A DNA stretch of 64,000 bases from Streptomyces sp. SN-593 (GTDB lineage Bacteria; Actinomycetota; Actinomycetes; Streptomycetales; Streptomycetaceae). Positions 1 through 64,000 of this stretch are shown piece by piece. How positions within the stretch are numbered: position 1 is the first letter of the stretch; every line of letters begins with the position of its first letter. The notes under the pieces were generated by a model that searched no databases, was not told the DNA's origin, and saw only the letters and a program-made list of their open reading frames with translations. The translations under genes and the position numbers were made by a program. The stretch spans positions 6,265,001 through 6,329,000 of the forward strand of contig NZ_AP018365.1 in NCBI RefSeq assembly GCF_016756395.1. Direction: 5' to 3'.

Positions 1-3000
1 TGCGCGGCTTCAAGTCGTTCGCCTCGGCGACGACGTTGCGCTTCGAGCCGGGAATCACCTGCGTCGTCGGTCCCAACGGCTCCGGCAAGTCCAACGTGGT
101 GGACGCGCTGTCGTGGGTGATGGGCGAACAGGGTGCCAAGTCGCTGCGCGGCGGCAAGATGGAGGACGTCATCTTCGCCGGCACCACCGGGCGCCCCCCG
201 CTGGGCCGCGCCGAGGTGTCGCTGACCATCGACAACACCGACGGCGTGCTGCCGATCGAGTACGCCGAAGTCACCATCACCCGGATCATGTTCCGCAACG
301 GCGGCAGCGAGTACCAGCTCAACGGCGACACCTGCCGGCTGCTGGACATCCAGGAACTGCTCTCCGACTCCGGTATCGGCCGCGAGATGCACGTCATCGT
401 CGGCCAGGGCCAGCTCGACTCCGTCCTGCACGCCGACCCGATGAGCCGCCGTGCCTTCATCGAGGAGGCGGCCGGCGTCCTCAAGCACCGCAAGCGCAAG
501 GAGAAGGCGCTGCGGAAGCTCGACGCGATGCAGGCCAACCTCGCCCGCGTCACCGACCTCACCGCCGAGCTGCGCCGCCAGCTCAAGCCGCTCGGCCGGC
601 AGGCCCAGGTCGCCCGCCGCGCCGCCGTCATCCAGGCCGACCTGCGCGACGCCCGGCTGCGGCTGCTCGCCGACGACCTGGTGACGCTGCGCGAGGCACT
701 GCGCGCCGAGGTCGCCGACGAGGCCGCGCTCAAGGAGCGCCGGGACGCCGTCGAGACCGAACTCGCCGCCGCCGTACGCCGTGAGGCCCACCTGGAGGAG
801 CAGGTGCGGGCCCTGACCCCGCGGGTCAACGACGCCCAGGCCACCTGGTACGCGCTGTCCCAGCTCACCGAGCGGGTGCGCGGCACCATCGGGCTGGCCG
901 AGCAGCGCCACCGGCACGCCACCGGCCAGCCGGCCGAGGAGCGGCGCGGCCGCGAACCGGAGGACATGGAGCGCGAGGCCGCCCGCATCCGGGAACAGGA
1001 GGCCGAACTCGTCGAGGCGCTCGACGCGGCCGAGCACGCCCTGGAGGACACCGTCGCCCACCGGGCCGAGCTGGAGCACCGGCTCGCCGAGGAGGAGAAC
1101 CGGCTGCGGGTCGCCGCCCGCGCCGTCGCCGACCGCCGCGAGGGCCTGGCGCGGCTGAACGCCCAGGTCAACGCGGCGCGTTCGAAAGCGGGTTCGGCCG
1201 AGGCCGAGATCGGCCGGCTCTCGGCCGCCCGGGACGAGGCCCGCGACCGCGCCGAGTCCGCGCAGGGCGAGTACGAGGAACTGCGCGCCCAGGTCGAGGG
1301 GCTGGACGCCGACGACACCGAACTCGAGGCCCGCTTCGAGGCCGCCCGCTCCGCGCAGGCCGCGGCGGACGACGAGTTCAGCGCTGCGCGGGAGGCGGCC
1401 ACCACCGCGGAGCGCCGGCGCGCCGCCGTGGCCGCCCGCCGTGACGCCCTCGCCCCTTCGCTGCGCCGCAAGGACGGCACCGGCGCGCTGCTGGCGCGGG
1501 CCGGGACACCGGACGGCCTGGACGGCGTCCTCGGTTCGGCCGCCGAACTGCTCCAGGTCACCCCGGGGTTCGAGGTCCCGCTCGCCGCCGCCCTCGGCGT
1601 CGCGGCCGACGCGGTGGCCGTGTCCGGTCCGGCGGCCGCCGCGGAGGCGCTGCGGCTGCTCCGCAAGGAGGACGGGGGGCGCGCCGCGCTGCTGCTCGCA
1701 CGGCCGTCCGGCGCGGCCGCGACCGCGCCGGTGGCCGGCGGCCCCGCCGCGGGGTCGGCCACGGAATCCGCAGGTCAGGCTGCGGGGGCCGCCGCCCAGG
1801 CCGCAGGGGGGCCGGCCCCCTCCGGGCGCGGCGCTGCCGATCCCGTCCTGCCCGGCCAGTCCGCCGGGGAGCGCGACCGGGCGGAGCACGGCTCGGTACC
1901 GGGGCAGGCGGACGGCGCCGGTTCCGCCGCGGGCTCCGCGGAGCCGGGCGACGGTCGTACGGCGTACGGCGCCGAGGCCGGCGAGGTCCCCTCGGGGGCA
2001 GGGGCAGGGGCAGGGGCAGGGACGGGAGCGGGAGCCGATGCCGCGGCCGGAGCAGCCGCGACCGCAGCCTCCGCCGGGCCGGGCGCGGCCGCCGACCGTA
2101 CGGCGGCGGCCCTCGCGGCGCCCGGCGTCCCGTCCCCGCGGCCCGAGGGCGCGGGGCTGCCCCCGCAGGCGCGGCACGCCGTGGAACTGGTCGACGGCGA
2201 CGCGGACCTGCTGCCCGCGGTGCGCCGGTTGCTGCACGGGTTCGTCGTGGTGCCCACGCTGGAGGACGCCGAGGCACTGGTCACCCGCTGCCCGGAACTG
2301 ACCGCGGTGACCGCGGAGGGCGACGTACTGGCCGCGCACATGGCGCAGGGCGGCTCGGCGAAGGCGCCCAGCGTCCTGGAGGTGCAGGCGCAGGTGGACG
2401 AGGCGAGTGCGGAGTTGGAGCGGCTGGCGGGGGAGTGCGCGGAGTTGGCCGAGCGCCAGCAGGCGGCCAAGGAGCGCAGGGCGGCCGCGGCCGGTGAGGT
2501 GGACGACCTGGGCCGGCGGCGCAGGGCCGCGGAGAAGGCGAAGTCGTCGGTGGCGCAGCAACTCGGCCGGTACGGCGGCCAGGCGCGGGCGGCCGCGGGA
2601 GAGGCGGACCGCGCGGCCGCGGCCGTGGGCCGGGCGGAGGAGGCACTCGCCGCGGCGCGCGAGGAACTGGAGGAGCTGTCGTACCGGCTGAGTGAGGCGC
2701 AGGAGGAGCCGGGCGAGGAGGAACCGGACACCTTCGCCCGGGACCGGCTGGCCGCGGACGGCGCGAACGCGCGGCAGACCGAGATGGAGGCGCGCCTCCA
2801 GGTGCGCACCCACGAGGAGCGGGTCAAGGGCCTGGCCGGGCGGGCCGACGGGCTGGACCGGGCGGCCCGCGCCGAGCGGGAGACCAGGGCGCGGGCCGAG
2901 CGGCGCCGCGCCCGGCTGGCGTACGAGGCGTCGGTGGCGGCGGCCGTGGTGTCCGGTGCGCGGGGGCTGTTGGCGTGCGTGCAGGTCTCGCTCGGCCGGG

Positions 3001-3998
3001 CGGAGGCGGAGCGGGTGGCCGCCGAGCAGGCCAGGGCCGGGCGGGAGGCGGAACTCGGCACGGAGCGGCGGCGCGGCCGGGAGTTGAAGTCCGAGCTGGA
3101 CCGGCTGACCGGGGACGTGCACAAGGGCGAGGTGCTGGGAGCCGAGAAGAGGCTGCGGATCGAGCAGTTGGAGGCGAAGGCGCTGGAGGAGCACGGCATG
3201 GAGCCGGCCGGCCTGGTCGCCGAGTACGGCCCGGAGCTGCCGGTTCCGCCGTCGCCGCCCGCCGAGGGGGAAGTCCTGCCCGAGGACCCGGAGCACCCGC
3301 GCAACCAGCCGGTGCCGTACGTCCGGGCCGAGCAGGAGAAGCGGCTCAGGGCGGCGGAGCGGGCGTACGCGCAGTTGGGCAAGGTCAACCCGCTGGCGCT
3401 GGAGGAGTTCGCGGCGCTCGAGGAGCGGCACAAGTTCCTCACCGAGCAGTTGGAGGACCTGCGCAGGACCCGTGCCGACCTGCTCCAGGTGGTCAAGGAC
3501 GTCGACGAGCGGGTGGAGCAGGTCTTCACGGCCGCCTTCCACGACACCGCCCGGGAGTTCGAGGGTGTCTTCTCGCGGCTCTTCCCCGGTGGCGAGGGCC
3601 GGTTGCTGCTGACCGACCCGGACAACATGCTCACCACGGGGGTGGAGGTTGAGGCGCGGCCGCCGGGGAAGAAGGTGAAGCGGTTGTCGCTGCTGTCGGG
3701 CGGTGAGCGCTCGCTGACCGCGGTGGCGATGCTGGTGTCGATCTTCAAGGCGCGGCCGAGCCCGTTCTACGTGATGGACGAGGTCGAGGCGGCGCTCGAC
3801 GACACCAACCTGCAACGGCTGATCCGGATCATGGAGGAGCTTCAGGAGAGCTCGCAGCTGATCGTGATCACGCACCAGAAGCGGACGATGGAGGTCGCCG
3901 ATGCCCTGTACGGCGTATCGATGCAGGGTGACGGGGTGTCCAAGGTGATCAGCCAGCGCCTCCGGGACGGCAAACGCACGGCCGCCCACGCCGGCTGA
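1..3998 (+). CDS. smc: Chromosome segregation ATPase SMC (5' end missing)
   Basis: Structural maintenance of chromosomes protein, the core ATPase of bacterial condensin, which compacts and segregates the nucleoid. The reading frame is already open at base 3, so the true start lies upstream of the window. The Walker A motif GPNGSGKSN lies near visible residue 25. Long coiled-coil arms rich in Glu, Ala and Arg follow, then the hinge, the ABC signature LSLLSGGERS near residue 1228 and Walker B FYVMDEVEAALDD near 1255. The visible part exceeds 1,320 residues against about 1,190 usual for Streptomyces SMC. The excess is an Ala/Gly/Pro-rich insertion at about residues 570-715 inside the hinge. Identity is certain. 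Confidence 0.97.
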   Translation, partial: RGFKSFASATTLRFEPGITCVVGPNGSGKSNVVDALSWVMGEQGAKSLRGGKMEDVIFAGTTGRPPLGRAEVSLTIDNTDGVLPIEYAEVTITRIMFRNGGSEYQLNGDTCRLLDIQELLSDSGIGREMHVIVGQGQLDSVLHADPMSRRAFIEEAAGVLKHRKRKEKALRKLDAMQANLARVTDLTAELRRQLKPLGRQAQVARRAAVIQADLRDARLRLLADDLVTLREALRAEVADEAALKERRDAVETELAAAVRREAHLEEQVRALTPRVNDAQATWYALSQLTERVRGTIGLAEQRHRHATGQPAEERRGREPEDMEREAARIREQEAELVEALDAAEHALEDTVAHRAELEHRLAEEENRLRVAARAVADRREGLARLNAQVNAARSKAGSAEAEIGRLSAARDEARDRAESAQGEYEELRAQVEGLDADDTELEARFEAARSAQAAADDEFSAAREAATTAERRRAAVAARRDALAPSLRRKDGTGALLARAGTPDGLDGVLGSAAELLQVTPGFEVPLAAALGVAADAVAVSGPAAAAEALRLLRKEDGGRAALLLARPSGAAATAPVAGGPAAGSATESAGQAAGAAAQAAGGPAPSGRGAADPVLPGQSAGERDRAEHGSVPGQADGAGSAAGSAEPGDGRTAYGAEAGEVPSGAGAGAGAGTGAGADAAAGAAATAASAGPGAAADRTAAALAAPGVPSPRPEGAGLPPQARHAVELVDGDADLLPAVRRLLHGFVVVPTLEDAEALVTRCPELTAVTAEGDVLAAHMAQGGSAKAPSVLEVQAQVDEASAELERLAGECAELAERQQAAKERRAAAAGEVDDLGRRRRAAEKAKSSVAQQLGRYGGQARAAAGEADRAAAAVGRAEEALAAAREELEELSYRLSEAQEEPGEEEPDTFARDRLAADGANARQTEMEARLQVRTHEERVKGLAGRADGLDRAARAERETRARAERRRARLAYEASVAAAVVSGARGLLACVQVSLGRAEAERVAAEQARAGREAELGTERRRGRELKSELDRLTGDVHKGEVLGAEKRLRIEQLEAKALEEHGMEPAGLVAEYGPELPVPPSPPAEGEVLPEDPEHPRNQPVPYVRAEQEKRLRAAERAYAQLGKVNPLALEEFAALEERHKFLTEQLEDLRRTRADLLQVVKDVDERVEQVFTAAFHDTAREFEGVFSRLFPGGEGRLLLTDPDNMLTTGVEVEARPPGKKVKRLSLLSGGERSLTAVAMLVSIFKARPSPFYVMDEVEAALDDTNLQRLIRIMEELQESSQLIVITHQKRTMEVADALYGVSMQGDGVSKVISQRLRDGKRTAAHAG
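1995..2018 (+). repeat. Four GGGGCA hexamer repeats inside smc hinge insertion
   Basis: Four perfect tandem copies of GGGGCA encode an alternating Gly-Ala stretch in the low-complexity insertion of the SMC hinge. The copy number is a multiple of three bases, so slippage would change protein length without breaking the frame. Confidence 0.8.
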
Positions 3999-4089
3999 TC
4001 TTTCACGACTCGAACACCGCCGGTCGTCGTGGCCTGCTTTTCCCAGGTGAAATGTGCCACGCGCGCTGCATTCCGCCCTCCTCCGGTTT

Positions 4090-4118
4090 TTGATGTTCGG
4101 AAGTTGTATGCATACTCT
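4090..4118 (+). promoter_or_regulatory. Probable glcP promoter with palindrome on the -10
   Basis: A -35 box TTGATG (4090-4095) and a -10 box TACTCT (4113-4118) are separated by 17 bp. The perfect 10-bp palindrome GTATGCATAC (4106-4115) overlaps the -10, which would suit a repressor site. The leader to glcP would be about 100 nt. Inferred from sequence only. Confidence 0.5.
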
Positions 4119-4225
4119 CTGAGCGATTGCCCATACGTTCGAGTGGTGGCCGCCGCCGAGGCGGCCAACACTGGAAGATCCGAACCCTCTTGTGAGGGCT
4201 CGCCGTCGAGCCCGAGGAGCACACC

Positions 4226-5656
4226 TTGACCAGCACCGCATCAGCGGCCGGGACGTCGGGCCGGGTTCCGCCGCCGACCGAACACCTCGGCCATGTCATC
4301 TTCATCACCGCGGCCGCCGCCATGGGCGGCTTCCTCTTCGGCTACGACAGCTCGGTGATCAACGGCGCGGTCGAGGCGATCCGGGACAGGTACGACATCG
4401 GTTCGGCGGCGCTCGCCCAGGTGATCGCGATCGCGCTGATCGGCTGTGCGATCGGGGCGGCCACCGCGGGCCGCATCGCCGACCGGATCGGCCGCATCCG
4501 CTGCATGCAGATCTCCTCGGTGCTCTTCACCATCAGCGCGGTCGGCTCCGCGCTGCCGTTCGCGCTGTGGGACCTGTCCATGTGGCGGATCATCGGCGGC
4601 TTCGCGATCGGCATGGCCTCCGTGATCGGCCCCGCCTACATCGCCGAGGTCTCGCCCCCCGCCTACCGCGGCCGGCTGGCGTCCTTCCAGCAGGGCGCCA
4701 TCGTGCTCGGCATCGCCGTCTCCCAGCTCGTCAACTACGGCATCCTCCAGTCCGCCGACGGCGACCAGCGCGGCAACGTGATCGGCCTGGAGGCGTGGCA
4801 GGTCATGCTCGGCGTGATGGTCATCCCCGCGGTGATCTACGGGCTGCTGTCCTTCGCCATCCCCGAGTCCCCGCGGTTCCTGCTCTCCGTCGGCCGCGAC
4901 CGGGAGGCCCGCGCGGTGCTCGCCGACGTCGAGGGCGAGGGCGCCGACCTCGACGCGCGCGTGAACGAGATCCAGACCGCGATGCACCGCGAGCACAAGG
5001 CGAGCTTCCGCGACCTGCTCAACCCCCGCTCGGGCGGGATGCCGAACTTCCTGCCGATCGTCTGGATCGGCATCGGCCTGTCCGCGTTCCAGCAGCTCGT
5101 CGGCATCAACGTGGCGTTCTACTACTCGGCCACGCTGTGGCAGTCGGTCGGCATCGACCCGAGCAGCTCGTTCCTCTACTCCTTCACCACCTCGATCGTG
5201 AACATCATCGGCACGGTGATCGCCATGGTCTTCGTGGACCGGATCGGCCGCCGCCCGCTCGCCCTGATCGGCTCCGCCGGCATGACGGTCGCGCTCGCGC
5301 TGGAGGCGTGGGCGTTCTCCTCCAAGCACGGCGCGACGCTCCCGACCGCCGAGGGCACGGTGGCCCTCGTCGCGGCCCACTGCTTCGTGCTCTTCTTCGC
5401 CCTGTCCTGGGGTGTCGTGGTCTGGGTCTTCCTCGGCGAGATGTTCCCCAACCGGATCCGCGCCGCGGCCCTCGGGGTGGCCGCCTCCGCGCAGTGGATC
5501 GCGAACTGGGCCATCACCGCGAGCTTCCCGAGCCTGGCGGACTGGAACCTGTCGGGCACCTACGTCATCTACACGTGCTTCGCACTGGCCTCGATCCCCT
5601 TCGTCCTGCGCTTCGTGAAGGAGACCAAGGGCAAGTCCCTGGAGGAGATGGGCTGA
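4226..5656 (+). CDS. glcP: Major facilitator superfamily glucose permease
   Basis: Sugar-proton symporter of the MFS sugar porter family, 476 residues with about twelve membrane segments. Family motifs visible: DRIGRIR after the second helix, PESPR in the central loop, and DRIGRRPLA in the second half. In S. coelicolor the glucose permease glcP1 lies directly beside smc, and this gene occupies the same place, so glucose is the likely substrate. The start is TTG at 4226, chosen because GAGGAG precedes it at good spacing and the first membrane segment begins soon after. The gene is monocistronic behind the promoter near 4100. The substrate is inferred from synteny. Confidence 0.9.
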   Translation: MTSTASAAGTSGRVPPPTEHLGHVIFITAAAAMGGFLFGYDSSVINGAVEAIRDRYDIGSAALAQVIAIALIGCAIGAATAGRIADRIGRIRCMQISSVLFTISAVGSALPFALWDLSMWRIIGGFAIGMASVIGPAYIAEVSPPAYRGRLASFQQGAIVLGIAVSQLVNYGILQSADGDQRGNVIGLEAWQVMLGVMVIPAVIYGLLSFAIPESPRFLLSVGRDREARAVLADVEGEGADLDARVNEIQTAMHREHKASFRDLLNPRSGGMPNFLPIVWIGIGLSAFQQLVGINVAFYYSATLWQSVGIDPSSSFLYSFTTSIVNIIGTVIAMVFVDRIGRRPLALIGSAGMTVALALEAWAFSSKHGATLPTAEGTVALVAAHCFVLFFALSWGVVVWVFLGEMFPNRIRAAALGVAASAQWIANWAITASFPSLADWNLSGTYVIYTCFALASIPFVLRFVKETKGKSLEEMG

Positions 5657-5672
5657 CCGCGGGACTGGCGGC

Positions 5673-6344
5673 TCACCTGGTGCGGGGCGGCCCGACGAGT
5701 TCGACGCTGAGGGCGACGACTCCGAGGGCCTCCCGTTCGGGTGGGTAGATCTGACGGATGTTCGCAAGCTGCTCGTCGCGGGTGGCCAGCGGATTGACCG
5801 ACGCGACGTCCTCGTGGTCGAACATCTCCTCGAAGGTGTCGTAGCGGGCCACGCGTACCACCCGGGTCAGTACCTCGTCGCCCTGGCAGCGGAACCTGAT
5901 CATCGAGCCCTCCTTGATCTTGCGGCGACTGGAGTCGTTCACGCGGATCTCGGTGGTCTTGCGGCCGGTCGCGATGAGGTCGAAGTAGCGCTTGTAGATA
6001 CCCATCTCGTGGGCGCGGATCACGGGATCGGTGGGGCGTGCTGTCATGATGCGGCCGAGTTCCTTGACAGTGAACGAGCGGAAGAAGTGCTTGGGGTCGG
6101 TGAGCAACCGGCCGACCAACCAGACCAATGCGTCCACGTAGTTGTCAGTCGATCCCGGCCAAGCCGTGGTGTCGAGCATCCAGGGCTCGACATCTGCGGG
6201 CAGCACGTCCCTACCCTTGTCCCGCAGCAGGGACTTGGAGAGTTTCGCTCCGGTCGGGGCGAGGACCTGCGGCGTGAAAACGCGGACCGGTGTGCGCGTG
6301 ATCGGGGTGTTGAGAGCGCCGAGAGCACCATCGACGAGTTGCAT
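5673..6344 (-). CDS. C-terminal part of class I aaRS-like/ASCH protein (after frameshift)
   Basis: This 223-residue frame continues the protein encoded upstream at 7147-6345, but one base out of phase. It opens with an ATG that overlaps the other frame. Residues 34-38 read KLSKS, a KMSKS-like loop of class I aminoacyl-tRNA synthetases. Residues about 113-215 form an ASCH domain (signature KTTEIRV), a fold linked to RNA or modified-nucleoside binding, in place of the usual anticodon-binding region. It could be a separate protein started at 6344, but the KMSKS loop makes sense only when joined to the upstream half. A single-base deletion or sequencing error is the simplest reading. Function unknown. 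Confidence 0.75.
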   Translation of the reverse strand: MQLVDGALGALNTPITRTPVRVFTPQVLAPTGAKLSKSLLRDKGRDVLPADVEPWMLDTTAWPGSTDNYVDALVWLVGRLLTDPKHFFRSFTVKELGRIMTARPTDPVIRAHEMGIYKRYFDLIATGRKTTEIRVNDSSRRKIKEGSMIRFRCQGDEVLTRVVRVARYDTFEEMFDHEDVASVNPLATRDEQLANIRQIYPPEREALGVVALSVELVGPPRTR

Positions 6345-7147
6345 CCGAAGACCCAGTCGCCGCCCTTCATCATGACCTGCAACGTGTGGTGACCGCGGCT
6401 CAGGGTGCGTTCCTTGACCAGGTTGCGGTAGAGGGTGGCCAGGTCGAGATAGGCAAGATCGTCTTCAGGGTCTATGTGTGCCTCGTATCCGCCGTGGTCC
6501 AGACAGACGGCGGTGAAGGTTGCTCCGTCCTCGTCCAGGTGGGCCAATTTGGTGCGGTCCGCGCGCTTCTCCGCCCATCCGCACCTCGGACACGGGACTC
6601 GGACGTGGACGACGCCATGGGAGGGTGCCATCCACCATCTGATGTCTTCCAGCCTTTCCAGGGTGCGCAGGAACTCGGCGCGGAACCCGGGTGTGGCCTG
6701 CTGATCGGTATATGTCTCCACCCTGTAGTCGGTGTCGGTCGCCTCCGAGAGGGAGGCGAAGAACGCCCCGTAGTAGCCGTCGATGAGCTCGCCGACCCTG
6801 TCTTTGCCCAGCGCGTGGTAGTACGTCTGCTGGTAGGCGGTGTGCGTCTCCGGGTCGAGCACCACCTCGTAGGGTGCGTTGTCCAGGGCACCGAAGCGCA
6901 CCATCGTGTCGATGGAGAACTCCCGTCGCGCGGTCTTGGCGAGCAGGAACGCTGCGGTCTGGACGAGGTTCGTACCCAGGTGAGGTGCCCCGTTGATCTG
7001 AGTGCCCACCACGAACTCGATGCGGGTGGGCCGTGCGGCCAGGACGCGTGGGCGCAGGATGTCGATCGAACGCAGCAGCGCGTTGGCCAGCACACTGTTC
7101 GGTGAGATGAGTAAGCCGGGTTGTCCCTTGCGGTCCAACGCGTTCAC
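6044..7147 (-). CDS. N-terminal part of class I lysyl-tRNA-synthetase-like protein (frameshifted)
   Basis: Catalytic half of a class I aminoacyl-tRNA-synthetase-like protein, most like class I lysyl-tRNA synthetase. The HIGH-type motif PHLGTN is at residues 55-60, and a zinc-ribbon-like set CPRC...CLDH at 186-218. Homologous sequence stops near residue 268 (base 6345); the frame stays open to 6044 only as out-of-phase sequence. The partner half lies in the next frame at 6344-5673. The start is GTG at 7147, overlapping the upstream stop by 4 bases; TTG at 7138 has better spacing from GGAGG. Codon 12 is TTA (7112-7114), the rare leucine codon that needs bldA tRNA. Whether it charges tRNA is unknown. 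Confidence 0.75.
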   Translation of the reverse strand: MNALDRKGQPGLLISPNSVLANALLRSIDILRPRVLAARPTRIEFVVGTQINGAPHLGTNLVQTAAFLLAKTARREFSIDTMVRFGALDNAPYEVVLDPETHTAYQQTYYHALGKDRVGELIDGYYGAFFASLSEATDTDYRVETYTDQQATPGFRAEFLRTLERLEDIRWWMAPSHGVVHVRVPCPRCGWAEKRADRTKLAHLDEDGATFTAVCLDHGGYEAHIDPEDDLAYLDLATLYRNLVKERTLSRGHHTLQVMMKGGDWVFGCNSSMVLSALSTPRSRAHRSAFSRRRSSPRPERNSPSPCCGTRVGTCCPQMSSPGCSTPRLGRDRLTTTWTHWSGWSAGCSPTPSTSSARSLSRNSAAS

Positions 7148-7746
7148 CCTCCTTGGCCGGGTTTGGGCAGGCGCAGGTTGGCGCAGATGAAGTCCAGTCG
7201 GTTGCCCGCCGAGTCGGGGGCAACGAAGACGGGTTCGTATCCGGCGTCGTAGTACCCCTGCACGATCAGTTCGTGGACGCGGCGGATCTCGCGATCCTTG
7301 GCCCAGACGATGTCGTCGGGGTCCTCGAAGGTGTCCAGCGGATCGAGGACGAAGATCGTGTCGTAGCGGTAGCGGCGGGACGCTTCCTCCAACTGTTCGG
7401 CCGGTCTCAGCCCGAAGAACCCCTCCCATCCGTAGCCGTCGGGAATTCCTCTGTTGTAGAAGCGGACCCCGCCCGTGTGCGCCGTGTATTCAGTGATGAA
7501 CGCCTCGAGCACTTCCAAGGAGTACGCACGGCGGTCCTCTTTGAGGAGGTGCCGACCGAGACGTTCGCGATGCTTGCGGTAGATCTCCCTGCCGGGTTCC
7601 TGGACCATGCAGGGGATTCCGGCATCGTGGACCGCCTCGATCAGGTCGTCCTTGCCTGACGACGGGCCACCTGTGATGACGTAACGGCGGGGGGTGTCGG
7701 TCGCCGTTGCCTGCAGCATTGCGGCCAGGGCCGGATCGGTGGTCAC
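7144..7746 (-). CDS. AAA_28-like P-loop NTPase with atypical Walker A
   Basis: A 200-residue single-domain P-loop protein resembling the AAA_28 (NadR kinase/Ttd14-like) group. The loop near residues 26-34 reads GGPSSGKDD. The Ser/Thr that normally follows Lys and helps bind magnesium is replaced by Asp, so nucleotide hydrolysis may be weak or altered. Other family-like stretches include NRGIPDGYGW and FVLDPLDTFEDP. GTG at 7746 overlaps the stop of the upstream gene, and its own stop overlaps the GTG of the synthetase-like gene. Translational coupling suggests the three products act together. The substrate cannot be told from the sequence. Confidence 0.75.
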   Translation of the reverse strand: MTTDPALAAMLQATATDTPRRYVITGGPSSGKDDLIEAVHDAGIPCMVQEPGREIYRKHRERLGRHLLKEDRRAYSLEVLEAFITEYTAHTGGVRFYNRGIPDGYGWEGFFGLRPAEQLEEASRRYRYDTIFVLDPLDTFEDPDDIVWAKDREIRRVHELIVQGYYDAGYEPVFVAPDSAGNRLDFICANLRLPKPGQGG

Positions 7747-8651
7747 GACGGTAGTCCGTTCTCTTCATCGGGGGCTTGCCGGGCGGGTGCGGGGCCTGCG
7801 GAGAAGCCGTGGGCCCAGGCGTTGCCCAGTTCGATCTCGTCGTGGAGGGCGGAAACGAACTGCTCCCGGCTGACACCGCCGCTGGCGGCCTCGGTCAAGC
7901 GGGACACCTGTGCCGAGGTCAGGGTCGGCGTCCAGCCGGCCAGTGCGACCAGCTCTTCCGTCGAGGAGTACTGGCCGGGGTGGAACGCGTCGGTGTAACT
8001 GATCGCTTCGGCACGGGCTGCTGCCCACCGCCAGGCGGCGGTCACCGATGTGTGCAGGATGTCCCTCCGGTCCGCGCGTAGGCTGACCAGCCGCTCGACA
8101 GCGAGAAGTTCGGCGCGTGCGGCGTAGATCGCCGACCACAGCCGGCTGAGCTGTTCCTCGTGCTCGGTGACTTCCCAGGCGAAGGGGTCGGCCTGGATCG
8201 GGCTCCGTTCGGTTGTGGGGGCCAGCCGTGGCGCGATCACCGCTGAACGGGTGAATCGATCGGCATCAGCCAGTAGTTCCCACGCGATCGTCTCCACCAG
8301 CTTGGGTTCGACCCGCTTGCGGAAATGGTGGACTTCGTGCCCGGCTTGCTCAGCGGCCAGGATCCGCCGGGTGGTGAGATTCTGCCCCCCATCGGCCGGC
8401 GGCAGTCCGAACAGCGCCCGCGCGGCCGCGGCATAGCGGGTGTCGGGGAAACGGGCGAGCAGGCCCCGCAACGTGCCGTCGAGAGCCGTGACGCGGCTGG
8501 CTTCGTCCGTGGGGTCAATCGCTCTGGCAAGGACCCCGCGAAGGTCGAGGAGAGCTTTGTCCGCGCTGCCCGGTGTGACCGGCAGGCCGGGCCGGAGCAG
8601 TCGTCTTACCGCGGCCACGACCTCTTCCTCCACTGGGCTTTTTCTGGGCAT
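7743..8651 (-). CDS. Unknown 302-aa protein, first gene of the aaRS/ASCH operon
   Basis: Not recognised. It is a mostly helical, soluble protein without membrane segments or signal peptide, with charged and aromatic motifs such as GHEVHHFRKRVEPK mid-protein and a Pro/Glu-rich tail. The chosen start is ATG at 8651 (MPRKSP); an upstream ATG at 8696 would translate through the inverted repeat and is less likely. The first seven codons lie inside the left arm of a 21-bp inverted repeat (8631-8689), so transcript folding could control translation. No clear ribosome-binding site is seen. Its stop overlaps the start of the P-loop gene. It may be a sensor or partner for the two downstream proteins. 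Confidence 0.65.
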   Translation of the reverse strand: MPRKSPVEEEVVAAVRRLLRPGLPVTPGSADKALLDLRGVLARAIDPTDEASRVTALDGTLRGLLARFPDTRYAAAARALFGLPPADGGQNLTTRRILAAEQAGHEVHHFRKRVEPKLVETIAWELLADADRFTRSAVIAPRLAPTTERSPIQADPFAWEVTEHEEQLSRLWSAIYAARAELLAVERLVSLRADRRDILHTSVTAAWRWAAARAEAISYTDAFHPGQYSSTEELVALAGWTPTLTSAQVSRLTEAASGGVSREQFVSALHDEIELGNAWAHGFSAGPAPARQAPDEENGLPS

Positions 8652-8689
8652 GGCACGAGTGAAGCACGATGCCCAGAAAAAGCCCAGTG
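8631..8689. repeat. Perfect 21-bp inverted repeat over the operon start codon
   Basis: The arms are 8631-8651 and 8669-8689, perfectly complementary over 21 bp with a 17-bp spacer. The core of the left arm on the plus strand is GGGCTTTTTCTGGGCAT. Both arms carry an ATG that begins an MPRKSP peptide, one on each strand. GCACGA occurs twice in and beside the spacer. It could be a dimeric-regulator operator or an RNA hairpin covering the start codon. Confidence 0.9.
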
Positions 8690-8732
8690 CCTGCACTGCT
8701 CTGCCTACTGCCCCGCGGGGGTGTCGGTGCGG

Positions 8733-9002
8733 TCAGGGATGCGTGGCCGGTGTGCTCGCACCTTGAGGTCGAGGCCGGGCCTCGTGCTCCACGGTCTTGG
8801 ACCGGCCTACGTGGCTCGGACGGGTGCCTTTCTCGGCCGTGGCCGTGTGGGCATAGGCGGCCGCGGTGGTCTCGATCAGGGTCAGGGAGGGCTCCGGGGG
8901 GAGGGCGGCGTTCGTGAGGAGGTCGTGGGCCATACGGGCGAGGGACACCGCGGCCGGATCGGTCTGGTGGGTGCCGGTGTGGTCGGTCGCGAAGTGGAGC
9001 AC
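8733..9002 (-). CDS. Small 89-aa protein downstream of XRE regulator
   Basis: Starts at GTG 9002, eleven codons' worth of spacing or less from the stop of the XRE gene and in the same frame, with GAGGAG five bases before it. It could be a real translationally coupled gene. The stretch around ALPPEPSLTLIE resembles the C-terminal end of DUF5753 domains, so it may instead be the detached tail of the upstream regulator after a premature TAA stop. No membrane segment or known domain is visible. Confidence 0.45.
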   Translation of the reverse strand: MLHFATDHTGTHQTDPAAVSLARMAHDLLTNAALPPEPSLTLIETTAAAYAHTATAEKGTRPSHVGRSKTVEHEARPRPQGASTPATHP

Positions 9003-9017
9003 CGGACTCTCCTCGGC

Positions 9018-9692
9018 TTACGTCATGACGCGCAGCGCCCCGTCGGTGGCGGCCGGGTGCGGGGCGGCCGTCAGCGGGAGGACGCGCAGGGTCACGCGCT
9101 CGCGCCGCACAAGCTCCGCGAGGTGGCGCAACTGCTCGGCCATCACCTCGGCCCCACCGAGCGGGCGTAGCAGCGCGGCCTCGCCCAGCACCGCGCTGTA
9201 GCGGGGGCCGAGGGGGTCCCGTAGGACCGGAGTGCGCGACAGCCGCGCCTCCCAGCGGTGGCGGGTGGGGCGGTCCGCGAGCAGCGTGGCGTACGTCCGT
9301 GTGACGGCCGCCGCGTACGCGTCCGTCTGGAGCAGGCCCGGGACCAGCGCGGCGTCCCACTCCCGGATGGCCGTCGCCAGCCACTCCCACTCCGGCAGGG
9401 CTGCGAGGCGCCCGGGGGCCGGCGCGGAGCGGGCGGCCTCGACATTGCGTTCGAAGAAGCCGCCGGTGTCCAGGAGTTCGTCCACCGCGGGGGTCAACTC
9501 GTCCGGCAGGCGCCGCTCTCCCTGCTCGATCCTCGCCAGGAACGACATCTCGATGTGCAGCTTTGCCGCCAGGTCCACGAGGCTCAGCCCGGCCCGCTCC
9601 CGGTGGTACCTCAACTCCGCGCCGTACAGCGCCCGCGCGGACAGCGTCGTGTCCAGCCTCTTCCCGGAAAATCGGCCACGGTTCACAGACAT
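9018..9692 (-). CDS. XRE-family regulator with DUF5753 domain, shortened
   Basis: DNA-binding regulator of the Streptomyces Scr1-like group. A helix-turn-helix occupies residues about 25-75 (LSLVDLAAKLHIEMSFLARIEQGERR), followed by a DUF5753 domain with its typical LVPGLLQTDAYAAAV motif. At 224 residues it is about 50 shorter than usual, ending at a TAA where the domain normally continues. The start ATG at 9692 is preceded by AAGGAG. It is transcribed away from the second XRE gene at 10023. The ligand and targets of this family are mostly unknown; members often pair with a DUF397 protein, which this one lacks. Confidence 0.85.
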   Translation of the reverse strand: MSVNRGRFSGKRLDTTLSARALYGAELRYHRERAGLSLVDLAAKLHIEMSFLARIEQGERRLPDELTPAVDELLDTGGFFERNVEAARSAPAPGRLAALPEWEWLATAIREWDAALVPGLLQTDAYAAAVTRTYATLLADRPTRHRWEARLSRTPVLRDPLGPRYSAVLGEAALLRPLGGAEVMAEQLRHLAELVRRERVTLRVLPLTAAPHPAATDGALRVMT

Positions 9693-10022
9693 GGCGGGGC
9701 TCCTTGTCTTCGGACGGGCGGGTGGCGAGCCTTCGGCGGCTGGCAGCCCGCTCCGCGGTCAGGGTGGATCGTCCGCCGCCGTCCGTGTCGTAACGAGAAG
9801 CAAGCGTGCGATCACTCAGAAGAATCCCGCAGGCTTTTTTAACGCACAAGTTAACGTTAAGATCTGGCGAAAATGGCACATGCCAGGTGCTCGGCAGGGC
9901 CGTGGTGCGGGGCGACTGCGCAGTCCGCGCGCGGGGCTGGGCGCTTTCCCGCGGGGCGGGCGGCTTCGGCTGGCCGACGCGTGGAAGCGCCGCCGGGACA
10001 GGGATCGAGAAGAGGGTGACAC
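9693..10022. other. Divergent intergenic region between two XRE regulators
   Basis: 330 bp hold the promoters of the two divergent regulator genes. The perfect 10-bp palindrome TTAACGTTAA at 9851-9860 is AT-rich against its surroundings and lies near the middle, a candidate shared operator. No gene is convincing here. Confidence 0.5.
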
Positions 10023-10886
10023 ATGGCCGCTCGGCGAGGACCGACCTATCTGCGGGTCATGCTCGGCAAGGAACTGCGCGCACTGCGCGAGCGGAACGGC
10101 CTGACGGCGGAGCACGTCTCCGTGGAACTCGGTTTTTCGAGGGTCAAGCTGAGCCGGGTCGAGACGGGTGACATCCCGTTGCCGAAGCTCGCGGACCTCG
10201 AAAGGCTGATGGACCGCTACGGCGTCGAGGATCCGGACGACCGGGACGCGCTCCTCCACATGCAGCGTGGTTCGCTGAGCCGGGAGCCGTTCACCTCGTA
10301 CCGGAACCTGTTGCCGTCCGGACTGCCTCTCTATCTCGGCCTGGAGCGGGATGCCACCCGTATCCGTGGTCACGAGAACCGGGTGGTGCATGGCCTCCTC
10401 CAGACGCCGGCGTACGCCGAAGCGCTCGCCCTGTCGGCGAAGGTCGTCGAGGAACGCACCACGGAGTTCGTCGAAACGGGTGTGCGCCTGCGTATGGAGC
10501 GGAAGCAGTTGCTCACGCAGCCTGACGGACCTGAGGTGCACATCGTGCTGACCGAGAACACCCTTCGTACCGTGATCGGATCTCCCGAGGTGATGCGCGC
10601 GCAGTACGCGGAGATCGTCCGACTGTGCGAGGCGGACACGGTGGAGGTCCAGATCATCCCCGACGACCTGCCGACGTACCGCGCGAGTTGGAACTTCACC
10701 ATCCTTGACTTCACCGACCTCGGCTCGGTGGTCCAGAGCGACAGCGCCATGGCGACGACGATGTGGTCGAAACCCGGTGACGTGGGTTTCTATCAGCGAC
10801 AGTTCGATGCCATGGTCAAGGCGGCACCGGGGCCGGCCCAGACGCCCGGCTTCCTCCGCGACCTCGAAGAAAGCCTGTGGACATGA
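10023..10886 (+). CDS. XRE-family regulator with DUF5753 domain
   Basis: A 287-residue regulator. The N-terminal helix-turn-helix at about residues 15-65 includes LTAEHVSVELGFSRVKLSRVE, and the DUF5753 domain follows with VVHGLLQTPAYAEAL and a complete C-terminal end. The start ATG at 10023 is preceded by a purine-rich AGAAGAGGG. Its stop overlaps the start of a DUF397 gene in the ATGA arrangement, the classical Streptomyces pair likened to toxin-antitoxin systems (Scr1/Scr2) and also to the bldB/whiJ-type developmental regulators. The actual role is not visible from the sequence. Confidence 0.9.
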   Translation: MAARRGPTYLRVMLGKELRALRERNGLTAEHVSVELGFSRVKLSRVETGDIPLPKLADLERLMDRYGVEDPDDRDALLHMQRGSLSREPFTSYRNLLPSGLPLYLGLERDATRIRGHENRVVHGLLQTPAYAEALALSAKVVEERTTEFVETGVRLRMERKQLLTQPDGPEVHIVLTENTLRTVIGSPEVMRAQYAEIVRLCEADTVEVQIIPDDLPTYRASWNFTILDFTDLGSVVQSDSAMATTMWSKPGDVGFYQRQFDAMVKAAPGPAQTPGFLRDLEESLWT

Positions 10887-11128
10887 CGATCCAAGCCGCA
10901 CGCGCCCGCTCGACCGACCCGCACCTGTGCCCCGCCCGGGCATGGCGCAAGTCCTCCTACAGCTCGCAGGACAACGGGAACTGCGTCGAGGTCGCGCCGC
11001 TCGACGGCGTCGTCGGGATACGCGACTCCAAGGACAAGGAGGGCGCCGCGCTTCTCGTCACCGCGGCCGGGTGGGCCTCCTTCGTGGGCCTGGTGCGTTC
11101 CGGCGCCGTCGACTTCGGCGTCGTCTGA
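10883..11128 (+). CDS. DUF397 small protein
   Basis: An 81-residue DUF397 protein. The hallmark WRKSSYSSQDNGNCVEVA lies near residue 20, followed by the GIRDSKD motif. ATG at 10883 overlaps the stop of the XRE/DUF5753 gene, so the two are co-translated. In known cases DUF397 proteins act with the neighbouring regulator, in development or as an apparent toxin-like partner. The alternative GTG at 10877 adds two residues and is less well placed. Confidence 0.85.
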   Translation: MTIQAARARSTDPHLCPARAWRKSSYSSQDNGNCVEVAPLDGVVGIRDSKDKEGAALLVTAAGWASFVGLVRSGAVDFGVV

Positions 11129-11244
11129 AGCCGGGGGAGCGGGACGCTTGGCGTGCGGAGGCCGCGGTGCGGGGGCGGGTCGGCGCGCAGCGCATCCGGA
11201 TACGGGCGGCGCGCGCCCGCGTGGCGGAGCCGAGGCGGGATGTG

Positions 11245-11291
11245 TTGACACGGTTGGCTAATCGGATTAGCTTTTAGCTAACGGAGTTAGC
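11245..11291 (+). promoter_or_regulatory. Promoter with two palindromic TetR-type operators
   Basis: A consensus -35 TTGACA (11245-11250) and a -10 TAGCTT (11268-11273) stand 17 bp apart. Operator 1 is GCTAATC-G-GATTAGC (11257-11271), covering the spacer and -10. Operator 2 is GCTAAC-GGA-GTTAGC (11277-11291) around the transcription start. Both share GCTAA half-sites. The downstream TetR regulator is the obvious ligand, which would make the hydrolase-tetR operon self-regulated. Confidence 0.75.
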
Positions 11292-11314
11292 CGAACCGAG
11301 TCCAAGGGGATGCC

Positions 11315-12148
11315 ATGACCGAGTACCTGGCCGTCGAGGGCGGCACGATCGCGTACGACGTGACGGGGGACGGCCCGCTCATCGTGCTCGCGCACGGGAT
11401 GGGGGACAGCCGCGCCTCGTACCGCGCGATGGCCCCGGCGCTGGTGGCGGCCGGCTACCGGGTCGCCGCCGTGGACCTGCGGGGCTGCGGCGAGTCCAGC
11501 GTCCAGTGGCCGGAGTGGAGCCGCACCGCCATCGCCGGCGATCTGCTCGCGGTGATCCGGCACCTGGGCGGCCCGGCCGTCCTCGTCGGGCACTCGATCT
11601 CCGGCGGGGCGGCCACCATCGCCGCGGCCGTCGAACCCTCGCTGATCAGCGCCGTGGTCGAGTTGGGCCCCTTCACCCGCAAGCAGTCGCTCGGCCTGGA
11701 CGCGCTGCGGGTGAAACGGGTCCGGCAGGGCATGCTCCGGCTGGCCGGGGCCGGCCTCTTCGGCAGCGTCCGGCTGTGGAAGGCGTACCTCGACGTCGCG
11801 TACCCGACCAAGCCGGCCGACTGGGACGAGCGGATCGGCCGGATCGACGCCACGATGCGGGAGCCGGGCCGGATGAAGGCGATGCAGGGCATGGGCCGCG
11901 CCGCCCCGGCGGACGCCGGCGAGCACCTCGGGAACGTCCACCGCCCCGTCCTCGTGGTCATGGGCTCGCTCGACCCCGACTGGGCCGACCCGCACGCCGA
12001 GGGCTCGGCGATCATCGACGCGCTGCCGGCCGGGACCGGCCGCCTGGCGATGGTCGAGGGCGGCGGCCACTACCTGCACGACCAGGCCCCCGACCAGGTC
12101 GTCCCCCTGGTGCTCGACTTCCTCCGCGAGCAGGCCGCCCGTGCCTAG
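11315..12148 (+). CDS. Alpha/beta hydrolase
   Basis: A 277-residue soluble alpha/beta hydrolase-fold enzyme. The nucleophile elbow is GHSISGG near residue 92. The catalytic Asp is likely in the MGSLDPDW region and the His in GGGHYLHD near the end. The oxyanion region is LAHGMGDSR. The ATG at 11315 follows AAGGGG at good spacing. It forms an operon with a TetR regulator whose GTG overlaps its last codons, and sits behind a promoter carrying two palindromes. Such pairs often respond to a small hydrophobic ligand that the hydrolase degrades, but the substrate is unknown. Confidence 0.88.
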   Translation: MTEYLAVEGGTIAYDVTGDGPLIVLAHGMGDSRASYRAMAPALVAAGYRVAAVDLRGCGESSVQWPEWSRTAIAGDLLAVIRHLGGPAVLVGHSISGGAATIAAAVEPSLISAVVELGPFTRKQSLGLDALRVKRVRQGMLRLAGAGLFGSVRLWKAYLDVAYPTKPADWDERIGRIDATMREPGRMKAMQGMGRAAPADAGEHLGNVHRPVLVVMGSLDPDWADPHAEGSAIIDALPAGTGRLAMVEGGGHYLHDQAPDQVVPLVLDFLREQAARA

Positions 12149-12710
12149 GGTCGGACTCGACCCGGCGGCCGTGGTCGCGGCCGGCGCCGCCCTCGCCGAC
12201 GAGGTGGGCCTCGCCCGGCTGACGATGGGGTCGCTCGCCGAGCGGCTCGGCGTGCGCACGCCCTCCCTGTACAAGCACGTGGCCGGCCAGGACGACCTGA
12301 ACCGGCGGATCGCCGTCCTGGCGCTGGAGCAGGCGGCGGACGCCGTCGGCGGCGCGATCCAGGGGTACTCCGGCCGCGACGCCCTGGCGGCCGCGGCGCG
12401 CTCCTTCCGCGCCTTCGTCGTGGCGCACCCCGGCCGGTACGCGGCGACGATCGGCGTGGAACCGTCGGGCCCGGACGACCCGCTGGCCGCCGCGGGGCAG
12501 CGGAGCCTCGACGCCTTCAGGGCGGTGCTGCGCGGCTACGCCGTCGCACCCGCCGACATGGACCACGCCCTGCGCACGCTGCGCAGCACCTTCCACGGGT
12601 TCGCCACCCTCCAGTCGGCCAACGGCTTCCAGTGGAGCGCCGACATCGACGAGAGCTTCGAGTGGCTGATCGACTTCACCGACCGCGGCCTGCGCACCGG
12701 CTCGGCCTGA
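12141..12710 (+). CDS. TetR/AcrR-family regulator
   Basis: A 189-residue TetR regulator. The N-terminal helix-turn-helix at about residues 20-55 includes MGSLAERLGVRTPSLYKHV, and the C-terminal ligand domain is of the WHG/TetR_C_33 type (FHGFATLQSANGF). GTG at 12141 overlaps the hydrolase stop by eight bases. It probably binds the paired GCTAA palindromes at 11257-11291 and represses its own operon. A weak hairpin follows its stop. Confidence 0.88.
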   Translation: MPRVGLDPAAVVAAGAALADEVGLARLTMGSLAERLGVRTPSLYKHVAGQDDLNRRIAVLALEQAADAVGGAIQGYSGRDALAAAARSFRAFVVAHPGRYAATIGVEPSGPDDPLAAAGQRSLDAFRAVLRGYAVAPADMDHALRTLRSTFHGFATLQSANGFQWSADIDESFEWLIDFTDRGLRTGSA

Positions 12711-12742
12711 CCCCGTGAGGCCCTTCGGGGTGGCGGACCCGG

Positions 12743-12795
12743 AGACGGCCGCGAACCGGTTGGCCCGAAGACGGCCGCGAGCCCGTGGGCCCGCA
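12743..12795 (+). repeat. Two tandem 26-27 bp repeats plus a decayed third
   Basis: The unit starting AGACGGCCGCGA and ending GGCCCG occurs at 12743-12768 and again at 12769-12795, followed by a partial AAACGGGCCGCG. It lies between tetR and ftsY with no gene. Function unknown; likely a slippage product. Confidence 0.65.
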
Positions 12796-12982
12796 AACGG
12801 GCCGCGCCGACCCCGCCCGAGGGCCCCGTCCCCGGGCGCGGAAGGCGTGTCGCGGGCCCTGCGCGCGGCGGCCGTCCGCACCCCCCGCCTGCGCGTCCCG
12901 CCGGCATGTCGGCCGCGCGCACCCGAGCGGGTCGCGCGGGATGGGACGGCGGCGACCCCGGAGTAGGGATACTGGGGGGGTT

Positions 12983-14191
12983 ATGGAAACCGTCATCCTT
13001 GTCGTCGTCATTGCCCTGGTCGTGATCCTGGGGGCCGGCGGGTTGGTGATCGGCAGCCGCCGCAGGAACAGGCAGCTACCGCCGTCGCCGCCGAGCACCC
13101 CGACGATCACCAAGCCTCCCGCCGAACCGCACGTCGGGGATGAGGCCGAGACCCCGCGGGAGGAGCCCCGCCGGACCATCGAGGAGGTCCCGCTCCCCGG
13201 CGCGACCGCCGCGCCCGAGGCCCCGGAGGAGGTGGAGCTCCCCGAGCAGGTCGTCGTCGAGCGGCCCGAGCCGACCGAGGGCCGGCTGGTGCGGCTGCGC
13301 TCCCGGCTGTCCCGCTCGCAGAACTCGCTCGGCAAGGGCCTGCTCACCCTGCTGTCGCGGGAGCGGCTGGACGACGACACCTGGGAGGAGGTCGAGGACA
13401 CCCTCATCACCGCCGACGTCGGCGTGACCCCGACCCAGGAACTCGTCGAGCGGTTGCGCACCCGGGTGCGCGTGCTGGGCACCCGCACCCCCGACGAGCT
13501 GCGCACCCTGCTGCGGGAGGAACTGCTCGCGCTGGTCGACCCGACCCTGGACCGCGCCCTGCGCACCGAGAGCCACGAGGAGTCCCCGGCCGTCGTGCTG
13601 GTCGTCGGGGTGAACGGGACCGGCAAGACCACCACCACCGGCAAGCTCGCCCGTGTGCTGGTGGCCGACGGGCGCAGCGTGGTGCTGGGCGCCGCCGACA
13701 CCTTCCGCGCCGCCGCCGCCGACCAGCTCCAGACCTGGGGCGAGCGCGTCGGGGCCCGCACCGTCCGCGGCCCCGAGGGCGGCGACCCCGCCTCGATCGC
13801 CTTCGACGCGGTCAAGGAGGGCATCGCCGAGGGCGCCGACACGGTGCTGATCGACACCGCCGGCCGGCTGCACACCAAGACCGGCCTTATGGACGAGCTG
13901 GGCAAGGTCAAGCGCGTGGTCGAGAAGCACGGCCCGGTCGACGAGGTGCTGCTCGTGCTCGACGCGACCACCGGCCAGAACGGCCTGGTGCAGGCCCGCG
14001 TCTTCGCCGAGGTCGTGGACATCACCGGCATCGTGCTCACCAAGCTCGACGGCACCGCCAAGGGCGGCATCGTGGTCGCGGTCCAGCGCGAGCTGGGCGT
14101 CCCGGTCAAGCTCGTCGGGCTCGGCGAGGGCGCGGACGACCTCGCCCCGTTCGAGCCGGAGGCGTTCGTCGACGCGCTGATCGGCGAGTAG
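12983..14191 (+). CDS. ftsY: Signal recognition particle receptor FtsY
   Basis: GTPase that docks SRP-ribosome complexes at the membrane for co-translational insertion; it works with Ffh encoded at 21380. 402 residues. An N-terminal hydrophobic segment (residues 2-25, METVILVVVIALVV) acts as membrane anchor, followed by an acidic Pro/Glu linker and the NG domain. G motifs: GVNGTGKTTTT near 213, the insertion-box DTFRAAA, DTAGR, and TKLDG. ATG at 12983 is chosen because the anchor begins there; the frame is open further upstream but that part is repeat-derived. It ends before a strong bidirectional terminator. Confidence 0.96.
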   Translation: METVILVVVIALVVILGAGGLVIGSRRRNRQLPPSPPSTPTITKPPAEPHVGDEAETPREEPRRTIEEVPLPGATAAPEAPEEVELPEQVVVERPEPTEGRLVRLRSRLSRSQNSLGKGLLTLLSRERLDDDTWEEVEDTLITADVGVTPTQELVERLRTRVRVLGTRTPDELRTLLREELLALVDPTLDRALRTESHEESPAVVLVVGVNGTGKTTTTGKLARVLVADGRSVVLGAADTFRAAAADQLQTWGERVGARTVRGPEGGDPASIAFDAVKEGIAEGADTVLIDTAGRLHTKTGLMDELGKVKRVVEKHGPVDEVLLVLDATTGQNGLVQARVFAEVVDITGIVLTKLDGTAKGGIVVAVQRELGVPVKLVGLGEGADDLAPFEPEAFVDALIGE

Positions 14192-14228
14192 GGGGAGGCG
14201 GACGGCACCGGGCCGTACCTCCGCGGAT

Positions 14229-14267
14229 GTGTAAGGGGCGCCCACCCCCGGTGGGCGCCCCTTACAC
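14229..14267. terminator. Bidirectional terminator hairpin between ftsY and the Prim-Pol gene
   Basis: An 18-bp perfect stem, GTGTAAGGGGCGCCCACC with its complement, closes a CCC loop (14247-14249). There is no long T-run, as usual in actinomycetes. It lies between convergent genes and can end transcription from both sides. Confidence 0.88.
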
Positions 14268-14310
14268 GTGAGGGTCGGCGCGCTGACGCGCACACGTGAG
14301 GGGCAGCGCG

Positions 14311-14393
14311 CCTACGCAGGCCCGCGTCCGGTGCGAGTGCCTACGCGGACCCGCGACCGGTACGGGGTCCTACGCGCAGACCCGCGTCCTGTG
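14311..14393. repeat. Degenerate 29-bp tandem repeats running into a gene end
   Basis: Three copies start at 14311, 14340 and 14369, each opening CCTACGC and carrying a CCCGCG core. The third forms the last codons and TAG stop of the minus-strand Prim-Pol-like gene, so the other copies look like duplicated gene ends. Each copy carries a CTA that reads TAG on the minus strand. Confidence 0.7.
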
Positions 14394-15092
14394 GGCCACG
14401 TAGGCCAGCGTCCCCAGCAGCAGGCGCGCCTCCGGCGGCTGCGGCATCGAGTCCAGCCGCGGCTCGCGCAGCCACCGGGCCGGCCCGAGCCCGCCGAAGT
14501 CCGAGGGGGGAGCGGTGACGTGGTCGCCCGGGCCCAGGCAGCGCAGGTCGAGCCGCGCGTCGTCCCAGCCCATCCGGTACAGCAGGTCGGGGAGTTCCGC
14601 CGCGGCGCCCGGCGCCACGAAGAACTGCGCCCGCCCGGCGGGGGTGAGCAGCACCGGCCCCAGGTGCAGCCCCATCCGCTCCATCCGCACCAGCGCCCGC
14701 CGGCCCGGCAGCTCGGCCACCTCGATGACGTCGAAGGTCCGCCCGACCGGCAGCAGCACCGACGCGCCCGGCATCCGCTCCCACATCCGCTCGGCGGCCT
14801 CCGGCCCCGCGCCGGCCGGCAGCTCGGCGGCCGGGTCCAGCGGGTGCGCGCCCGGCTCCTTGCAGCGCGGCTCCCCGCAGGAGCACACCTCCCCGCCGCG
14901 TTCCGCCCGGGCCCCCGGCACCACCGCCCACCCGCACAGTCCGGTGTACTCGGCGACGGTGCCGCACAGCGCCGTACGCCCCCGGCGGCGGGTGGCACTC
15001 CAGGAGCCGGGGAGCGCCGCCACCCGCGCGGCGTGCCGCACGACGGTCCGCTGCTGCCGCATCTCGCGCATGCTGCCGATCGTGAACACCAT
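14370..15092 (-). CDS. Prim-Pol domain protein (bifunctional DNA primase/polymerase-like)
   Basis: A 240-residue protein matching the N-terminal Prim-Pol domain of bifunctional primase-polymerases. The tell-tale piece is GWAVVPGAR followed by CSCGEPRCKEPGAHP (cysteine cluster plus the GAHP version of GKHP) near residues 60-95. A conserved Streptomyces protein of this kind sits between ftsY and nsdA. No helicase or other replication domain is present, so it may be a stand-alone or inactive relative. ATG at 15092 is preceded by GGAGGGG. It runs convergent with ftsY. Confidence 0.75.
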   Translation of the reverse strand: MVFTIGSMREMRQQRTVVRHAARVAALPGSWSATRRRGRTALCGTVAEYTGLCGWAVVPGARAERGGEVCSCGEPRCKEPGAHPLDPAAELPAGAGPEAAERMWERMPGASVLLPVGRTFDVIEVAELPGRRALVRMERMGLHLGPVLLTPAGRAQFFVAPGAAAELPDLLYRMGWDDARLDLRCLGPGDHVTAPPSDFGGLGPARWLREPRLDSMPQPPEARLLLGTLAYVAHRTRVCA

Positions 15093-15288
15093 GACCCCTC
15101 CAACGGATCGCGCCGGCCGTTGGTTACGCACGCGCACGGCGCCCCGGCGGCATGGGTCCAGTCAATCGCCCGCCGGTCCGGCGGAGTTCATTCGATGGGG
15201 TGGCGAATGGTGGCGTTTCCGCAATTGCGGTCGCAACGCGTGTGACTGGAGGGCTACGTTACGGGTGAAGCAGAAGCGGGATGGGGGC

Positions 15289-16752
15289 GTGGCCGTGACC
15301 GGGACAGCGGACAAGCAGCCCAACGCGCAGTTGACCTCGTGGTTCGTGCGCAGCGGTTGGTCCAAGGGGGAGCTCGCGCGCCAGGTCAACCGCAGAGCCC
15401 GCCAGTTGGGCGCCCACCACGTCAGCACGGACACGTCAAGGGTGCGCCGCTGGCTGGACGGCGAACAGCCGCGGGAGCCGATCCCGCGCATCCTGTCCGA
15501 GCTGTTCTCCGAGCGCTTCGGCTGCGTCGTGCCCGTCGAGGACCTCGGGCTGCGCTCGGCCCAGCAGCCTCCCTCCGGCGGCGACATCGACCTGCCGTGG
15601 GCCGGCCCGCAGACCGTCCAGCTCATCAACGAGTTCTCCCGCAGCGACCTGATGCTCGGCCGCCGAGGATTCCTCGGCGCCTCCCTCGCGCTGTCGGCCG
15701 GGCCGGCCCTGCTGGAACCCATGCAGCGCTGGCTGGTGCCCACCGCCGCAGCCCCCCGCCCGGCCGCCGCGCAGGGCCCGGGCGCCGGCGGCGGCCGCGC
15801 CGCCCGGCTGTCCGAGCAGGAGCTGCAACTGCTGGAGTCCACCGCCGCGATGTTCCGCGAGTGGGACAGCCAGTGCGGCGGCGGGCTGCGCCGCAAGGCC
15901 GTCGTCGGCCAGCTGCACGAGGTCACCGACCTGCTCCAGGAACCGCACCCCGAGCCCGTCGCCCGCCGGCTGTACCGGGTCACCGCCGACCTCGCCGCCC
16001 TGGCCGGCTGGATGAGCTACGACGTGGGTCTGCAACCGATCGCCCAGAAGTACCTGGTCCTCGCGCTGCACGCGGCCAAGGAGGCCGGAGACCGCCCGCT
16101 CGGCGCGTTCGTGCTCTCCTCGATGAGCCGCCAGATGATCCACCTGGAGCGCCCCGACGACGCCCTGGAACTCATCCACCTCGCCCAGTACGGCAGCCGC
16201 GACTCGGCCGGAGCCGCCACCCAGTCGATGCTGTACGCCCTGGAGGCCCGCGCCTACGCCAACATGGGCCAGGTCAACAAGTGCCACCGGGCGGTCCGGA
16301 TGGCCGAGGACACCTTCTGCGACGTCCGCGCGGGCGAGGAGCCGGCCTGGATCGACTTCTTCACCGAGGCCGAGCTGCACGCCGAGAACGCGCACTCCTA
16401 CCGCGACCTCGCCTATGTCGCCGGACGCAGTCCCACCTACGCCTCGCTCGCCCAGCCGGAGATGCTCCAGGCCGTCGAGGGGTTCCGCCGGGACGACGTC
16501 CACCAGCGCGCCTACGCGCTGAACCTCGTCGGCATGGGCACCGTCCAACTGCTGATGCGCGACCCGGCGCAGGCCGCCCACTACACCGACCAGGCGATGG
16601 CGGTCGCCAAACGGGTCCGCTCCGAGCGGGTCAACACCCGCATCCGCAAGACCACCCACGCCGCTGTCCGCGACTTCGGTGACGTTCCCGAGGTGATCGC
16701 GTTGGCGGAGCGGCTTTCCGAGGAACTCCCGGAAGTCGCCGAACCCGCGTGA
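15289..16752 (+). CDS. nsdA: NsdA, TPR-type negative regulator of development and antibiotics
   Basis: 487 residues. The N-terminal region begins with the motif SWFVRSGWSKGELARQV, and the C-terminal half is made of helical TPR-like repeats. In S. coelicolor nsdA, beside amtB-glnK-glnD, represses sporulation and actinorhodin production, and this gene has the same neighbours. A segment GRRGFLGASLALSAGPALL resembles a twin-arginine signal but is internal. The start is uncertain: GTG at 15289 follows GGGATGGGGG; GTG at 15265 or 15295 are alternatives. The cellular mechanism is not known from the sequence. Confidence 0.9.
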   Translation: MAVTGTADKQPNAQLTSWFVRSGWSKGELARQVNRRARQLGAHHVSTDTSRVRRWLDGEQPREPIPRILSELFSERFGCVVPVEDLGLRSAQQPPSGGDIDLPWAGPQTVQLINEFSRSDLMLGRRGFLGASLALSAGPALLEPMQRWLVPTAAAPRPAAAQGPGAGGGRAARLSEQELQLLESTAAMFREWDSQCGGGLRRKAVVGQLHEVTDLLQEPHPEPVARRLYRVTADLAALAGWMSYDVGLQPIAQKYLVLALHAAKEAGDRPLGAFVLSSMSRQMIHLERPDDALELIHLAQYGSRDSAGAATQSMLYALEARAYANMGQVNKCHRAVRMAEDTFCDVRAGEEPAWIDFFTEAELHAENAHSYRDLAYVAGRSPTYASLAQPEMLQAVEGFRRDDVHQRAYALNLVGMGTVQLLMRDPAQAAHYTDQAMAVAKRVRSERVNTRIRKTTHAAVRDFGDVPEVIALAERLSEELPEVAEPA

Positions 16753-16882
16753 ACGGCGCACTCCCCACGACCGGTCGAACGCACTGATCGGCCGCTCGGA
16801 CGATCACCCGGGCGCCAGGCTGATGGCCTGCTTTCCCACCCGTATACATCCTTCACCGAACACCCGGATGGTTCATCTCCGC

Positions 16883-16918
16883 GTAACACGGGTGACTTCT
16901 TCGTCACGGCGGTGAAAC
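16883..16918 (+). promoter_or_regulatory. GlnR-type nitrogen box upstream of amtB
   Basis: GTCAC-n6-GAAAC at 16903-16918 matches the GlnR half-site pair. A weaker GTAAC-n6-GACTT (16883-16898) lies just before it, with a 4-bp gap instead of the usual 6. GlnR activates amtB-glnK-glnD under nitrogen limitation in S. coelicolor, and the position fits the same control here. Confidence 0.7.
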
Positions 16919-17008
16919 ATCCTATGGCATCGGGTGAAACCCGCCTCGGCCAACCTCAAGGCCAATACCGGCCCACCCCTGCACCGCCCGCACGGGCCGT
17001 TCGGATGA

Positions 17009-18682
<1,674 letters not shown>

Positions 18683-18839
18683 CGACCCAGGGGATGCGAC
18701 CGGGGGCGGGCGGGCGGTGCCACGCGGCCCCGCGCCCCAGGCGCGCGCCGGCGTGAGCCGGCCGGCCTCCGGCCGCACCCCGGGCCGCAGGCCCCGGCCA
18801 CCCCGCGCCGCGGCCCGACCACGAGACAGCGGAGCACGA

Positions 18840-21272
18840 GTGACCGACAGCGTCGAAGCGGAAGGCCACGGCTACGCGGCGGCCCGGCTGCACCTCCTCA
18901 CCGAGGAGGGGCGGTCCGGGCCGCCGCGCCGTGCCGCCCTGGCCACCCTCACGGACCGGTGGCTGGCCGGCCTGGCCACCGAGGCCGCCCGGGAGACCGG
19001 CACCACCGGCTGGGCACTGGTCGCGGTCGGCGGCTACGGCCGCGGCGAGCTGTCCCCGCGCAGCGACCTCGACCTGCTGCTCCTGCACGACTCCCCGCAG
19101 CCCGTCGCCCCCCTCGCCGACCGCCTCTGGTACCCGGTGTGGGACCTCGGACTCGCCCTCGACCACTCCGTCCGGACCCCGGAGGAGGCCCGCAAGACCG
19201 CCGCCGACGACCTGAAGGTCCAGCTCGGCCTGCTCGACGCGCGGCACGTCGCCGGCGACGCCGCCCTCACCTCCGCGCTGCGCAGCACCGTCCTCGCCGA
19301 CTGGCGCAACCAGGCCCCGAAGCGGCTGCCCGAGCTGCGCGAGATGTGCGCCGAGCGCGCCGAGCGCCAGGGCGAGCTGTCGTACCTGCTCGAACCCGAC
19401 CTCAAGGAGGCCCGCGGCGGCCTGCGCGACGCCACCGCACTGCGCGCCGTCGCCGCCTCCTGGCTCGCCGACGCCCCCCGCGAAGGGCTGGAAGAGGCCC
19501 GTACCCGGCTGCTCGACACCCGCGACGCCCTGCACCTGGTCACCGGCCGCGCCACCGACCGGCTCGCCCTCCAGGAGCAGGACCAGATCGCCGAGGCCCT
19601 CGACCTGCCCGACGCCGACGCCCTGCTGCGCCAGGTCTACGAGGCCGCCCGCCGCATCTCCTACGCCTCCGACGTGACCTGGCGCGAGGTCGCCCGGGTC
19701 CTGCGGGCCCGCGAGTCCCGCCCGCGCCGCCGCGGCCTGCTCGGGCGCGGCCGCACCCCCAGCTCCCAGACGGCCGCCGAGCGGGTCCCGCTCGCCGAGG
19801 GCGTCGTGGAGCAGGAGGGCGAGGCGGTCCTCGCGCTGGCCGCCAGGCCCGAGCGCGACCCCGTGCTGCCGCTGCGCGCGGCCGCCGCGGCCGCCCAGGC
19901 CGGCCTGCCGCTGTCCCTGCACGCGGTACGGCGCCTCGCGGCCGCCGCCCGGCCGCTGCCCGTGCCGTGGCCGGCCGAGGCCCGCGAGCAGCTCCTCACG
20001 CTGCTGGGGGCGGGCGAGTCCGCCGTACCGGTCTGGGAGGCCCTGGAGGCCGAGGGACTGGTCACCCGGCTCATCCCCGACTGGGAGCGGGTCCGCTGCC
20101 GGCCGCAGCGCAACGCCGTGCACCGCTTCACCGTCGACCGGCACCTGGTGGAGGCGGCCGTCCAGGCGTCCGGCCTCACCCGCCGGGTCGGCCGCCCCGA
20201 CCTGCTGCTGACCGCGGCCCTCCTGCACGACATCGGCAAGGGCTGGCCCGGCGACCACAGCGAGGCGGGCGAGGTGATCGCCCGCGACGTCGCCGCCCGG
20301 ATCGGCTTCGGGGCCGCCGACGCGGAGACCCTCGCCCTGCTGGTCCGCCACCACCTGCTGCTCATCGACACCGCGACCCGCCGCGACCTGGACGACCCCG
20401 AGACCGTCCGCACCGTCGCCGAGGCCGTCCGCGACACCTCCACCCTCGAACTGCTCGCCGCCCTCACCGAGGCGGACGCGCTGGCCACCGGGCCCGCCGC
20501 GTGGAGCACTTGGCGCGCCTCCCTGCTCGCCGACCTGGTGGAGCGGGTGGCCGGCGCCCTGGACACCGGGGACCTGCCCGACAGCGCCGACCGCGAGCCC
20601 ACCGCCGAGGAGGAGCGGCTGGCGATCGAGGCGGCCCGCACCCGCGGCCCGGTCCTGGCCCTGCACGCCAGGGCCGAGCCGGAACCCGAGGGCGACGCGC
20701 AGGACGAGGCGCTCGGCGTCGAACTGCTCCTGGCGGTGCCCGACCGGCCCGGCCTGCTCGCGCACGCCGCCGGGGTGCTGGCACTGCACCGGCTCACCGT
20801 GCGCGCCGCCGACCTGCGCGCGGTCGATCCGGTGGGGGAGGGGCCCGTGGCGCTGCTGAGCTGGCGGGTGTCGGCGGAGTACGGCGCGCTGCCCGAGGCC
20901 GCGCGGCTGCGGGCCGACCTCGCCCGCGCCTTCGACGGCTCCCTCGACATCGAGGCGCGGCTCGCCGAGCGGGAGGCCGCCTACCCGCGGCGGCGCGGTG
21001 TGGTGCCGCCGCCGCCCCGGGTCACCATCGCCCCCGGGCACACCTCGCAGACCGCCACCGTGCTGGAGGTGCGCGCCCACGACGCCCCCGGCCTGCTGCA
21101 CCGCATCGGCCTCGCGCTGACCGCGACCGCCGTCACGGTGCGCTCGGCGCGCATCTCCACCCTGGGCGCCAACGCGGTCGACGCCTTCTACCTCGTCGGG
21201 AAGGACGGCGACCCGCTCCCGCCGGCCCGCGCGGCCGAGGTGGCGCACCAGGTCGAGGCCGCCCTGCGGTGA
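18840..21272 (+). CDS. glnD: PII nucleotidyltransferase/removing enzyme
   Basis: Bifunctional sensor that modifies and demodifies PII; in Streptomyces it attaches AMP rather than UMP. 810 residues. The nucleotidyltransferase motif GGYGRGELSPRSDLD lies near residue 63, the HD hydrolase domain LHDIGKGWPGDH near 463, and two C-terminal ACT domains sense glutamine. GTG at 18840 with GGAG upstream is chosen; the open frame before it is Pro/Arg-rich non-coding sequence. It lies 157 bp after glnK, probably in the same operon. Confidence 0.93.
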   Translation: MTDSVEAEGHGYAAARLHLLTEEGRSGPPRRAALATLTDRWLAGLATEAARETGTTGWALVAVGGYGRGELSPRSDLDLLLLHDSPQPVAPLADRLWYPVWDLGLALDHSVRTPEEARKTAADDLKVQLGLLDARHVAGDAALTSALRSTVLADWRNQAPKRLPELREMCAERAERQGELSYLLEPDLKEARGGLRDATALRAVAASWLADAPREGLEEARTRLLDTRDALHLVTGRATDRLALQEQDQIAEALDLPDADALLRQVYEAARRISYASDVTWREVARVLRARESRPRRRGLLGRGRTPSSQTAAERVPLAEGVVEQEGEAVLALAARPERDPVLPLRAAAAAAQAGLPLSLHAVRRLAAAARPLPVPWPAEAREQLLTLLGAGESAVPVWEALEAEGLVTRLIPDWERVRCRPQRNAVHRFTVDRHLVEAAVQASGLTRRVGRPDLLLTAALLHDIGKGWPGDHSEAGEVIARDVAARIGFGAADAETLALLVRHHLLLIDTATRRDLDDPETVRTVAEAVRDTSTLELLAALTEADALATGPAAWSTWRASLLADLVERVAGALDTGDLPDSADREPTAEEERLAIEAARTRGPVLALHARAEPEPEGDAQDEALGVELLLAVPDRPGLLAHAAGVLALHRLTVRAADLRAVDPVGEGPVALLSWRVSAEYGALPEAARLRADLARAFDGSLDIEARLAEREAAYPRRRGVVPPPPRVTIAPGHTSQTATVLEVRAHDAPGLLHRIGLALTATAVTVRSARISTLGANAVDAFYLVGKDGDPLPPARAAEVAHQVEAALR

Positions 21273-21379
21273 CCGCCGATTCCGGCGGCTTGCGCCCGGG
21301 GCCTCCGGACCGGCGCGCGGGGCGGATACCCTGGAAGGCGACTGTCCTAGCCCCCGACCCCTGAGGACCTGCGACCACC

Positions 21380-22921
21380 GTGTTCGACACTCTGTCTGAT
21401 CGCCTCGCGAATACCTTCAAGAGCCTCCGGGGCAAGGGCCGCCTGAGCGAGGCGGACATCGACGCCACGGCACGCGACATCCGCATCGCGCTGCTGGAAG
21501 CCGACGTCGCGCTCCCGGCGGTGCGGGCCTTCATCGCCAACGTCAAGCAGCGGGCCCTGGGCGCCGAGGTCTCCCAGGCGCTGAACCCCGCGCAGCAGGT
21601 CATCAAGATCGTCAACGACGAGCTGGTCACGATCCTGGGCGGGGAGACCCGGCGGCTGCGCTTCGCCAAGCAGCCGCCGACCGTGATCATGCTCGCCGGC
21701 CTCCAGGGCGCCGGCAAGACGACCCTCGCGGGCAAGCTGGGCCGGTGGCTGAAGAAGGAGGGCCACGCCCCCCTGCTGGTCGCCTGCGACCTCCAGCGCC
21801 CGAACGCGGTCAACCAGCTCTCCGTGGTCGCCGAGCGGGCCGGCGTGGCGGTCTACGCGCCCGAGCCCGGCAACGGCGTGGGCGACCCGGTCAAGGTCGC
21901 CCGGGACTCCATCGAGTTCGCGAAGACCCAGCAGTACGACATCGTCGTGATCGACACCGCCGGCCGGCTCGGCGTCGACCAGGAGATGATGCAGCAGGCC
22001 GCGGACATCCGGGACGTCACGCACCCCGACGAGATCCTGTTCGTGGTCGACGCGATGATCGGCCAGGACGCGGTGAACACCGCGGAGGCGTTCCGCGACG
22101 GCGTCGGCTTCGACGGCGTGGTGCTCTCCAAGCTCGACGGCGACGCCCGCGGCGGCGCCGCCCTGTCGATCGCGCACGTGACCGGCAAGCAGATCATGTT
22201 CGCGTCCAACGGCGAGAAGCTGGACGACTTCGACACCTTCCACCCGGACCGCATGGCGTCGCGGATCCTGGGGATGGGCGACGTCCTGTCGCTGATCGAG
22301 AAGGCCGAGCAGACCTTCAGCCAGCAGCAGGCCGAGGAGATGGCCGCCAAGCTGGCGAAGGGCCCCAAGGAGTTCACGCTCGACGACTTCCTGGCGCAGA
22401 TGGAGCAGGTCCGCAAGATGGGCTCCATCTCCAAGCTGCTCGGCATGCTGCCGGGCATGGGCCAGATCAAGGACCAGATCAACAACCTGGACGAGAAGGA
22501 CGTCGACCGCACCGCCGCCATCATCAAGTCGATGACGCGCGCGGAGCGGGCCGACCCGCACATCATCAACGGCTCCCGCCGGGCGCGTATCGCCAAGGGC
22601 TCGGGCGTCGAGGTCAGCGCGGTCAAGAGCCTTGTGGAGCGGTTCTTCGAGGCGCGCAAGATGATGTCCCGGATGGCGCAGGGCGGCGGCATGCCGGGGA
22701 TGCCCGGGATGCCGGGCATGGGCGGCGGCCCCGGCCGGCAGAAGAAGCAGCAGAAGCAGGCCAAGGGCAAGCGGCAGTCGGGCAACCCGATGAAGCGGAA
22801 GGCCGAGGCCGCCGCGGCCGCGGCCCGGCGCGAGCAGCAACAGCAGCAGGGCGGCCCCGCGGGCCTGCCCGGCGGCAAGGACTTCGAACTGCCGGACGAG
22901 TTCAAGAAGTTCATGGGCTGA
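21380..22921 (+). CDS. ffh: Signal recognition particle protein Ffh
   Basis: SRP54 GTPase that binds 4.5S-type RNA and signal sequences and delivers nascent chains to FtsY. 513 residues. The N domain is followed by the G domain with GLQGAGKTTLAGKL near residue 107, DTAGRLG and SKLDGDARGG. The methionine-rich M domain ends with repeated MPG units and a Lys/Gln-rich tail. The start is GTG at 21380 (MFDTLSDRL). It is followed by a terminator hairpin at 22934-22970. Confidence 0.97.
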   Translation: MFDTLSDRLANTFKSLRGKGRLSEADIDATARDIRIALLEADVALPAVRAFIANVKQRALGAEVSQALNPAQQVIKIVNDELVTILGGETRRLRFAKQPPTVIMLAGLQGAGKTTLAGKLGRWLKKEGHAPLLVACDLQRPNAVNQLSVVAERAGVAVYAPEPGNGVGDPVKVARDSIEFAKTQQYDIVVIDTAGRLGVDQEMMQQAADIRDVTHPDEILFVVDAMIGQDAVNTAEAFRDGVGFDGVVLSKLDGDARGGAALSIAHVTGKQIMFASNGEKLDDFDTFHPDRMASRILGMGDVLSLIEKAEQTFSQQQAEEMAAKLAKGPKEFTLDDFLAQMEQVRKMGSISKLLGMLPGMGQIKDQINNLDEKDVDRTAAIIKSMTRAERADPHIINGSRRARIAKGSGVEVSAVKSLVERFFEARKMMSRMAQGGGMPGMPGMPGMGGGPGRQKKQQKQAKGKRQSGNPMKRKAEAAAAAARREQQQQQGGPAGLPGGKDFELPDEFKKFMG

Positions 22922-22933
22922 CACCTCGTGGGT

Positions 22934-22970
22934 GGCAGGGGCCGGCGGTCGCGGACCGTCGGCCCCTGCC
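22934..22970 (+). terminator. ffh terminator hairpin
   Basis: A 16-bp stem with one mismatch (GGCAGGGGCCGGCGGT and its complement) closes a CGCGG loop, 13 bases after the ffh stop. Confidence 0.8.
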
Positions 22971-22973
22971 GCG

Positions 22974-23089
22974 CGTCCACGCGGAAAGGAAGGGCGCGCG
23001 CGGGCGTGTGCCGCCCGTGCGCCCAGGCGGTGGGCCCGCCCGCCGCGCGGTCCGCCACCCCGCGCGCCCCCTTCCTTTCCGCGTGGACG
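22974..23089. repeat. Long inverted repeat with perfect 21-bp arms
   Basis: Arms 22974-22994 and 23069-23089 are perfectly complementary (core CGCGGAAAGGAAGGG). Imperfect CGCGCG pairing extends the stem inward. It fills the gap between ffh and the acetyltransferase gene. It may be a mobile palindrome or a second terminator. Confidence 0.85.
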
Positions 23090-23127
23090 GCGCGCGGTGG
23101 CCGGGGGTCGGCTGCGATGATGCGATC

Positions 23128-23664
23128 ATGCGTATTTCGATCCGCGAGCCCCGGGCGGGGGACGCCGAGGCCCACCGCGCCGCCGTGCTGCGATCCGCGG
23201 CCCACCTGAGCCCGTGGAACCCGGTCGAGCCGGACGCGCTGCCCGAACTGCTGCGGCGGCAGGGCGCCGGCCTGCGGACGTACCTGATCGTCGACGACGA
23301 CGAGGCCGGGCAGGTCGGCGGAGCGGGCGGGATCGTCGGCACCTGCAACGTCGCCAACATCGTGCTGGGCCGCTTCCGCAACGCGGCGCTCGGCTACGAC
23401 AGCTACCTGCCGTACGCGGGCACCGGGCGGATGACGCCCGGGCTGCGGCTGGTGGTCGACCGCTGCTTCGGCGCCCGGCCGCAGGGTCTCGGGCTGCACC
23501 GGCTGGAGATCAACATCCAGCCCGACAACGACCGCTCGCTGGCGATGGCCCGGCGGCTCGGCTTCCGCCACGAGGGCTTCTCGCCGCGCATGCTGTTCAT
23601 CAACGACGCCTGGCGGGACCACGAGAGGTTCGCGCTCACCGCCGAGGAGTGGCGCGGCCCTTAG
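23128..23664 (+). CDS. GNAT-family N-acetyltransferase (RimJ-like)
   Basis: A 178-residue GNAT acetyltransferase most like the ribosomal-protein-alanine acetyltransferase (RimJ) subgroup. The N-terminal IREPRAGDAEAH is typical, and LGLHRLEINIQPDNDRSLAMARRLGF near residue 125 contains the acceptor-side motif for acetyl-CoA binding and the common N..S...A..LGF signature. ATG at 23128 is the first good start. The stop TAG is the first part of a repeat element. The substrate is unknown. Confidence 0.85.
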   Translation: MRISIREPRAGDAEAHRAAVLRSAAHLSPWNPVEPDALPELLRRQGAGLRTYLIVDDDEAGQVGGAGGIVGTCNVANIVLGRFRNAALGYDSYLPYAGTGRMTPGLRLVVDRCFGARPQGLGLHRLEINIQPDNDRSLAMARRLGFRHEGFSPRMLFINDAWRDHERFALTAEEWRGP

Positions 23665-23700
23665 GACCTGTCCGGCGGGCCTGTCCGGCGGACCGCCGGG
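23662..23700 (+). repeat. Stop-codon-abutting repeat element (two units)
   Basis: TAGGACCTGTCCGGCGG begins at the stop codon (23662-23678). It is followed by a second GGGCCTGTCCGGCGG and then CCGCCGG, giving a hairpin. The same core starts at the stop codons of proS and thiQ. Confidence 0.7.
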
Positions 23701-23727
23701 CGTCGTGGCGGCCGGAGGGGGCCGCGC

Positions 23728-24231
23728 TCACAGCAGGGAGGCCGGCCCGCCGCCCCGGGCCACCCGCTCCAACTCGTCGAGCGCGCGTACCGCCGCCCTC
23801 GCGGCGTCCGGGTCCCGCCCGGCCAGCCCGCTCGCCGCGAACTCGTCCTCGTCCAGCCGCAGCACCTCGGAACCGTCGGCGGACACCCACAGGTCGAGGT
23901 CCAGGTCCTCGGAGAGCAGCGTGGCGCCCCGCACGACGACCGGGCGGGTGACGTCGCAGTACCAGCCCTTCATGGCGCCGGCCGGGTCGCGCACCTCCTT
24001 GACCGCGTACCAGCGGTCGCGCCAGTAGTGCTCGGTGAAGGTGTCGCCGGGTGCGAAGCGGACGAAGCCGAAGTCGCGGACGGTCGGCAGCGACCAGGGC
24101 GCGGTGACGGTCACCCGGACGCCGTCGTCGAAGCGCACGGCGGCGTCGTAGCGGACCTTCTCCCGTCCGGCCTTGAGCAGGCGGACGACGGCGGGGGTAC
24201 CGGGGGACAGGGGAGCGGAGGGCGTCGGCAT
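23728..24231 (-). CDS. DUF402 protein, putative nucleoside diphosphatase
   Basis: 167 residues with the DUF402 core KGWYCDVTRPV and DLDLDLWVSADG, including conserved acidic residues that bind divalent metal in the FomD and SCO4828-type nucleoside di/triphosphatases. ATG at 24231 is the start; upstream frame is Pro/Arg-rich filler. It converges with the acetyltransferase gene. The enzymatic class is inferred; the natural substrate is unknown. Confidence 0.75.
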   Translation of the reverse strand: MPTPSAPLSPGTPAVVRLLKAGREKVRYDAAVRFDDGVRVTVTAPWSLPTVRDFGFVRFAPGDTFTEHYWRDRWYAVKEVRDPAGAMKGWYCDVTRPVVVRGATLLSEDLDLDLWVSADGSEVLRLDEDEFAASGLAGRDPDAARAAVRALDELERVARGGGPASLL

Positions 24232-24387
24232 GCGGTCACTGTGGCCCGGGCCGGCGGGCGGCGGCCAACCGTTTTCCCGCCGCTGTGCGGATCGGGCGGA
24301 TCGGGGCGGCACGGGCACGAGGGGCGCTCGGGAGCACCGGCCGGCGCACCGCAGGGGACACCGGGGCCCATGGGGCACGGGGGACGC

Positions 24388-25281
24388 TCAGACGCGGGCG
24401 ATCAGGTAGCGGAAGACGTTCTCCATGCGCACCGAGCCGTCGGGCCGGCGGTAGGGGTGCAGGGCCTCGGCGAGTTCCTTGTCGACCTGCTGGCTGTCGG
24501 TGGCGGCGACGGCCGCGTCGAACAGCCCGGTGGACAGCAGCCCGCGCACGGCGCTGGGCAGGTCGGGGTAGCCGAAGGGGCACGCCACGCGCCCCGAGCC
24601 GTCCGGCCGCAGCCCGGCCGTCCGGGCCAGGTCCTCCAGGTCGTCGCGGCCGCTGAGCCGCGGGGCGGGGGCCGCCCCGGCGCGGGGCTCGGCCAGCCGC
24701 GTGGCGATGCCCAGCACCCGGGAGGTGGCGCAGCGCTCGGGCGGGCCCCAGCCGGCCAGCACGACGGCGCTGCCGGGGCGCGAACCGCGCGCCACCGCGG
24801 CGAGCGCGGGGCCGAGTTCGCCGGCGGGCGCGGCGGGCTCGAAGGCGGTGACGACGTCGTAGCCGCGGGCGGGGGTGTCGGTCCGGCCGCGGGGCGGGGG
24901 CGCCGGCACCGCGGCGCCGCCGACGGGGGCGGGAGTCGCCGGGCGGCCGCGCAGGTCCGCCAGGCGCAGCTCCCCCGCCAGCAGCCGGGTGCGCCGCTCC
25001 GGCGGGCGGTCGCGCTCGCGGGCCGCCAGCCGCTCGCGGGCCAGGGCCAGCCGCTCGCCGTCACGGTCGTGGCCGGTGACGGCGGCGCCCCGCGCGGAGG
25101 CGAGCATCAGGGCCAGCCCGCTGCCGCAGGCCAGGCCGAGCAGCCGGGTGCCGGCGCCGACCTCCAGCCGGTCGTACACCGCGTCGTAGAGCGGTACGAG
25201 CATCCGCTCCTGGATCTCCGCCCAGTCCCGTGCCCTGCCCCGGGCGTCCGGCCTGGAACCGCGATAGAGCGTAGCCGTCAT
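24388..25281 (-). CDS. SAM-dependent methyltransferase-like protein
   Basis: A 297-residue class I methyltransferase fold. Motif I is LLGLACGSGLALM near residue 48, followed by VTGHDRDGERL as the acidic loop of strand 2. The middle is Pro/Ala/Arg-rich and variable, and the C-terminus (YRRPDGSVRMENVFRYL) resembles methyltransferases of the UbiE group. ATG at 25281 follows GGGAG. It is monocistronic and divergent from proS. The substrate is unknown. Confidence 0.75.
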   Translation of the reverse strand: MTATLYRGSRPDARGRARDWAEIQERMLVPLYDAVYDRLEVGAGTRLLGLACGSGLALMLASARGAAVTGHDRDGERLALARERLAARERDRPPERRTRLLAGELRLADLRGRPATPAPVGGAAVPAPPPRGRTDTPARGYDVVTAFEPAAPAGELGPALAAVARGSRPGSAVVLAGWGPPERCATSRVLGIATRLAEPRAGAAPAPRLSGRDDLEDLARTAGLRPDGSGRVACPFGYPDLPSAVRGLLSTGLFDAAVAATDSQQVDKELAEALHPYRRPDGSVRMENVFRYLIARV

Positions 25282-25506
25282 GAATGAGCTCCCATCAGCC
25301 GACCGGAACCGCCGTGTGCTCCCCGTGCCGTGGTGCTGGGGGGACGCGGGTCCCCTCATGCCAGACAACTGCCGTTTCGCGCCGCCGTCCAGAGGGCGGG
25401 TGACGCGTTCTCGTGAACTTCCGGAGACGTCCGTGTTGCGCCCGGCCCGCATGCGCCGGGCGTGCGCCGCCCGGCGGCCGATTCACGCTGGGGTGGCGCG
25501 GGGCCG

Positions 25507-25512
25507 TACCAT
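25507..25512 (+). promoter_or_regulatory. -10 box of leaderless proS
   Basis: TACCAT ends six bases before the proS ATG, and no Shine-Dalgarno precedes the ATG. Transcription would start at or beside the A of ATG, as in many Streptomyces leaderless mRNAs. Confidence 0.5.
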
Positions 25513-25518
25513 CGGCCC

Positions 25519-26931
25519 ATGGCTAAGGCTCCCGTTCTCACCCCCCAGGCGGACGACTTCCCGCGCTGGTACCAGGACCTGATCAACAAGGCCGAACTGG
25601 CCGACAACGGACCGGTGCGCGGCACCATGGTGATCAGGCCGTACGGCTACGGCCTGTGGGAGCGGATGCAGGCCGACATGGACGCGCGGATCAAGGCAGT
25701 CGGTGCGCAGAACGCGTACTTCCCGCTCTTCATCCCGCAGTCCTACCTCACCCGCGAGGCCGAGCACGTGGAGGGCTTCGCGCCGGAGCTGGCGGTGGTG
25801 ACCCACGGCGGCGGCAAGGAGCTGGAGGAGCCGATCGTCGTCCGGCCGACGTCCGAGACGATCATCAACGAGTACTTCTCCAAGTGGGTGCAGAGCTACC
25901 GCGACCTGCCGCTGCTGATCAACCAGTGGGCGAACGTGGTGCGCTGGGAGCTGCGGCCGCGGCTGTTCCTGCGCACCACCGAGTTCCTGTGGCAGGAGGG
26001 GCACACCGCCCACGCCACCCAGGAGGACGCCCGCGAGTTCGCCTCCCGCATCCAGTACGACGTGTACGGCGACTTCATGGAGAACGTCCTGGCGATGGAC
26101 GTGGTGCCGGGCCGCAAGACCGTGAAGGAGCGGTTCGCCGGCGCGATCAACACCCTCACCCTGGAGGGGATGATGGGTGACGGCAAGGCGCTGCAACTGG
26201 GCACCAGCCACGAGTTGGGGCAGAACTTCGCGAAGGCGTTCAACACCTCCTACCTGTCCAAGGAGGGCACCCAGGAGCACGTCTGGCAGACGTCCTGGGG
26301 CAGCACGACCCGGATGATCGGCGCGCTGGTGATGATGCACGGCGACGACAACGGGCTGCGGGTGCCGCCGCGGCTGGCGCACGTGCAGGTCGTGGTGCTG
26401 GCGATCAAGGACGACGAGGCCGTCGTGGCGAAGGTGCGCGAGGTCGGCGAGAAGCTCCGCGCGGCCGGGCTGCGGGTCGTCGTGGACGACCGGACCGACA
26501 CCCCGTTCGGGCGGCGCGCGGTCGACTGGGAGCTCAAGGGGGTGCCGCTGCGGGTCGAGATCGGCCCGCGCGACCTGGCCGGGGGCACCGCGATGCTGGC
26601 CCGCCGCATCCCGGGCGGCAAGGAGCCGGTCTCCCTGGACGCGCTGGACACGGTGCTGCCCAAGGCGCTGGAGGAGGACCAGGCGCGGCTGCTCCAGGAG
26701 TCCCGCGACCGCCGGCTGTCCCGGACGGTGGACGTGGCGACGGTCGGCGAGGCCGTGGAGGCCGCGGCCGACGGCTGGGCCCGCATCCCGTGGGCGGACC
26801 TCGGCGCGGAGGGCGAGGCGAAGCTGGCCGAGCAGGGCGTGTCGGTGCGCTGCCTGGTCGCCGAGGACGGCTCGGTGCCGGTCGCGGACGACGCCCCGGG
26901 CACCGTGGCGATCGTGGCCCGCGCCTACTAG
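25519..26931 (+). CDS. proS: Prolyl-tRNA synthetase, archaeal/eukaryotic type without editing insert
   Basis: Class II synthetase charging tRNA-Pro, 470 residues. Motif 2 is around RWELRPRLFLRTTEFLWQEGHTAH, preceded by VVRPTSETIINEYF, with motif 3 near GLRVPPRLAHVQ. The anticodon domain follows, ending in a C-terminal zinc-like/YxxY-type segment finishing VARAY. It lacks the approximately 180-residue editing insertion of the ordinary bacterial enzyme (about 570 residues), so it belongs to the archaeal/eukaryotic-like class. Many Streptomyces also have the bacterial form elsewhere, so this may be a second copy. The ATG at 25519 looks leaderless. Confidence 0.93.
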   Translation: MAKAPVLTPQADDFPRWYQDLINKAELADNGPVRGTMVIRPYGYGLWERMQADMDARIKAVGAQNAYFPLFIPQSYLTREAEHVEGFAPELAVVTHGGGKELEEPIVVRPTSETIINEYFSKWVQSYRDLPLLINQWANVVRWELRPRLFLRTTEFLWQEGHTAHATQEDAREFASRIQYDVYGDFMENVLAMDVVPGRKTVKERFAGAINTLTLEGMMGDGKALQLGTSHELGQNFAKAFNTSYLSKEGTQEHVWQTSWGSTTRMIGALVMMHGDDNGLRVPPRLAHVQVVVLAIKDDEAVVAKVREVGEKLRAAGLRVVVDDRTDTPFGRRAVDWELKGVPLRVEIGPRDLAGGTAMLARRIPGGKEPVSLDALDTVLPKALEEDQARLLQESRDRRLSRTVDVATVGEAVEAAADGWARIPWADLGAEGEAKLAEQGVSVRCLVAEDGSVPVADDAPGTVAIVARAY

Positions 26932-26992
26932 GGCCTTGTCCGGCGGGGCGTGCCGGGCGCCGTGAGTCCGGCAGGATCCGCCGGACAGGCCC
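26929..26992 (+). terminator. Stop-abutting inverted repeat, likely proS terminator
   Basis: TAGGGCCTTGTCCGGCGG begins at the stop codon, and CCGCCGGACAGGCCC (26978-26992) is its near-perfect complement with a one-base bulge. It is a member of the repeat family also seen at 23662 and 52326. Confidence 0.75.
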
Positions 26993-27248
26993 TTGGCCGC
27001 CGGTCTCCTCCCGGCACCGGGGGCGGGAGCCCCTCCGGTGTCCGCTGACCGATCAGCGGCGTACGGAATATGTTCATACGTCCACGCTTGGGGCGGGTGC
27101 GCAGGTTCACCGGTGTTACTCCGGTCCCTCCGCACCCGCCCTGCGTCATGCGTATCCATGCGCAACATCCGGAACTGACCGATCAGTGCAAATTAATTGG
27201 GCTAGCCCGGAATAGGAACACCGGGGGCGCCCGGCTCGTTGTCACGGC
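26993..27248. other. Intergenic region before the zinc-metalloprotein gene
   Basis: No gene is seen. CTGACCGATCAG (27046-27057) and CTGACCGATCAG again near 27176-27187 form a repeated near-palindrome. An AT-richer stretch AAATTAATTGGGCTAGCC (27189-27206) may hold the promoter of the next gene. Confidence 0.4.
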
Positions 27249-27839
27249 GTGAGCACGACACCACCTGTTCTCGCCGCCGAGCTGGCAGTCGCCTGGGCCG
27301 ATATTCAACGGCACCATCCCGAGCTGCCCGATCTGGCCGCGCCCGAGTCCCTGATCGGTGAGTCCTCGTCCGCCTGCGGCACCGAGCTCTCCTTCGAAAG
27401 GCTGCTGCACGAAGCCGTGCACGGCATCGCCGCGGCCCGCGGCATCCGCGACACCTCGCGCGCCGGCCGCTACCACAACCGCAGATTCCTCGCCATCGCC
27501 GACGAGATGGGCCTGGACCACGCCGAGGAACCGCATCCCAGCAGCGGCTTCTCGCTCGTGGTGATGAGGCCCGAGACCCGGAAGCGGTACCGGGGCACCA
27601 TCGAGCGCCTTCAGCGCGCGCTGAAGGCGCACACCGTGGCCACCACCGCGGACACCGCCCGCTCCTTCCGTGGGCCCGCCGCCCGGCACGGCTCCTCGGG
27701 CGGCGGCGTGCGGGTCAAGGCCGTCTGCGACTGCGGGCGGAATGTCCGGGTGGTCCCCTCGGTGCTGGCCCAGGCCCCGATCATGTGCGGAGCGTGCGGG
27801 CAGCCGTTCCGCATCCCGGAGGTCGTTGGGGTCGGCTGA
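27249..27839 (+). CDS. SprT-like putative zinc metalloprotein
   Basis: A 196-residue conserved actinobacterial protein of unknown role. HEAVHGIAAARG near residue 54 matches the HExxH zinc site with the variant HEAVH. A C-terminal zinc-ribbon-like CDCG...CGACG motif lies near residues 159-183. The combination resembles SprT-like proteins. The start GTG at 27249 is the first in frame. It ends 147 bp before rpsP, and the gap holds the rpsP promoter. Confidence 0.7.
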   Translation: MSTTPPVLAAELAVAWADIQRHHPELPDLAAPESLIGESSSACGTELSFERLLHEAVHGIAAARGIRDTSRAGRYHNRRFLAIADEMGLDHAEEPHPSSGFSLVVMRPETRKRYRGTIERLQRALKAHTVATTADTARSFRGPAARHGSSGGGVRVKAVCDCGRNVRVVPSVLAQAPIMCGACGQPFRIPEVVGVG

Positions 27840-27986
27840 CTGTGGCAGAATGTTCAGCTGAGAACTCGACAGCCGTGCAGGAACCCTCTCTCCTTCGGCT
27901 GACGCGTCCGCCGGGCGCACGACCTCCACAACCCCACGTGGCCGTCCGCGTGCCCAAACACGTCAACTCCAGGAGAACCCACTCCC

Positions 27987-28427
27987 GTGGCAGTCAAGAT
28001 CAAGCTGAAGCGCCTGGGCAAGATCCGCGCGCCTCACTACCGCATCGTCGTCGCCGACTCCCGTACCCGCCGTGACGGCCGGGCCATCGAGGAGATCGGC
28101 CTGTACCACCCGGTGCAGAACCCCTCGCGCATCGAGGTCGACTCCGACCGCGCGCAGCACTGGCTCTCCGTCGGCGCGCAGCCGACCGAGCCCGTGCTCG
28201 CCATCCTGAAGCTCACCGGCGACTGGCAGAAGTTCAAGGGCGAGCCCGCCCCGGCCCCGCTGCTCCAGCCGGAGCCGAAGGCCGACAAGCGCGCGCTGTT
28301 CGAGGCCGCTGCCAAGGACACCGCCGACGAGCCGAAGGGTGAGGCGATCACCCCCAAGGCCAAGAAGGCTGACAAGAAGGCCGACGACGCCGAGGCCACC
28401 GCCTCGGCCGAGTCCACCGGGGCCTGA
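27987..28427 (+). CDS. rpsP: 30S ribosomal protein S16
   Basis: S16, 146 residues. The conserved core [26 protein letters not shown] covers the N-terminus. The C-terminal 55 residues form a Lys/Ala/Glu-rich extension, longer than in E. coli (82 aa) but common in actinobacteria. GTG at 27987 follows AGGAG. It is first of the rpsP-khpA-rimM-trmD-rplS cluster, which links ribosome assembly to tRNA modification. A possible -10 CAGAAT lies at 27846-27851. Confidence 0.97.
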
Positions 28428-28429
28428 GC

Positions 28430-28669
28430 GTGCTTGAGGAGGCCCTTGAGCACCTCGTGAAGGGCATCGTCGACAGTCCTGACGATGTGCAGGTCGGTAT
28501 GCGGACCCTGCGCCGGGGCAGCGTGCTCGAGGTCCGGGTGCACCCCGACGACCTCGGCAAGGTCATCGGGCGCAACGGCCGCACCGCCCGCGCGCTGCGC
28601 ACCGTCGTGGGCGCCCTCGGCGGCCGCGGTGTCCGGGTCGACCTCGTCGACGTGGACCAGGTGCGCTGA
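28430..28669 (+). CDS. khpA: KH-domain RNA-binding protein KhpA
   Basis: A 79-residue single KH domain with the GxxG-type loop [12 protein letters not shown] near residues 45-56. It binds RNA, in other bacteria together with KhpB/EloR. GTG at 28430 lies two bases after the rpsP stop, so the two are co-translated. The gene order rpsP-khpA-rimM is widely conserved. Confidence 0.9.
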
Positions 28670-28829
28670 GCGCATCTGCCGCGGTCCCGTGCGTGCCGGC
28701 ACCCGCCGGCACACCGGGTTTTCGTTGCACCGGGCCGGAGGCGGCTTCCCCGCCTCCGGCCCGACGCGTTTCCCGCCGCGTCCCAGGGGCGCGGCTTCCC
28801 CCGTTCCCCCAGCGGAAGTTGAGCAGGAC

Positions 28830-29498
28830 GTGCAGCTCGTAGTCGGCCGGATCGGCCGCGCCCACGGCATCAAGGGCGAGGTGAGCGTCGAAGTGCGCAC
28901 CGACGAGCCGGAGCTGCGGCTCGCGCCCGGCGCCGTACTCGCCACCGACCCGGCCGCGACCGGGCCGCTGACCATCGCCACCGGCCGGGTGCACAGCGGC
29001 CGCCTGATGCTGCGCTTCGAGGGCGTCACCGACCGCAACGGCGCCGAGGCGCTGCGCGGAACCATGCTGATCGCCGAGGTCGACCCGGACCAGACCCCGG
29101 AGGACCCCGAGGAGTTCTACGACCACCAGCTGATCGACCTCGACGTGGTGACCGTGGACGGACGCGAGATCGGCCGGATCGCCGAGATCACGCACCTGCC
29201 CTACCAGGACCTGCTGGTGGTGGCGCGTACCGAAGGCGGCGAGGTGCTGGTGCCGTTCGTCACGGAGATCGTGCCCGAGATCGACCTGGAGCAGCAGCGG
29301 GCCGTGATCGACCCGCCGCCCGGGCTGCTGGACGAGGCGGAGGTGCAGGTGGCCGGCACGCGGAAGGCGGCCGGGCCGGCCGAGGGCGGTGCTTCCGGGG
29401 GGAACGAGGGCGTCCCCGGGCGGGACGGCTCCGCGCCCGGCGGGGGCGGCGGTGCTTCCGGTGAGGTCGGCGGCGCTTCCGGCGGAGGCGGCGCCTGA
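28830..29498 (+). CDS. rimM: 16S rRNA processing protein RimM
   Basis: Assembly factor of the 30S head that binds S19. 222 residues: the N-terminal barrel begins [18 protein letters not shown], then a PRC-barrel with [10 protein letters not shown] and EVLVPFV. The final 40 residues are a Gly/Ser/Ala-rich disordered tail not needed in other species. GTG at 28830 follows GCAGGA. One base separates its stop from trmD. Confidence 0.93.
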
Positions 29499-29499
29499 C

Positions 29500-30321
29500 A
29501 TGCGGATCGACGTCGTCACGATCTTCCCCGAGTACCTCGAACCGCTGAACGTCTCCCTGGTCGGCAAGGCGCGCGCGGCCGGCCGCCTCGACGTCCGCGT
29601 GCACGACCTGCGCGGCTGGGCGCACGACCGCCACAACACCGTGGACGACACCCCCTACGGGGGCGGCCCCGGCATGGTGATGATGACCGGCCCCTGGGGC
29701 GAGGCCCTCGACCAGACCCTCGCCGACGGCTACGAGCAGGGCGCCCACGACCCGGTCCTGGTCGTGCCCACCCCCAGCGGCCGCCCCTTCACCCAGGAGA
29801 CCGCGGTCGAACTGTCCCGGTGCCCCTGGCTGGTCTTCACCCCCGCGCGCTACGAGGGCATCGACAGCCGCGTCACCGCCGAGTACGCCACCAGGATGCC
29901 GGTCCACGAGGTCTCCATCGGCGACTATGTCCTGGCCGGCGGCGAGGCCGCGGTCCTGGTCGTCACCGAGGCCGTCGCCCGGCTGCTGCCCGGCGTGCTC
30001 GGCAACGCGCAGTCGCACGCGGACGACTCCTTCGCCCCCGGCGCCATGGCCGACCTGCTGGAGGGCCCGGTCTACACCAAGCCGCCGACCTGGCGCGGCC
30101 GCGGCATCCCCGACGTGCTGCTCAGCGGCCACCACGGGAAGGTCGCCCGCTGGCGCCGCGACGAGGCGCTGCGCCGTACCGTCGCCCACCGGCCCGACCT
30201 GGTCGAGCGGGCCGACCCCGCGGCCTTCGACAGGAAGGACCGCGAGATGCTCAGCATCCTGGGCTGGCAGCCCGGCCCCGACGGCCGATTTGGGCGCAAC
30301 CCCGACGCCGTGGAAGAATGA
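29500..30321 (+). CDS. trmD: tRNA (guanine37-N1)-methyltransferase
   Basis: SPOUT-class enzyme that places m1G37 in tRNAs reading Leu, Pro and Arg codons, preventing frameshifts. 273 residues. Family motifs: MRIDVVTIFPEYL at the N-terminus, DDTPYGGGPGMVM, ARYEGIDSR and the knot segment SIGDYVLAGGE. ATG at 29500 is directly after the rimM stop. Confidence 0.97.
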   Translation: MRIDVVTIFPEYLEPLNVSLVGKARAAGRLDVRVHDLRGWAHDRHNTVDDTPYGGGPGMVMMTGPWGEALDQTLADGYEQGAHDPVLVVPTPSGRPFTQETAVELSRCPWLVFTPARYEGIDSRVTAEYATRMPVHEVSIGDYVLAGGEAAVLVVTEAVARLLPGVLGNAQSHADDSFAPGAMADLLEGPVYTKPPTWRGRGIPDVLLSGHHGKVARWRRDEALRRTVAHRPDLVERADPAAFDRKDREMLSILGWQPGPDGRFGRNPDAVEE

Positions 30322-30467
30322 CCCGCTGTCGCCTGCCCGGCTCGCGCCCCTGCCACAGGGGGACAGCCGCCGCCCGGTGCCGGGCGACCACACCGTAGGA
30401 CACCGAACATCCAAGACGAGCATGCCGTCGATGACCTGTGGCATCGGCGAGGAAGCGACGAACGACC

Positions 30468-30818
30468 ATGACCAACCTCATCGAGAGCGTCAACAGCGCG
30501 AGCCTGCGCACCGACGTGCCGGCCTTCCGCCCCGGCGACACCGTCAACGTCCACGTGCGCGTCATCGAGGGCAACCGCTCCCGTGTGCAGCAGTTCAAGG
30601 GCGTCGTCATCCGCCGCCAGGGCGCGGGCGTCAGCGAGACCTTCACGGTCCGCAAGGTCAGCTTCTCCGTCGGCGTCGAGCGCACCTTCCCGGTGCACAC
30701 GCCGATCGTCGAGAAGATCGAGGTCGTCACCCGCGGCGACGTGCGCCGCGCCAAGCTGTACTACCTCCGTGAGCTGCGCGGCAAGGCCGCGAAGATCAAG
30801 GAGAAGCGCGACAACTGA
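30468..30818 (+). CDS. rplS: 50S ribosomal protein L19
   Basis: L19, 116 residues, located at the interface between subunits. The core runs [29 protein letters not shown] and [20 protein letters not shown] at 30468 is chosen; GAGGAAG lies upstream at a long spacing. Preceded by 146 bp with no gene, in which a hairpin-rich leader may exist. Confidence 0.97.
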
Positions 30819-30835
30819 GCGTTTGACCTTCCCTT

Positions 30836-30862
30836 GGGGCGGGCCGGATAAGCTTCCGCCCC
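30836..30862 (+). terminator. rplS/sipW boundary hairpin
   Basis: GGGGCGG (30836-30842) pairs with CCGCCCC (30856-30862) just one base before the sipW ATG. A GATAAG -10-like box lies within the loop with TTGACC 18 bp upstream, so it may be a combined terminator and promoter for the signal peptidase operon. Confidence 0.45.
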
Positions 30863-30863
30863 G

Positions 30864-31571
30864 ATGGACAGCGAAGCAGTGACACCGGAGCGCGACCGTT
30901 CCCCCACCGCCGACGAGGCGGACCCGGAGGAGCGGTCGCGTTCCGTCGTGAGGGAGCGGCTCGCCCTGTGGTGGGAGGACTGGAACCGCACCCTGCTGCT
31001 CGCGCTCGCCTGCTGCGCCGCGCTGCTGCTGGTCAGCCACTTCGTGGTGGAGCCCTTCGAGGTGCCCAGCTCGTCCATGGAGAACACGTTGCGGGTCGGC
31101 GACCGGGTGCTCGTCGACAAGCTGGCGTACCGGTTCGGCGGCACGCCGGCGCGGGGGGACGTGATCGTGTTCGACGGGAAGGACTCCTTCTCCACCACCG
31201 GCGGCACCGACTACGTCAAGCGCGTGATCGGTGTCGGCGGGGACCGCGTCATCTGCTGCGACGCCCGGGGCCGGATCACCGTCAACGGCCGCGCCCTCGA
31301 CGAGGACGGCTACCTCAAACCGGGGAACGCGCCGTCCCGCGACCCGTTCGACATCGTGGTGCCCCCGGGCCGGCTGTGGGTGATGGGCGACCACCGCGAC
31401 GACTCCGCCGACTCCCGCGACCACCTCGGCGACCCCGGCGGCGGCACCGTGCCCGTGGGCAAGGTCATCGGCCGCGCCGAGTGGATCGCCTGGCCGCCCG
31501 GCCACTGGACCCGGCTGCGCCGCCCCGCCACCTTCTCCCAGGTGCCCGCGCCGGCCGGTGCGCATGGGTAA
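30864..31571 (+). CDS. sipW: Type I signal peptidase (first of four)
   Basis: Membrane serine protease that removes signal peptides of exported proteins. 235 residues: one N-terminal membrane segment (LLLALACCAALLLVSHFVV, about 44-62), catalytic Ser in PSSSMENTL, Lys in YVKRVIGVGGD, and GDHRDDSADSRDHLG as the last conserved box. No second membrane segment at the C-terminus. Streptomyces characteristically carry four such genes in a row, sipW-sipX-sipY-sipZ. The ATG lies next to a hairpin. Its stop overlaps the start of sipX. Confidence 0.92.
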   Translation: MDSEAVTPERDRSPTADEADPEERSRSVVRERLALWWEDWNRTLLLALACCAALLLVSHFVVEPFEVPSSSMENTLRVGDRVLVDKLAYRFGGTPARGDVIVFDGKDSFSTTGGTDYVKRVIGVGGDRVICCDARGRITVNGRALDEDGYLKPGNAPSRDPFDIVVPPGRLWVMGDHRDDSADSRDHLGDPGGGTVPVGKVIGRAEWIAWPPGHWTRLRRPATFSQVPAPAGAHG

Positions 31572-32724
31572 CCGGGGCCGCCCGCGCGGGACGGACGCCC
31601 CGCCCGCGGCGCCGGTCAGCGGCAGCCGGGTGGAGCGGCGGAAGCTCGCCCGCAAGGTCAGGCGCAAGCGGCGCCGCGCGACGGCCCGCGAGGTGCCGCT
31701 GCTGATCCTGGTGGCGCTGGTCATCGCGCTGGTGCTGAAGACCTTCCTGGTCCAGGCGTTCGTGATCCCGTCCGGGTCGATGGAGCAGACCATCCGGATC
31801 GGCGACCGGGTGCTCGTCGACAAGCTCACCCCGTGGTTCGGCGCCGAGCCGCACCGCGGCGACGTGGTGGTCTTCAAGGACCCCGGCGGCTGGCTCCAGG
31901 GCGAGCCCGCGCCGAAGCCCGACCCCGTGGTGATCAAGCAGGTCAAGCAGGCGCTCGCCTTCATCGGGCTGCTGCCCGCCTCCGGTGAGCAGGACCTGAT
32001 CAAGCGGGTGATCGGGGTCGGCGGCGACACGGTGCAGTGCTGCGACGCCCAGGGCCGGCTGACGGTCAACGGCAAGCCGCTGGACGAGCCGTACCTGTAC
32101 CCCGGCAACCCGCCGTCGACCATCAAGTTCACCGTCCACGTCCCCCTCGGCCGGCTGTGGGTGATGGGCGACCACCGCTCGGACTCGGCGGACTCGCGTT
32201 ACCACATGGACGAGGTGGTCGACGGCAAGCGCACCGAGGGCACCATCTCGGAGAAGCAGGTCGTCGGCCGCGCCTTCGTGATCGGCTGGCCGATCGGGCA
32301 CTGGCGGCGGCTGCAGGAGCCGCCGACCTTCGGTTCGGTGCCGCGGGCGGACGCGGCGCTCCCGGCCCGCACAGCGGGCGCGACTATGGTGGATGGGACC
32401 GACAGCTCGGCCAACAATGCTCAAAGGACCGACCCGCTCCCGACTCCTGCGGAACTCCCGCTCGTTATGGGAATGGTGGGCCTGCGCCGAACCCGGCGCA
32501 GGCGACGTAATCGAATGAGGAGTGGATGTGGGGGACCTGGTGGTCGGCGCGCGGTCCGGTTCCGGCGAGCCCGAGAAGGGGGATGGCCGCCCGGTGCCCC
32601 CTGCGGACGGCACGGAGGCCGATGGCGTGGTCCCCGAGGGCTCGACGGGCAACGGCACGTACGGCACCCCGCCCGCCGGCAGGGTCCCCGGACCCGCTGG
32701 GGGCGGCCACGCCGGCGGCCATGA
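31564..32724 (+). CDS. sipX: Type I signal peptidase (second)
   Basis: Signal peptidase with an Arg/Lys-rich cytosolic N-terminus (VERRKLARKVRRKRRR), one membrane segment near residues 48-65, catalytic Ser in PSGSMEQT and Lys in LIKRVIGVGGD, and GDHRSDSADSRYHMDE. The open frame continues to 32724, running through the whole region before sipY and 197 bp into it. Third-position GC falls from about base 32400, so the last 100 codons look like shadow sequence rather than conserved protein. ATG at 31564 overlaps the sipW stop; GTG at 31558 is also possible. Confidence 0.85.
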   Translation: MGNRGRPRGTDAPPAAPVSGSRVERRKLARKVRRKRRRATAREVPLLILVALVIALVLKTFLVQAFVIPSGSMEQTIRIGDRVLVDKLTPWFGAEPHRGDVVVFKDPGGWLQGEPAPKPDPVVIKQVKQALAFIGLLPASGEQDLIKRVIGVGGDTVQCCDAQGRLTVNGKPLDEPYLYPGNPPSTIKFTVHVPLGRLWVMGDHRSDSADSRYHMDEVVDGKRTEGTISEKQVVGRAFVIGWPIGHWRRLQEPPTFGSVPRADAALPARTAGATMVDGTDSSANNAQRTDPLPTPAELPLVMGMVGLRRTRRRRRNRMRSGCGGPGGRRAVRFRRAREGGWPPGAPCGRHGGRWRGPRGLDGQRHVRHPARRQGPRTRWGRPRRRP

Positions 32725-33808
32725 CCCCGGCCGGGACCCCGGGCCCCAGGACGGGTACCGGCCCGGCGGCCCGGAAGGAAACGGTTACCCGTCCGGCTAC
32801 GACCAGGGCGCGGACCAGGGCCGGGAGTACGACCCGGGTGCGGGGTACGGACCCGGGTACGTCCCCGTGGCCGGCAGCGGTCCGGGGGACGTGGACGGCG
32901 TCGGCGGCGCGCAGCGCTACGACGCCGGCGGCCCCGGCGATCCCGGCGGCACGGGCAGCGGCGGCCCGTCCGGCGGCGAGCCGGCACACGCCGCCGAGCG
33001 CGCGCCGCGCTCCTTCTGGAAGGAACTGCCGCTGCTGGTCGGCATCGCCCTGGTGCTGGCCCTGCTGATCAAGACCTTCCTGGTGCAGGCGTTCTCCATC
33101 CCGTCCGACTCCATGAACAACACCCTGCTCAAGGGCGACCGGGTGCTGGTCGACAAGCTGACCCCGTGGTTCGGCTCCTCGCCGACCCGCGGCGAGGTCG
33201 TCGTCTTCCACGACCCGGGCGGCTGGCTGCCGGAGAACCCGCCGCCGAGCAGCAACCCGGTGGTGCGCGGCCTGCAGAAGACCCTCAGCTTCGTCGGCCT
33301 GATGCCGTCGGCCGAGGAGAAGGACCTGATCAAGCGGGTGATCGGGGTCGGCGGCGACACCGTGAGCTGCAAGGGCACCGGCCCGGTGATGGTCAACGGC
33401 AAGCCGCTGAACGAGCCGTACGTCTACCCGGGCAACACCCCGTGCAGCCCGGACAAGCCGTTCACCGTCCACGTCCCCAAGGGCCACATCTGGGTGATGG
33501 GCGACCACCGCCAGGACTCGCTGGACTCGCGGTACCACATGGACGAGGTGATCGACGGCAAGCACACCGACGGCACCGTCTCGAACAAGCAGGTCGTCGG
33601 CCGCGCGATCGTGGTCGCCTGGCCGATCAACCGCTGGGACTGGCTGGGCATCCCCGGCACCTTCTCGCAGCCGGGCATCAATGCGGCCGGCACCGCGGGG
33701 CCGGCGGCCGTCGGCCTGGCGGGGGCGGTCCCGCTGGTGATGCTGCGGCGGCGCAGGCTGCTGCGCAGGCACGAGGCGGCGGGCGCGTCCGAGGGCGCGG
33801 AGAGCTGA
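32528..33808 (+). CDS. sipY: Type I signal peptidase (third), with long N-terminal extension
   Basis: 426 residues. The first 160 form a Gly/Pro/Tyr-rich disordered cytosolic extension. A membrane segment near 170-188 follows, then catalytic Ser in PSDSMNNTL and Lys in LIKRVIGVGGD, and GDHRQDSLDSRYHMDE. A second hydrophobic segment near the C-terminus (AVGLAGAVPLVML) suggests a two-anchor topology. GTG at 32528 is chosen because GAGGAG sits seven bases before it; GTG at 32522 is too close. Confidence 0.9.
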   Translation: MGDLVVGARSGSGEPEKGDGRPVPPADGTEADGVVPEGSTGNGTYGTPPAGRVPGPAGGGHAGGHDPGRDPGPQDGYRPGGPEGNGYPSGYDQGADQGREYDPGAGYGPGYVPVAGSGPGDVDGVGGAQRYDAGGPGDPGGTGSGGPSGGEPAHAAERAPRSFWKELPLLVGIALVLALLIKTFLVQAFSIPSDSMNNTLLKGDRVLVDKLTPWFGSSPTRGEVVVFHDPGGWLPENPPPSSNPVVRGLQKTLSFVGLMPSAEEKDLIKRVIGVGGDTVSCKGTGPVMVNGKPLNEPYVYPGNTPCSPDKPFTVHVPKGHIWVMGDHRQDSLDSRYHMDEVIDGKHTDGTVSNKQVVGRAIVVAWPINRWDWLGIPGTFSQPGINAAGTAGPAAVGLAGAVPLVMLRRRRLLRRHEAAGASEGAES

Positions 33809-33834
33809 CCCGGGCGCGTACCGACGGGTAGGGT
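33805..33834 (+). promoter_or_regulatory. Own promoter of sipZ
   Basis: CTGACC (33805-33810) and TAGGGT (33829-33834) are 18 bp apart, and the sipZ ATG is eight bases later, so the mRNA would be leaderless or nearly so. In S. lividans sipZ is transcribed apart from sipWXY, which agrees. Confidence 0.55.
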
Positions 33835-33842
33835 GCGGCTGC

Positions 33843-34583
33843 ATGAGCGCGACACGTACGAGCGGCGGTCAGGCGATATCCACGGGCCGCGGCGGGACCG
33901 GGCACCGGCTGTCCGGGATCGCCGTGGCCCTGGGCTGCGTCCTCTTCCTGGGCGGCTTTGCGTGGGCCGCGATCGTCTACCGGCCCTACACGGTGCCCAC
34001 CGACTCGATGGAGCCCACGGTCCGCCCCGGCGACAAGGTGCTGGCCGAGCGCGTCTCGGGCGACCAGGTGCACCGCGGCGACATCGTCGTCTTCAAGGAC
34101 AAGCTCTGGGGGGACCTGCCGGAGGTCAAGCGGGTCGTCGGGGTCGGCGGCGACACGGTCTCCTGCTGCGACGCGCAGGGCCGCCTCATGGTCGACGGCA
34201 AGCCCGTCCAGGAGACGTACCTGGCCGCGCCGGGGCAGGCGTCGGCGTCGAAGTTCGACACGAAGGTCCCGAAGGGCGAACTGTTCCTGGTCGGGGACAA
34301 CCGGGCGGTCTCGCAGGACTCCCGGCTGCGGCTGGACGACGCCCAGCGCGGCGCGGTGCCGGCCGGCGACGTGAAGGCACGGGTGGAGGCCACCGCATGG
34401 CCGCTGGGCCGGGCCGGTGCGGTGGCGCGCACTTCCGCCTTCGACGGCCTGTCCGGCGGCGGAGCGTCGTCCTACGGCCCGCTGCGCTGGCTGCTGGCCT
34501 CGATCGTGGCCGGGGTGGTGCTGATCCTGGGCGGGGCCGCGTACCCGCCGCTGGCCGGCCTCTTCCGGCGGCGATCGGGCTGA
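33843..34583 (+). CDS. sipZ: Type I signal peptidase (fourth)
   Basis: 246 residues. Membrane segment near residues 25-45 (ISGIAV-like ALGCVLFLGGFAWAAIVY), catalytic Ser in PTDSMEPTV, Lys in VKRVVGVGGD, and GDNRAVSQDSR as the last box (shorter than in its paralogues). A C-terminal membrane segment LLASIVAGVVLILGGAAY gives two anchors. ATG at 33843 has no Shine-Dalgarno but a close -10, consistent with a leaderless message. Confidence 0.9.
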   Translation: MSATRTSGGQAISTGRGGTGHRLSGIAVALGCVLFLGGFAWAAIVYRPYTVPTDSMEPTVRPGDKVLAERVSGDQVHRGDIVVFKDKLWGDLPEVKRVVGVGGDTVSCCDAQGRLMVDGKPVQETYLAAPGQASASKFDTKVPKGELFLVGDNRAVSQDSRLRLDDAQRGAVPAGDVKARVEATAWPLGRAGAVARTSAFDGLSGGGASSYGPLRWLLASIVAGVVLILGGAAYPPLAGLFRRRSG

Positions 34584-34693
34584 CGACCCGTCGTGTCCGC
34601 CTCGGCGCTCGCGGTGCGATACGGCGGTGTGCGGCTCCGGCGGTCTCCGGGTAGCGCACAATGGGGTCACGTACGGCTGAAGGGGAACATGCC

Positions 34694-35020
34694 ATGAGCG
34701 CCGAGGACCTCGAAAAATACGAGACCGAGATGGAGCTGAAGCTCTACCGGGAGTACCGCGACGTCGTCGGCCTGTTCAAGTACGTGATCGAGACCGAGCG
34801 GCGTTTCTACCTCACCAACGACTACGAGATGCAGGTGCACTCGGTCCAGGGCGAGGTGTTCTTCGAAGTGTCGATGGCCGACGCGTGGGTCTGGGACATG
34901 TACCGGCCGGCCCGCTTCGTCAAGCAGGTGAGGGTGCTCACGTTCAAGGACGTGAACATCGAGGAGCTGAACAAGGCCGATCTGGACCTGCCGTCGGACG
35001 ACTCCGGGTTCAACGGCTGA
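34694..35020 (+). CDS. Conserved actinobacterial DUF2469 protein
   Basis: A 108-residue acidic protein of the DUF2469 family, conserved across actinobacteria next to yraN or the sip genes. It begins MSAEDLEKYETEMELKLYREYRD and has DYEMQVHSVQGEVFFEV and an aromatic centre VWDMYRP. ATG at 34694 follows AAGGGG; an upstream in-frame start is less likely. Its function is not known. Confidence 0.88.
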   Translation: MSAEDLEKYETEMELKLYREYRDVVGLFKYVIETERRFYLTNDYEMQVHSVQGEVFFEVSMADAWVWDMYRPARFVKQVRVLTFKDVNIEELNKADLDLPSDDSGFNG

Positions 35021-35041
35021 GGGTGTTCGTCGGCTGAGAGG

Positions 35042-35050
35042 TTATCCACA
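35042..35050 (+). promoter_or_regulatory. DnaA box
   Basis: TTATCCACA, the classical DnaA consensus, lies between the DUF2469 gene and yraN. It is a single box with no cluster, so it is probably a titration or regulatory site rather than an origin. Confidence 0.45.
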
Positions 35051-35116
35051 GGGCGACGCCCAAGATCATCTTCGGTGGGCCGCCTTCTGTCACAGTGAGT
35101 GACGGAGGTGGTACTG

Positions 35117-35479
35117 ATGAACGCACGAGGTGCGCTGGGGCGGTACGGCGAGGGCGTGGCCGCCAGGACCCTGCAGGACGCCGGGCTGGCCATCCTGGAG
35201 CGGAACTGGCGGTGGGGCCGCCGGGGCGAGATCGACATCGTCGCGGCCGACGGCGACGCGGTGGTGGTGTGCGAGGTGAAGACCCGCCGGGAGGGCGGCC
35301 ACCAGCACCCCATGGCGGCGGTCACGCCTGCCAAGGCGGCGAAGCTGCGGTCGCTCGCCGAGCGGTGGGCCGCCGAGCACGGCGGAGCGCCACCGGGCGG
35401 TGTCCGGATCGACCTCGTCGGCGTGCTGCTGCCCGCCCGCGGCGCGCCCCGCGTCGAGCACGTGCGGGGGGTGGCGTGA
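35117..35479 (+). CDS. yraN: YraN/UPF0102 family nuclease-like protein
   Basis: 120 residues with the PD-(D/E)xK-like core [26 protein letters not shown]: the E-D...E-x-K arrangement typical of endonuclease folds. The family is proposed to resemble Holliday-junction resolvases and sits next to comM and dprA in many bacteria. ATG at 35117 follows GGAGGT; GTG at 35099 would add six residues. The stop overlaps the comM start. Confidence 0.85.
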
Positions 35480-37197
35480 TGGGGTTCGCGCGCACCTGCT
35501 CGGTCGCCCTGGTCGGCGTGGAAGGCGTGGTGGTCGAGGTCCAGGCCGACCTGGAGCCGGGTGTCGCCGCCTTCGCGCTGGTCGGGCTGCCGGACAAGAG
35601 CCTGGTGGAGAGCCGCGACCGGGTCCGCGCGGCGATCGTCAACAGCGGGGAGACCTGGCCGCAGAAGAAGCTGACGGTGGGACTGAGCCCCGCGTCGGTG
35701 CCCAAGGGCGGCTCCGGCTTCGACCTGGCGGTGGCCTGTGCGGTGCTGGCCGCGGGCGGCCGCATCGCACCGAGCGCCATCGCGGACCTGATGATGATCG
35801 GCGAGCTGGGGCTCGACGGGCGGGTCCGCCCGGTGCGCGGCGTGCTGCCGGCCGTGCTCGCCGCGGCCGACGCGGGATACCGGCAGGTGGTGGTGCCCGA
35901 GCGCACCACATCGGAGGCGGCGCTCGTGCCCGGTGTGTCGGTGCTGGGCGTGCGCAGCCTGCGTCAGTTGGTCGCGGTGCTCAACGACGAGGTGGTGCCC
36001 GAGGAGCCGGAGGAGGACACCGCGGCCGGCCGGGAGCGGCCCGACCCGATGCTGGCGGGGCTGGCGGTGCCCGGCGCGGGCGGCGGGCTGCGCGGCGGAA
36101 GGGCCGGCGCGTTCGCGGGGACCGGGTTCGGCGGCGCGGGGTTCGGCGGCTCCGGCTTCGCCGGGGGCGAGGGCGCCGGCGAAGCGGGCGGCGGCCCGCA
36201 CTGCCCCGACCTGGCCGACGTCGCCGGCCAGCGGGCGGCCCGGCTCGCTCTGGAGGTCGCCGCGGCCGGGGGCCACCACCTGTACCTGCACGGTCCGCCG
36301 GGCGCGGGCAAGACGATGCTCGCCGAGCGGCTCCCGGGCATCCTGCCGCCGCTCACCCGCCAGGAGTCGCTGGAGGTCACCGCGGTCCACTCGGTCGCCG
36401 GCATCCTCCCGACCGGCCGCCCCCTGGTCGACACCCCGCCCTACTGCGCGCCGCACCATTCGGCGACCATGCCCGCGCTGGTCGGCGGCGGCAGCGGACT
36501 GCCGCGGCCGGGCGCGGTCTCGCTCGCCCACCGTGGAGTCCTCTTCCTCGACGAGGCACCGGAGTTCAGCTCCCAGTCGCTTGAGGCACTGCGCCAGCCG
36601 CTGGAGTCCGGCCACGTCATCGTGGCCCGGGCCGCCGGGGTGATACGGCTCCCGGCCCGCTTCATGCTGGTGCTGGCCGCGAACCCGTGCCCGTGCGGGC
36701 GGTACTCCGTGCTCGGCGGCGGCTGCGACTGCTCGCCGAGCGCGGTGCGGCGCTACCAGGCCCGGCTGTCCGGCCCGCTGCTGGACCGGGTGGACCTGCG
36801 GGTGGACGTCGAGCCGGTCGGTCGGGCCGAGCTGATGGGGCAGGCCGGTGAGGGTCCGACGGGGGAGCCGTCGGCCATGGTGGCCGCCCGGGTCGTCGCC
36901 GCCCGGGCCAGGGCCGCCGCCCGCTACCAGGACACCCCCTGGAAGCTGAACAGCGAGGTGCCGGGCCACGAACTGCGCACCCGCTGGCAGGTCGCGCCGG
37001 GTGCGCTCCGCGCGGTGGAGCGGGACATGGAGCGCGGCCTGCTCACCGCGCGCGGCCTGGACCGGGTGCTGCGCGTGGCCTGGACCCTCGCCGACCTCGC
37101 GGGCGCCGACCGGCCGAGTCCCGAACACGTTCTGCTGGCACTCCAGTTGCGCACCGGGGTGAACAGGGGGGTGCCGGTTGTGGCGGGAGCACGGTGA
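35479..37197 (+). CDS. comM: ComM/YifB family AAA+ (Mg-chelatase-like) helicase
   Basis: 572 residues. N-terminal Lon-protease-like domain with GLPDKSLVESRDRVRAAI, then a Gly-rich linker (residues about 195-235), then the AAA+ domain with Walker A GPPGAGKTML and FLDEAPEFS as Walker B, and a zinc-like CPCGRY...CDCS insert. ComM drives branch migration during natural transformation in other bacteria. The long Gly/Ala/Phe linker is an unusual extension. Overlaps yraN; its stop overlaps dprA. Confidence 0.92.
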   Translation: MGFARTCSVALVGVEGVVVEVQADLEPGVAAFALVGLPDKSLVESRDRVRAAIVNSGETWPQKKLTVGLSPASVPKGGSGFDLAVACAVLAAGGRIAPSAIADLMMIGELGLDGRVRPVRGVLPAVLAAADAGYRQVVVPERTTSEAALVPGVSVLGVRSLRQLVAVLNDEVVPEEPEEDTAAGRERPDPMLAGLAVPGAGGGLRGGRAGAFAGTGFGGAGFGGSGFAGGEGAGEAGGGPHCPDLADVAGQRAARLALEVAAAGGHHLYLHGPPGAGKTMLAERLPGILPPLTRQESLEVTAVHSVAGILPTGRPLVDTPPYCAPHHSATMPALVGGGSGLPRPGAVSLAHRGVLFLDEAPEFSSQSLEALRQPLESGHVIVARAAGVIRLPARFMLVLAANPCPCGRYSVLGGGCDCSPSAVRRYQARLSGPLLDRVDLRVDVEPVGRAELMGQAGEGPTGEPSAMVAARVVAARARAAARYQDTPWKLNSEVPGHELRTRWQVAPGALRAVERDMERGLLTARGLDRVLRVAWTLADLAGADRPSPEHVLLALQLRTGVNRGVPVVAGAR

Positions 37198-38504
37198 GGG
37201 CGGGGGAGGAGGGCGCCGGGGCGGGAGCAGGCCGGGCAGTGGGTGCGGTGCGCGGGCCGGCGGCCGGCGGGGGCTGGGAAGGGGGCAGGGACGAGGCCGA
37301 GGAGGAGCTGCGGGCGGCCTACGCCGAGGGCGGGCTGACGGGCGTCGTGGGGCCGGGCGCGGTGGTCGGGTGGCAGGAGCGGCTCGCCCGGGTCGCGCTG
37401 ACCCGGGTGGCCGACCCCGGGGACGAGGTGATGGGCCGAGCGGTGCGGGAGTTGGGTCCGCGGGCAGCGCTGCGTGCCGCACTGGGCGGGCGGCGGCTGC
37501 CGGGGGCGGGCGGACGGCGGACGGAGAGCTACGGCATCAGGGCCGCCCGGGCCGACCCGGTGGCGGACCTTGCCGCGGCGCACCGGGCCGGCGGCCGGTT
37601 CCTCTGCCCGGGCGACGGCGACTGGCCCGGCCAGCTCGACGACCTGGGGGAGGGGCGGCCGTACGGGCTGTGGGTGCGCGGGGCGCCCTCGCTGCGGCTG
37701 TGGGCCCTGCGGTCGGTCGCGGTGGTGGGTGCCCGGGCCTGCACGGACTACGGCCGGCACATGGCGGTGCGGCTGGGCGCGGGCCTCGCGGGCGCAGGCT
37801 GGACGGTGGTGTCCGGAGCGGCGTACGGCGTGGACGGCGCCGTGCACCGGGCCGTGCTGGAGGCGGGCGGCGCCACGGTCGGCGTGGTGGCCAGCGGCAT
37901 CGACGTGGCCTACCCGCGGGGGAACGCCGGACTGATCGGCGCGATCGCCGAGCGGGGGCTGCTGGTCGGGGAACTGCCGCCGGGAGACCATCCGACCCGG
38001 TCGAGGTTCGTGCTGCGCAACCGCGTCATCGCTGCACTGACCAGGGGCACGGTCGTGGTCGAGGCCCGGTACCGCAGCGGTTCCCTGATCACCGCGCGCC
38101 GGGCGGCCGAGCTGGGCCGGATCACCATGGGGGTGCCCGGGCCCTGTACCAGCTCCATGTCGGAAGGGGTGCACGAACTGCTGCGCGGCGGCGCGGCGAT
38201 GGTCACCGACGCGGCCGAAGTGGTCGAGTTGGTCGGGGAGATCGGCGCCGACCTCGCACCGGTGCGGCGCGGGCCGGTGCTGCCCCGGGACCTGCTGCGG
38301 CCGGACGCGGCACGGGTGTTGGAGGCGCTGCCGGGCCGCGGCGACGCGGCGGAGCAGGACATCGCCGACGCGCTCGGCAGGTCCACCGCCGACACGCTCG
38401 GACGGCTGCACGAGTTGCGGGCGCTCGGGTTCGTCGAACGGGAGTGCGGGCGCTGGCGGTTGGTCCGTACCGCGCGCGACGGACCGGGAGGTGGGCCAGG
38501 TTGA
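37194..38504 (+). CDS. dprA: DNA processing protein DprA/Smf
   Basis: 436 residues. The Rossmann core has VVGARACTDYGRHMA, SGAAYGVDGAVHRA and the FVLRNRVIAALTRGTVVVEA region; the C-terminal winged helix follows (DIADALGRSTADTLGRLHEL). DprA loads RecA on single-stranded DNA. The N-terminal 40 residues are a Gly/Ala-rich addition. GTG at 37194 overlaps the comM stop. yraN, comM and dprA form one coupled operon, although natural transformation is not known in Streptomyces. Confidence 0.92.
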   Translation: MRAGEEGAGAGAGRAVGAVRGPAAGGGWEGGRDEAEEELRAAYAEGGLTGVVGPGAVVGWQERLARVALTRVADPGDEVMGRAVRELGPRAALRAALGGRRLPGAGGRRTESYGIRAARADPVADLAAAHRAGGRFLCPGDGDWPGQLDDLGEGRPYGLWVRGAPSLRLWALRSVAVVGARACTDYGRHMAVRLGAGLAGAGWTVVSGAAYGVDGAVHRAVLEAGGATVGVVASGIDVAYPRGNAGLIGAIAERGLLVGELPPGDHPTRSRFVLRNRVIAALTRGTVVVEARYRSGSLITARRAAELGRITMGVPGPCTSSMSEGVHELLRGGAAMVTDAAEVVELVGEIGADLAPVRRGPVLPRDLLRPDAARVLEALPGRGDAAEQDIADALGRSTADTLGRLHELRALGFVERECGRWRLVRTARDGPGGGPG

Positions 38505-38783
38505 CGCGACCGACACCCCATCAGGTGACAGGGAACCTCGCTGACCTGCGGTGTTCGCAGGGCGGACGGTGAGGCGGCGGGAGGCGGCGCATGATTGCCC
38601 TCACGCCCCCACCTGGTCCGGTGCGCCCCCGCGCGCGCCGCCCGGACCGCCCGCACCCGTAGAGGAACGTATCTGCGCATGTCCCACACGGATGCCGTAG
38701 CAATCCGCGACACTATGGTCACGCTACGCTCGCGGAGGTTTGATCTCCCGCCCACGCCACGGCAGAACGGCTCACGACAACGT

Positions 38784-39620
38784 ATGCCCCAGCACACCCC
38801 CGGGTCCGAACCGGCGGCGGTGGCCACCGCCCGGGCCATCCCCCGGCCCGCCGCACCCACCTCGCTCGACGCGCTGTGGCGGACCTACAAGTCCACGGGG
38901 GACGCGCGGCTGCGGGAGCAGCTCATCCTGCACTACTCGCCGCTGGTCAAGTACGTGGCCGGCCGGGTCAGCGTCGGACTGCCCGCGAACGTGGAGCAGG
39001 CCGACTTCGTCTCCTCCGGCGTGTTCGGCCTGATCGACGCGATCGAGAAGTTCGACCCGGACCGCGCCATCAAGTTCGAGACCTACGCCATCACCCGCAT
39101 CCGCGGCGCCATGATCGACGAGCTGCGCGCGCTGGACTGGATCCCCCGATCGGTCCGGCAGAAGGCCCGCGCGGTCGAGCGGGCCTACGCCACGCTGGAG
39201 GCGAAGCTGCACCGCACCCCCAGCGAGCCCGAGGTCGCCGCCGAGATGGGCGTGGGCCTGGAGGAGCTGCACGGCGTGTTCAGCGCGCTCTCACTCGCCA
39301 ACGTGGTCGCCCTGGAGGAGCTGCTGCACGTCGGCGCCGAGAGCGGCGACCGGCTCAGCCTGGTCGACACCCTGGAGGACACCGGCGCGGACAACCCGTC
39401 CGACGTCGCCGAGGACCGCGAGCTGCGCAGGCTGCTCGCCCGCGCCGTCAACACCCTGCCCGAGCGGGAGAAGACCGTGGTCACCCTGTACTACTACGAG
39501 GGGCTCACACTCGCCGAGATCGGCCAGGTACTGGGCGTCACCGAGAGCCGCGTCAGCCAGATCCACACCAAGTCCGTGCTCCAACTCCGGGCGAAGCTGG
39601 CGGACATGGGGGCACGCTGA
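38784..39620 (+). CDS. whiG: Sporulation sigma factor WhiG
   Basis: FliA-like sigma factor that commits aerial hyphae to sporulation; it activates whiI and whiH and is held by RsiG with c-di-GMP. 278 residues. Region 2: [23 protein letters not shown] and [23 protein letters not shown]. Region 3 follows, then region 4 with [37 protein letters not shown] at 38784 (MPQHTPGSE) fits WhiG of S. coelicolor; the frame is open further upstream. 278 bp before it hold a promoter region. The gene position is the conserved one. Confidence 0.95.
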
Positions 39621-39631
39621 GCAGGACTGTC

Positions 39632-39637
39632 TACAGT
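39632..39637 (+). promoter_or_regulatory. -10 box for leaderless tetR gene after whiG
   Basis: TACAGT is followed after six bases by ATG at 39644. No Shine-Dalgarno exists in the 23-base gap after the whiG stop, so a separate leaderless promoter is likely. Confidence 0.5.
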
Positions 39638-39643
39638 GGGGTA

Positions 39644-40243
39644 ATGCCGAGAATTCGAGCGGCCTCGGTGGCCGAGCACCGGACGATGCAGCGCCGCGCC
39701 CTGCTGGACGCCGCCCGCACCCTGCTGACCGAGGGCGGCACCGACGCCCTCACCTTCCCCGCGCTCGCCGAGCGGACCGGGCTGGCCCGTTCCTCGGTCT
39801 ACGAGTACTTCCGCTCGCGGGCGGCCGTCGTGGAGGAGCTGTGCGCGGTCGACTTCCCGGTCTGGGCCGCGGAGGTCGAAGCCGCGATGCAGGCCGCCGA
39901 GAGCCCCGCGGACAAGATCGAGGCGTACGTCCGCAGCCAGCTCACCCTGGTCGGCGACCGCCGGCACCGCGCGGTGGTGGCGATCTCCGCGGGCGAGCTG
40001 GACGCCGGCGCCCGGGAGAAGATCCGCGCCGCGCACGGCGGCCTGGTCGCCATGGTGGTGGCCGCGCTGTCCTGTCTCGGGCACCCCGAGCCCCGGCTCA
40101 CCGCCATGCTGCTGCAGGGCGTGGTCGACGCGGCGGTCCGCCGGATCGAGCTGGGCGCCGCGGAACTGCCCGCGGAGATCGTCGAGGCGGCCGTCGCCAT
40201 GGCCCTGCACGGCGTCACCCGGTCGGCGGACGGCTCGGAATAG
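39644..40243 (+). CDS. TetR-family regulator
   Basis: 199 residues. The helix-turn-helix at about residues 20-62 includes LTFPALAERTGLARSSVYEYF. The C-terminal helical domain lacks strong matches. Expected to bind as a dimer upstream of itself or the F420 oxidoreductase gene. It follows whiG in the order common in Streptomyces. ATG at 39644 lies close to a -10 TACAGT. Confidence 0.85.
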   Translation: MPRIRAASVAEHRTMQRRALLDAARTLLTEGGTDALTFPALAERTGLARSSVYEYFRSRAAVVEELCAVDFPVWAAEVEAAMQAAESPADKIEAYVRSQLTLVGDRRHRAVVAISAGELDAGAREKIRAAHGGLVAMVVAALSCLGHPEPRLTAMLLQGVVDAAVRRIELGAAELPAEIVEAAVAMALHGVTRSADGSE

Positions 40244-40272
40244 CCCGTCCGCACCGTCCTGTTGGTGATGTC

Positions 40273-41157
40273 ATGACGACAGAAGCCTCAGGAGCAGCAC
40301 ACCAGCAGATCGGCCGGGTCGGGGTGTGGGACCACCGGCTGGCGCAGGAGGACGCCGAGTTCCAGGACGAGAACCGGGAGGCCGCCGCCGAACTCGACGC
40401 CCTCGGGTACGGCGCGATCTGGCTCGGCGGCTCGCCCCGGGTGGCCCGCGCGGTGCCGCTGCTGGCCGCGACCCGGCGCATCACCGTGGCGACCGGCATC
40501 CTCAGCGTCTGGAACCAGCCCGCGGCCGAGGTCGCCCAGGACGTCGCCGACCTGGAGCCCGGCGCCGCCGAGCGCTTCCTGCTCGGCCTCGGGGTCAGCC
40601 ACGCCCCGATCACCGAGGGGTACACCCGTCCGTACGCGAAGATGGTCGACTTCCTCGACGGCCTGGACTCCGCGCCCGTCCCGGTGCCGCCCGCCCGGCG
40701 GGTGCTGGCCGCCCTCGGTCCGCGGATGCTCGGGCTGTCCGCGGACCGCTCGGCCGGCGCGCACCCGTACCTGGTCACGGTCGAGCACGTCGCGCAGGCC
40801 CGCGCGGCCCTCGGCCCGGGCAGGCTGCTCGCGCCGGAGCTGGGCGTCGTCCTCGACCCCGACCTCGCCCGCGGCCGCGCGACGGCCCGCGCCGCCCTGT
40901 CCGGGTACCTCCGGCTCCCGAACTACGTCGACAACTGGCGCCGGCTCGGCTTCACCGAGGAGGACTTCGCGGACGGCGGCAGCGACGCGCTGCTGGAGGC
41001 CCTCTTCGCGATCGGCGACACGGCGGACGTGCGGACGCGGGTCGCCGCCTACCACGAGGCCGGCGCCGACCACGTGGCCATCCAGGCGCTGCGCTCCGAC
41101 GGCGCCCTTCCGCGGGAGGAATGGCGCCGCCTCGCCAGGGCGCTGCCGTTGAACTGA
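40273..41157 (+). CDS. LLM-class F420-dependent oxidoreductase (TIGR03620-like)
   Basis: 294 residues, luciferase-like monooxygenase fold with a short TIM-barrel. Motifs GYGAIWLGGSPR near residue 52, ITVATGILSVWNQ and the GLGVSHAPITEGYTRPYAKM segment suit F420-dependent members. Whether it acts on a xenobiotic or a metabolite is not visible. ATG at 40273 is the first start after the TetR gene (29-bp gap). The TetR regulator upstream may control it. Confidence 0.8.
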   Translation: MTTEASGAAHQQIGRVGVWDHRLAQEDAEFQDENREAAAELDALGYGAIWLGGSPRVARAVPLLAATRRITVATGILSVWNQPAAEVAQDVADLEPGAAERFLLGLGVSHAPITEGYTRPYAKMVDFLDGLDSAPVPVPPARRVLAALGPRMLGLSADRSAGAHPYLVTVEHVAQARAALGPGRLLAPELGVVLDPDLARGRATARAALSGYLRLPNYVDNWRRLGFTEEDFADGGSDALLEALFAIGDTADVRTRVAAYHEAGADHVAIQALRSDGALPREEWRRLARALPLN

Positions 41158-41358
41158 CCGGTTCCGGGCGGGCCGCCTCCGAAGGGGCCCGCCCGTTTAC
41201 CGGTGGTGCCCGCTCACCGGCGGTGCCCGCCTGCCGTTGGGGGCGCCCGCCCCCACCCGCGGGGCCCGCCCACCGCTGGTCGGCTCTTGCGCGGGCGGCT
41301 CTCCCGTCAGTCGGCCCAGCCGTCGGTCCGCCGTCGACCGGCCCACCCGTCCGTCCGC

Positions 41359-42120
41359 TCACCCCGCCGTCACCGTCCCGCCCTCCGGGAAGGGCACCCC
41401 CTCCACCGGCAGCAGCCGGGACGGTCCGGCCCGGCGCAGCGCCGGCGGCAGCAGGGTGAGCGGGTCGAGGTACACCTCGCCGCGCAGCAGCCCCCAGTGC
41501 ACGCAAGCCGCCGGGCAGTGCGGGGGTGCCCCCGCGGCCATCTCGCCGATCCGTTCCCCGGCGGCCACTCGCGTGCCCACCGCCACCGCGGGCCGCACCG
41601 GTTCGAAGGTGGTGCGCAGACCGCCGGGCAGCGCCACGACCACCACCGGCACCCCCGCGACCGGCCCGGCGAAGGCCACCTCGCCCGCGGCCGCGGCCCG
41701 CACCGCCGTCCCCGGCCGGGCCGGCAGATCGACCCCGCGGTGCCCGGCCGCCCATGGTGTCGCGGGCGGCTCGAACGCGCGCAGCACCAGCGGCCGTCCC
41801 CGCGCCCCCGGCCCCGTCACCGGCCAGCACCGCGCCGCGTCCCCGGGCGGTCCGGTACAGCCCGCCCGCACCGCCGGGCCGCCCCCGCCCGGCACACCCC
41901 CACCCGCCATGCCTCCCGGGGCACCGCCGCCCCGGTCCCCGAGCCGGTCCACCGCAGGGCTCGCGAGCAGGTCCACCGCCCGGTCCGCTCCCCGGACCCG
42001 CACCGCCGGGCCGCCCCCACCTCCCCGCGCGCGCCCGCCCTCGGTGCCCGCCGCCGCGCTCCCGCCCGCCGCCAGCACCGCCACCGCCACCACCGTCAAC
42101 CACGCCGCCGTGTACGCCAT
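41359..42120 (-). CDS. Secreted M23-type (LytM) peptidase
   Basis: 253 residues with a signal peptide (AAWLTVVAVAVLAAGGSAAA). A Gly-rich linker is followed by the M23 peptidase domain: GHRGVDLPARPGTAVRAAA with one His and Asp ligand, and CVHWGLLRGEVYLDPL with the HxH-type ligand near the end. Likely acts on peptidoglycan cross-links outside the cell. ATG at 42120 follows GGGGG. It is transcribed towards and convergent with the F420 gene, and divergent from rpsB. Confidence 0.85.
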   Translation of the reverse strand: MAYTAAWLTVVAVAVLAAGGSAAAGTEGGRARGGGGGPAVRVRGADRAVDLLASPAVDRLGDRGGGAPGGMAGGGVPGGGGPAVRAGCTGPPGDAARCWPVTGPGARGRPLVLRAFEPPATPWAAGHRGVDLPARPGTAVRAAAAGEVAFAGPVAGVPVVVVALPGGLRTTFEPVRPAVAVGTRVAAGERIGEMAAGAPPHCPAACVHWGLLRGEVYLDPLTLLPPALRRAGPSRLLPVEGVPFPEGGTVTAG

Positions 42121-42173
42121 GTCCCCCACGATGACGCACCGCACCCACCCCGCGATGATCTTGGTCCCGGTCC

Positions 42174-42182
42174 TGTGGACAA
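42174..42182 (-). promoter_or_regulatory. DnaA box (reverse)
   Basis: TGTGGACAA, i.e. TTGTCCACA on the minus strand, the Streptomyces form of the DnaA box, in the divergent region between the LytM peptidase gene and rpsB. Confidence 0.4.
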
Positions 42183-42214
42183 CTCGGGTGTCGCCCGCGG
42201 CTCCGGCGGTCCCG

Positions 42215-42220
42215 TACACT
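42215..42220 (+). promoter_or_regulatory. Likely rpsB -10 box
   Basis: TACACT lies about 170 bp before rpsB. No clear -35 is seen. A small palindrome CGACCCG/CGGGTCG (42230-42247) follows and could be part of an S2 leader. Confidence 0.4.
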
Positions 42221-42396
42221 TTCTCTGGCGACCCGGGTCACCGGGTCGACTTCGCACGCCCCGCCACCAACCCCGGACCTTGATGGTCACGGGCGGTGGC
42301 CGCGCCCCTCGGTCCCCTGTGGCACGGCGCGTCGGGACGTCAGGCGCGGCCACCGTCCGGCGGCCGCGGTAACCGAGTACCTCAAGGAGTACGGCC

Positions 42397-43323
42397 ATGG
42401 CCGTCGTCACGATGCGGGAGCTGCTGGAGAGCGGCGTCCACTTCGGGCACCAGACCCGCCGCTGGAACCCGAAGATGAAGCGCTTCATCTTCACCGAGCG
42501 CAACGGCATCTACATCATCGACCTGCTCCAGTCGCTGTCGTACATCGACCGCGCCTACGAGTTCGTCAAGGAGACCGTCGCGCACGGCGGCTCCATCATG
42601 TTCGTCGGCACCAAGAAGCAGGCGCAGGAGGCCATCGCCGAGCAGGCGTCCCGCGTCGGCATGCCCTACGTCAACCAGCGCTGGCTGGGCGGCATGCTCA
42701 CCAACTTCTCGACCGTCTACAAGCGCCTGCAGCGCCTGAAGGAGCTCGAGGAGATCGACTTCGCGGACGTGGCCGCCTCCGGCCTCACCAAGAAGGAACT
42801 GCTGGTCCTCTCCCGCGAGAAGGACAAGCTGGAGAAGACCCTCGGCGGTATCCGCGAGATGCAGAAGGTGCCCAGCGCCGTCTGGATCGTGGACACCAAG
42901 AAGGAGCACATCGCGGTCGGTGAGGCGCGCAAGCTCCGCATCCCGGTCGTCGCGATCCTCGACACCAACTGCGACCCCGACGAGGTCGACTACAAGATCC
43001 CGGGCAACGACGACGCGATCCGCTCCGTCACGCTGCTCACCCGCGTGATCGCCGACGCCGTCGCCGAGGGCCTCATCGCCCGCTCCGGCGCCGCCACCGG
43101 CGACAAGAAGGCCGAGGGCGTCGCCGAGCCGCTCGCCGAGTGGGAGCGCGACCTGCTCGAGGGCGAGAAGAAGGCCGACGCCGAGCCGGCCGACGCGGCC
43201 CCGGCCGAGGCGCCCGCCGCCGACGCCGCCCCCGCCGAGGAGGCCCCGGCCGACGCTGCTGCGGCCGAGGCCGCCGAGGAGAAGCCCGCGACCACCGAGG
43301 GCGACGCCGCCACCGGCGCCTGA
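42397..43323 (+). CDS. rpsB: 30S ribosomal protein S2
   Basis: S2, 308 residues. The core starts [32 protein letters not shown] and has [14 protein letters not shown] and [22 protein letters not shown]. The last 70 residues are an Ala/Glu/Pro-rich tail, common in actinobacteria. ATG at 42397 follows AAGGAG. Followed by an attenuator-like hairpin before tsf. Confidence 0.97.
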
Positions 43324-43368
43324 CCGCCCCGCGGACGCGAGCGTCCGGGAACAGCACCACGCGTGACG

Positions 43369-43395
43369 ACGGCGGGGGCCCAGCGCCCCCGCCGT
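43369..43395 (+). terminator. rpsB-tsf intergenic hairpin
   Basis: ACGGCGGGGGC (43369-43379) pairs with GCCCCCGCCGT (43385-43395) around a 5-base loop. It is 44 bp before tsf and may reduce tsf transcription relative to rpsB. A second small hairpin (GGACGC/GCGTCC) lies at 43333-43346. Confidence 0.65.
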
Positions 43396-43438
43396 TCACC
43401 CGTAGATACACCGACCATCCGGGAAGAGACTCACACCC

Positions 43439-44275
43439 ATGGCGAACTTCACCGCCGCCGACGTCAAGAAGCTCCGCGAGCTCACCGCCGCGGGCATGAT
43501 GGACTGCAAGAACGCCCTCACCGAGGCCGAAGGCGACCTGGACAAGGCCGTCGAGATCCTCCGCGTCAAGGGCCAGAAGGGCGTCACCAAGCGCGAGGGC
43601 CGCTCGGCCTCCAACGGTGCCGTCGTCTCCCTCATCGCCGCCGACAACTCCGAGGGCGTCCTCGTCGAGCTGAAGTGCGAGACCGACTTCGTCGCCAAGG
43701 GTGACAAGTTCGTCGCCGTCGCCGACGCGATCGCCGCCCACGTCACGGCCACCAAGCCGGCCGACCTCGCGGCGCTGCTCGGCTCCGAGATCAAGGACGG
43801 CCAGACCGTCCAGGCGTTCGTCGACGAGGCCAACGCCACCCTCGGCGAGAAGATCGTGCTGGACCGCTTCGCGCAGTTCACCGACGGCTACGTCGCCTCC
43901 TACCTGCACCGCACCAGCCCGGACCTGCCCCCGCAGGTCGGCGTGCTGGTCGAGCTGGACAAGGCCGACGCGCAGACCGCCAAGGACGTCGCGCAGCACA
44001 TCGCCGCCTTCGCCCCGAAGTTCCTCAGCCGCGACGAGATCGACGAGGAGACCGTGGCGAACGAGCGCCGGGTCGCCGAGGCCACCGCGCGCGAGGAGGG
44101 CAAGCCCGAGGCCGCCCTGCCGCGTATCGTCGAAGGACGGGTCAACGGCTTCTTCAAGGAGAACGTCGTCCTGGAGCAGGCGTTCGCCAAGGACGCCAAG
44201 AAGACCGTGCAGAAGGTGCTCGACGAGGCCGGTGTCACGCTGAAGCACTTCGCGCGCTTCCGCGTCGGCGTCTGA
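43439..44275 (+). CDS. tsf: Elongation factor Ts
   Basis: Nucleotide exchange factor for EF-Tu, 278 residues. The TDFV-like motif [10 protein letters not shown] near residue 80 and the N-terminal UBA-like helix ([18 protein letters not shown]) are diagnostic. ATG at 43439 has AAGAG before it. Followed by a 244-bp gap with an 18-bp stem-loop before pyrH. Confidence 0.97.
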
Positions 44276-44439
44276 CGTCCGCTCCATCGGCGCCCGCCGG
44301 TCCGGCCGCAGACACGGGTTCGGCCGCCGCGGGCTGCCATCCACGTCCGCACGGTCGCCCCGCGGCCGCGCGGTGCAAGACGGACGGTCCCGCTGGGGCC
44401 GTACGCGGCCGGTCGCCCGCCGGCCGGCCGCAGAGGTGA

Positions 44440-44512
44440 CGAGGAGGCCATTGCCGTAACGGGAACCGACAAGGACCCACGGCAATGGCCTCCTCGGTAC
44501 GTGCACGAGGAG
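44440..44512 (+). promoter_or_regulatory. Possible RNA switch in the pyrH leader
   Basis: Left arm CGAGGAGGCCATTGCCGT (44440-44457) pairs perfectly over 18 bp with 44479-44496. The 3' end of the right arm, CTCCTCG (44490-44496), can instead pair with CGAGGAG at 44506-44512, which is the pyrH Shine-Dalgarno sequence. The two folds exclude each other. Long fold: ribosome site free; short fold: hidden. No ligand is known. Confidence 0.6.
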
Positions 44513-44519
44513 ATCTCCC

Positions 44520-45329
44520 ATGGATGATGGTGCCGAAGGCGCCGGCAAGGCCCGCGACCACACCCACGACCACGGCGGACGCCGCCCCGAAGGCCGCGAC
44601 GGGACCACTCCGCGCCGCTACCTGCTCAAGCTCTCCGGCGAGGCGTTCGCCGGAGGTGGCGGTCTGGGCGTCGACCCCGACGTCGTGCACGCCATCGCCC
44701 GGGAGATCGCCGCGGTGGTCCGCGACGGCTACGAGATCGCGGTCGTGCTCGGCGGCGGCAACTTCTTCCGCGGCGCCGAACTCCAGCAGCGCGGCATGGA
44801 CCGGGCCCGCTCCGACTACATGGGCATGCTCGGCACCGTGATGAACTGCCTCGCCCTCCAGGACTTCCTGGAGAAGGAGGGCATCGAGACCCGGGTGCAG
44901 ACCGCCATCACCATGGGCCAGGTCGCCGAGCCGTACATCCCGCTGCGGGCCGTCCGGCACCTGGAGAAGGGCCGCGTGGTCATCTTCGGCGCGGGCATGG
45001 GCATGCCCTACTTCTCCACCGACACCACCGCCGCCCAGCGCGCACTGGAGATCGACGCGGTCGCGATGCTGATGGGCAAGAACGGGGTGGACGGGGTCTA
45101 CGACTCCGACCCCAAGCACAATCCGAACGCCGTCCGCTTCGACGCCCTGGAGTACGGCGAGCTGATCGCCCGCGACCTGCGGGTCGCCGACCTCACCGCG
45201 ATCACCCTCTGCCAGGACAACAAACTGCCCATCCTGGTCTTCGAACTGCTCGCCGAGGGCAACATCGCCCGCGCCGTCAAGGGTGAGAAGATCGGCACGC
45301 TGGTCAACGACCAGGGCACCAGGGCGTGA
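44520..45329 (+). CDS. pyrH: UMP kinase
   Basis: Hexameric UMP kinase of pyrimidine synthesis, 269 residues. An amino-acid-kinase fold with [24 protein letters not shown]-like [10 protein letters not shown] and GTLV near the end. The first 30 residues are a hydrophilic extension. ATG at 44520 follows GAGGAG by seven bases. The leader contains a candidate switch. It precedes frr by 106 bp. Confidence 0.96.
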
Positions 45330-45435
45330 CCGGCGCCGCCGGTATGGACAACAGGCTGCCCGGTCCGAGACCGTGCAGGAAGACGTGCGCAGGGGCCCCG
45401 ACCCGACGGCTCTGCCTTCTGAATACCAGGAGCAC

Positions 45436-45996
45436 ATGGTGATTGAAGAGACCCTCCTCGAGGCCGAGGAGAAGATGGAGAAGGCCGTCGTCGTCGCCAA
45501 GGACGACTTCGCGGCGATCCGCACCGGCCGTGCGCACCCGGCGATGTTCAACAAGATCGTCGCCGAGTACTACGGCGCGATCACCCCGATCAACCAACTC
45601 GCCTCCTTCGCGGTGCCCGAGCCGCGGATGGCGGTGATCACCCCCTTCGACAGCAGCAGCCTGCGCAACATCGAGGAGGCGATCCGCAACTCCGACCTCG
45701 GCGTGAACCCCAGCAACGACGGCCGGATCATCCGCGTGGTGTTCCCGCAGCTCACCGAGGAGCGCCGGCGCGAGTACATCAAGGTCGCCAAGACCAAGGG
45801 CGAGGACGCGAAGATCTCCATCCGCAGCGTCCGCCGCAAGGCCAAGGAGACCCTGGACAAGCTCGTCAAGGACGGCGAGACCGGCGAGGACGAGGTGCGC
45901 CGCGCGGAGAAGGAGCTGGACGACACCACGTCGAAGTACGTGGCGCAGATCGACGAGCTGCTCAAGCACAAGGAGGCGGAGCTGCTGGAGGTCTGA
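45436..45996 (+). CDS. frr: Ribosome recycling factor
   Basis: 186 residues, splits the post-termination ribosome with EF-G. Conserved features: [45 protein letters not shown] and [14 protein letters not shown] at 45436 follows CAGGAGC; GTG at 45439 is a close alternative. Downstream is cdsA. Confidence 0.96.
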
Positions 45997-46070
45997 CCTC
46001 CGCGCCCTGCCCGGACCGCACGCTCCCCCCGGCCGACCACCAACCTGACGACGACGCGAGGCGACGCTCC

Positions 46071-47087
46071 GTGAACGATTCTTCCTGGGGCGCTTCGCCA
46101 CGCGCCGGTCACGCGGCGGGTTCCGCCACGGAACCCGGGGTCAGGAGGAAGATCTCCACCATGCCGCCGCCACCGCCCTCGCCGCCCCAGGACCCGACGC
46201 CACCCGGTCCGGGCCCCGGTGGCGGCTTTGGAGCCCACGGCTCCGAGCCGCCGGCCGCGCCGCCGGCGAAGAAGTCCGCCGGCCGCGACCTGCGGGCGGC
46301 GATAGGGGTCGGAGTCGGCCTGGGCGCGGTGGTGGTCGCGGCGCTGTTCGTGGTGAAGGCGGTCTTCGTCGGCATCGTCGTGGTGGCGGTGGTCGTCGGG
46401 CTGTGGGAGCTGACCTCCCGGCTCGCCGAGCGCAAGCAGATCCAGGCGCCGCTGGTCCCGCTGGCCCTCGGCGGCACCGCGATGGTGATCGCGGGATACG
46501 TCCGCGGCGCCGACGGGGCGTGGATCGCGATGGCGCTGACCGTGCTCGCGGTGCTGGTCTGGCGGATGGCCAAGCCGCCGGAGGACTACCTGCGTGACGT
46601 CACCGCGGCCGTCTTCGCCGCCTTCTACGTCCCGTTCCTCGCCACGTTCGTCGTCATGATGCTGGCCGCCGACGACGGCCCGCGGCGGGTCCTGGTCTTC
46701 CTCCTGCTCACCGTGATCAGCGACACCGGCGCCTATGCGGTCGGCTGGCGCTTCGGCAGCCACAAGCTCGCGCCGCGGATCAGCCCCGGCAAGACCCGGG
46801 AGGGCCTGGCCGGCGCGATCAGCTTCGCGATGGTCGCCGGCGCCCTGCTCATGCAGTACTTCGTGGACGGCGGCCGCTGGTGGCAGGGCCTGCTGCTGGG
46901 GCTCGCCGCGGCCGTCAGCGCCACCCTCGGCGACCTCGGCGAGTCCATGATCAAGCGCGACCTCGGCATCAAGGACATGGGCACGCTGCTGCCGGGCCAC
47001 GGCGGCATCATGGACCGCCTCGACTCCCTGCTCCCCACGGCGCCGGTCGTCTGGCTGCTCCTGGTGGCGTTCGTCGGCCAGGGCTGA
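46071..47087 (+). CDS. cdsA: Phosphatidate cytidylyltransferase
   Basis: CDP-diacylglycerol synthase, an integral membrane enzyme of phospholipid synthesis, 338 residues with about eight membrane segments. The signature SMIKRDLGIKDMGTLLPGHGG near residue 290 has the metal-binding aspartates. The first 70 residues are a Pro-rich cytosolic extension. GTG at 46071 follows GAGGCG. Confidence 0.94.
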   Translation: MNDSSWGASPRAGHAAGSATEPGVRRKISTMPPPPPSPPQDPTPPGPGPGGGFGAHGSEPPAAPPAKKSAGRDLRAAIGVGVGLGAVVVAALFVVKAVFVGIVVVAVVVGLWELTSRLAERKQIQAPLVPLALGGTAMVIAGYVRGADGAWIAMALTVLAVLVWRMAKPPEDYLRDVTAAVFAAFYVPFLATFVVMMLAADDGPRRVLVFLLLTVISDTGAYAVGWRFGSHKLAPRISPGKTREGLAGAISFAMVAGALLMQYFVDGGRWWQGLLLGLAAAVSATLGDLGESMIKRDLGIKDMGTLLPGHGGIMDRLDSLLPTAPVVWLLLVAFVGQG

Positions 47088-47149
47088 CCCCCGGCCCCGC
47101 CTCCCACGCCGCCCGGCCCCCACCTCCCACGCCACCTGGCCCGCACCCT

Positions 47150-47158
47150 TGTCCACAG
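47150..47158 (+). promoter_or_regulatory. DnaA box
   Basis: TTGTCCACA between cdsA and rlmN. Third strong DnaA-box match in the window. Confidence 0.4.
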
Positions 47159-47213
47159 CCCCCCACTTCCCCGACGAGGGCACCGCGCGGAGTCTGCGAC
47201 ACTGGTAGGCATC

Positions 47214-48332
47214 ATGCCTGTACCCGGAGAACTGACGTTTGCCGTGCCACGCGGGGCCAAGAAGCCGCCGCGGCACCTTGCCGACCTCTCGCCCGCGGAG
47301 CGGAGGGAGGCCGTGGCGGCGCTGGGGGAGAAGCCGTTCCGGGCCAAGCAGTTGTCGCAGCACTACTTCGCCCGCTACACCGACGACCCGGCGACGTGGA
47401 CCGACATCCCGGCCGGCGCGCGCGGCCGCCTCGCCGGCGACCTGCTGCCCGAGCTGATGACCGTGGTCCGACACGCGTCCTGCGACGACGGCGACACCCG
47501 CAAGACGCTCTGGCGGCTCTTCGACGGGACCCTGGTCGAGTCGGTGCTGATGCGCTACCCGGACCGGGTGACGATGTGCATCTCCTCGCAGGCCGGCTGC
47601 GGCATGAACTGCCCGTTCTGCGCCACCGGCCAGGCCGGCCTGGACCGCAACCTGTCGACTGCGGAGATCGTGCACCAGATCGTCGCCGGGATGCGGGCGC
47701 TGCGCGACGGCGACGTGCCCGGCGGCGGGCCGGGCGCCCCCGACCGGCTGTCGAACATCGTCTTCATGGGCATGGGCGAGCCGCTGGCGAACTACCGCCG
47801 GGTGGTCGACGCGATCCGCCGCCTCACCGACCCGGCGCCCGACGGGCTCGGGCTGTCCCAGCGGGGCATCACCGTCTCCACGGTCGGCCTGGTCCCCGCG
47901 ATGCACCGGTTCGCCGACGAGGGCTTCAAGTGCCGGCTCGCGGTGTCCCTGCACGCCCCCGACGACGAGCTGCGCGACACCCTCGTGCCGGTCAACACCC
48001 GCTGGAAGGTCCGCGAGGTGCTGGACGCCGCCTGGCGCTACGCCGACGTCTCCGGCCGCCGCGTCTCCGTCGAGTACGCCCTGATCCGCGACGTCAACGA
48101 CCAGGCGTGGCGCGCCGACCGGCTCGGCCGGCTGCTGAAGAACCACCGGGTGCACGTCAACCTGATCCCGCTCAACCCCACCCCCGGCTCGAAGTGGACC
48201 GCCTCCCGTCCGGAGGACGAGCGGGCGTTCGTGGCCGCGCTGGAGTCCCACGGCGTGCCGGTGACCGTCCGCGACACCCGTGGCCAGGAGATCGACGGGG
48301 CCTGCGGTCAGCTCGCCGCTTCCGCACGCTGA
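47214..48332 (+). CDS. rlmN: Dual-specificity RNA methyltransferase RlmN
   Basis: Radical-SAM enzyme that methylates C2 of A2503 in 23S rRNA and A37 in some tRNAs. 372 residues. The [12 protein letters not shown] motif has the radical-SAM cysteines, and GMGEPLANY plus RWKVREVL are family-typical. Cys near the C-terminus (GACGQ) supplies the methylation intermediate. ATG at 47214 is used. Confidence 0.95.
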
Positions 48333-48380
48333 TACGGTGCGCTGGTGCGTTCATCGCACCAGCGGGACAAATGAACATCC

Positions 48381-48503
48381 GACAGGGGAGCGCCTGAGAC
48401 GGCGCTGAGAGTGCGGCTGGGACGACGCGACGGCAGGACCGTCGCCGGGCCCAGGCCGCAGACCCTCCCACCTGATCCGGGTCATACCGGCGTAGGGAGT
48501 CAA
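48381..48503 (+). promoter_or_regulatory. TPP riboswitch (THI element)
   Basis: The conserved elements appear in order: GGGGAGCGCC, GGCGCTGAGAGTGCGG, CCGCAGACCCT, ACCTGATCCGGGTCATACC and GGCGTAGGGAG. The final GTAGGGAG (48492-48499) also supplies the Shine-Dalgarno of thiB, so binding of thiamine pyrophosphate would hide the ribosome site and reduce thiamine uptake. Confidence 0.94.
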
Positions 48504-48508
48504 CGACA

Positions 48509-49606
48509 GTGAACAGCACCATCCGTCGGCGTGCCATGGGCGCGCTCGTCCTCGCCACCGCGGGCGCCACGCTCCTGGCCGGCTGCGGCGGTTCGGGCTC
48601 CGGGTCCGGGAGCGCGTCCGGCACCCCGTCGAAGACCGTCACCCTGGTCAGCCACGACTCGTTCGCCGCCTCCAAGTCGGTGATGGCGCAGTTCACCAAG
48701 GAGACCGGCTACACCGTCAAGGTGCTGCGCGGCGGGGACGCGGGCGCGGCGGTCAACCAGGCGATCCTCACCAAGGACCACCCGCGCGGCGACGTGTTCT
48801 TCGGCGTGGACAACACCCTGCTCTCCCGCGCCCTCGACAACGGCCTGTTCGACCCGTACACGGCCAAGGGCCTGGACCAGGTGCCCTCCGACGTCCAGCT
48901 CGACGCCGCGCAGCACCGCGTCACGCCGATCGACTCCGGCGACGTGTGCGTCAACTACGACCGCGCCTACTTCACCTCGCACCACCTCGCGCCGCCGCAG
49001 ACCTTCGCCGACCTGGTCAAGCCGCAGTACAAGAACCTGCTGGTCACCGAGAACGTGTCCACCTCCTCACCGGGCCTGGCCTTCCTGCTGGGCACGGCCG
49101 CCACCTACGGCGACGACGGATGGCAGGCGTACTGGAAGAAGCTGAAGGCCAACGGCGTCCAGGTCGTCGACAGCTGGGAGCAGGCGTACGACAGCACCTT
49201 CTCCGGGTCGGCCGCGGGGAGGAAGGCCAAGGGCGACAAGCCGCTGGTGGTCTCCTACGCCTCCAGCCCGCCCGCCGAGGTGGTCGGCGTCACCCCGCAG
49301 CCCGCGCAGTCACCCGTCGGCGTGGCCACCGGCACCTGCTTCCGCCAGATCGAGTTCGCCGGGGTGCTGCACGGCGCGAAGAACCCCGCCGGCGCGAAGG
49401 CGTTCATCGACTTCATGCTCAGCCGGACCTTCCAGCAGGACATGCCGCTCCAGATGTACGTCGACCCGGTGGTCAAGGGCGCCGTCGAGCCGGAGCTGTT
49501 CACCAAGTACGGCGCGAAGGTCCCGCACCCGACCACGATCGCGCCCGACAAGATCGCCGCGAAGCGGGACGACTGGGTGAAGTCGTGGAACTCGATCGTC
49601 CTGTAG
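48509..49606 (+). CDS. thiB: Thiamine-binding lipoprotein of ABC importer
   Basis: 365 residues with a lipoprotein signal ending in LLAGC. Periplasmic-type binding protein of the ThiB/TbpA family: TLVSHDSFAASK near residue 50 and GVDNTLLSRAL. GTG at 48509 is placed nine bases after the riboswitch Shine-Dalgarno. Probably delivers thiamine or its phosphates to ThiP. Confidence 0.92.
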   Translation: MNSTIRRRAMGALVLATAGATLLAGCGGSGSGSGSASGTPSKTVTLVSHDSFAASKSVMAQFTKETGYTVKVLRGGDAGAAVNQAILTKDHPRGDVFFGVDNTLLSRALDNGLFDPYTAKGLDQVPSDVQLDAAQHRVTPIDSGDVCVNYDRAYFTSHHLAPPQTFADLVKPQYKNLLVTENVSTSSPGLAFLLGTAATYGDDGWQAYWKKLKANGVQVVDSWEQAYDSTFSGSAAGRKAKGDKPLVVSYASSPPAEVVGVTPQPAQSPVGVATGTCFRQIEFAGVLHGAKNPAGAKAFIDFMLSRTFQQDMPLQMYVDPVVKGAVEPELFTKYGAKVPHPTTIAPDKIAAKRDDWVKSWNSIVL

Positions 49607-51270
49607 AGCCGCGCGCGTCCGGTCGCGGGAGGCGGCCCCGCCCCCTCGCGGCCGGACTCGCCCTGGCCGCGCTGCCGCTGGCGTTCTTCGCCGCCTTCTT
49701 CGCCTACCCGGTGGCGTCCATCGTCAGCCGCGGCCTGCACCAGGGCGGCCGCTGGCAGTTCGGCCGGATCGGCGACGTGCTCGGCGACGGCTCGGTGCGC
49801 CACGTGCTGTGGTTCACCTGCTGGCAGGCCGCCGCGTCCACCGCCCTGACGCTCGCGGTCGCGCTGCCGGGGGCGTACGCCTTCGCACGGCTGGACTTCC
49901 CCGGCAAGCGGCTGCTGCGGGCCGTGGTGACCGTGCCGTTCGTGCTGCCGACCGTGGTCGCCGGCTCGGCGTTCCTCGCGCTGCTCGGGCAGGGAGGCTT
50001 CACCGACAGCCTCTTCGGGGTGCGCCTGGACACCTCCGTGTGGGCGATCCTGATCGCGCACGTGTTCTTCAACTACGCCGTGGTGGTCCGTACCGTCGGC
50101 GGCCTGTGGGCGCAGCTCGACCCGCGCCAGGAGGAGGCCGCCCGCATGCTCGGCGCGGGCCGCCTCGCCGCCTGGCGCCGCGTCACCCTCCCCGCCCTCG
50201 CCCCGGCCGTCGCGTCGGGCGCGGTGATGGTGTTCCTGTTCACCTTCACCTCCTTCGGCGTGATCCAGATCCTCGGCGGCCCGACCCGCGCCACCCTTGA
50301 GGTCGAGATCTACCGGCAGACCGCCGAGATCTTCGACCTGCCCACCGCCGCGGTGCTCACCCTGCTCCAACTCGTCGCGGTCGTCGCGATCCTGGCCGTG
50401 CACGCGTCGGCCACCCGCCGCCGCGAGTCGGCGCTGCGGCTGGTCGACCCGGCCGGCACCGCGCACCGCCCGCGCGGCGCGGGGGAGCGCACGCTGCTCG
50501 CCGCCGTCCTCGCCTCGATCGCGGTGCTGATCCTGCTGCCCCTCGGCGTGCTGGCCGCCCGCTCGTTCGACGGTCCGAACGGCTACGGCCTCACCTTCTA
50601 CCGCGCGCTCGGCACCACCAGCGCCGACGGCACCTTCCTCGTCTCGCCGCTGCACACGGTCTGGAACTCGGTGCGGTACGCGGCCGCGGCGACCGTGATC
50701 GCCCTGGTGGTCGGCGGGCTGGCGGCGGCCGCGCTGACCCGCCGCGCCGGCCGGCTGACCCGCGGCTTCGACGGGCTGCTGATGCTGCCGCTGGGCACCT
50801 CCGCGGTCACCGTCGGGTTCGGCTTCCTCATCGCCCTGGACAAGCCGCCGCTGGACCTGCGCGACTCCTGGCTGCTGGTGCCCCTGGCCCAGGCGCTGGT
50901 CGGCGCGCCCTTCGTGGTGCGGGTGATGCTGCCGGTGCTGCGGGCGGTCGACGAGCGCCTGCGGGAGGCCGCCGCGATGCTGGGCGCGTCCCCGGCACGG
51001 GTCTGGCGCGAGGTCGAACTCCCCCTGGTACGGCGGGCGCTGGGCATCGCGGCCGGTTTCGCCTTCGCCGTCTCGCTCGGCGAGTTCGGCGCCACGGTCT
51101 TCATCGCCCGCCCCGACAGCCCCACCCTGCCGGTCGCCGTCGCCCGCCTGCTCGGCCGGGCCGGCGAGATGAACTACGGCCAGGCGATGGCGCTGAGCAC
51201 CATCCTCATGGTCGTCTGCGCGGCCAGCCTGCTGATCCTTGAGTACCCGCTGTCAAAGAGGTCGCGATGA
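49585..51270 (+). CDS. thiP: Thiamine ABC importer permease
   Basis: 561 residues, twelve or so membrane segments in two similar halves, each with an EAA-type loop (EEAARMLGAGRLAAWRRVTLPAL and REAAAMLGASPARVWREVELPLV). GTG at 49585 overlaps thiB by 22 bases, and the stop overlaps thiQ. It belongs to the thiBPQ operon behind the TPP riboswitch. Confidence 0.92.
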   Translation: MELDRPVEPRASGRGRRPRPLAAGLALAALPLAFFAAFFAYPVASIVSRGLHQGGRWQFGRIGDVLGDGSVRHVLWFTCWQAAASTALTLAVALPGAYAFARLDFPGKRLLRAVVTVPFVLPTVVAGSAFLALLGQGGFTDSLFGVRLDTSVWAILIAHVFFNYAVVVRTVGGLWAQLDPRQEEAARMLGAGRLAAWRRVTLPALAPAVASGAVMVFLFTFTSFGVIQILGGPTRATLEVEIYRQTAEIFDLPTAAVLTLLQLVAVVAILAVHASATRRRESALRLVDPAGTAHRPRGAGERTLLAAVLASIAVLILLPLGVLAARSFDGPNGYGLTFYRALGTTSADGTFLVSPLHTVWNSVRYAAAATVIALVVGGLAAAALTRRAGRLTRGFDGLLMLPLGTSAVTVGFGFLIALDKPPLDLRDSWLLVPLAQALVGAPFVVRVMLPVLRAVDERLREAAAMLGASPARVWREVELPLVRRALGIAAGFAFAVSLGEFGATVFIARPDSPTLPVAVARLLGRAGEMNYGQAMALSTILMVVCAASLLILEYPLSKRSR

Positions 51271-52328
51271 CCGACGCCCTGGCCGGAGGGGCCGCCATGA
51301 CCGAAGCCCTGCTGCGCGTGGACGCGGCCACCGTACGGTTCGGGGCGCGCACCGCGCTGGACGCGGTGAGCCTGGACACCGCCGCACACCAGATCGTCTG
51401 CGTGCTCGGGCCCTCCGGCAGCGGCAAGTCCACGCTGCTGCGCGCGGTCGCCGGGCTCCAGGCACTGGACGGCGGCCGGGTGCTGCTGGACGGCGCCGAC
51501 CAGGCGGGCGTGCCCGCGCACCGCCGCGGGATCGGGCTGATGTTCCAGGACCACCAGTTGTTCCCGCAGCGCGACGTGGGCGGGAACGTGGCGTTCGGGC
51601 CGCGGATGCACGGGATGCCGCGCGCCGCCCGCGACCGGCGGACCGCCGAACTGCTCGACCTGGTCGGTCTGCCCGGAGCCGCGGCCCGCCCCGTCGCCAC
51701 GCTCTCCGGCGGCGAGCAGCAGCGGGTCGCCCTCGCCCGCGCGCTCGCGCCCGAGCCGCGGCTGCTGATGCTCGACGAGCCGCTGGGCCAGCTCGACCGC
51801 TCGCTGCGCGAGCGGCTCGTGGTCGAACTGCGGCGCCTCTTCGGGCAGTTGGGCACCACGGTGCTCGCCGTCACCCACGACCAGGGCGAGGCGTTCGCGC
51901 TCGCCGACCGGGTGGTGGTGATGCGGGACGGGCGGATCGTGCGCAGCGGCACCCCGCTGGAGGTGTGGCAGCGGCCCGGCTCGGAGTTCGTGGCCCGCTT
52001 CCTGGGGTTCGACAACATCACGGACGCCGCCGTCAGCGGCGGGGTCGCCGTCACCGCGTGGGGCAAGCTGCCCGTCCCCGACGGTACGCCCGACGGCGGG
52101 CACCGCGTCCTCGTGCGCCCCTCCGGGGTGCGGCTCGGCCCCCTGGACGGCGGCGGACCGCGCTGCGAGGTGGTCGCGCGGACCTTCCGGGGCGGCCATG
52201 TGGGCGTGGTGCTCCGGCCCGAGCAGGGGCCGGCGCTCGAAGCGGAGTGCGCGCTGCGCGAGGCGCCGGAGATCGGTGAGCGCGTGGGAGCTTCGTTCGC
52301 CCCCGAGGACGTGGTCGTCCTCGCGTAG
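51267..52328 (+). CDS. thiQ: Thiamine ABC importer ATPase
   Basis: 353 residues. Walker A GPSGSGKST near residue 50, signature LSGGEQQRVALARAL, Walker B LLMLDEPL, His switch VTHDQGEA. A C-terminal regulatory TOBE-like domain is present. ATG at 51267 overlaps the thiP stop; ATG at 51297 has a stronger GGAGG-like site. The stop TAG is the first codon of a repeat element. Confidence 0.9.
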   Translation: MTDALAGGAAMTEALLRVDAATVRFGARTALDAVSLDTAAHQIVCVLGPSGSGKSTLLRAVAGLQALDGGRVLLDGADQAGVPAHRRGIGLMFQDHQLFPQRDVGGNVAFGPRMHGMPRAARDRRTAELLDLVGLPGAAARPVATLSGGEQQRVALARALAPEPRLLMLDEPLGQLDRSLRERLVVELRRLFGQLGTTVLAVTHDQGEAFALADRVVVMRDGRIVRSGTPLEVWQRPGSEFVARFLGFDNITDAAVSGGVAVTAWGKLPVPDGTPDGGHRVLVRPSGVRLGPLDGGGPRCEVVARTFRGGHVGVVLRPEQGPALEAECALREAPEIGERVGASFAPEDVVVLA

Positions 52329-52492
52329 GGCCCGTCCGGCGGATCCCGCCGGTCCCGCGACGCCCGGCGCCGCACCTCCCCGCGTTGTCGAACCCTCCGC
52401 GTACGAGACCCGGTACGAGGACGGTTCTCCGCCGTGCGACGCACGGCACCGGACGCCGCGAGCCCGACCGGCACGATCCGCCGGACGGGCCC
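52326..52492. repeat. Stop-abutting inverted repeat element (MITE-like)
   Basis: GGGCCCGTCCGGCGGATC (52328-52345) and its perfect complement at 52475-52492 bound a 165-bp element whose inner parts are also imperfectly complementary. The left end starts at the thiQ stop TAG. No open frame inside is convincing. Confidence 0.75.
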
Positions 52493-52575
52493 CAGCCGCT
52501 CCACGGCGCCCCGCCGGCCGTCCCCGGGAACACCTCGGGGTGCCGTCGCTCCCGGCGAAACGGCGGCAGCGGGTC

Positions 52576-52607
52576 AGGGGCGCGGGGAACCGCGGGGTCG
52601 GCCACGG
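52576..52607 (+). repeat. Dispersed Streptomyces intergenic motif
   Basis: AGGGGCGCGGGGAACCGCGG followed by GGTCGGCCACGG resembles a GGGGCGCGGGGAACTGCGCG-type element that recurs between genes in Streptomyces chromosomes. Recognised from memory only. Confidence 0.4.
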
Positions 52608-52697
52608 CCGGGCGTGCGGTCCGGTGGCCTGCGGGGCGTGGCCGGGCAGAGCGGCCGGCGGGGCAGGGCGGCCGGACCGCTGAGGCGACGGAAACCG

Positions 52698-53924
52698 CTA
52701 CCCGTCGAGGCGCTCCAGGGCCGCGGGGACGTCGTCCACGCTGTCCACCAGGGCGAGCCGGCCGCTCATGGAGCGGCCCTCCGCCAGGGCCTGGAGGAGC
52801 GGCCAGGCGGGCAGCTTGGTGGTCCAGTGCGCGCGGTCCACCAGCACCATCGGCGCCGGATCGCCGTGCGAACCGTAGTAGTTGGCGGTGGCGGCGTCGA
52901 AGACCTCCTGGACGGTGCCGGCGGCACCCGGGAGGAAGACCGCACCGGCCGAGCACCGCGAGAGCAGGCCGTCCTCGCGGGTGGCGTTCGCGAAGAACTT
53001 CGCGATGTGCGCGGCGAACGCGTTCGGCGGCTCATGGCCGTAGAACCAGGTGGGCAGACCGTAGGAGGGCCCGCCGTCCGGCCAGCGCTCGCGCACCTCG
53101 AAGGCGGCCGACGCCCAGGCGTCCACGGACGGTGTGAAGGACGGGGTGCCCGCCAGCACGTCGAGTGCCTTGCCGAGCATCACGTCGTCGTACGCGGCCG
53201 CGTACGCGCCGAAGTTCGCCGCCTCCATCGCGCCCGGCCCGCCGCCGGTCGCCACGGTCAGCCCGGCCGCGGCGAGTGTGCGGCCCAGCCGGGCGGCACC
53301 CGCGTACTCCGGCGTGCCGCGCTCCATCGCGTGGCCGCCCATCACGCCCACCACCCGCTCGCCGCCGAGCCGCTCGTCCAGCGCGTCGGAGACCGCGTCG
53401 TCGTGGATGGACCGCAGCATCGAGGCGAACACGTCGCGCTCCGCGGAGGTGCGCAGCCACCACGCGTACGTCTGCGCGTCCGGCGTCGCGCCGTACCCGC
53501 CCTCGGCCAGACCCGCGTACAGCTCCTCGGGCCGGTAGGGCCGCGCGCGGTAGGGGTCGAACGGCAGGCCGGGCACCGGCGGGAAGACCAGCGCGCCGCC
53601 GGCCCGCACGTGGGCCAGGGCCTGCGGCTCCATCGGGCAGCCGAGGAAGACCGCCTGCGAGGTGTCGGTGACCAGCAGCGCGAAGGTCCGCGAGGTCAGG
53701 TCCACCGCCTGCACCCGGCAGTCCGCGAAGGACCCGCCGAGCGCGACGGCGTCGAACTCCTCCAGCGTCTCCACCTCGCGGGCCCGGCGCGGGCCCTCCG
53801 GCGCGGCGCCGGCCGGCGCCTTCGGCGGTTCGGGCGGCACCGGTGGGCGGCGGGACCCGTACGCGGGGCGGGGCAGCCGCGGACGGGGCGGATGGGGCGA
53901 ATCGGGGGGAGTAGGCGCTGGCAC
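52698..53924 (-). CDS. LOG-family Rossmann protein (lysine-decarboxylase-like)
   Basis: 408 residues. The LOG core has GGHAMERGTPEYAGAARLGR, VATGGGPGAMEAAN and FLPGAAGTVQEVFDAA; the first is a variant of the phosphoribohydrolase motifs. A 45-residue Pro-rich N-terminus precedes it. LOG proteins release cytokinin-like nucleobases from nucleoside monophosphates. Here the long N-terminal half (DUF-like, with FLGCPMEPQAL) is atypical. GTG at 53924 is preceded by a TATCGT -10 and no Shine-Dalgarno, consistent with a leaderless message. Confidence 0.8.
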   Translation of the reverse strand: MPAPTPPDSPHPPRPRLPRPAYGSRRPPVPPEPPKAPAGAAPEGPRRAREVETLEEFDAVALGGSFADCRVQAVDLTSRTFALLVTDTSQAVFLGCPMEPQALAHVRAGGALVFPPVPGLPFDPYRARPYRPEELYAGLAEGGYGATPDAQTYAWWLRTSAERDVFASMLRSIHDDAVSDALDERLGGERVVGVMGGHAMERGTPEYAGAARLGRTLAAAGLTVATGGGPGAMEAANFGAYAAAYDDVMLGKALDVLAGTPSFTPSVDAWASAAFEVRERWPDGGPSYGLPTWFYGHEPPNAFAAHIAKFFANATREDGLLSRCSAGAVFLPGAAGTVQEVFDAATANYYGSHGDPAPMVLVDRAHWTTKLPAWPLLQALAEGRSMSGRLALVDSVDDVPAALERLDG

Positions 53925-53930
53925 GCCAGC

Positions 53931-53936
53931 ACGATA
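53931..53936 (-). promoter_or_regulatory. -10 of leaderless LOG gene
   Basis: TATCGT on the minus strand ends six bases before the GTG at 53924. No Shine-Dalgarno is present. Confidence 0.45.
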
Positions 53937-54163
53937 GCGCGCCCGGCCGGTCGCCGGGCCGAGGCGGAGGGGGACCCGGACGGCGCGCTGTTGACGCCGA
54001 GGGACCGGGCCGGCGCTCCGCCGACGGGGCGTCCTGGCGGCGCGCGGGGCGGGGGAGTGCCCGGCGCCGCAGCGTCCAGGGGGAAGCGTCCGAGGGCGCC
54101 CGCGGGTGCGCGGCGCCGTGCGCGCAGGCCCCCGCGCGCCGCCGCCCGCCCGGACCTGCGGGG

Positions 54164-55276
54164 CTACGGCGTGGGCGAGAGCGCCGCGACCAGCAGTGCC
54201 GGCAGCAGGCACGCGACCGCCAGCGCGGCGCCCCGCAGGGCCGCCGACGCGCGCAGCACGGAGGCGGGCGCCGCCAGTTCGCGCAGCGCGGCGGTCGCGG
54301 AGGCGCGCGCCGCGCGGGACTCCATGACGGCCACCGCCGCCGAGGCCAGTACGCACATGCAGACCAGCACCACCGCGAAGGTGGTCACCGGCCCGGGCGT
54401 GCGGCCGTTGTCCTGGTGCAGGCCGTAGCCGGACAGCCCGGCCGCCACCGTCGCCGAGAGCAGGCCGAGCGGGCGGCCGAGCCGCCGCGCCTCCTGCTGG
54501 AGCCCGCGGCCGGACAGCAGCCGCAGCCCGCCGGGCCGGAACGCGGCGAGCAGCCGCCCGCAGCCGTGGACCAGCCCGGGGCCGGCCAGGACCAGGCCGG
54601 CGGTGGCCAGCGCCCAGCCGCCGACCGCGGCCGGTGCCATCGCCCCGAGACCGCTGGGCAGCGGGAAGGTGTGCCGGTCCGGCGCCGTCGCCTCGACCGC
54701 CAGCCCGACGGCGACCAGCGCGACGCCCCACGGCAGCTCGCCCGGCATGTCGTCGCCCGGCTCCGCTCCGGCCCGCAGCCGCGCGGCGCTCGCGGCGCCG
54801 GCCGCCAGCGGGACCAGCGCGAGCAGGGTGACCGCTCCGGCCGGCGGCAGGCTGCGGCCCGCGGCGAGCAGCCCGGGCCCCACGCCGTGGTAGGGCACGC
54901 CGGTCACGTCGCCGCGCAACTGGAGGAAAGCGAGCAGGGCCAGCACGCTGCCGAACACGCACACCGCGGTCACGGTCGCCGCGGCCAGCAGCACCACGCC
55001 GTTGCGGCCGAGGCCGGCCGCGGCCAGTCCCTCCCGGGGCCAGGTGCTGGACTGCGCGCGGCCCACCACGACGGCGAGCTGCACGCTGACGGCGACCGGC
55101 ACCACGCACCAGCCGAGCCGCACCACCGCGTCGGAGGTGTCGCCGCCCGGGTGGGCCAGGGCCCAGCCGAGGGCCGCCAGCAGGAGCAGGCCGGCGCCGC
55201 AGGAGGCGAGGGCGACCAGGGCCCACCGGCCCAGCGCGGCGGGTCCGGCCCCGCGCAGCAGCCGCAGGCTCAGCAC
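54164..55276 (-). CDS. ABC transporter permease-like membrane protein
   Basis: 370 residues with about eight hydrophobic segments, e.g. LGRWALVALASCGAGLLLLA near the start. It matches no precise family; the arrangement beside an ABC ATPase suggests an export or lipid-related permease. GTG at 55276 follows GGGGAG. An 88-bp gap separates it from the ATPase gene, and both are transcribed the same way, so an operon is likely. Confidence 0.65.
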   Translation of the reverse strand: MLSLRLLRGAGPAALGRWALVALASCGAGLLLLAALGWALAHPGGDTSDAVVRLGWCVVPVAVSVQLAVVVGRAQSSTWPREGLAAAGLGRNGVVLLAAATVTAVCVFGSVLALLAFLQLRGDVTGVPYHGVGPGLLAAGRSLPPAGAVTLLALVPLAAGAASAARLRAGAEPGDDMPGELPWGVALVAVGLAVEATAPDRHTFPLPSGLGAMAPAAVGGWALATAGLVLAGPGLVHGCGRLLAAFRPGGLRLLSGRGLQQEARRLGRPLGLLSATVAAGLSGYGLHQDNGRTPGPVTTFAVVLVCMCVLASAAVAVMESRAARASATAALRELAAPASVLRASAALRGAALAVACLLPALLVAALSPTP

Positions 55277-55364
55277 GGACCGCTCCCCCCGCGTCCGGCC
55301 GCGACCGGTCGCGGCCCGGTCCGCCGGCCGCCGGCGGCCGGGCCCGGGTGCACGCCGCGGGCAC

Positions 55365-56171
55365 TCATACGGTCGCCGGGCGGGGAGTGGACAGGTCCTT
55401 GCTCTGCCCCTGCTGAGGGCCCTTCCCCTGGCCCTTCCCCGGCCCCTTGGCCTGGTCCTCGCCCTGGCCTTGGTCCTGGCCCGGGTCGTGGGCAAAGGGC
55501 GCCACCCGGCCGTCGGCGAAGGGCACGATGCGGTCGGCGTGGGCGGCGATGTCGGGGTCGGTGGTGGCCAGCACGACCGTGATGCCGTGGGTGCGGGCCG
55601 CGCTGGTGAGGGTGCGCAGCACCAGGGTGCGCTCGTCCCGGTGCAGCGGGGCGGTCGGCTCGTCGGCGAAGACCACGGCGGGCCCGGTGACCAGTGCTCG
55701 TGCCACGGCGACCCGCTGGCGCCTGGCGGCGGACAGACCGGTCGGCCGCCGCCGGGCGATGTCGCCGATGTCGAGGCGGTCGAGCCACTCGCGGGCGGCG
55801 GCCCGGGCGACCCTGCCGCTCTCACCGCGCAGCAGCAGCGGGAGGGCGGCGTTCTCCCAGACGTTCAGCTCGGGCAGTAGCTGCGGGTCGGCGCCCACCC
55901 AGCCGAAGCGGTCGCGGCGCAGCCGTTCGCGGGCGGTCTCCGGCAGGGTGTGCACCGGGCCGCTGTTGAACCACACCTCGCCCTCGTCCGGGACGAGCTG
56001 CCCGGACAGGCAGCGCAGCAGCGTCGACTTGCCCGAGCCGCGCGGGCCGGCGAGCGCGAGGATCTCCCCGGCCCGCACGCCCACCGAGACACCGAGCAGC
56101 GCGGGCGTGCCCTGGTAGGAGTGACGCAGGGCGCGAGCCCAGAGCACGTCGTTGTCGGGCGGGGCCTCCAT
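55365..56171 (-). CDS. ABC transporter ATPase with divergent signature
   Basis: 268 residues. Walker A GPRGSGKST near residue 40, Walker B VVFADEPT. The usual LSGGQ is replaced by LSAARRQRVAV, which weakens ATP-sandwich contacts. The His switch is replaced by TTDPD. The C-terminal 35 residues are a hydrophilic Gln/Gly/Lys repeat tail (GQDQGQGEDQ, GPGKGQGKG). ATG at 56171 follows GGAGG. It pairs with the permease gene. Confidence 0.85.
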   Translation of the reverse strand: MEAPPDNDVLWARALRHSYQGTPALLGVSVGVRAGEILALAGPRGSGKSTLLRCLSGQLVPDEGEVWFNSGPVHTLPETARERLRRDRFGWVGADPQLLPELNVWENAALPLLLRGESGRVARAAAREWLDRLDIGDIARRRPTGLSAARRQRVAVARALVTGPAVVFADEPTAPLHRDERTLVLRTLTSAARTHGITVVLATTDPDIAAHADRIVPFADGRVAPFAHDPGQDQGQGEDQAKGPGKGQGKGPQQGQSKDLSTPRPATV

Positions 56172-56330
56172 GCCGTACCTCCGCGGATCGCGAGTTCACC
56201 CGGGCAACGAGCCCGGGACGTGTCCGGTCACTGCTCGGCACGCTATGCGCGCATCGCGGCCCCGCCCCGCAGGCGCAGCCGCGATGCCCCCGATCGGCCG
56301 AGCCCGCCCCCGGGCGGGGGCGGGGCGCCG

Positions 56331-57710
56331 TCAGAGCTTGGTCCACGCCTCCTGGAGCACGCCGCGCAGGATGGACTCGATCTCGTCGAAGAGCGGCTGC
56401 TCGGAGATGAGCGGCGGCGCGAGCTGGATCACCGGGTCGCCGCGGTCGTCGGCGCGGCAGTAGAGCCCGTTGTCGAAGAGCGCCTTGGACAGGAAGCCGT
56501 ACAGGACGCGCTCGGTCTCCTCGTCGGTGAACGTCTCCTTGGTCGCCTTGTCCTTGACCAGCTCGATGCCGTAGAAGAAGCCGTTGCCCCGCACGTCGCC
56601 CACGATCGGCAGGTCGCGCAGCTTGTCGAGGGTGGCCCGGAAGGCGGCCTCGTGGTCGAGCACGTGCTGGTTGAGGCCCTCCCGCTCGAAGATGTCGAGG
56701 TTGGTGAGGGCCACGGCGGCCGAGACCGGGTGGCCGGCGAAGGTGTAGCCGTGCAGGAACGTGTTGTCGCCGTGGTAGAACGGCTCGGCCAGCCGGTCGG
56801 AGACGATGCACGCGCCGATCGGGGAGTACCCGGAGGTCATGCCCTTGGCGCAGGTGATCATGTCGGGGACGTAGTCGAACTTGTCGCAGGCGAACATCGT
56901 GCCCAGCCGCCCGAAGGCGCAGATCACCTCGTCGGAGACGAGCAGCACGCCGTACCGGTCGCAGATCTCGCGGACCCGCTGGAAGTAGCCGGGCGGCGGC
57001 GGGAAGCAGCCGCCGGCGTTCTGCACCGGCTCCAGGAAGACCGCGGCGACCGTCTCGGGGCCCTCGAAGAGGATCTCCTGCTCGATCTGGTCGGCGGCCC
57101 AGCGGCCGAACGCCTCCGGGTCGTCGCCGTGGATCGGGGCGCGGTAGATGTTGGTGTTGGGCACCTTGCGGGCGCCGGGCACCAGCGGCTCGAACGGGGC
57201 CTTGAGCGCCGGCAGCCCGGTGATGGACAGCGCGCCCTGCGGGGTGCCGTGGTAGGCGACCGCGCGCGAGATCACCTTGTACCGGGTGTGGTTGCCGGTC
57301 AGCTTGTGGTACTGCTTCGCCAGCTTCCAGGCGGTCTCCACCGCCTCGCCGCCGCCGGTGGTGAAGAAGACCTTGTTCAGGTCGCCGGGGGCGTATCCGG
57401 CCAGCCGCTCGGCGAGCTCGACCGCCTTGGGGTGGGCGTAGCTCCAGATCGGGAAGAAGGCCAGCTCCTGCGCCTGCTTGTAGGCGGTCTCGGCGAGTTC
57501 GTGGCGTCCGTGTCCGGCCTGCACCACGAACAGCCCGGACAGGCCGTCGATGTAGCGCTTGCCGCGTGCGTCGTAGATGGAGGAGCCCTCGCCGCGGACG
57601 ATGGTCGGCACCGGGGAGTCCTGGTAGTCCGACATGCGGGTGAAGTGCATCCACAGGTGGTCGTACGCGGACTTCGACGAGTCGGGCTGATCGGCGTGCG
57701 AAGCGGTCAT
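56331..57710 (-). CDS. Putrescine/omega-amino acid aminotransferase
   Basis: Class III PLP-dependent aminotransferase, 459 residues. The lysine region ITCAKGMTSGYSPIG carries the PLP Lys, with FTTGGGEAVETAWKLAKQYH and DEVICAFGRLG. Position beside the Lrp-type regulator and the aldehyde dehydrogenase is that of the putrescine:pyruvate aminotransferase (SpuC-like, SCO5655) of S. coelicolor. The product aldehyde is oxidised by the ALDH at 58381. ATG at 57710. Confidence 0.88.
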   Translation of the reverse strand: MTASHADQPDSSKSAYDHLWMHFTRMSDYQDSPVPTIVRGEGSSIYDARGKRYIDGLSGLFVVQAGHGRHELAETAYKQAQELAFFPIWSYAHPKAVELAERLAGYAPGDLNKVFFTTGGGEAVETAWKLAKQYHKLTGNHTRYKVISRAVAYHGTPQGALSITGLPALKAPFEPLVPGARKVPNTNIYRAPIHGDDPEAFGRWAADQIEQEILFEGPETVAAVFLEPVQNAGGCFPPPPGYFQRVREICDRYGVLLVSDEVICAFGRLGTMFACDKFDYVPDMITCAKGMTSGYSPIGACIVSDRLAEPFYHGDNTFLHGYTFAGHPVSAAVALTNLDIFEREGLNQHVLDHEAAFRATLDKLRDLPIVGDVRGNGFFYGIELVKDKATKETFTDEETERVLYGFLSKALFDNGLYCRADDRGDPVIQLAPPLISEQPLFDEIESILRGVLQEAWTKL

Positions 57711-57712
57711 GG

Positions 57713-58189
57713 CTATCTGGTTCCCCAGGTGTAGGTCTGCTTGCGGAGCTTGAGGTAGACGAAGGTCTCGGTGGAGCGGACACCCGGCAGCGCGCGGATG
57801 CGCTTGTTGATCATCTCCAGCAGGTGGTCGTCGTCCTCGCAGACGATCTCCACCAGCAGGTCGAAGGAGCCGGCCGTCAGCACCACGTACTCGACCTCGT
57901 CGAGGGCCGCGAGCGCGTCGGCGACCGGTTCGAGGTCGCCCTCGACGTTGACGCCGACCATCGCCTGGCGGCGGAAGCCGACGGTGAGCGGGTCGGTCAC
58001 CGCGACGATCTGCATGACGCCCTGGTCGAGCAGCTTCTGCACCCGCTGGCGCACCGCGGCCTCGGACAGCCCCACCGCCTTGCCGATCGCCGCGTAGGGG
58101 CGGCGCCCGTCCTCCTGGAGCTGTTCGATGATCGCCTTCGACACCGCGTCTATGGAGGCGGCGGCGCCGTTCATGTCACGAGTGGCCAC
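57713..58189 (-). CDS. Lrp/AsnC-family regulator
   Basis: About 158 residues. The N-terminal helix-turn-helix includes IGKAVGLSEAAVRQRVQKLL, followed by an RAM (ACT-like) ligand domain. It lies between the divergent aldehyde dehydrogenase and the aminotransferase, so it probably controls putrescine breakdown. GTG at 58189 looks leaderless (CACAGT as -10); ATG at 58174 is the other option. Two bases separate its stop from the aminotransferase start. Confidence 0.85.
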   Translation of the reverse strand: MATRDMNGAAASIDAVSKAIIEQLQEDGRRPYAAIGKAVGLSEAAVRQRVQKLLDQGVMQIVAVTDPLTVGFRRQAMVGVNVEGDLEPVADALAALDEVEYVVLTAGSFDLLVEIVCEDDDHLLEMINKRIRALPGVRSTETFVYLKLRKQTYTWGTR

Positions 58190-58321
58190 GCGCACCACTG
58201 TGCAGGAGAGGTCGACGGTCCCGCAAGCCCCGCACGATGAATTCCGTTGTGTTAAGCCGTCTGTAACACTGAATCGGTTGTTGTAGCCCGGCGGGTGTGT
58301 CGAATACGGCAGTCCTGGCGT

Positions 58322-58327
58322 TAGGCT
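58322..58327 (+). promoter_or_regulatory. ALDH promoter -10
   Basis: TAGGCT matches the actinomycete -10. No strong -35 is seen. Leader of about 50 nt to the GTG at 58381. Confidence 0.5.
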
Positions 58328-58380
58328 GGGCTGTGTCTCACTACATGGACACGAACCGGATGGACCAGGGAGCAAGCGCC

Positions 58381-59826
58381 GTGACCGAACTCCGTACTCT
58401 GCGCAACCACATCGACGGAGAATTCCGCGACGCCGCCGACGGGCGCACCACCGAGGTGGTCAGTCCGGTCACGGGCCGGGCGTACGCGACCGCGCCGCTG
58501 TCCGGCAAGGCCGACGTGGACGCGGCCATGGCCGCCGCACAGGCCGCCTTCCCGGGCTGGCGCGACACCACGCCCGCCGAGCGGCAGAAGGCGCTCCTGC
58601 GGATCGCCGACGCGATCGAGGCGCGCGCCGACGAACTGGTGGCGGTGGAGAGCGAGAACACCGGCAAGCCGCTCGCGCTGACCGCGAGCGAGGAGGTCCC
58701 GCCGATGGTGGACCAGATCCGGTTCTTCGCCGGCGCGGCCCGGATGCTGGAGGGCCGGTCGGCGGGCGAGTACATGGAGGGCCTGACCTCCATCGTGCGG
58801 CGCGAGCCGGTAGGGGTCTGCGCGCAGGTCGCGCCGTGGAACTACCCGATGATGATGGCGGTGTGGAAGTTCGCCCCGGCGATCGCGGCCGGCAACACCG
58901 TGGTGCTCAAGCCGTCGGACACCACCCCGGCCTCGACCGTGCTGCTCGCCGAGATCCTCGCCGGGGTGCTGCCCAAGGGCGTCTTCAACGTGGTCTGCGG
59001 CGACCGCGACACCGGTCGGCTGATGGTCGAGCACCCGGTGCCGGCGATGGCGTCCATCACCGGCTCGGTCCGGGCCGGCATCGAGGTCGCCGGGTCCGCC
59101 GCCAAGGACGTCAAGCGGGTGCACCTGGAGCTGGGCGGCAAGGCCCCGGTGGTGGTCTTCGACGACCTGGACAGCCAGGCCCTGGCCAAGGCCGCCGAGG
59201 ACATCGCGGTCGCCGGCTTCTTCAACGCCGGCCAGGACTGCACCGCCGCGTGCCGGGTGCTCGTGCAGGAGGGCGTGCGCGAGGAGTTCACCGCGGCGCT
59301 GGCCAAGGTCGCCGCCGGCACCAGGACCGGCCTGCCCGACGACGAGGACGTGCTCTTCGGCCCGCTCAACAACGCCAACCAGCTCGCCCAGGTCGCCGGC
59401 TTCGTCGACCGGCTGCCCGCGCACGCCAAGGTCGAGGCCGGCGGTCACCGGGTGGGCGAGGAGGGCTACTTCTACGCGCCCACCGTCGTCTCCGGGCTGC
59501 TGCAGGACGACGAGGCCGTGCAGCGCGAGGTGTTCGGCCCGGTCATCACCGTGCAGTCGTTCACCGACGAGGAGCAGGCCGTGGCCTGGGCCAACGACGT
59601 GGACTACGGCCTGGCCTCCTCGGTGTGGACGAAGGACCACGGCCGGGCGATGCGGATGTCCAAGAAGCTCGACTTCGGCTGCGTGTGGATCAACACCCAC
59701 ATCCCGCTGGTCGCCGAGATGCCGCACGGCGGGTTCAAGCAGTCCGGCTACGGCAAGGACCTGTCCGCCTACGGCTTCGAGGACTACACCCGGATCAAGC
59801 ACGTCATGACGTCGCTGGAGGCGTGA
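58381..59826 (+). CDS. Aldehyde dehydrogenase, likely gamma-aminobutyraldehyde dehydrogenase
   Basis: 481 residues of the ALDH superfamily. The catalytic Cys lies in [15 protein letters not shown], and the active-site Glu in [14 protein letters not shown]. Close to PatD/KauB-type enzymes that turn 4-aminobutanal into GABA. GTG at 58381 follows GGGAG. Divergent from the Lrp regulator. With the aminotransferase it forms the putrescine-to-GABA route. Confidence 0.9.
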
Positions 59827-59961
59827 GCGGCGTGGTGTGAGCGGCGTGGCGCGACGACCGGGGTGTGACGACCGGAAGGCGGCGTTCGCGGCGTGCCGTG
59901 CGGGCGCGTGCGCGGGCGCGGGTGCGGGGTACCCGCGCCCGCGGCGCGGCCGGGGTACGGG

Positions 59962-60669
59962 TCAGCCGGTCCTGCCCCGCAGCCGCAGCAGCACCTCCGG
60001 CCGGTTGGTGGTGATGGCGTCCACCCCGGCCGCGACCAGGCGGGCCATCGAGCGCCGCCGGTCGGCCGTCCAGGCGGCGACCAGCAGCCCGCGGTCGTGC
60101 GCCCACGCGACCGTCGCCGGGTCCGCCAGGCCGAAGCGGAGGTTGAGCCAGCGCGGCGCGAGGCCGTCCAGCAGCGTGCCGGCCGGGCGCGCGGAGGTGG
60201 TCCACGTCATGGCGACCTCGGCCGCGGGTTCCAGCGCGCGCACCTCGCGCATCGCGGACAGCTTCCCGCAGTAGTAGACCCGGTCCGCCGCGCCCGCTTC
60301 CCGTACGGCCGCGACGGCCGCGGGCGCCTGGGCGGCCTCCGTGAGGTCGATCAGCATCCGGGCCGGGCCGGGCCGCCGCAGGAGTTCGGCGAGCGCGTCC
60401 GCGAAGGACGGCACGCCGCCGCCGGTCGCCTCGGCCACCTCCTGGTATGCCAGCGAGGCCACCGGCGCCGCGACGCCCCACAGCCGCTCCAGCGTCGGGT
60501 CGTGCAGCAGCACCGGCACGCCGTCACGGGTGAGGCGGACGTCCACCTCGACCACGTCGGCGCCCCTGTCCAGGGCCGAGCGCACCGACGGCAGCGTGTT
60601 CTCGCGGTGGACGTAGGGGTCGCCCCGGTGCGCGACGACGGCGACCGGGTGCCCGGGGCGCGCTGCCAC
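59962..60669 (-). CDS. Glycerophosphodiester phosphodiesterase
   Basis: 235 residues, TIM-barrel GDPD. HRGDPYVHRENTLPS near residue 14 gives the first His/Glu motif, and EVDVRLTRDGVPVLLHDPTLER the second. The final ITTNRPEVL motif is typical. GTG at 60669 lies close after the deaminase stop, so the two form an operon. Confidence 0.88.
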   Translation of the reverse strand: MAARPGHPVAVVAHRGDPYVHRENTLPSVRSALDRGADVVEVDVRLTRDGVPVLLHDPTLERLWGVAAPVASLAYQEVAEATGGGVPSFADALAELLRRPGPARMLIDLTEAAQAPAAVAAVREAGAADRVYYCGKLSAMREVRALEPAAEVAMTWTTSARPAGTLLDGLAPRWLNLRFGLADPATVAWAHDRGLLVAAWTADRRRSMARLVAAGVDAITTNRPEVLLRLRGRTG

Positions 60670-60673
60670 GGCG

Positions 60674-61804
60674 TCAGCTCCGGGCGGCGGGAACGCCCGG
60701 GCCGCCGCCCGGGGTGCCGTACGCCGCGGTGTAGGCGTCGATCTCCGCCGCCAGCCGCGCCTTGCCCGCCGGCTCCAGGAAGGACGCGTGCACCGCGTTC
60801 TTCGCCAGCTCCGCGACGCCGGCGCGGTCCAGCTCCAGCAGCCGGGCGGCGACGGCGTACTCGGTGTTGAGGTCGGTGCCGAACATCGGCGGGTCGTCGC
60901 TGTTGACGGTGACCAGCACGCCCGCCTCGACCATCCGCCGGATCGGGTGCTCCTCCAGCGTCGGCACCACCCGGGTGGCGATGTTGGAGGTCGGGCACAC
61001 CTCCAGCGGGATGCGGTGCTCGGCGAGGTGGTCCAGCAGCCGGGGGTCCTGCACGGCGCTGGTGCCGTGGCCGATCCGCTCCGCGCCCAGGAGCTCCAGC
61101 GCGTCCCAGACCGTCTGCGGGCCGGTCGCCTCCCCGGCGTGCGGCACGCTGTGCAGTCCGGCCGCCCTGGCCCGGTCGAAGTACGGCTTGAACTGCGCCC
61201 GCGGCACCCCGATCTCGGGCCCGCCGAGCCCGAAGGAGACCAGGCCCTCCGGCCGCAGGTCCACCGCCAGGTGCGCGGTCTCCTCCGCCGAGGCCAGGCC
61301 CGCCTCGCCGGGGATGTCGAAGCACCAGCGCAGCACCACGCCCAGTTCCGCCTCGGCGGCCTTGCGCGCGTCCTCGATCGCCTCCATGAACGCCTGCTCG
61401 GGGATGCCCCGGCGGGTCGAGGAGTAGGGGGTCACGGTCAGCTCGGCGTAGCGGATCTGCTGCCGGGACATGTCCCGCGCCACCTCGTAGGTCAGCAGCC
61501 GGATGTCCTCGGCGTCCCGGATCAGGTCCACCACCGACAGGTAGACCTGGATGAAGTGGGCGAAGTCCCGGAACGTGAAGTAGTCGGCGAGCGCGGCCGG
61601 GTCCGAGGGCACCGCGGAGTCCGGGTGCCGCGCGGCCAGTTCGGAGACGATCCGCGGGGAGGCCGAGCCGACGTGGTGGACGTGCAGCTCGGCCTTCGGC
61701 AGCCCGGCGATGAAGGAGTCCAGTCCGGTGCCCGGAGCGGTCCCCGGGGCGGGGGCGGCGCCGGCCCGGACGGCGGGGGAGGGGCCGGGTGCGGTCTCGG
61801 ACAT
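60674..61804 (-). CDS. Adenosine-deaminase-family hydrolase, possibly aminodeoxyfutalosine deaminase
   Basis: 376 residues, zinc-dependent amidohydrolase fold. Zinc ligands: ELHVHHVGS near residue 40 and HAGE near 216, GHGT and VNSDDPP near 300 with catalytic Asp. The HVHHVG motif differs from the HLHLDG of usual adenosine deaminases. Its position matches SCO5662 of S. coelicolor, which I recall being linked to aminodeoxyfutalosine deamination in the futalosine menaquinone route. ATG at 61804. In operon with the GDPD gene. Confidence 0.85.
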   Translation of the reverse strand: MSETAPGPSPAVRAGAAPAPGTAPGTGLDSFIAGLPKAELHVHHVGSASPRIVSELAARHPDSAVPSDPAALADYFTFRDFAHFIQVYLSVVDLIRDAEDIRLLTYEVARDMSRQQIRYAELTVTPYSSTRRGIPEQAFMEAIEDARKAAEAELGVVLRWCFDIPGEAGLASAEETAHLAVDLRPEGLVSFGLGGPEIGVPRAQFKPYFDRARAAGLHSVPHAGEATGPQTVWDALELLGAERIGHGTSAVQDPRLLDHLAEHRIPLEVCPTSNIATRVVPTLEEHPIRRMVEAGVLVTVNSDDPPMFGTDLNTEYAVAARLLELDRAGVAELAKNAVHASFLEPAGKARLAAEIDAYTAAYGTPGGGPGVPAARS

Positions 61805-62210
61805 GCGGGGTTCCTCCGGTGGACGTGCGGGACGGGCCGGTGCGCCGGCCGGTGCCGTTCATCGTAATGGGCCCGTCCGCGCGGGCCCGGGCACGCCGGC
61901 GGGCGACACGGCCGCGCCCGGGCGTGCGGGGCGGCACCCGCCCGGCGGGCCGCACGTTCGTGCCGCCGGGCACCGGTGCCGAGGGCGGCCGGGCGCAGAA
62001 TCCGTCGATTAACCAAAAGGCAACAACGGAATCCCTTGTTGGAGGCGGTCCGCTCTGCCAGGATCATCCATCATTCCAGGCTTTGACCACGCTGGTACAT
62101 GGACTCGCGACCCCGGTGGGGTGTCCCGGCCGCACCTGGCCGGTCCGCTCCGCCGCCCCCGGCCACCCGCCCGGCGCCACCCGGCCGAAACCCTCGGAAG
62201 GGCACCACCC
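61805..62210. other. Intergenic region with potD promoter
   Basis: 406 bp without a convincing gene. The divergent promoters of the deaminase and potD lie here; CAACAA (62021-62026) and TTGTTG (62036-62041) form a small inverted repeat. Confidence 0.5.
62036..62064 (+). promoter_or_regulatory. Candidate potD promoter
   Basis: TTGTTG (62036-62041) and CAGGAT (62059-62064) are separated by 17 bp, 147 bp before the potD ATG. The small CAACAA/TTGTTG inverted repeat overlaps the -35. Confidence 0.45.
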
Positions 62211-63440
62211 ATGGAGCAGTTCGAGACCCTCTCCCCGCCCCAGCGCGCCGCCATGGCGCGCAGCATGACCAGCGGGCGGGCCGCGCTCGCCCGCCGCTCG
62301 CTGCTGCGGGTCGCCGGGCTCGGCGCGCTCGCCGGCGTCGGCCTCACCGGCTGCGGCATCCCCGCGGCCGGCCGCAAGGGCGCGACCGCCTCCACCGACC
62401 ACTCGGCGCAGGAGAAGGTGGTCGACTTCTCCAACTGGACCGAGTACATCGACGTCACCGACGACGGCAAGCACCACCCCACCCTCGACGCCTTCACCAA
62501 GCGCACCGGCATCAAGGTGAAGTACACCGAGGACATCAACGACAACGTCGAGTTCTTCGGCAAGATCAAGCCGCAGCTCGCCGCCGGCCAGGACACCGGC
62601 CGCGACCTGATGGTGCTCACCGACTGGCTGGCCGGCCGGATGATCCGGCTCGGCTGGGTGCAGCAACTGGACTCCGCGAACCTGCCGCACGCCTACGCCA
62701 ACCTGGAGCAGCGCTTCCGCAGCCCCGACTGGGACCCCGGGCGCGCCTACTCCTACCCCTGGCAGGGCATCAGCACCTGTATCGCCTACAACAAGAAGGC
62801 CACCGGCGGGCGGAAGGTCACCTCCGTCTCCCAACTGCTGGAGGACGGCTCGCTCAAGGGCAGGGTCGCCATGCTCTCCGAGATGCGGGACACCATCGGG
62901 ATGACCCTGCTGGACATGGGCGAGCTGCCCGAGAAGGTCACCGACGACACCTTCGACGCGGCCGTCGCCCGCATCCAGAAGGCCGTCGACAGCCAGCAGA
63001 TCCGGAAGTTCACCGGCAACGACTACACCGACGGCCTCAGCAAGGGCGACATCGCCGCCTGCGTCGCCTGGGCCGGCGACCTGGTCCAGCTGCGTCTTGA
63101 CGACCCGGACATCGAGTACGTCTTCCCCGACGCGGGCTTCCTGTCCTCCACCGACAACCTGCTGATCCCCGACAAGGCGCGGCACAAGACGAACGCGGAA
63201 CGGCTGATCGACTACTACTACGAGCCGCCGGTCGCCGCCCAGGTCGCGGCGTACATCAACTACGTGTGCCCGGTCGCCGGGGTGAAGCCGTACCTGGCCA
63301 AGATCGACCCGAAGCTGGCGAGCAACCCGCTGATCATCCCCGACGCGTCGATGGACGCCAAGGGCCACGAGTTCCGCTCGCTCACCGACACCGAGGACGC
63401 GCGGTACGAGGACAAGTTCTCCAAACTCATCGGCGCCTGA
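62211..63440 (+). CDS. potD: Spermidine/putrescine-binding lipoprotein
   Basis: 409 residues. A twin-arginine-like ARRSLLRVAG and lipobox LTGC (residue about 47) anchor it outside the membrane. The core matches PotD/PotF: FSNWTEYIDV, KVKYTEDINDNVEFFGKI and VPYGWQG-like SYPWQGISTCIAYN. ATG at 62211 follows GGAAGGG. Followed by potA, with the permease genes probably after it. The operon is the usual neighbour of the putrescine catabolic genes. Confidence 0.93.
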   Translation: MEQFETLSPPQRAAMARSMTSGRAALARRSLLRVAGLGALAGVGLTGCGIPAAGRKGATASTDHSAQEKVVDFSNWTEYIDVTDDGKHHPTLDAFTKRTGIKVKYTEDINDNVEFFGKIKPQLAAGQDTGRDLMVLTDWLAGRMIRLGWVQQLDSANLPHAYANLEQRFRSPDWDPGRAYSYPWQGISTCIAYNKKATGGRKVTSVSQLLEDGSLKGRVAMLSEMRDTIGMTLLDMGELPEKVTDDTFDAAVARIQKAVDSQQIRKFTGNDYTDGLSKGDIAACVAWAGDLVQLRLDDPDIEYVFPDAGFLSSTDNLLIPDKARHKTNAERLIDYYYEPPVAAQVAAYINYVCPVAGVKPYLAKIDPKLASNPLIIPDASMDAKGHEFRSLTDTEDARYEDKFSKLIGA

Positions 63441-63477
63441 CCCCGGCCTGCTCCCGCACCCACCGAGGACACTCCCC

Positions 63478-64000
63478 ATGACGACCCCCAGCACGAGCAC
63501 AGCCAAGTCCGCCGACGCCGTACGCCTCACCGGGATCAGCAAGTCCTACGGCGCCTTCACCGCCGTGCACCCGCTCGAACTGTCGGTGCCGGCCGGCTCG
63601 TTCTTCGCGCTGCTCGGCGCCTCCGGCTGCGGCAAGACCACCACCCTGCGGATGATCGCCGGCCTGGAGACCCCCAGCACCGGCGCGGTGCACCTCGGCG
63701 GCCAGGACGTCACCGCCCTGCCGCCGTACAAGCGCCCGGTCAACACGGTCTTCCAGAACTATGCGCTCTTCCCGCACCTGGACATCTACGAGAACGTCGC
63801 GTTCGGGCTGCGCCGGCGCGGCATCAAGTCGGTGCGCAAGCAGGTCGGCGAGATGCTCGAACTGGTGCAGCTCGGCCCGCTGGCCCGGCGCCGGCCGCAC
63901 CAGCTCTCCGGCGGCCAGCAGCAGCGCGTCGCGGTGGCCCGGGCACTGATCAACCAGCCGAAGGTGCTGCTGCTGGACGAGCCGCTCGGCGCCCTCGACC
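63478..64000 (+). CDS. potA: Spermidine/putrescine ABC importer ATPase (cut by window end)
   Basis: First 174 residues of the ATPase; the rest lies beyond the window. Walker [11 protein letters not shown] near residue 45, Q-loop [11 protein letters not shown], signature [15 protein letters not shown] and Walker [15 protein letters not shown] at 63478 starts 37 bp after the potD stop. The N-terminal Ser/Thr-rich 12 residues are an extra lead. Confidence 0.93.

What the first reader, a model, noticed from the sequence alone, without database searches (positions are those of the whole stretch)
5673..8651. A coupled operon joining a class I aaRS-like core, an ASCH domain, a P-loop NTPase and an unknown 302-aa protein
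Three minus-strand genes overlap by four bases at each junction. One encodes a lysyl-tRNA-synthetase-like core (PHLGTN, KLSKS) whose anticodon-binding part is replaced by ASCH, a fold tied to RNA or modified nucleosides. The other two are a small NTPase and an unfamiliar helical protein. The block interrupts an otherwise conserved smc-glcP-ftsY order and is visibly less GC-rich. I know of no described pathway with this set. It could aminoacylate something other than a normal tRNA, or serve defence or stress.
Basis: partly seen in the sequence, partly recalled or inferred. Interest (0 to 1): 0.75.

Follow-up and report, generated by a model that had tools for sequence, protein, structure and literature searches.

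The report
Mobile self-regulated tRNA-synthetase-like gene cassette
A three-gene cassette that moves between soil bacteria carries an enzyme built like a tRNA-charging enzyme but with an RNA/nucleoside-type binding domain in place of its tRNA-reading part; it has its own control switch, its function is unknown, and the copy in this genome has a broken enzyme gene.

Summary
A helical protein, a P-loop protein and a class I LysRS-like core joined to ASCH form one unit that recurs in the same order in 52 of 80 homologous loci. Its boundaries are sharp: homology runs from a 36-bp operator to the ASCH stop codon, in unrelated flanks, including plasmids. Structure prediction supports the aaRS reading: the best fold match is class I LysRS, and the HIGH-like, KLSKS and zinc residues are invariant. 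ASCH replaces the anticodon-binding domain. The operator occurs only at this cassette in the 9-Mb genome and only in loci with the helical gene, so the helical protein is probably its autoregulator. The enzyme gene is disrupted at different sites in 11 of 58 copies, while the other two genes are intact in all 58 (p=4e-4). That pattern fits a costly activity kept in check. My best reading is an accessory module that aminoacylates a non-canonical RNA or nucleoside acceptor. Defence or toxin-like use and small-molecule biosynthesis both stay open. The biochemical function is not shown.

The parts
7743..8651 (-). 302-aa all-helical protein; proposed autoregulator. N-terminal domain (about residues 8-130) with an HTH-like conserved segment RRxxAAxxxGxExxHFRKRxEP
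   Evidence: AF2 pLDDT 89 with no PDB or viral fold match; N-terminal domain shared with macro-domain proteins
7144..7746 (-). 200-aa AAA_28 P-loop protein with degenerate Walker A (GGPSSGKD)
   Evidence: Pfam AAA_28 E 1.2e-23; alignment
6044..7147 (-). N-terminal part of the class I LysRS-like core as encoded; homologous only over 7147 to about 6345, then 99 frameshifted residues
6971..6985 (-). HIGH-like motif PHLGT
   Evidence: invariant in 39 of 39 except the central L/I/V
6494..6592 (-). zinc-knuckle region C-x2-C ... C-x2-H
   Evidence: all four ligands invariant in 39 of 39
6342..6344 (-). site of the 1-nt deletion that breaks the synthetase-ASCH frame in this genome
   Evidence: DNA alignment with L034
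5673..6344 (-). C-terminal part of the synthetase plus ASCH, now a separate ORF (223 aa)
6231..6245 (-). KMSKS-like motif KLSKS
   Evidence: invariant in 39 of 39
5694..6005 (-). ASCH domain with octapeptide GxKxxExR
   Evidence: Pfam PF04266; octapeptide conserved in 29 of 29; fold match PH0355 2z0t
8669..8689 (-). promoter-side operator arm with direct repeat TGGGC-N6-TGGGC (CTGGGCTTTTTCTGGGCAT)
   Evidence: in the genome only at the two arms
8631..8651 (-). second operator arm, inverted copy overlapping the first codons of the 302-aa gene
   Evidence: 21/21 complementary to the first arm; base covariation between arms
8658..8663 (-). putative -10 element (TTCACT) between the arms, a few nt before ATG; suggests a leaderless transcript
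   Evidence: conserved position among homologues; inference
5660..8853 (.). segment without match in the nearest relative, inserted at the glcP-ftsY hot spot
   Evidence: BLASTN against L269; synteny

Best explanation
This is a horizontally moving, self-regulated accessory module of three genes. The 302-aa helical protein is the autoregulator: it binds the TGGGC repeats at its own promoter and holds expression down (inferred). The synthetase-ASCH protein activates a lysine-like (diamino) amino acid with ATP in a class I LysRS-type site. Because ASCH stands where the anticodon-binding domain should be, it transfers the amino acid to an RNA or nucleoside acceptor that is not chosen by an anticodon (inferred). 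The P-loop protein is its obligate partner in this clade, perhaps binding a nucleotide or the acceptor (inferred). The enzyme is costly when unchecked, which suits a conflict-type or tightly induced role (inferred). Shown: gene order, exact boundaries, operator, fold, invariant catalytic motifs, mobility, selective disruption of the enzyme gene, and the broken state of this copy.
For: Same order in 52 of 80 loci across Actinomycetota; the P-loop plus synthetase-ASCH pair alone in two other contigs from outside (L117, L118). Homology between cassettes in unrelated flanks runs from -36 nt to the ASCH stop; no fourth gene is conserved. Plasmid copies; a related pair in a temperate phage beside its integrase. 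Operator direct repeat within 130 nt upstream in 52 of 55 loci, palindrome arms covary (Fisher p 0.004); in the genome only at the two arms; exact motif found only in loci with the helical gene. Fold: class I LysRS 1IRX E 1e-9; ASCH domain matches PH0355 at 36% identity. HIGH, KLSKS, Zn invariant. Purifying selection, dN/dS about 0.02-0.36. Enzyme frame disrupted in 11 of 58 copies, the other two genes in none, p 4e-4. Catalytic-core relatives sit beside diaminopropionate-type biosynthesis genes, hinting at a diamino-acid substrate.
Against: No biochemistry. No tRNA gene near 14 of 15 cassettes or relatives tested, so no dedicated RNA substrate is visible. The P-loop partner has a degenerate Walker A. 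The helical protein has no fold match, so DNA binding rests on operator logic only. Relatives of the core in Macrococcus and Pantoea plasmids sit in small-molecule-like operons, which favours an amide-ligase reading. No defence annotation. The operator-arm covariation is not corrected for phylogeny, and some frameshifts may be assembly errors.
Confidence: 0.42

Rival explanations
1. Specialised metabolism: the LysRS-like enzyme is an amino-acid ligase that makes an aminoacylated small molecule or nucleoside, and ASCH and the P-loop protein handle the nucleoside part. The cassette is a minimal biosynthetic or self-protection unit, not a conflict system.
For: Catalytic-core relatives without ASCH lie beside SbnA/SbnB-like, AurF-like, carbamoyltransferase and methyltransferase genes (L059 and similar), beside two ATP-grasp ligases and an MFS exporter (Macrococcus), and beside methyltransferase, LOG-family, DMT-transporter and ITPase-like genes (Pantoea). 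AAA_28 looks kinase-like to me (own knowledge).
Against: No transporter or other biosynthetic gene belongs to the conserved cassette. ASCH is absent from those biosynthetic relatives. Selective loss of only the enzyme gene is less expected for a dispensable pathway.
Confidence: 0.27
2. Toxin-antitoxin or abortive-infection module: synthetase-ASCH is the toxic effector (mischarging or modifying RNA), and the helical protein and/or P-loop protein are antitoxin and sensor.
For: Autoregulated promoter with a cassette-specific operator; mobility; disruption only in the putative effector gene, with the putative restraining genes kept; the helical N-terminal domain is shared with macro-domain proteins, two of which lie next to RES-domain genes.
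Against: No toxicity or neutralisation data. The synthetase is strongly conserved. No PADLOC match. The Streptomyces relatives keep aaRS plus ASCH without the helical or P-loop genes, so those are not universal antitoxins.
Confidence: 0.2
3. A second lysyl-tRNA synthetase for ordinary or stressed translation, or a drug-resistant duplicate.
For: LysRS-like fold and intact motifs.
Against: No anticodon-binding domain; PF01921 is not recognised; the genome has its own regular class I LysRS at C1:5051101-5052222; distribution is sporadic.
Confidence: 0.05
4. Chance neighbourhood of unrelated decayed genes.
For: The window copy is broken.
Against: Conserved order and exact boundaries in dozens of genomes, and purifying selection.
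Confidence: 0.01

Closest known systems
Class I lysyl-tRNA synthetase (PF01921; Pyrococcus horikoshii 1IRX)
   Same: Rossmann catalytic core with HIGH-like and KMSKS-like motifs and a Cys/His zinc site in the same order; best PDB fold match
   Different: Not recognised by the Pfam model (best E 0.11 in one of 39 members); C-terminal anticodon-binding domain replaced by ASCH; encoded in a mobile regulated cassette beside a housekeeping LysRS1
GluQ-RS / YadB (anticodon-binding-domain-free GluRS core that glutamylates queuosine; own knowledge)
   Same: Class I core without anticodon-binding domain; YadB is among the fold matches (1nzj); precedent for aminoacylating a nucleoside in RNA
   Different: GluRS rather than LysRS type; no ASCH; housekeeping
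ASCH superfamily: E. coli YqfB (PMC6972931), archaeal PH0355
   Same: Pfam ASCH, fold match to PH0355 and octapeptide G-X-K-X-X-[ETS]-X-R
   Different: The YqfB nucleophile Thr24 position is Glu in 29 of 29, so YqfB-type amidohydrolase chemistry is not expected; here fused to a synthetase
PHROG 35625 'tRNA synthetase' plus PHROG 19935 'RNA-binding protein' (Streptomyces phages Picard and Mojorita)
   Same: Same synthetase family (E 1e-126) and same ASCH partner as adjacent overlapping genes
   Different: Split genes, XRE and histidine-kinase-like neighbours instead of helical and P-loop genes; no function known
PyrN-type and other aaRS-like enzymes of natural-product clusters (9l8v; PMC8664883)
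   Same: aaRS fold reused to activate amino acids outside translation; appears among fold matches
   Different: PyrN is a cupin fusion (own knowledge); no ASCH; part of larger clusters
Toxin-antitoxin / autoregulated conflict cassettes
   Same: Compact autoregulated mobile operon; one gene preferentially lost
   Different: No tested toxicity; effector would be an aaRS-like enzyme, unlike any toxin class I know

Membership tests
Class I lysyl-tRNA synthetase | HIGH-like and KMSKS-like ATP motifs | tested here: met
   PHxGT and KLSKS invariant in 39 of 39
Class I lysyl-tRNA synthetase | LysRS1 catalytic fold | tested here: met
   Best Foldseek PDB match 1IRX, E 1.2e-9, from an AF2 model of pLDDT 89; whole-chain TM only about 0.43
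Class I lysyl-tRNA synthetase | Recognition by the PF01921 model above its cut-off | tested here: not met
   E 0.11 in one of 39 members; none for the window protein
Class I lysyl-tRNA synthetase | C-terminal helical anticodon-binding domain | tested here: not met
   ASCH domain instead
Class I lysyl-tRNA synthetase | Charges tRNA-Lys with lysine | not testable with these tools
   needs enzyme assay
ASCH superfamily | ASCH profile and octapeptide GxKxx[ETS]xR | tested here: met
   motif definition from PMC9599836
YqfB-type ASCH amidohydrolase | Nucleophilic Thr at octapeptide position 6 | tested here: not met
   Glu in 29 of 29; role of Thr24 from PMC6972931
AAA_28 P-loop proteins | Profile above cut-off | tested here: met
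   84.6 bits against a cut-off of 27
AAA_28 P-loop proteins | Canonical Walker A GxxxxGK[ST] for Mg-NTP | tested here: not met
   GK[DE] in 23 of 25, GKS and GKR in the two outgroups
Toxin-antitoxin module | Autoregulated compact operon | tested here: inconclusive
   Cassette-specific operator; binding not tested
Toxin-antitoxin module | Toxic gene neutralised by partner | not testable with these tools
   Only indirect: selective disruption
Known anti-phage defence system | Match to a described system protein (PADLOC-DB 2.0.0) | tested here: not met
   0 matches for all proteins

The most novel reading that the evidence does not exclude
A previously undescribed conflict or regulatory system in which an aaRS-like enzyme is the effector: a LysRS1-ASCH enzyme that aminoacylates a nucleoside or RNA target outside translation, restrained by a new all-helical DNA-binding autoregulator and a P-loop partner with an altered Walker A motif.
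Probability: 0.25. Interest if true: 0.88.

Novelty: new variant of a known kind. Interest (0 to 1): 0.64.

Why it matters
Anticodon-domain-free synthetase relatives have repeatedly turned out to have new chemistry (modified tRNA nucleosides, protein lysylation, natural products; own knowledge). This family joins a class I LysRS core to ASCH, is widespread in actinomycetes and present in phages and plasmids, is annotated only as hypothetical or 'ASCH domain-containing', and comes as a minimal unit with its own operator, so it can be moved whole into a laboratory Streptomyces and tested directly.

Tried and rejected
Programmed -1 frameshifting at 6343: rejected (no slippery heptamer; other copies broken elsewhere or by nonsense codons). 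Dedicated tRNA or structured RNA in the cassette: ARAGORN none in the window or in 14 of 15 loci, and the one tRNA-Phe lies 1.4 kb beyond the L118 genes; Rfam found only that tRNA and a distant TPP riboswitch in the window. Fourth conserved gene: none. Sequence-profile search of PDB: no significant hit for any of the three proteins. HHalign to housekeeping LysRS1: motifs collinear but E 0.011 and probability 4%, so fold carries the argument. Fold search of the helical protein: nothing in PDB or BFVD. Hit of the helical protein in L003: spurious. YqfB-like ac4C hydrolase role for ASCH: nucleophile missing. Literature searches for ASCH with aaRS found nothing relevant.
Full report
What is in the window. 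On the minus strand lie a 302-aa protein (8651-7743), a 200-aa P-loop protein (7746-7144) and a gene starting at GTG 7147, joined by two GTGA/ATGA-type 4-nt overlaps. The third gene is not intact. Against the closest homologue (L034, a genome of the same genus), one nucleotide is missing near 6343, so the synthetase core (7147 to about 6345) runs out of frame, and the C-terminal piece with KLSKS and ASCH is a separate ORF, 6344-5673. As read, this copy cannot make the joined enzyme unless the deletion is a sequencing error.

Insertion. In five of the seven genus relatives examined ftsY follows glcP directly (L270, L271, L273-L275); the other two also have DNA between them. The nearest relative (L269) has other genes between them, part of which (XRE, DUF397, hydrolase, TetR) is shared with the window. 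The non-matching segment is 5660-8853, nearly the cassette itself. In the genus, 3 of 35 genomes gave any match to the helical protein: the own genome, L034's genome (elsewhere, with other flanks) and one that proved spurious.

The unit across genomes. A profile of the synthetase found 171 relatives in GTDB genomes, the best 80 kept. In 52 of them helical, P-loop and synthetase-ASCH genes follow each other in this order: Pseudonocardiales, Streptosporangiales, Glycomyces, Nocardiopsis-type, Catenulispora and others. Two contigs from outside (a Planctomycetota MAG and an unclassified bacterium) have the P-loop plus synthetase-ASCH pair without the helical gene. Streptomyces mostly has synthetase and ASCH as two overlapping genes without either partner. 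No fourth gene is conserved. DNA similarity between cassettes with unrelated flanks starts about 36 nt before the helical ATG and stops at the ASCH stop codon. The unit is therefore operator plus three genes. Copies lie on plasmids and in viral contigs. The split pair is in the temperate Streptomyces phage Picard, beside a serine integrase. All three genes are under purifying selection.

Operator. Each helical gene is preceded by a direct repeat TGGGC-N6-TGGGC (52 of 55 loci) ending a few nt before a -10-like NNNACT and the ATG, which suggests a leaderless transcript (inference). In Pseudonocardiales-type copies and the window, the first codons of the gene form an inverted second arm. The variable base of the two arms covaries (CG 9, GC 9, CC 3, GG 1; Fisher p 0.004, not phylogenetically corrected), even though this changes the encoded residue (MPRKSP or MPTKSP). 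The motif occurs in the 9-Mb genome only at the two arms here, and among fetched loci the exact motif was found only where the helical gene is present. The simplest inference is that the helical protein is a cassette-specific autoregulator.

The synthetase. The AF2 model (L070; pLDDT 88.9, pTM 0.87) matches class I LysRS 1IRX best (E 1e-9), then GluRS and others; the C-terminal domain matches archaeal ASCH PH0355 at 36% identity. PHxGT, KLSKS, KGxDW and the C2CH zinc ligands are invariant. Sequence-only evidence for LysRS is weak. The genome has its own regular class I LysRS. ASCH has the family octapeptide (definition in PMC9599836) but Glu where YqfB has its nucleophilic Thr (PMC6972931). 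The amino acid is unknown. The only hint is that ASCH-less relatives sit beside SbnA/SbnB-like diaminopropionate genes.

The partners. The P-loop protein is AAA_28, but the Walker A Ser/Thr is Asp/Glu in 23 of 25 members, so NTP hydrolysis should not be assumed. The helical protein has no known fold. Its N-terminal domain, with the segment RRxxAAxxxGxxxxxFRKRxE, recurs in macro-domain proteins; RES-domain-like genes neighbour two of them, one confirmed by Pfam. Macro domains have been linked to NAD-related conflict systems (PMC7159879).

Selective disruption. Of 58 copies with intact helical and P-loop genes, 11 have a nonsense or frameshift mutation in synthetase-ASCH, at different positions; none has the reverse. 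Length-proportional expectation gives p about 4e-4. Detection used the synthetase, so it was not biased against disrupted partners. This is what one expects if the enzyme is costly and the other two genes restrain it, but relaxed need for the enzyme alone would also do it.

How it most likely works. Shown: anatomy, boundaries, operator, fold, motifs, mobility and the disruption pattern. Inferred: repression by the helical protein; activation of a lysine-like amino acid; transfer to an RNA or nucleoside acceptor chosen through ASCH. Whether the purpose is conflict or a specialised product is open; I put conflict-type use and metabolite use close together and report both.

Known or not. PHROG and phage annotators already call the core 'tRNA synthetase', so the family itself has been seen. 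I found no description of the cassette, its operator or its function in the literature available here. I file it as a new variant of the aaRS-paralogue kind, not as a member of LysRS, since two defining features of LysRS were tested and not met.

Noticed in passing
window 48374-48515 (+): TPP riboswitch (RF00059) above its gathering score; presumably a thiamine gene leader.
   Followed up: no
window 9018-11128: Two DUF5753/XRE regulators and a DUF397 gene (Scr1-like modules) next to the cassette; also present at this hot spot in the nearest relative.
   Followed up: partly
L211 1489-2592; L208 1531-2424, 741-1373; L209, L212, L213: Actinomycete macro-domain proteins share the helical protein's N-terminal domain; a RES-domain gene lies beside the one in L208 and apparently beside the one in L211: a possible separate NAD/ADP-ribose conflict module.
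   Followed up: partly
L059 2020-8349; L055, L056, L057: Uncharacterised small-molecule-type cluster: SbnA/SbnB-like, AurF-like N-oxygenase, OTC-like carbamoyltransferase and methyltransferase genes, with an ASCH-less member of this synthetase family in L056 and L059, and transporter genes in L055, L057 and L059.
   Followed up: partly
L166 6503-10417 (Macrococcoides plasmid) and L165 8195-11975 (Pantoea plasmid): Distant relatives (24-30% identity) of the synthetase core in small-molecule-like operons with ATP-grasp ligases and an exporter, or with LOG-family, ITPase-like and methyltransferase genes.
   Followed up: partly
L117 9462-9953; L035 6343-6621: A low-molecular-weight phosphotyrosine phosphatase gene directly follows the synthetase-ASCH gene in the Planctomycetota contig, and a fragment of one follows it in a Streptomyces-family genome.
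   Followed up: no
L096 and L097 (Actinomadura violacea, one contig): Two near-identical cassette copies about 150 kb apart in one genome.
   Followed up: no
L060, L061, L062, L063, L064, L065: Degenerate copies of the synthetase gene are also frequent in the Streptomyces-type split version.
   Followed up: partly
L234 5125-5535: In a viral contig the split synthetase/ASCH pair is preceded by an HTH gene, a NUDIX gene and a small unknown gene, so each subgroup seems to carry its own regulator set.
   Followed up: no
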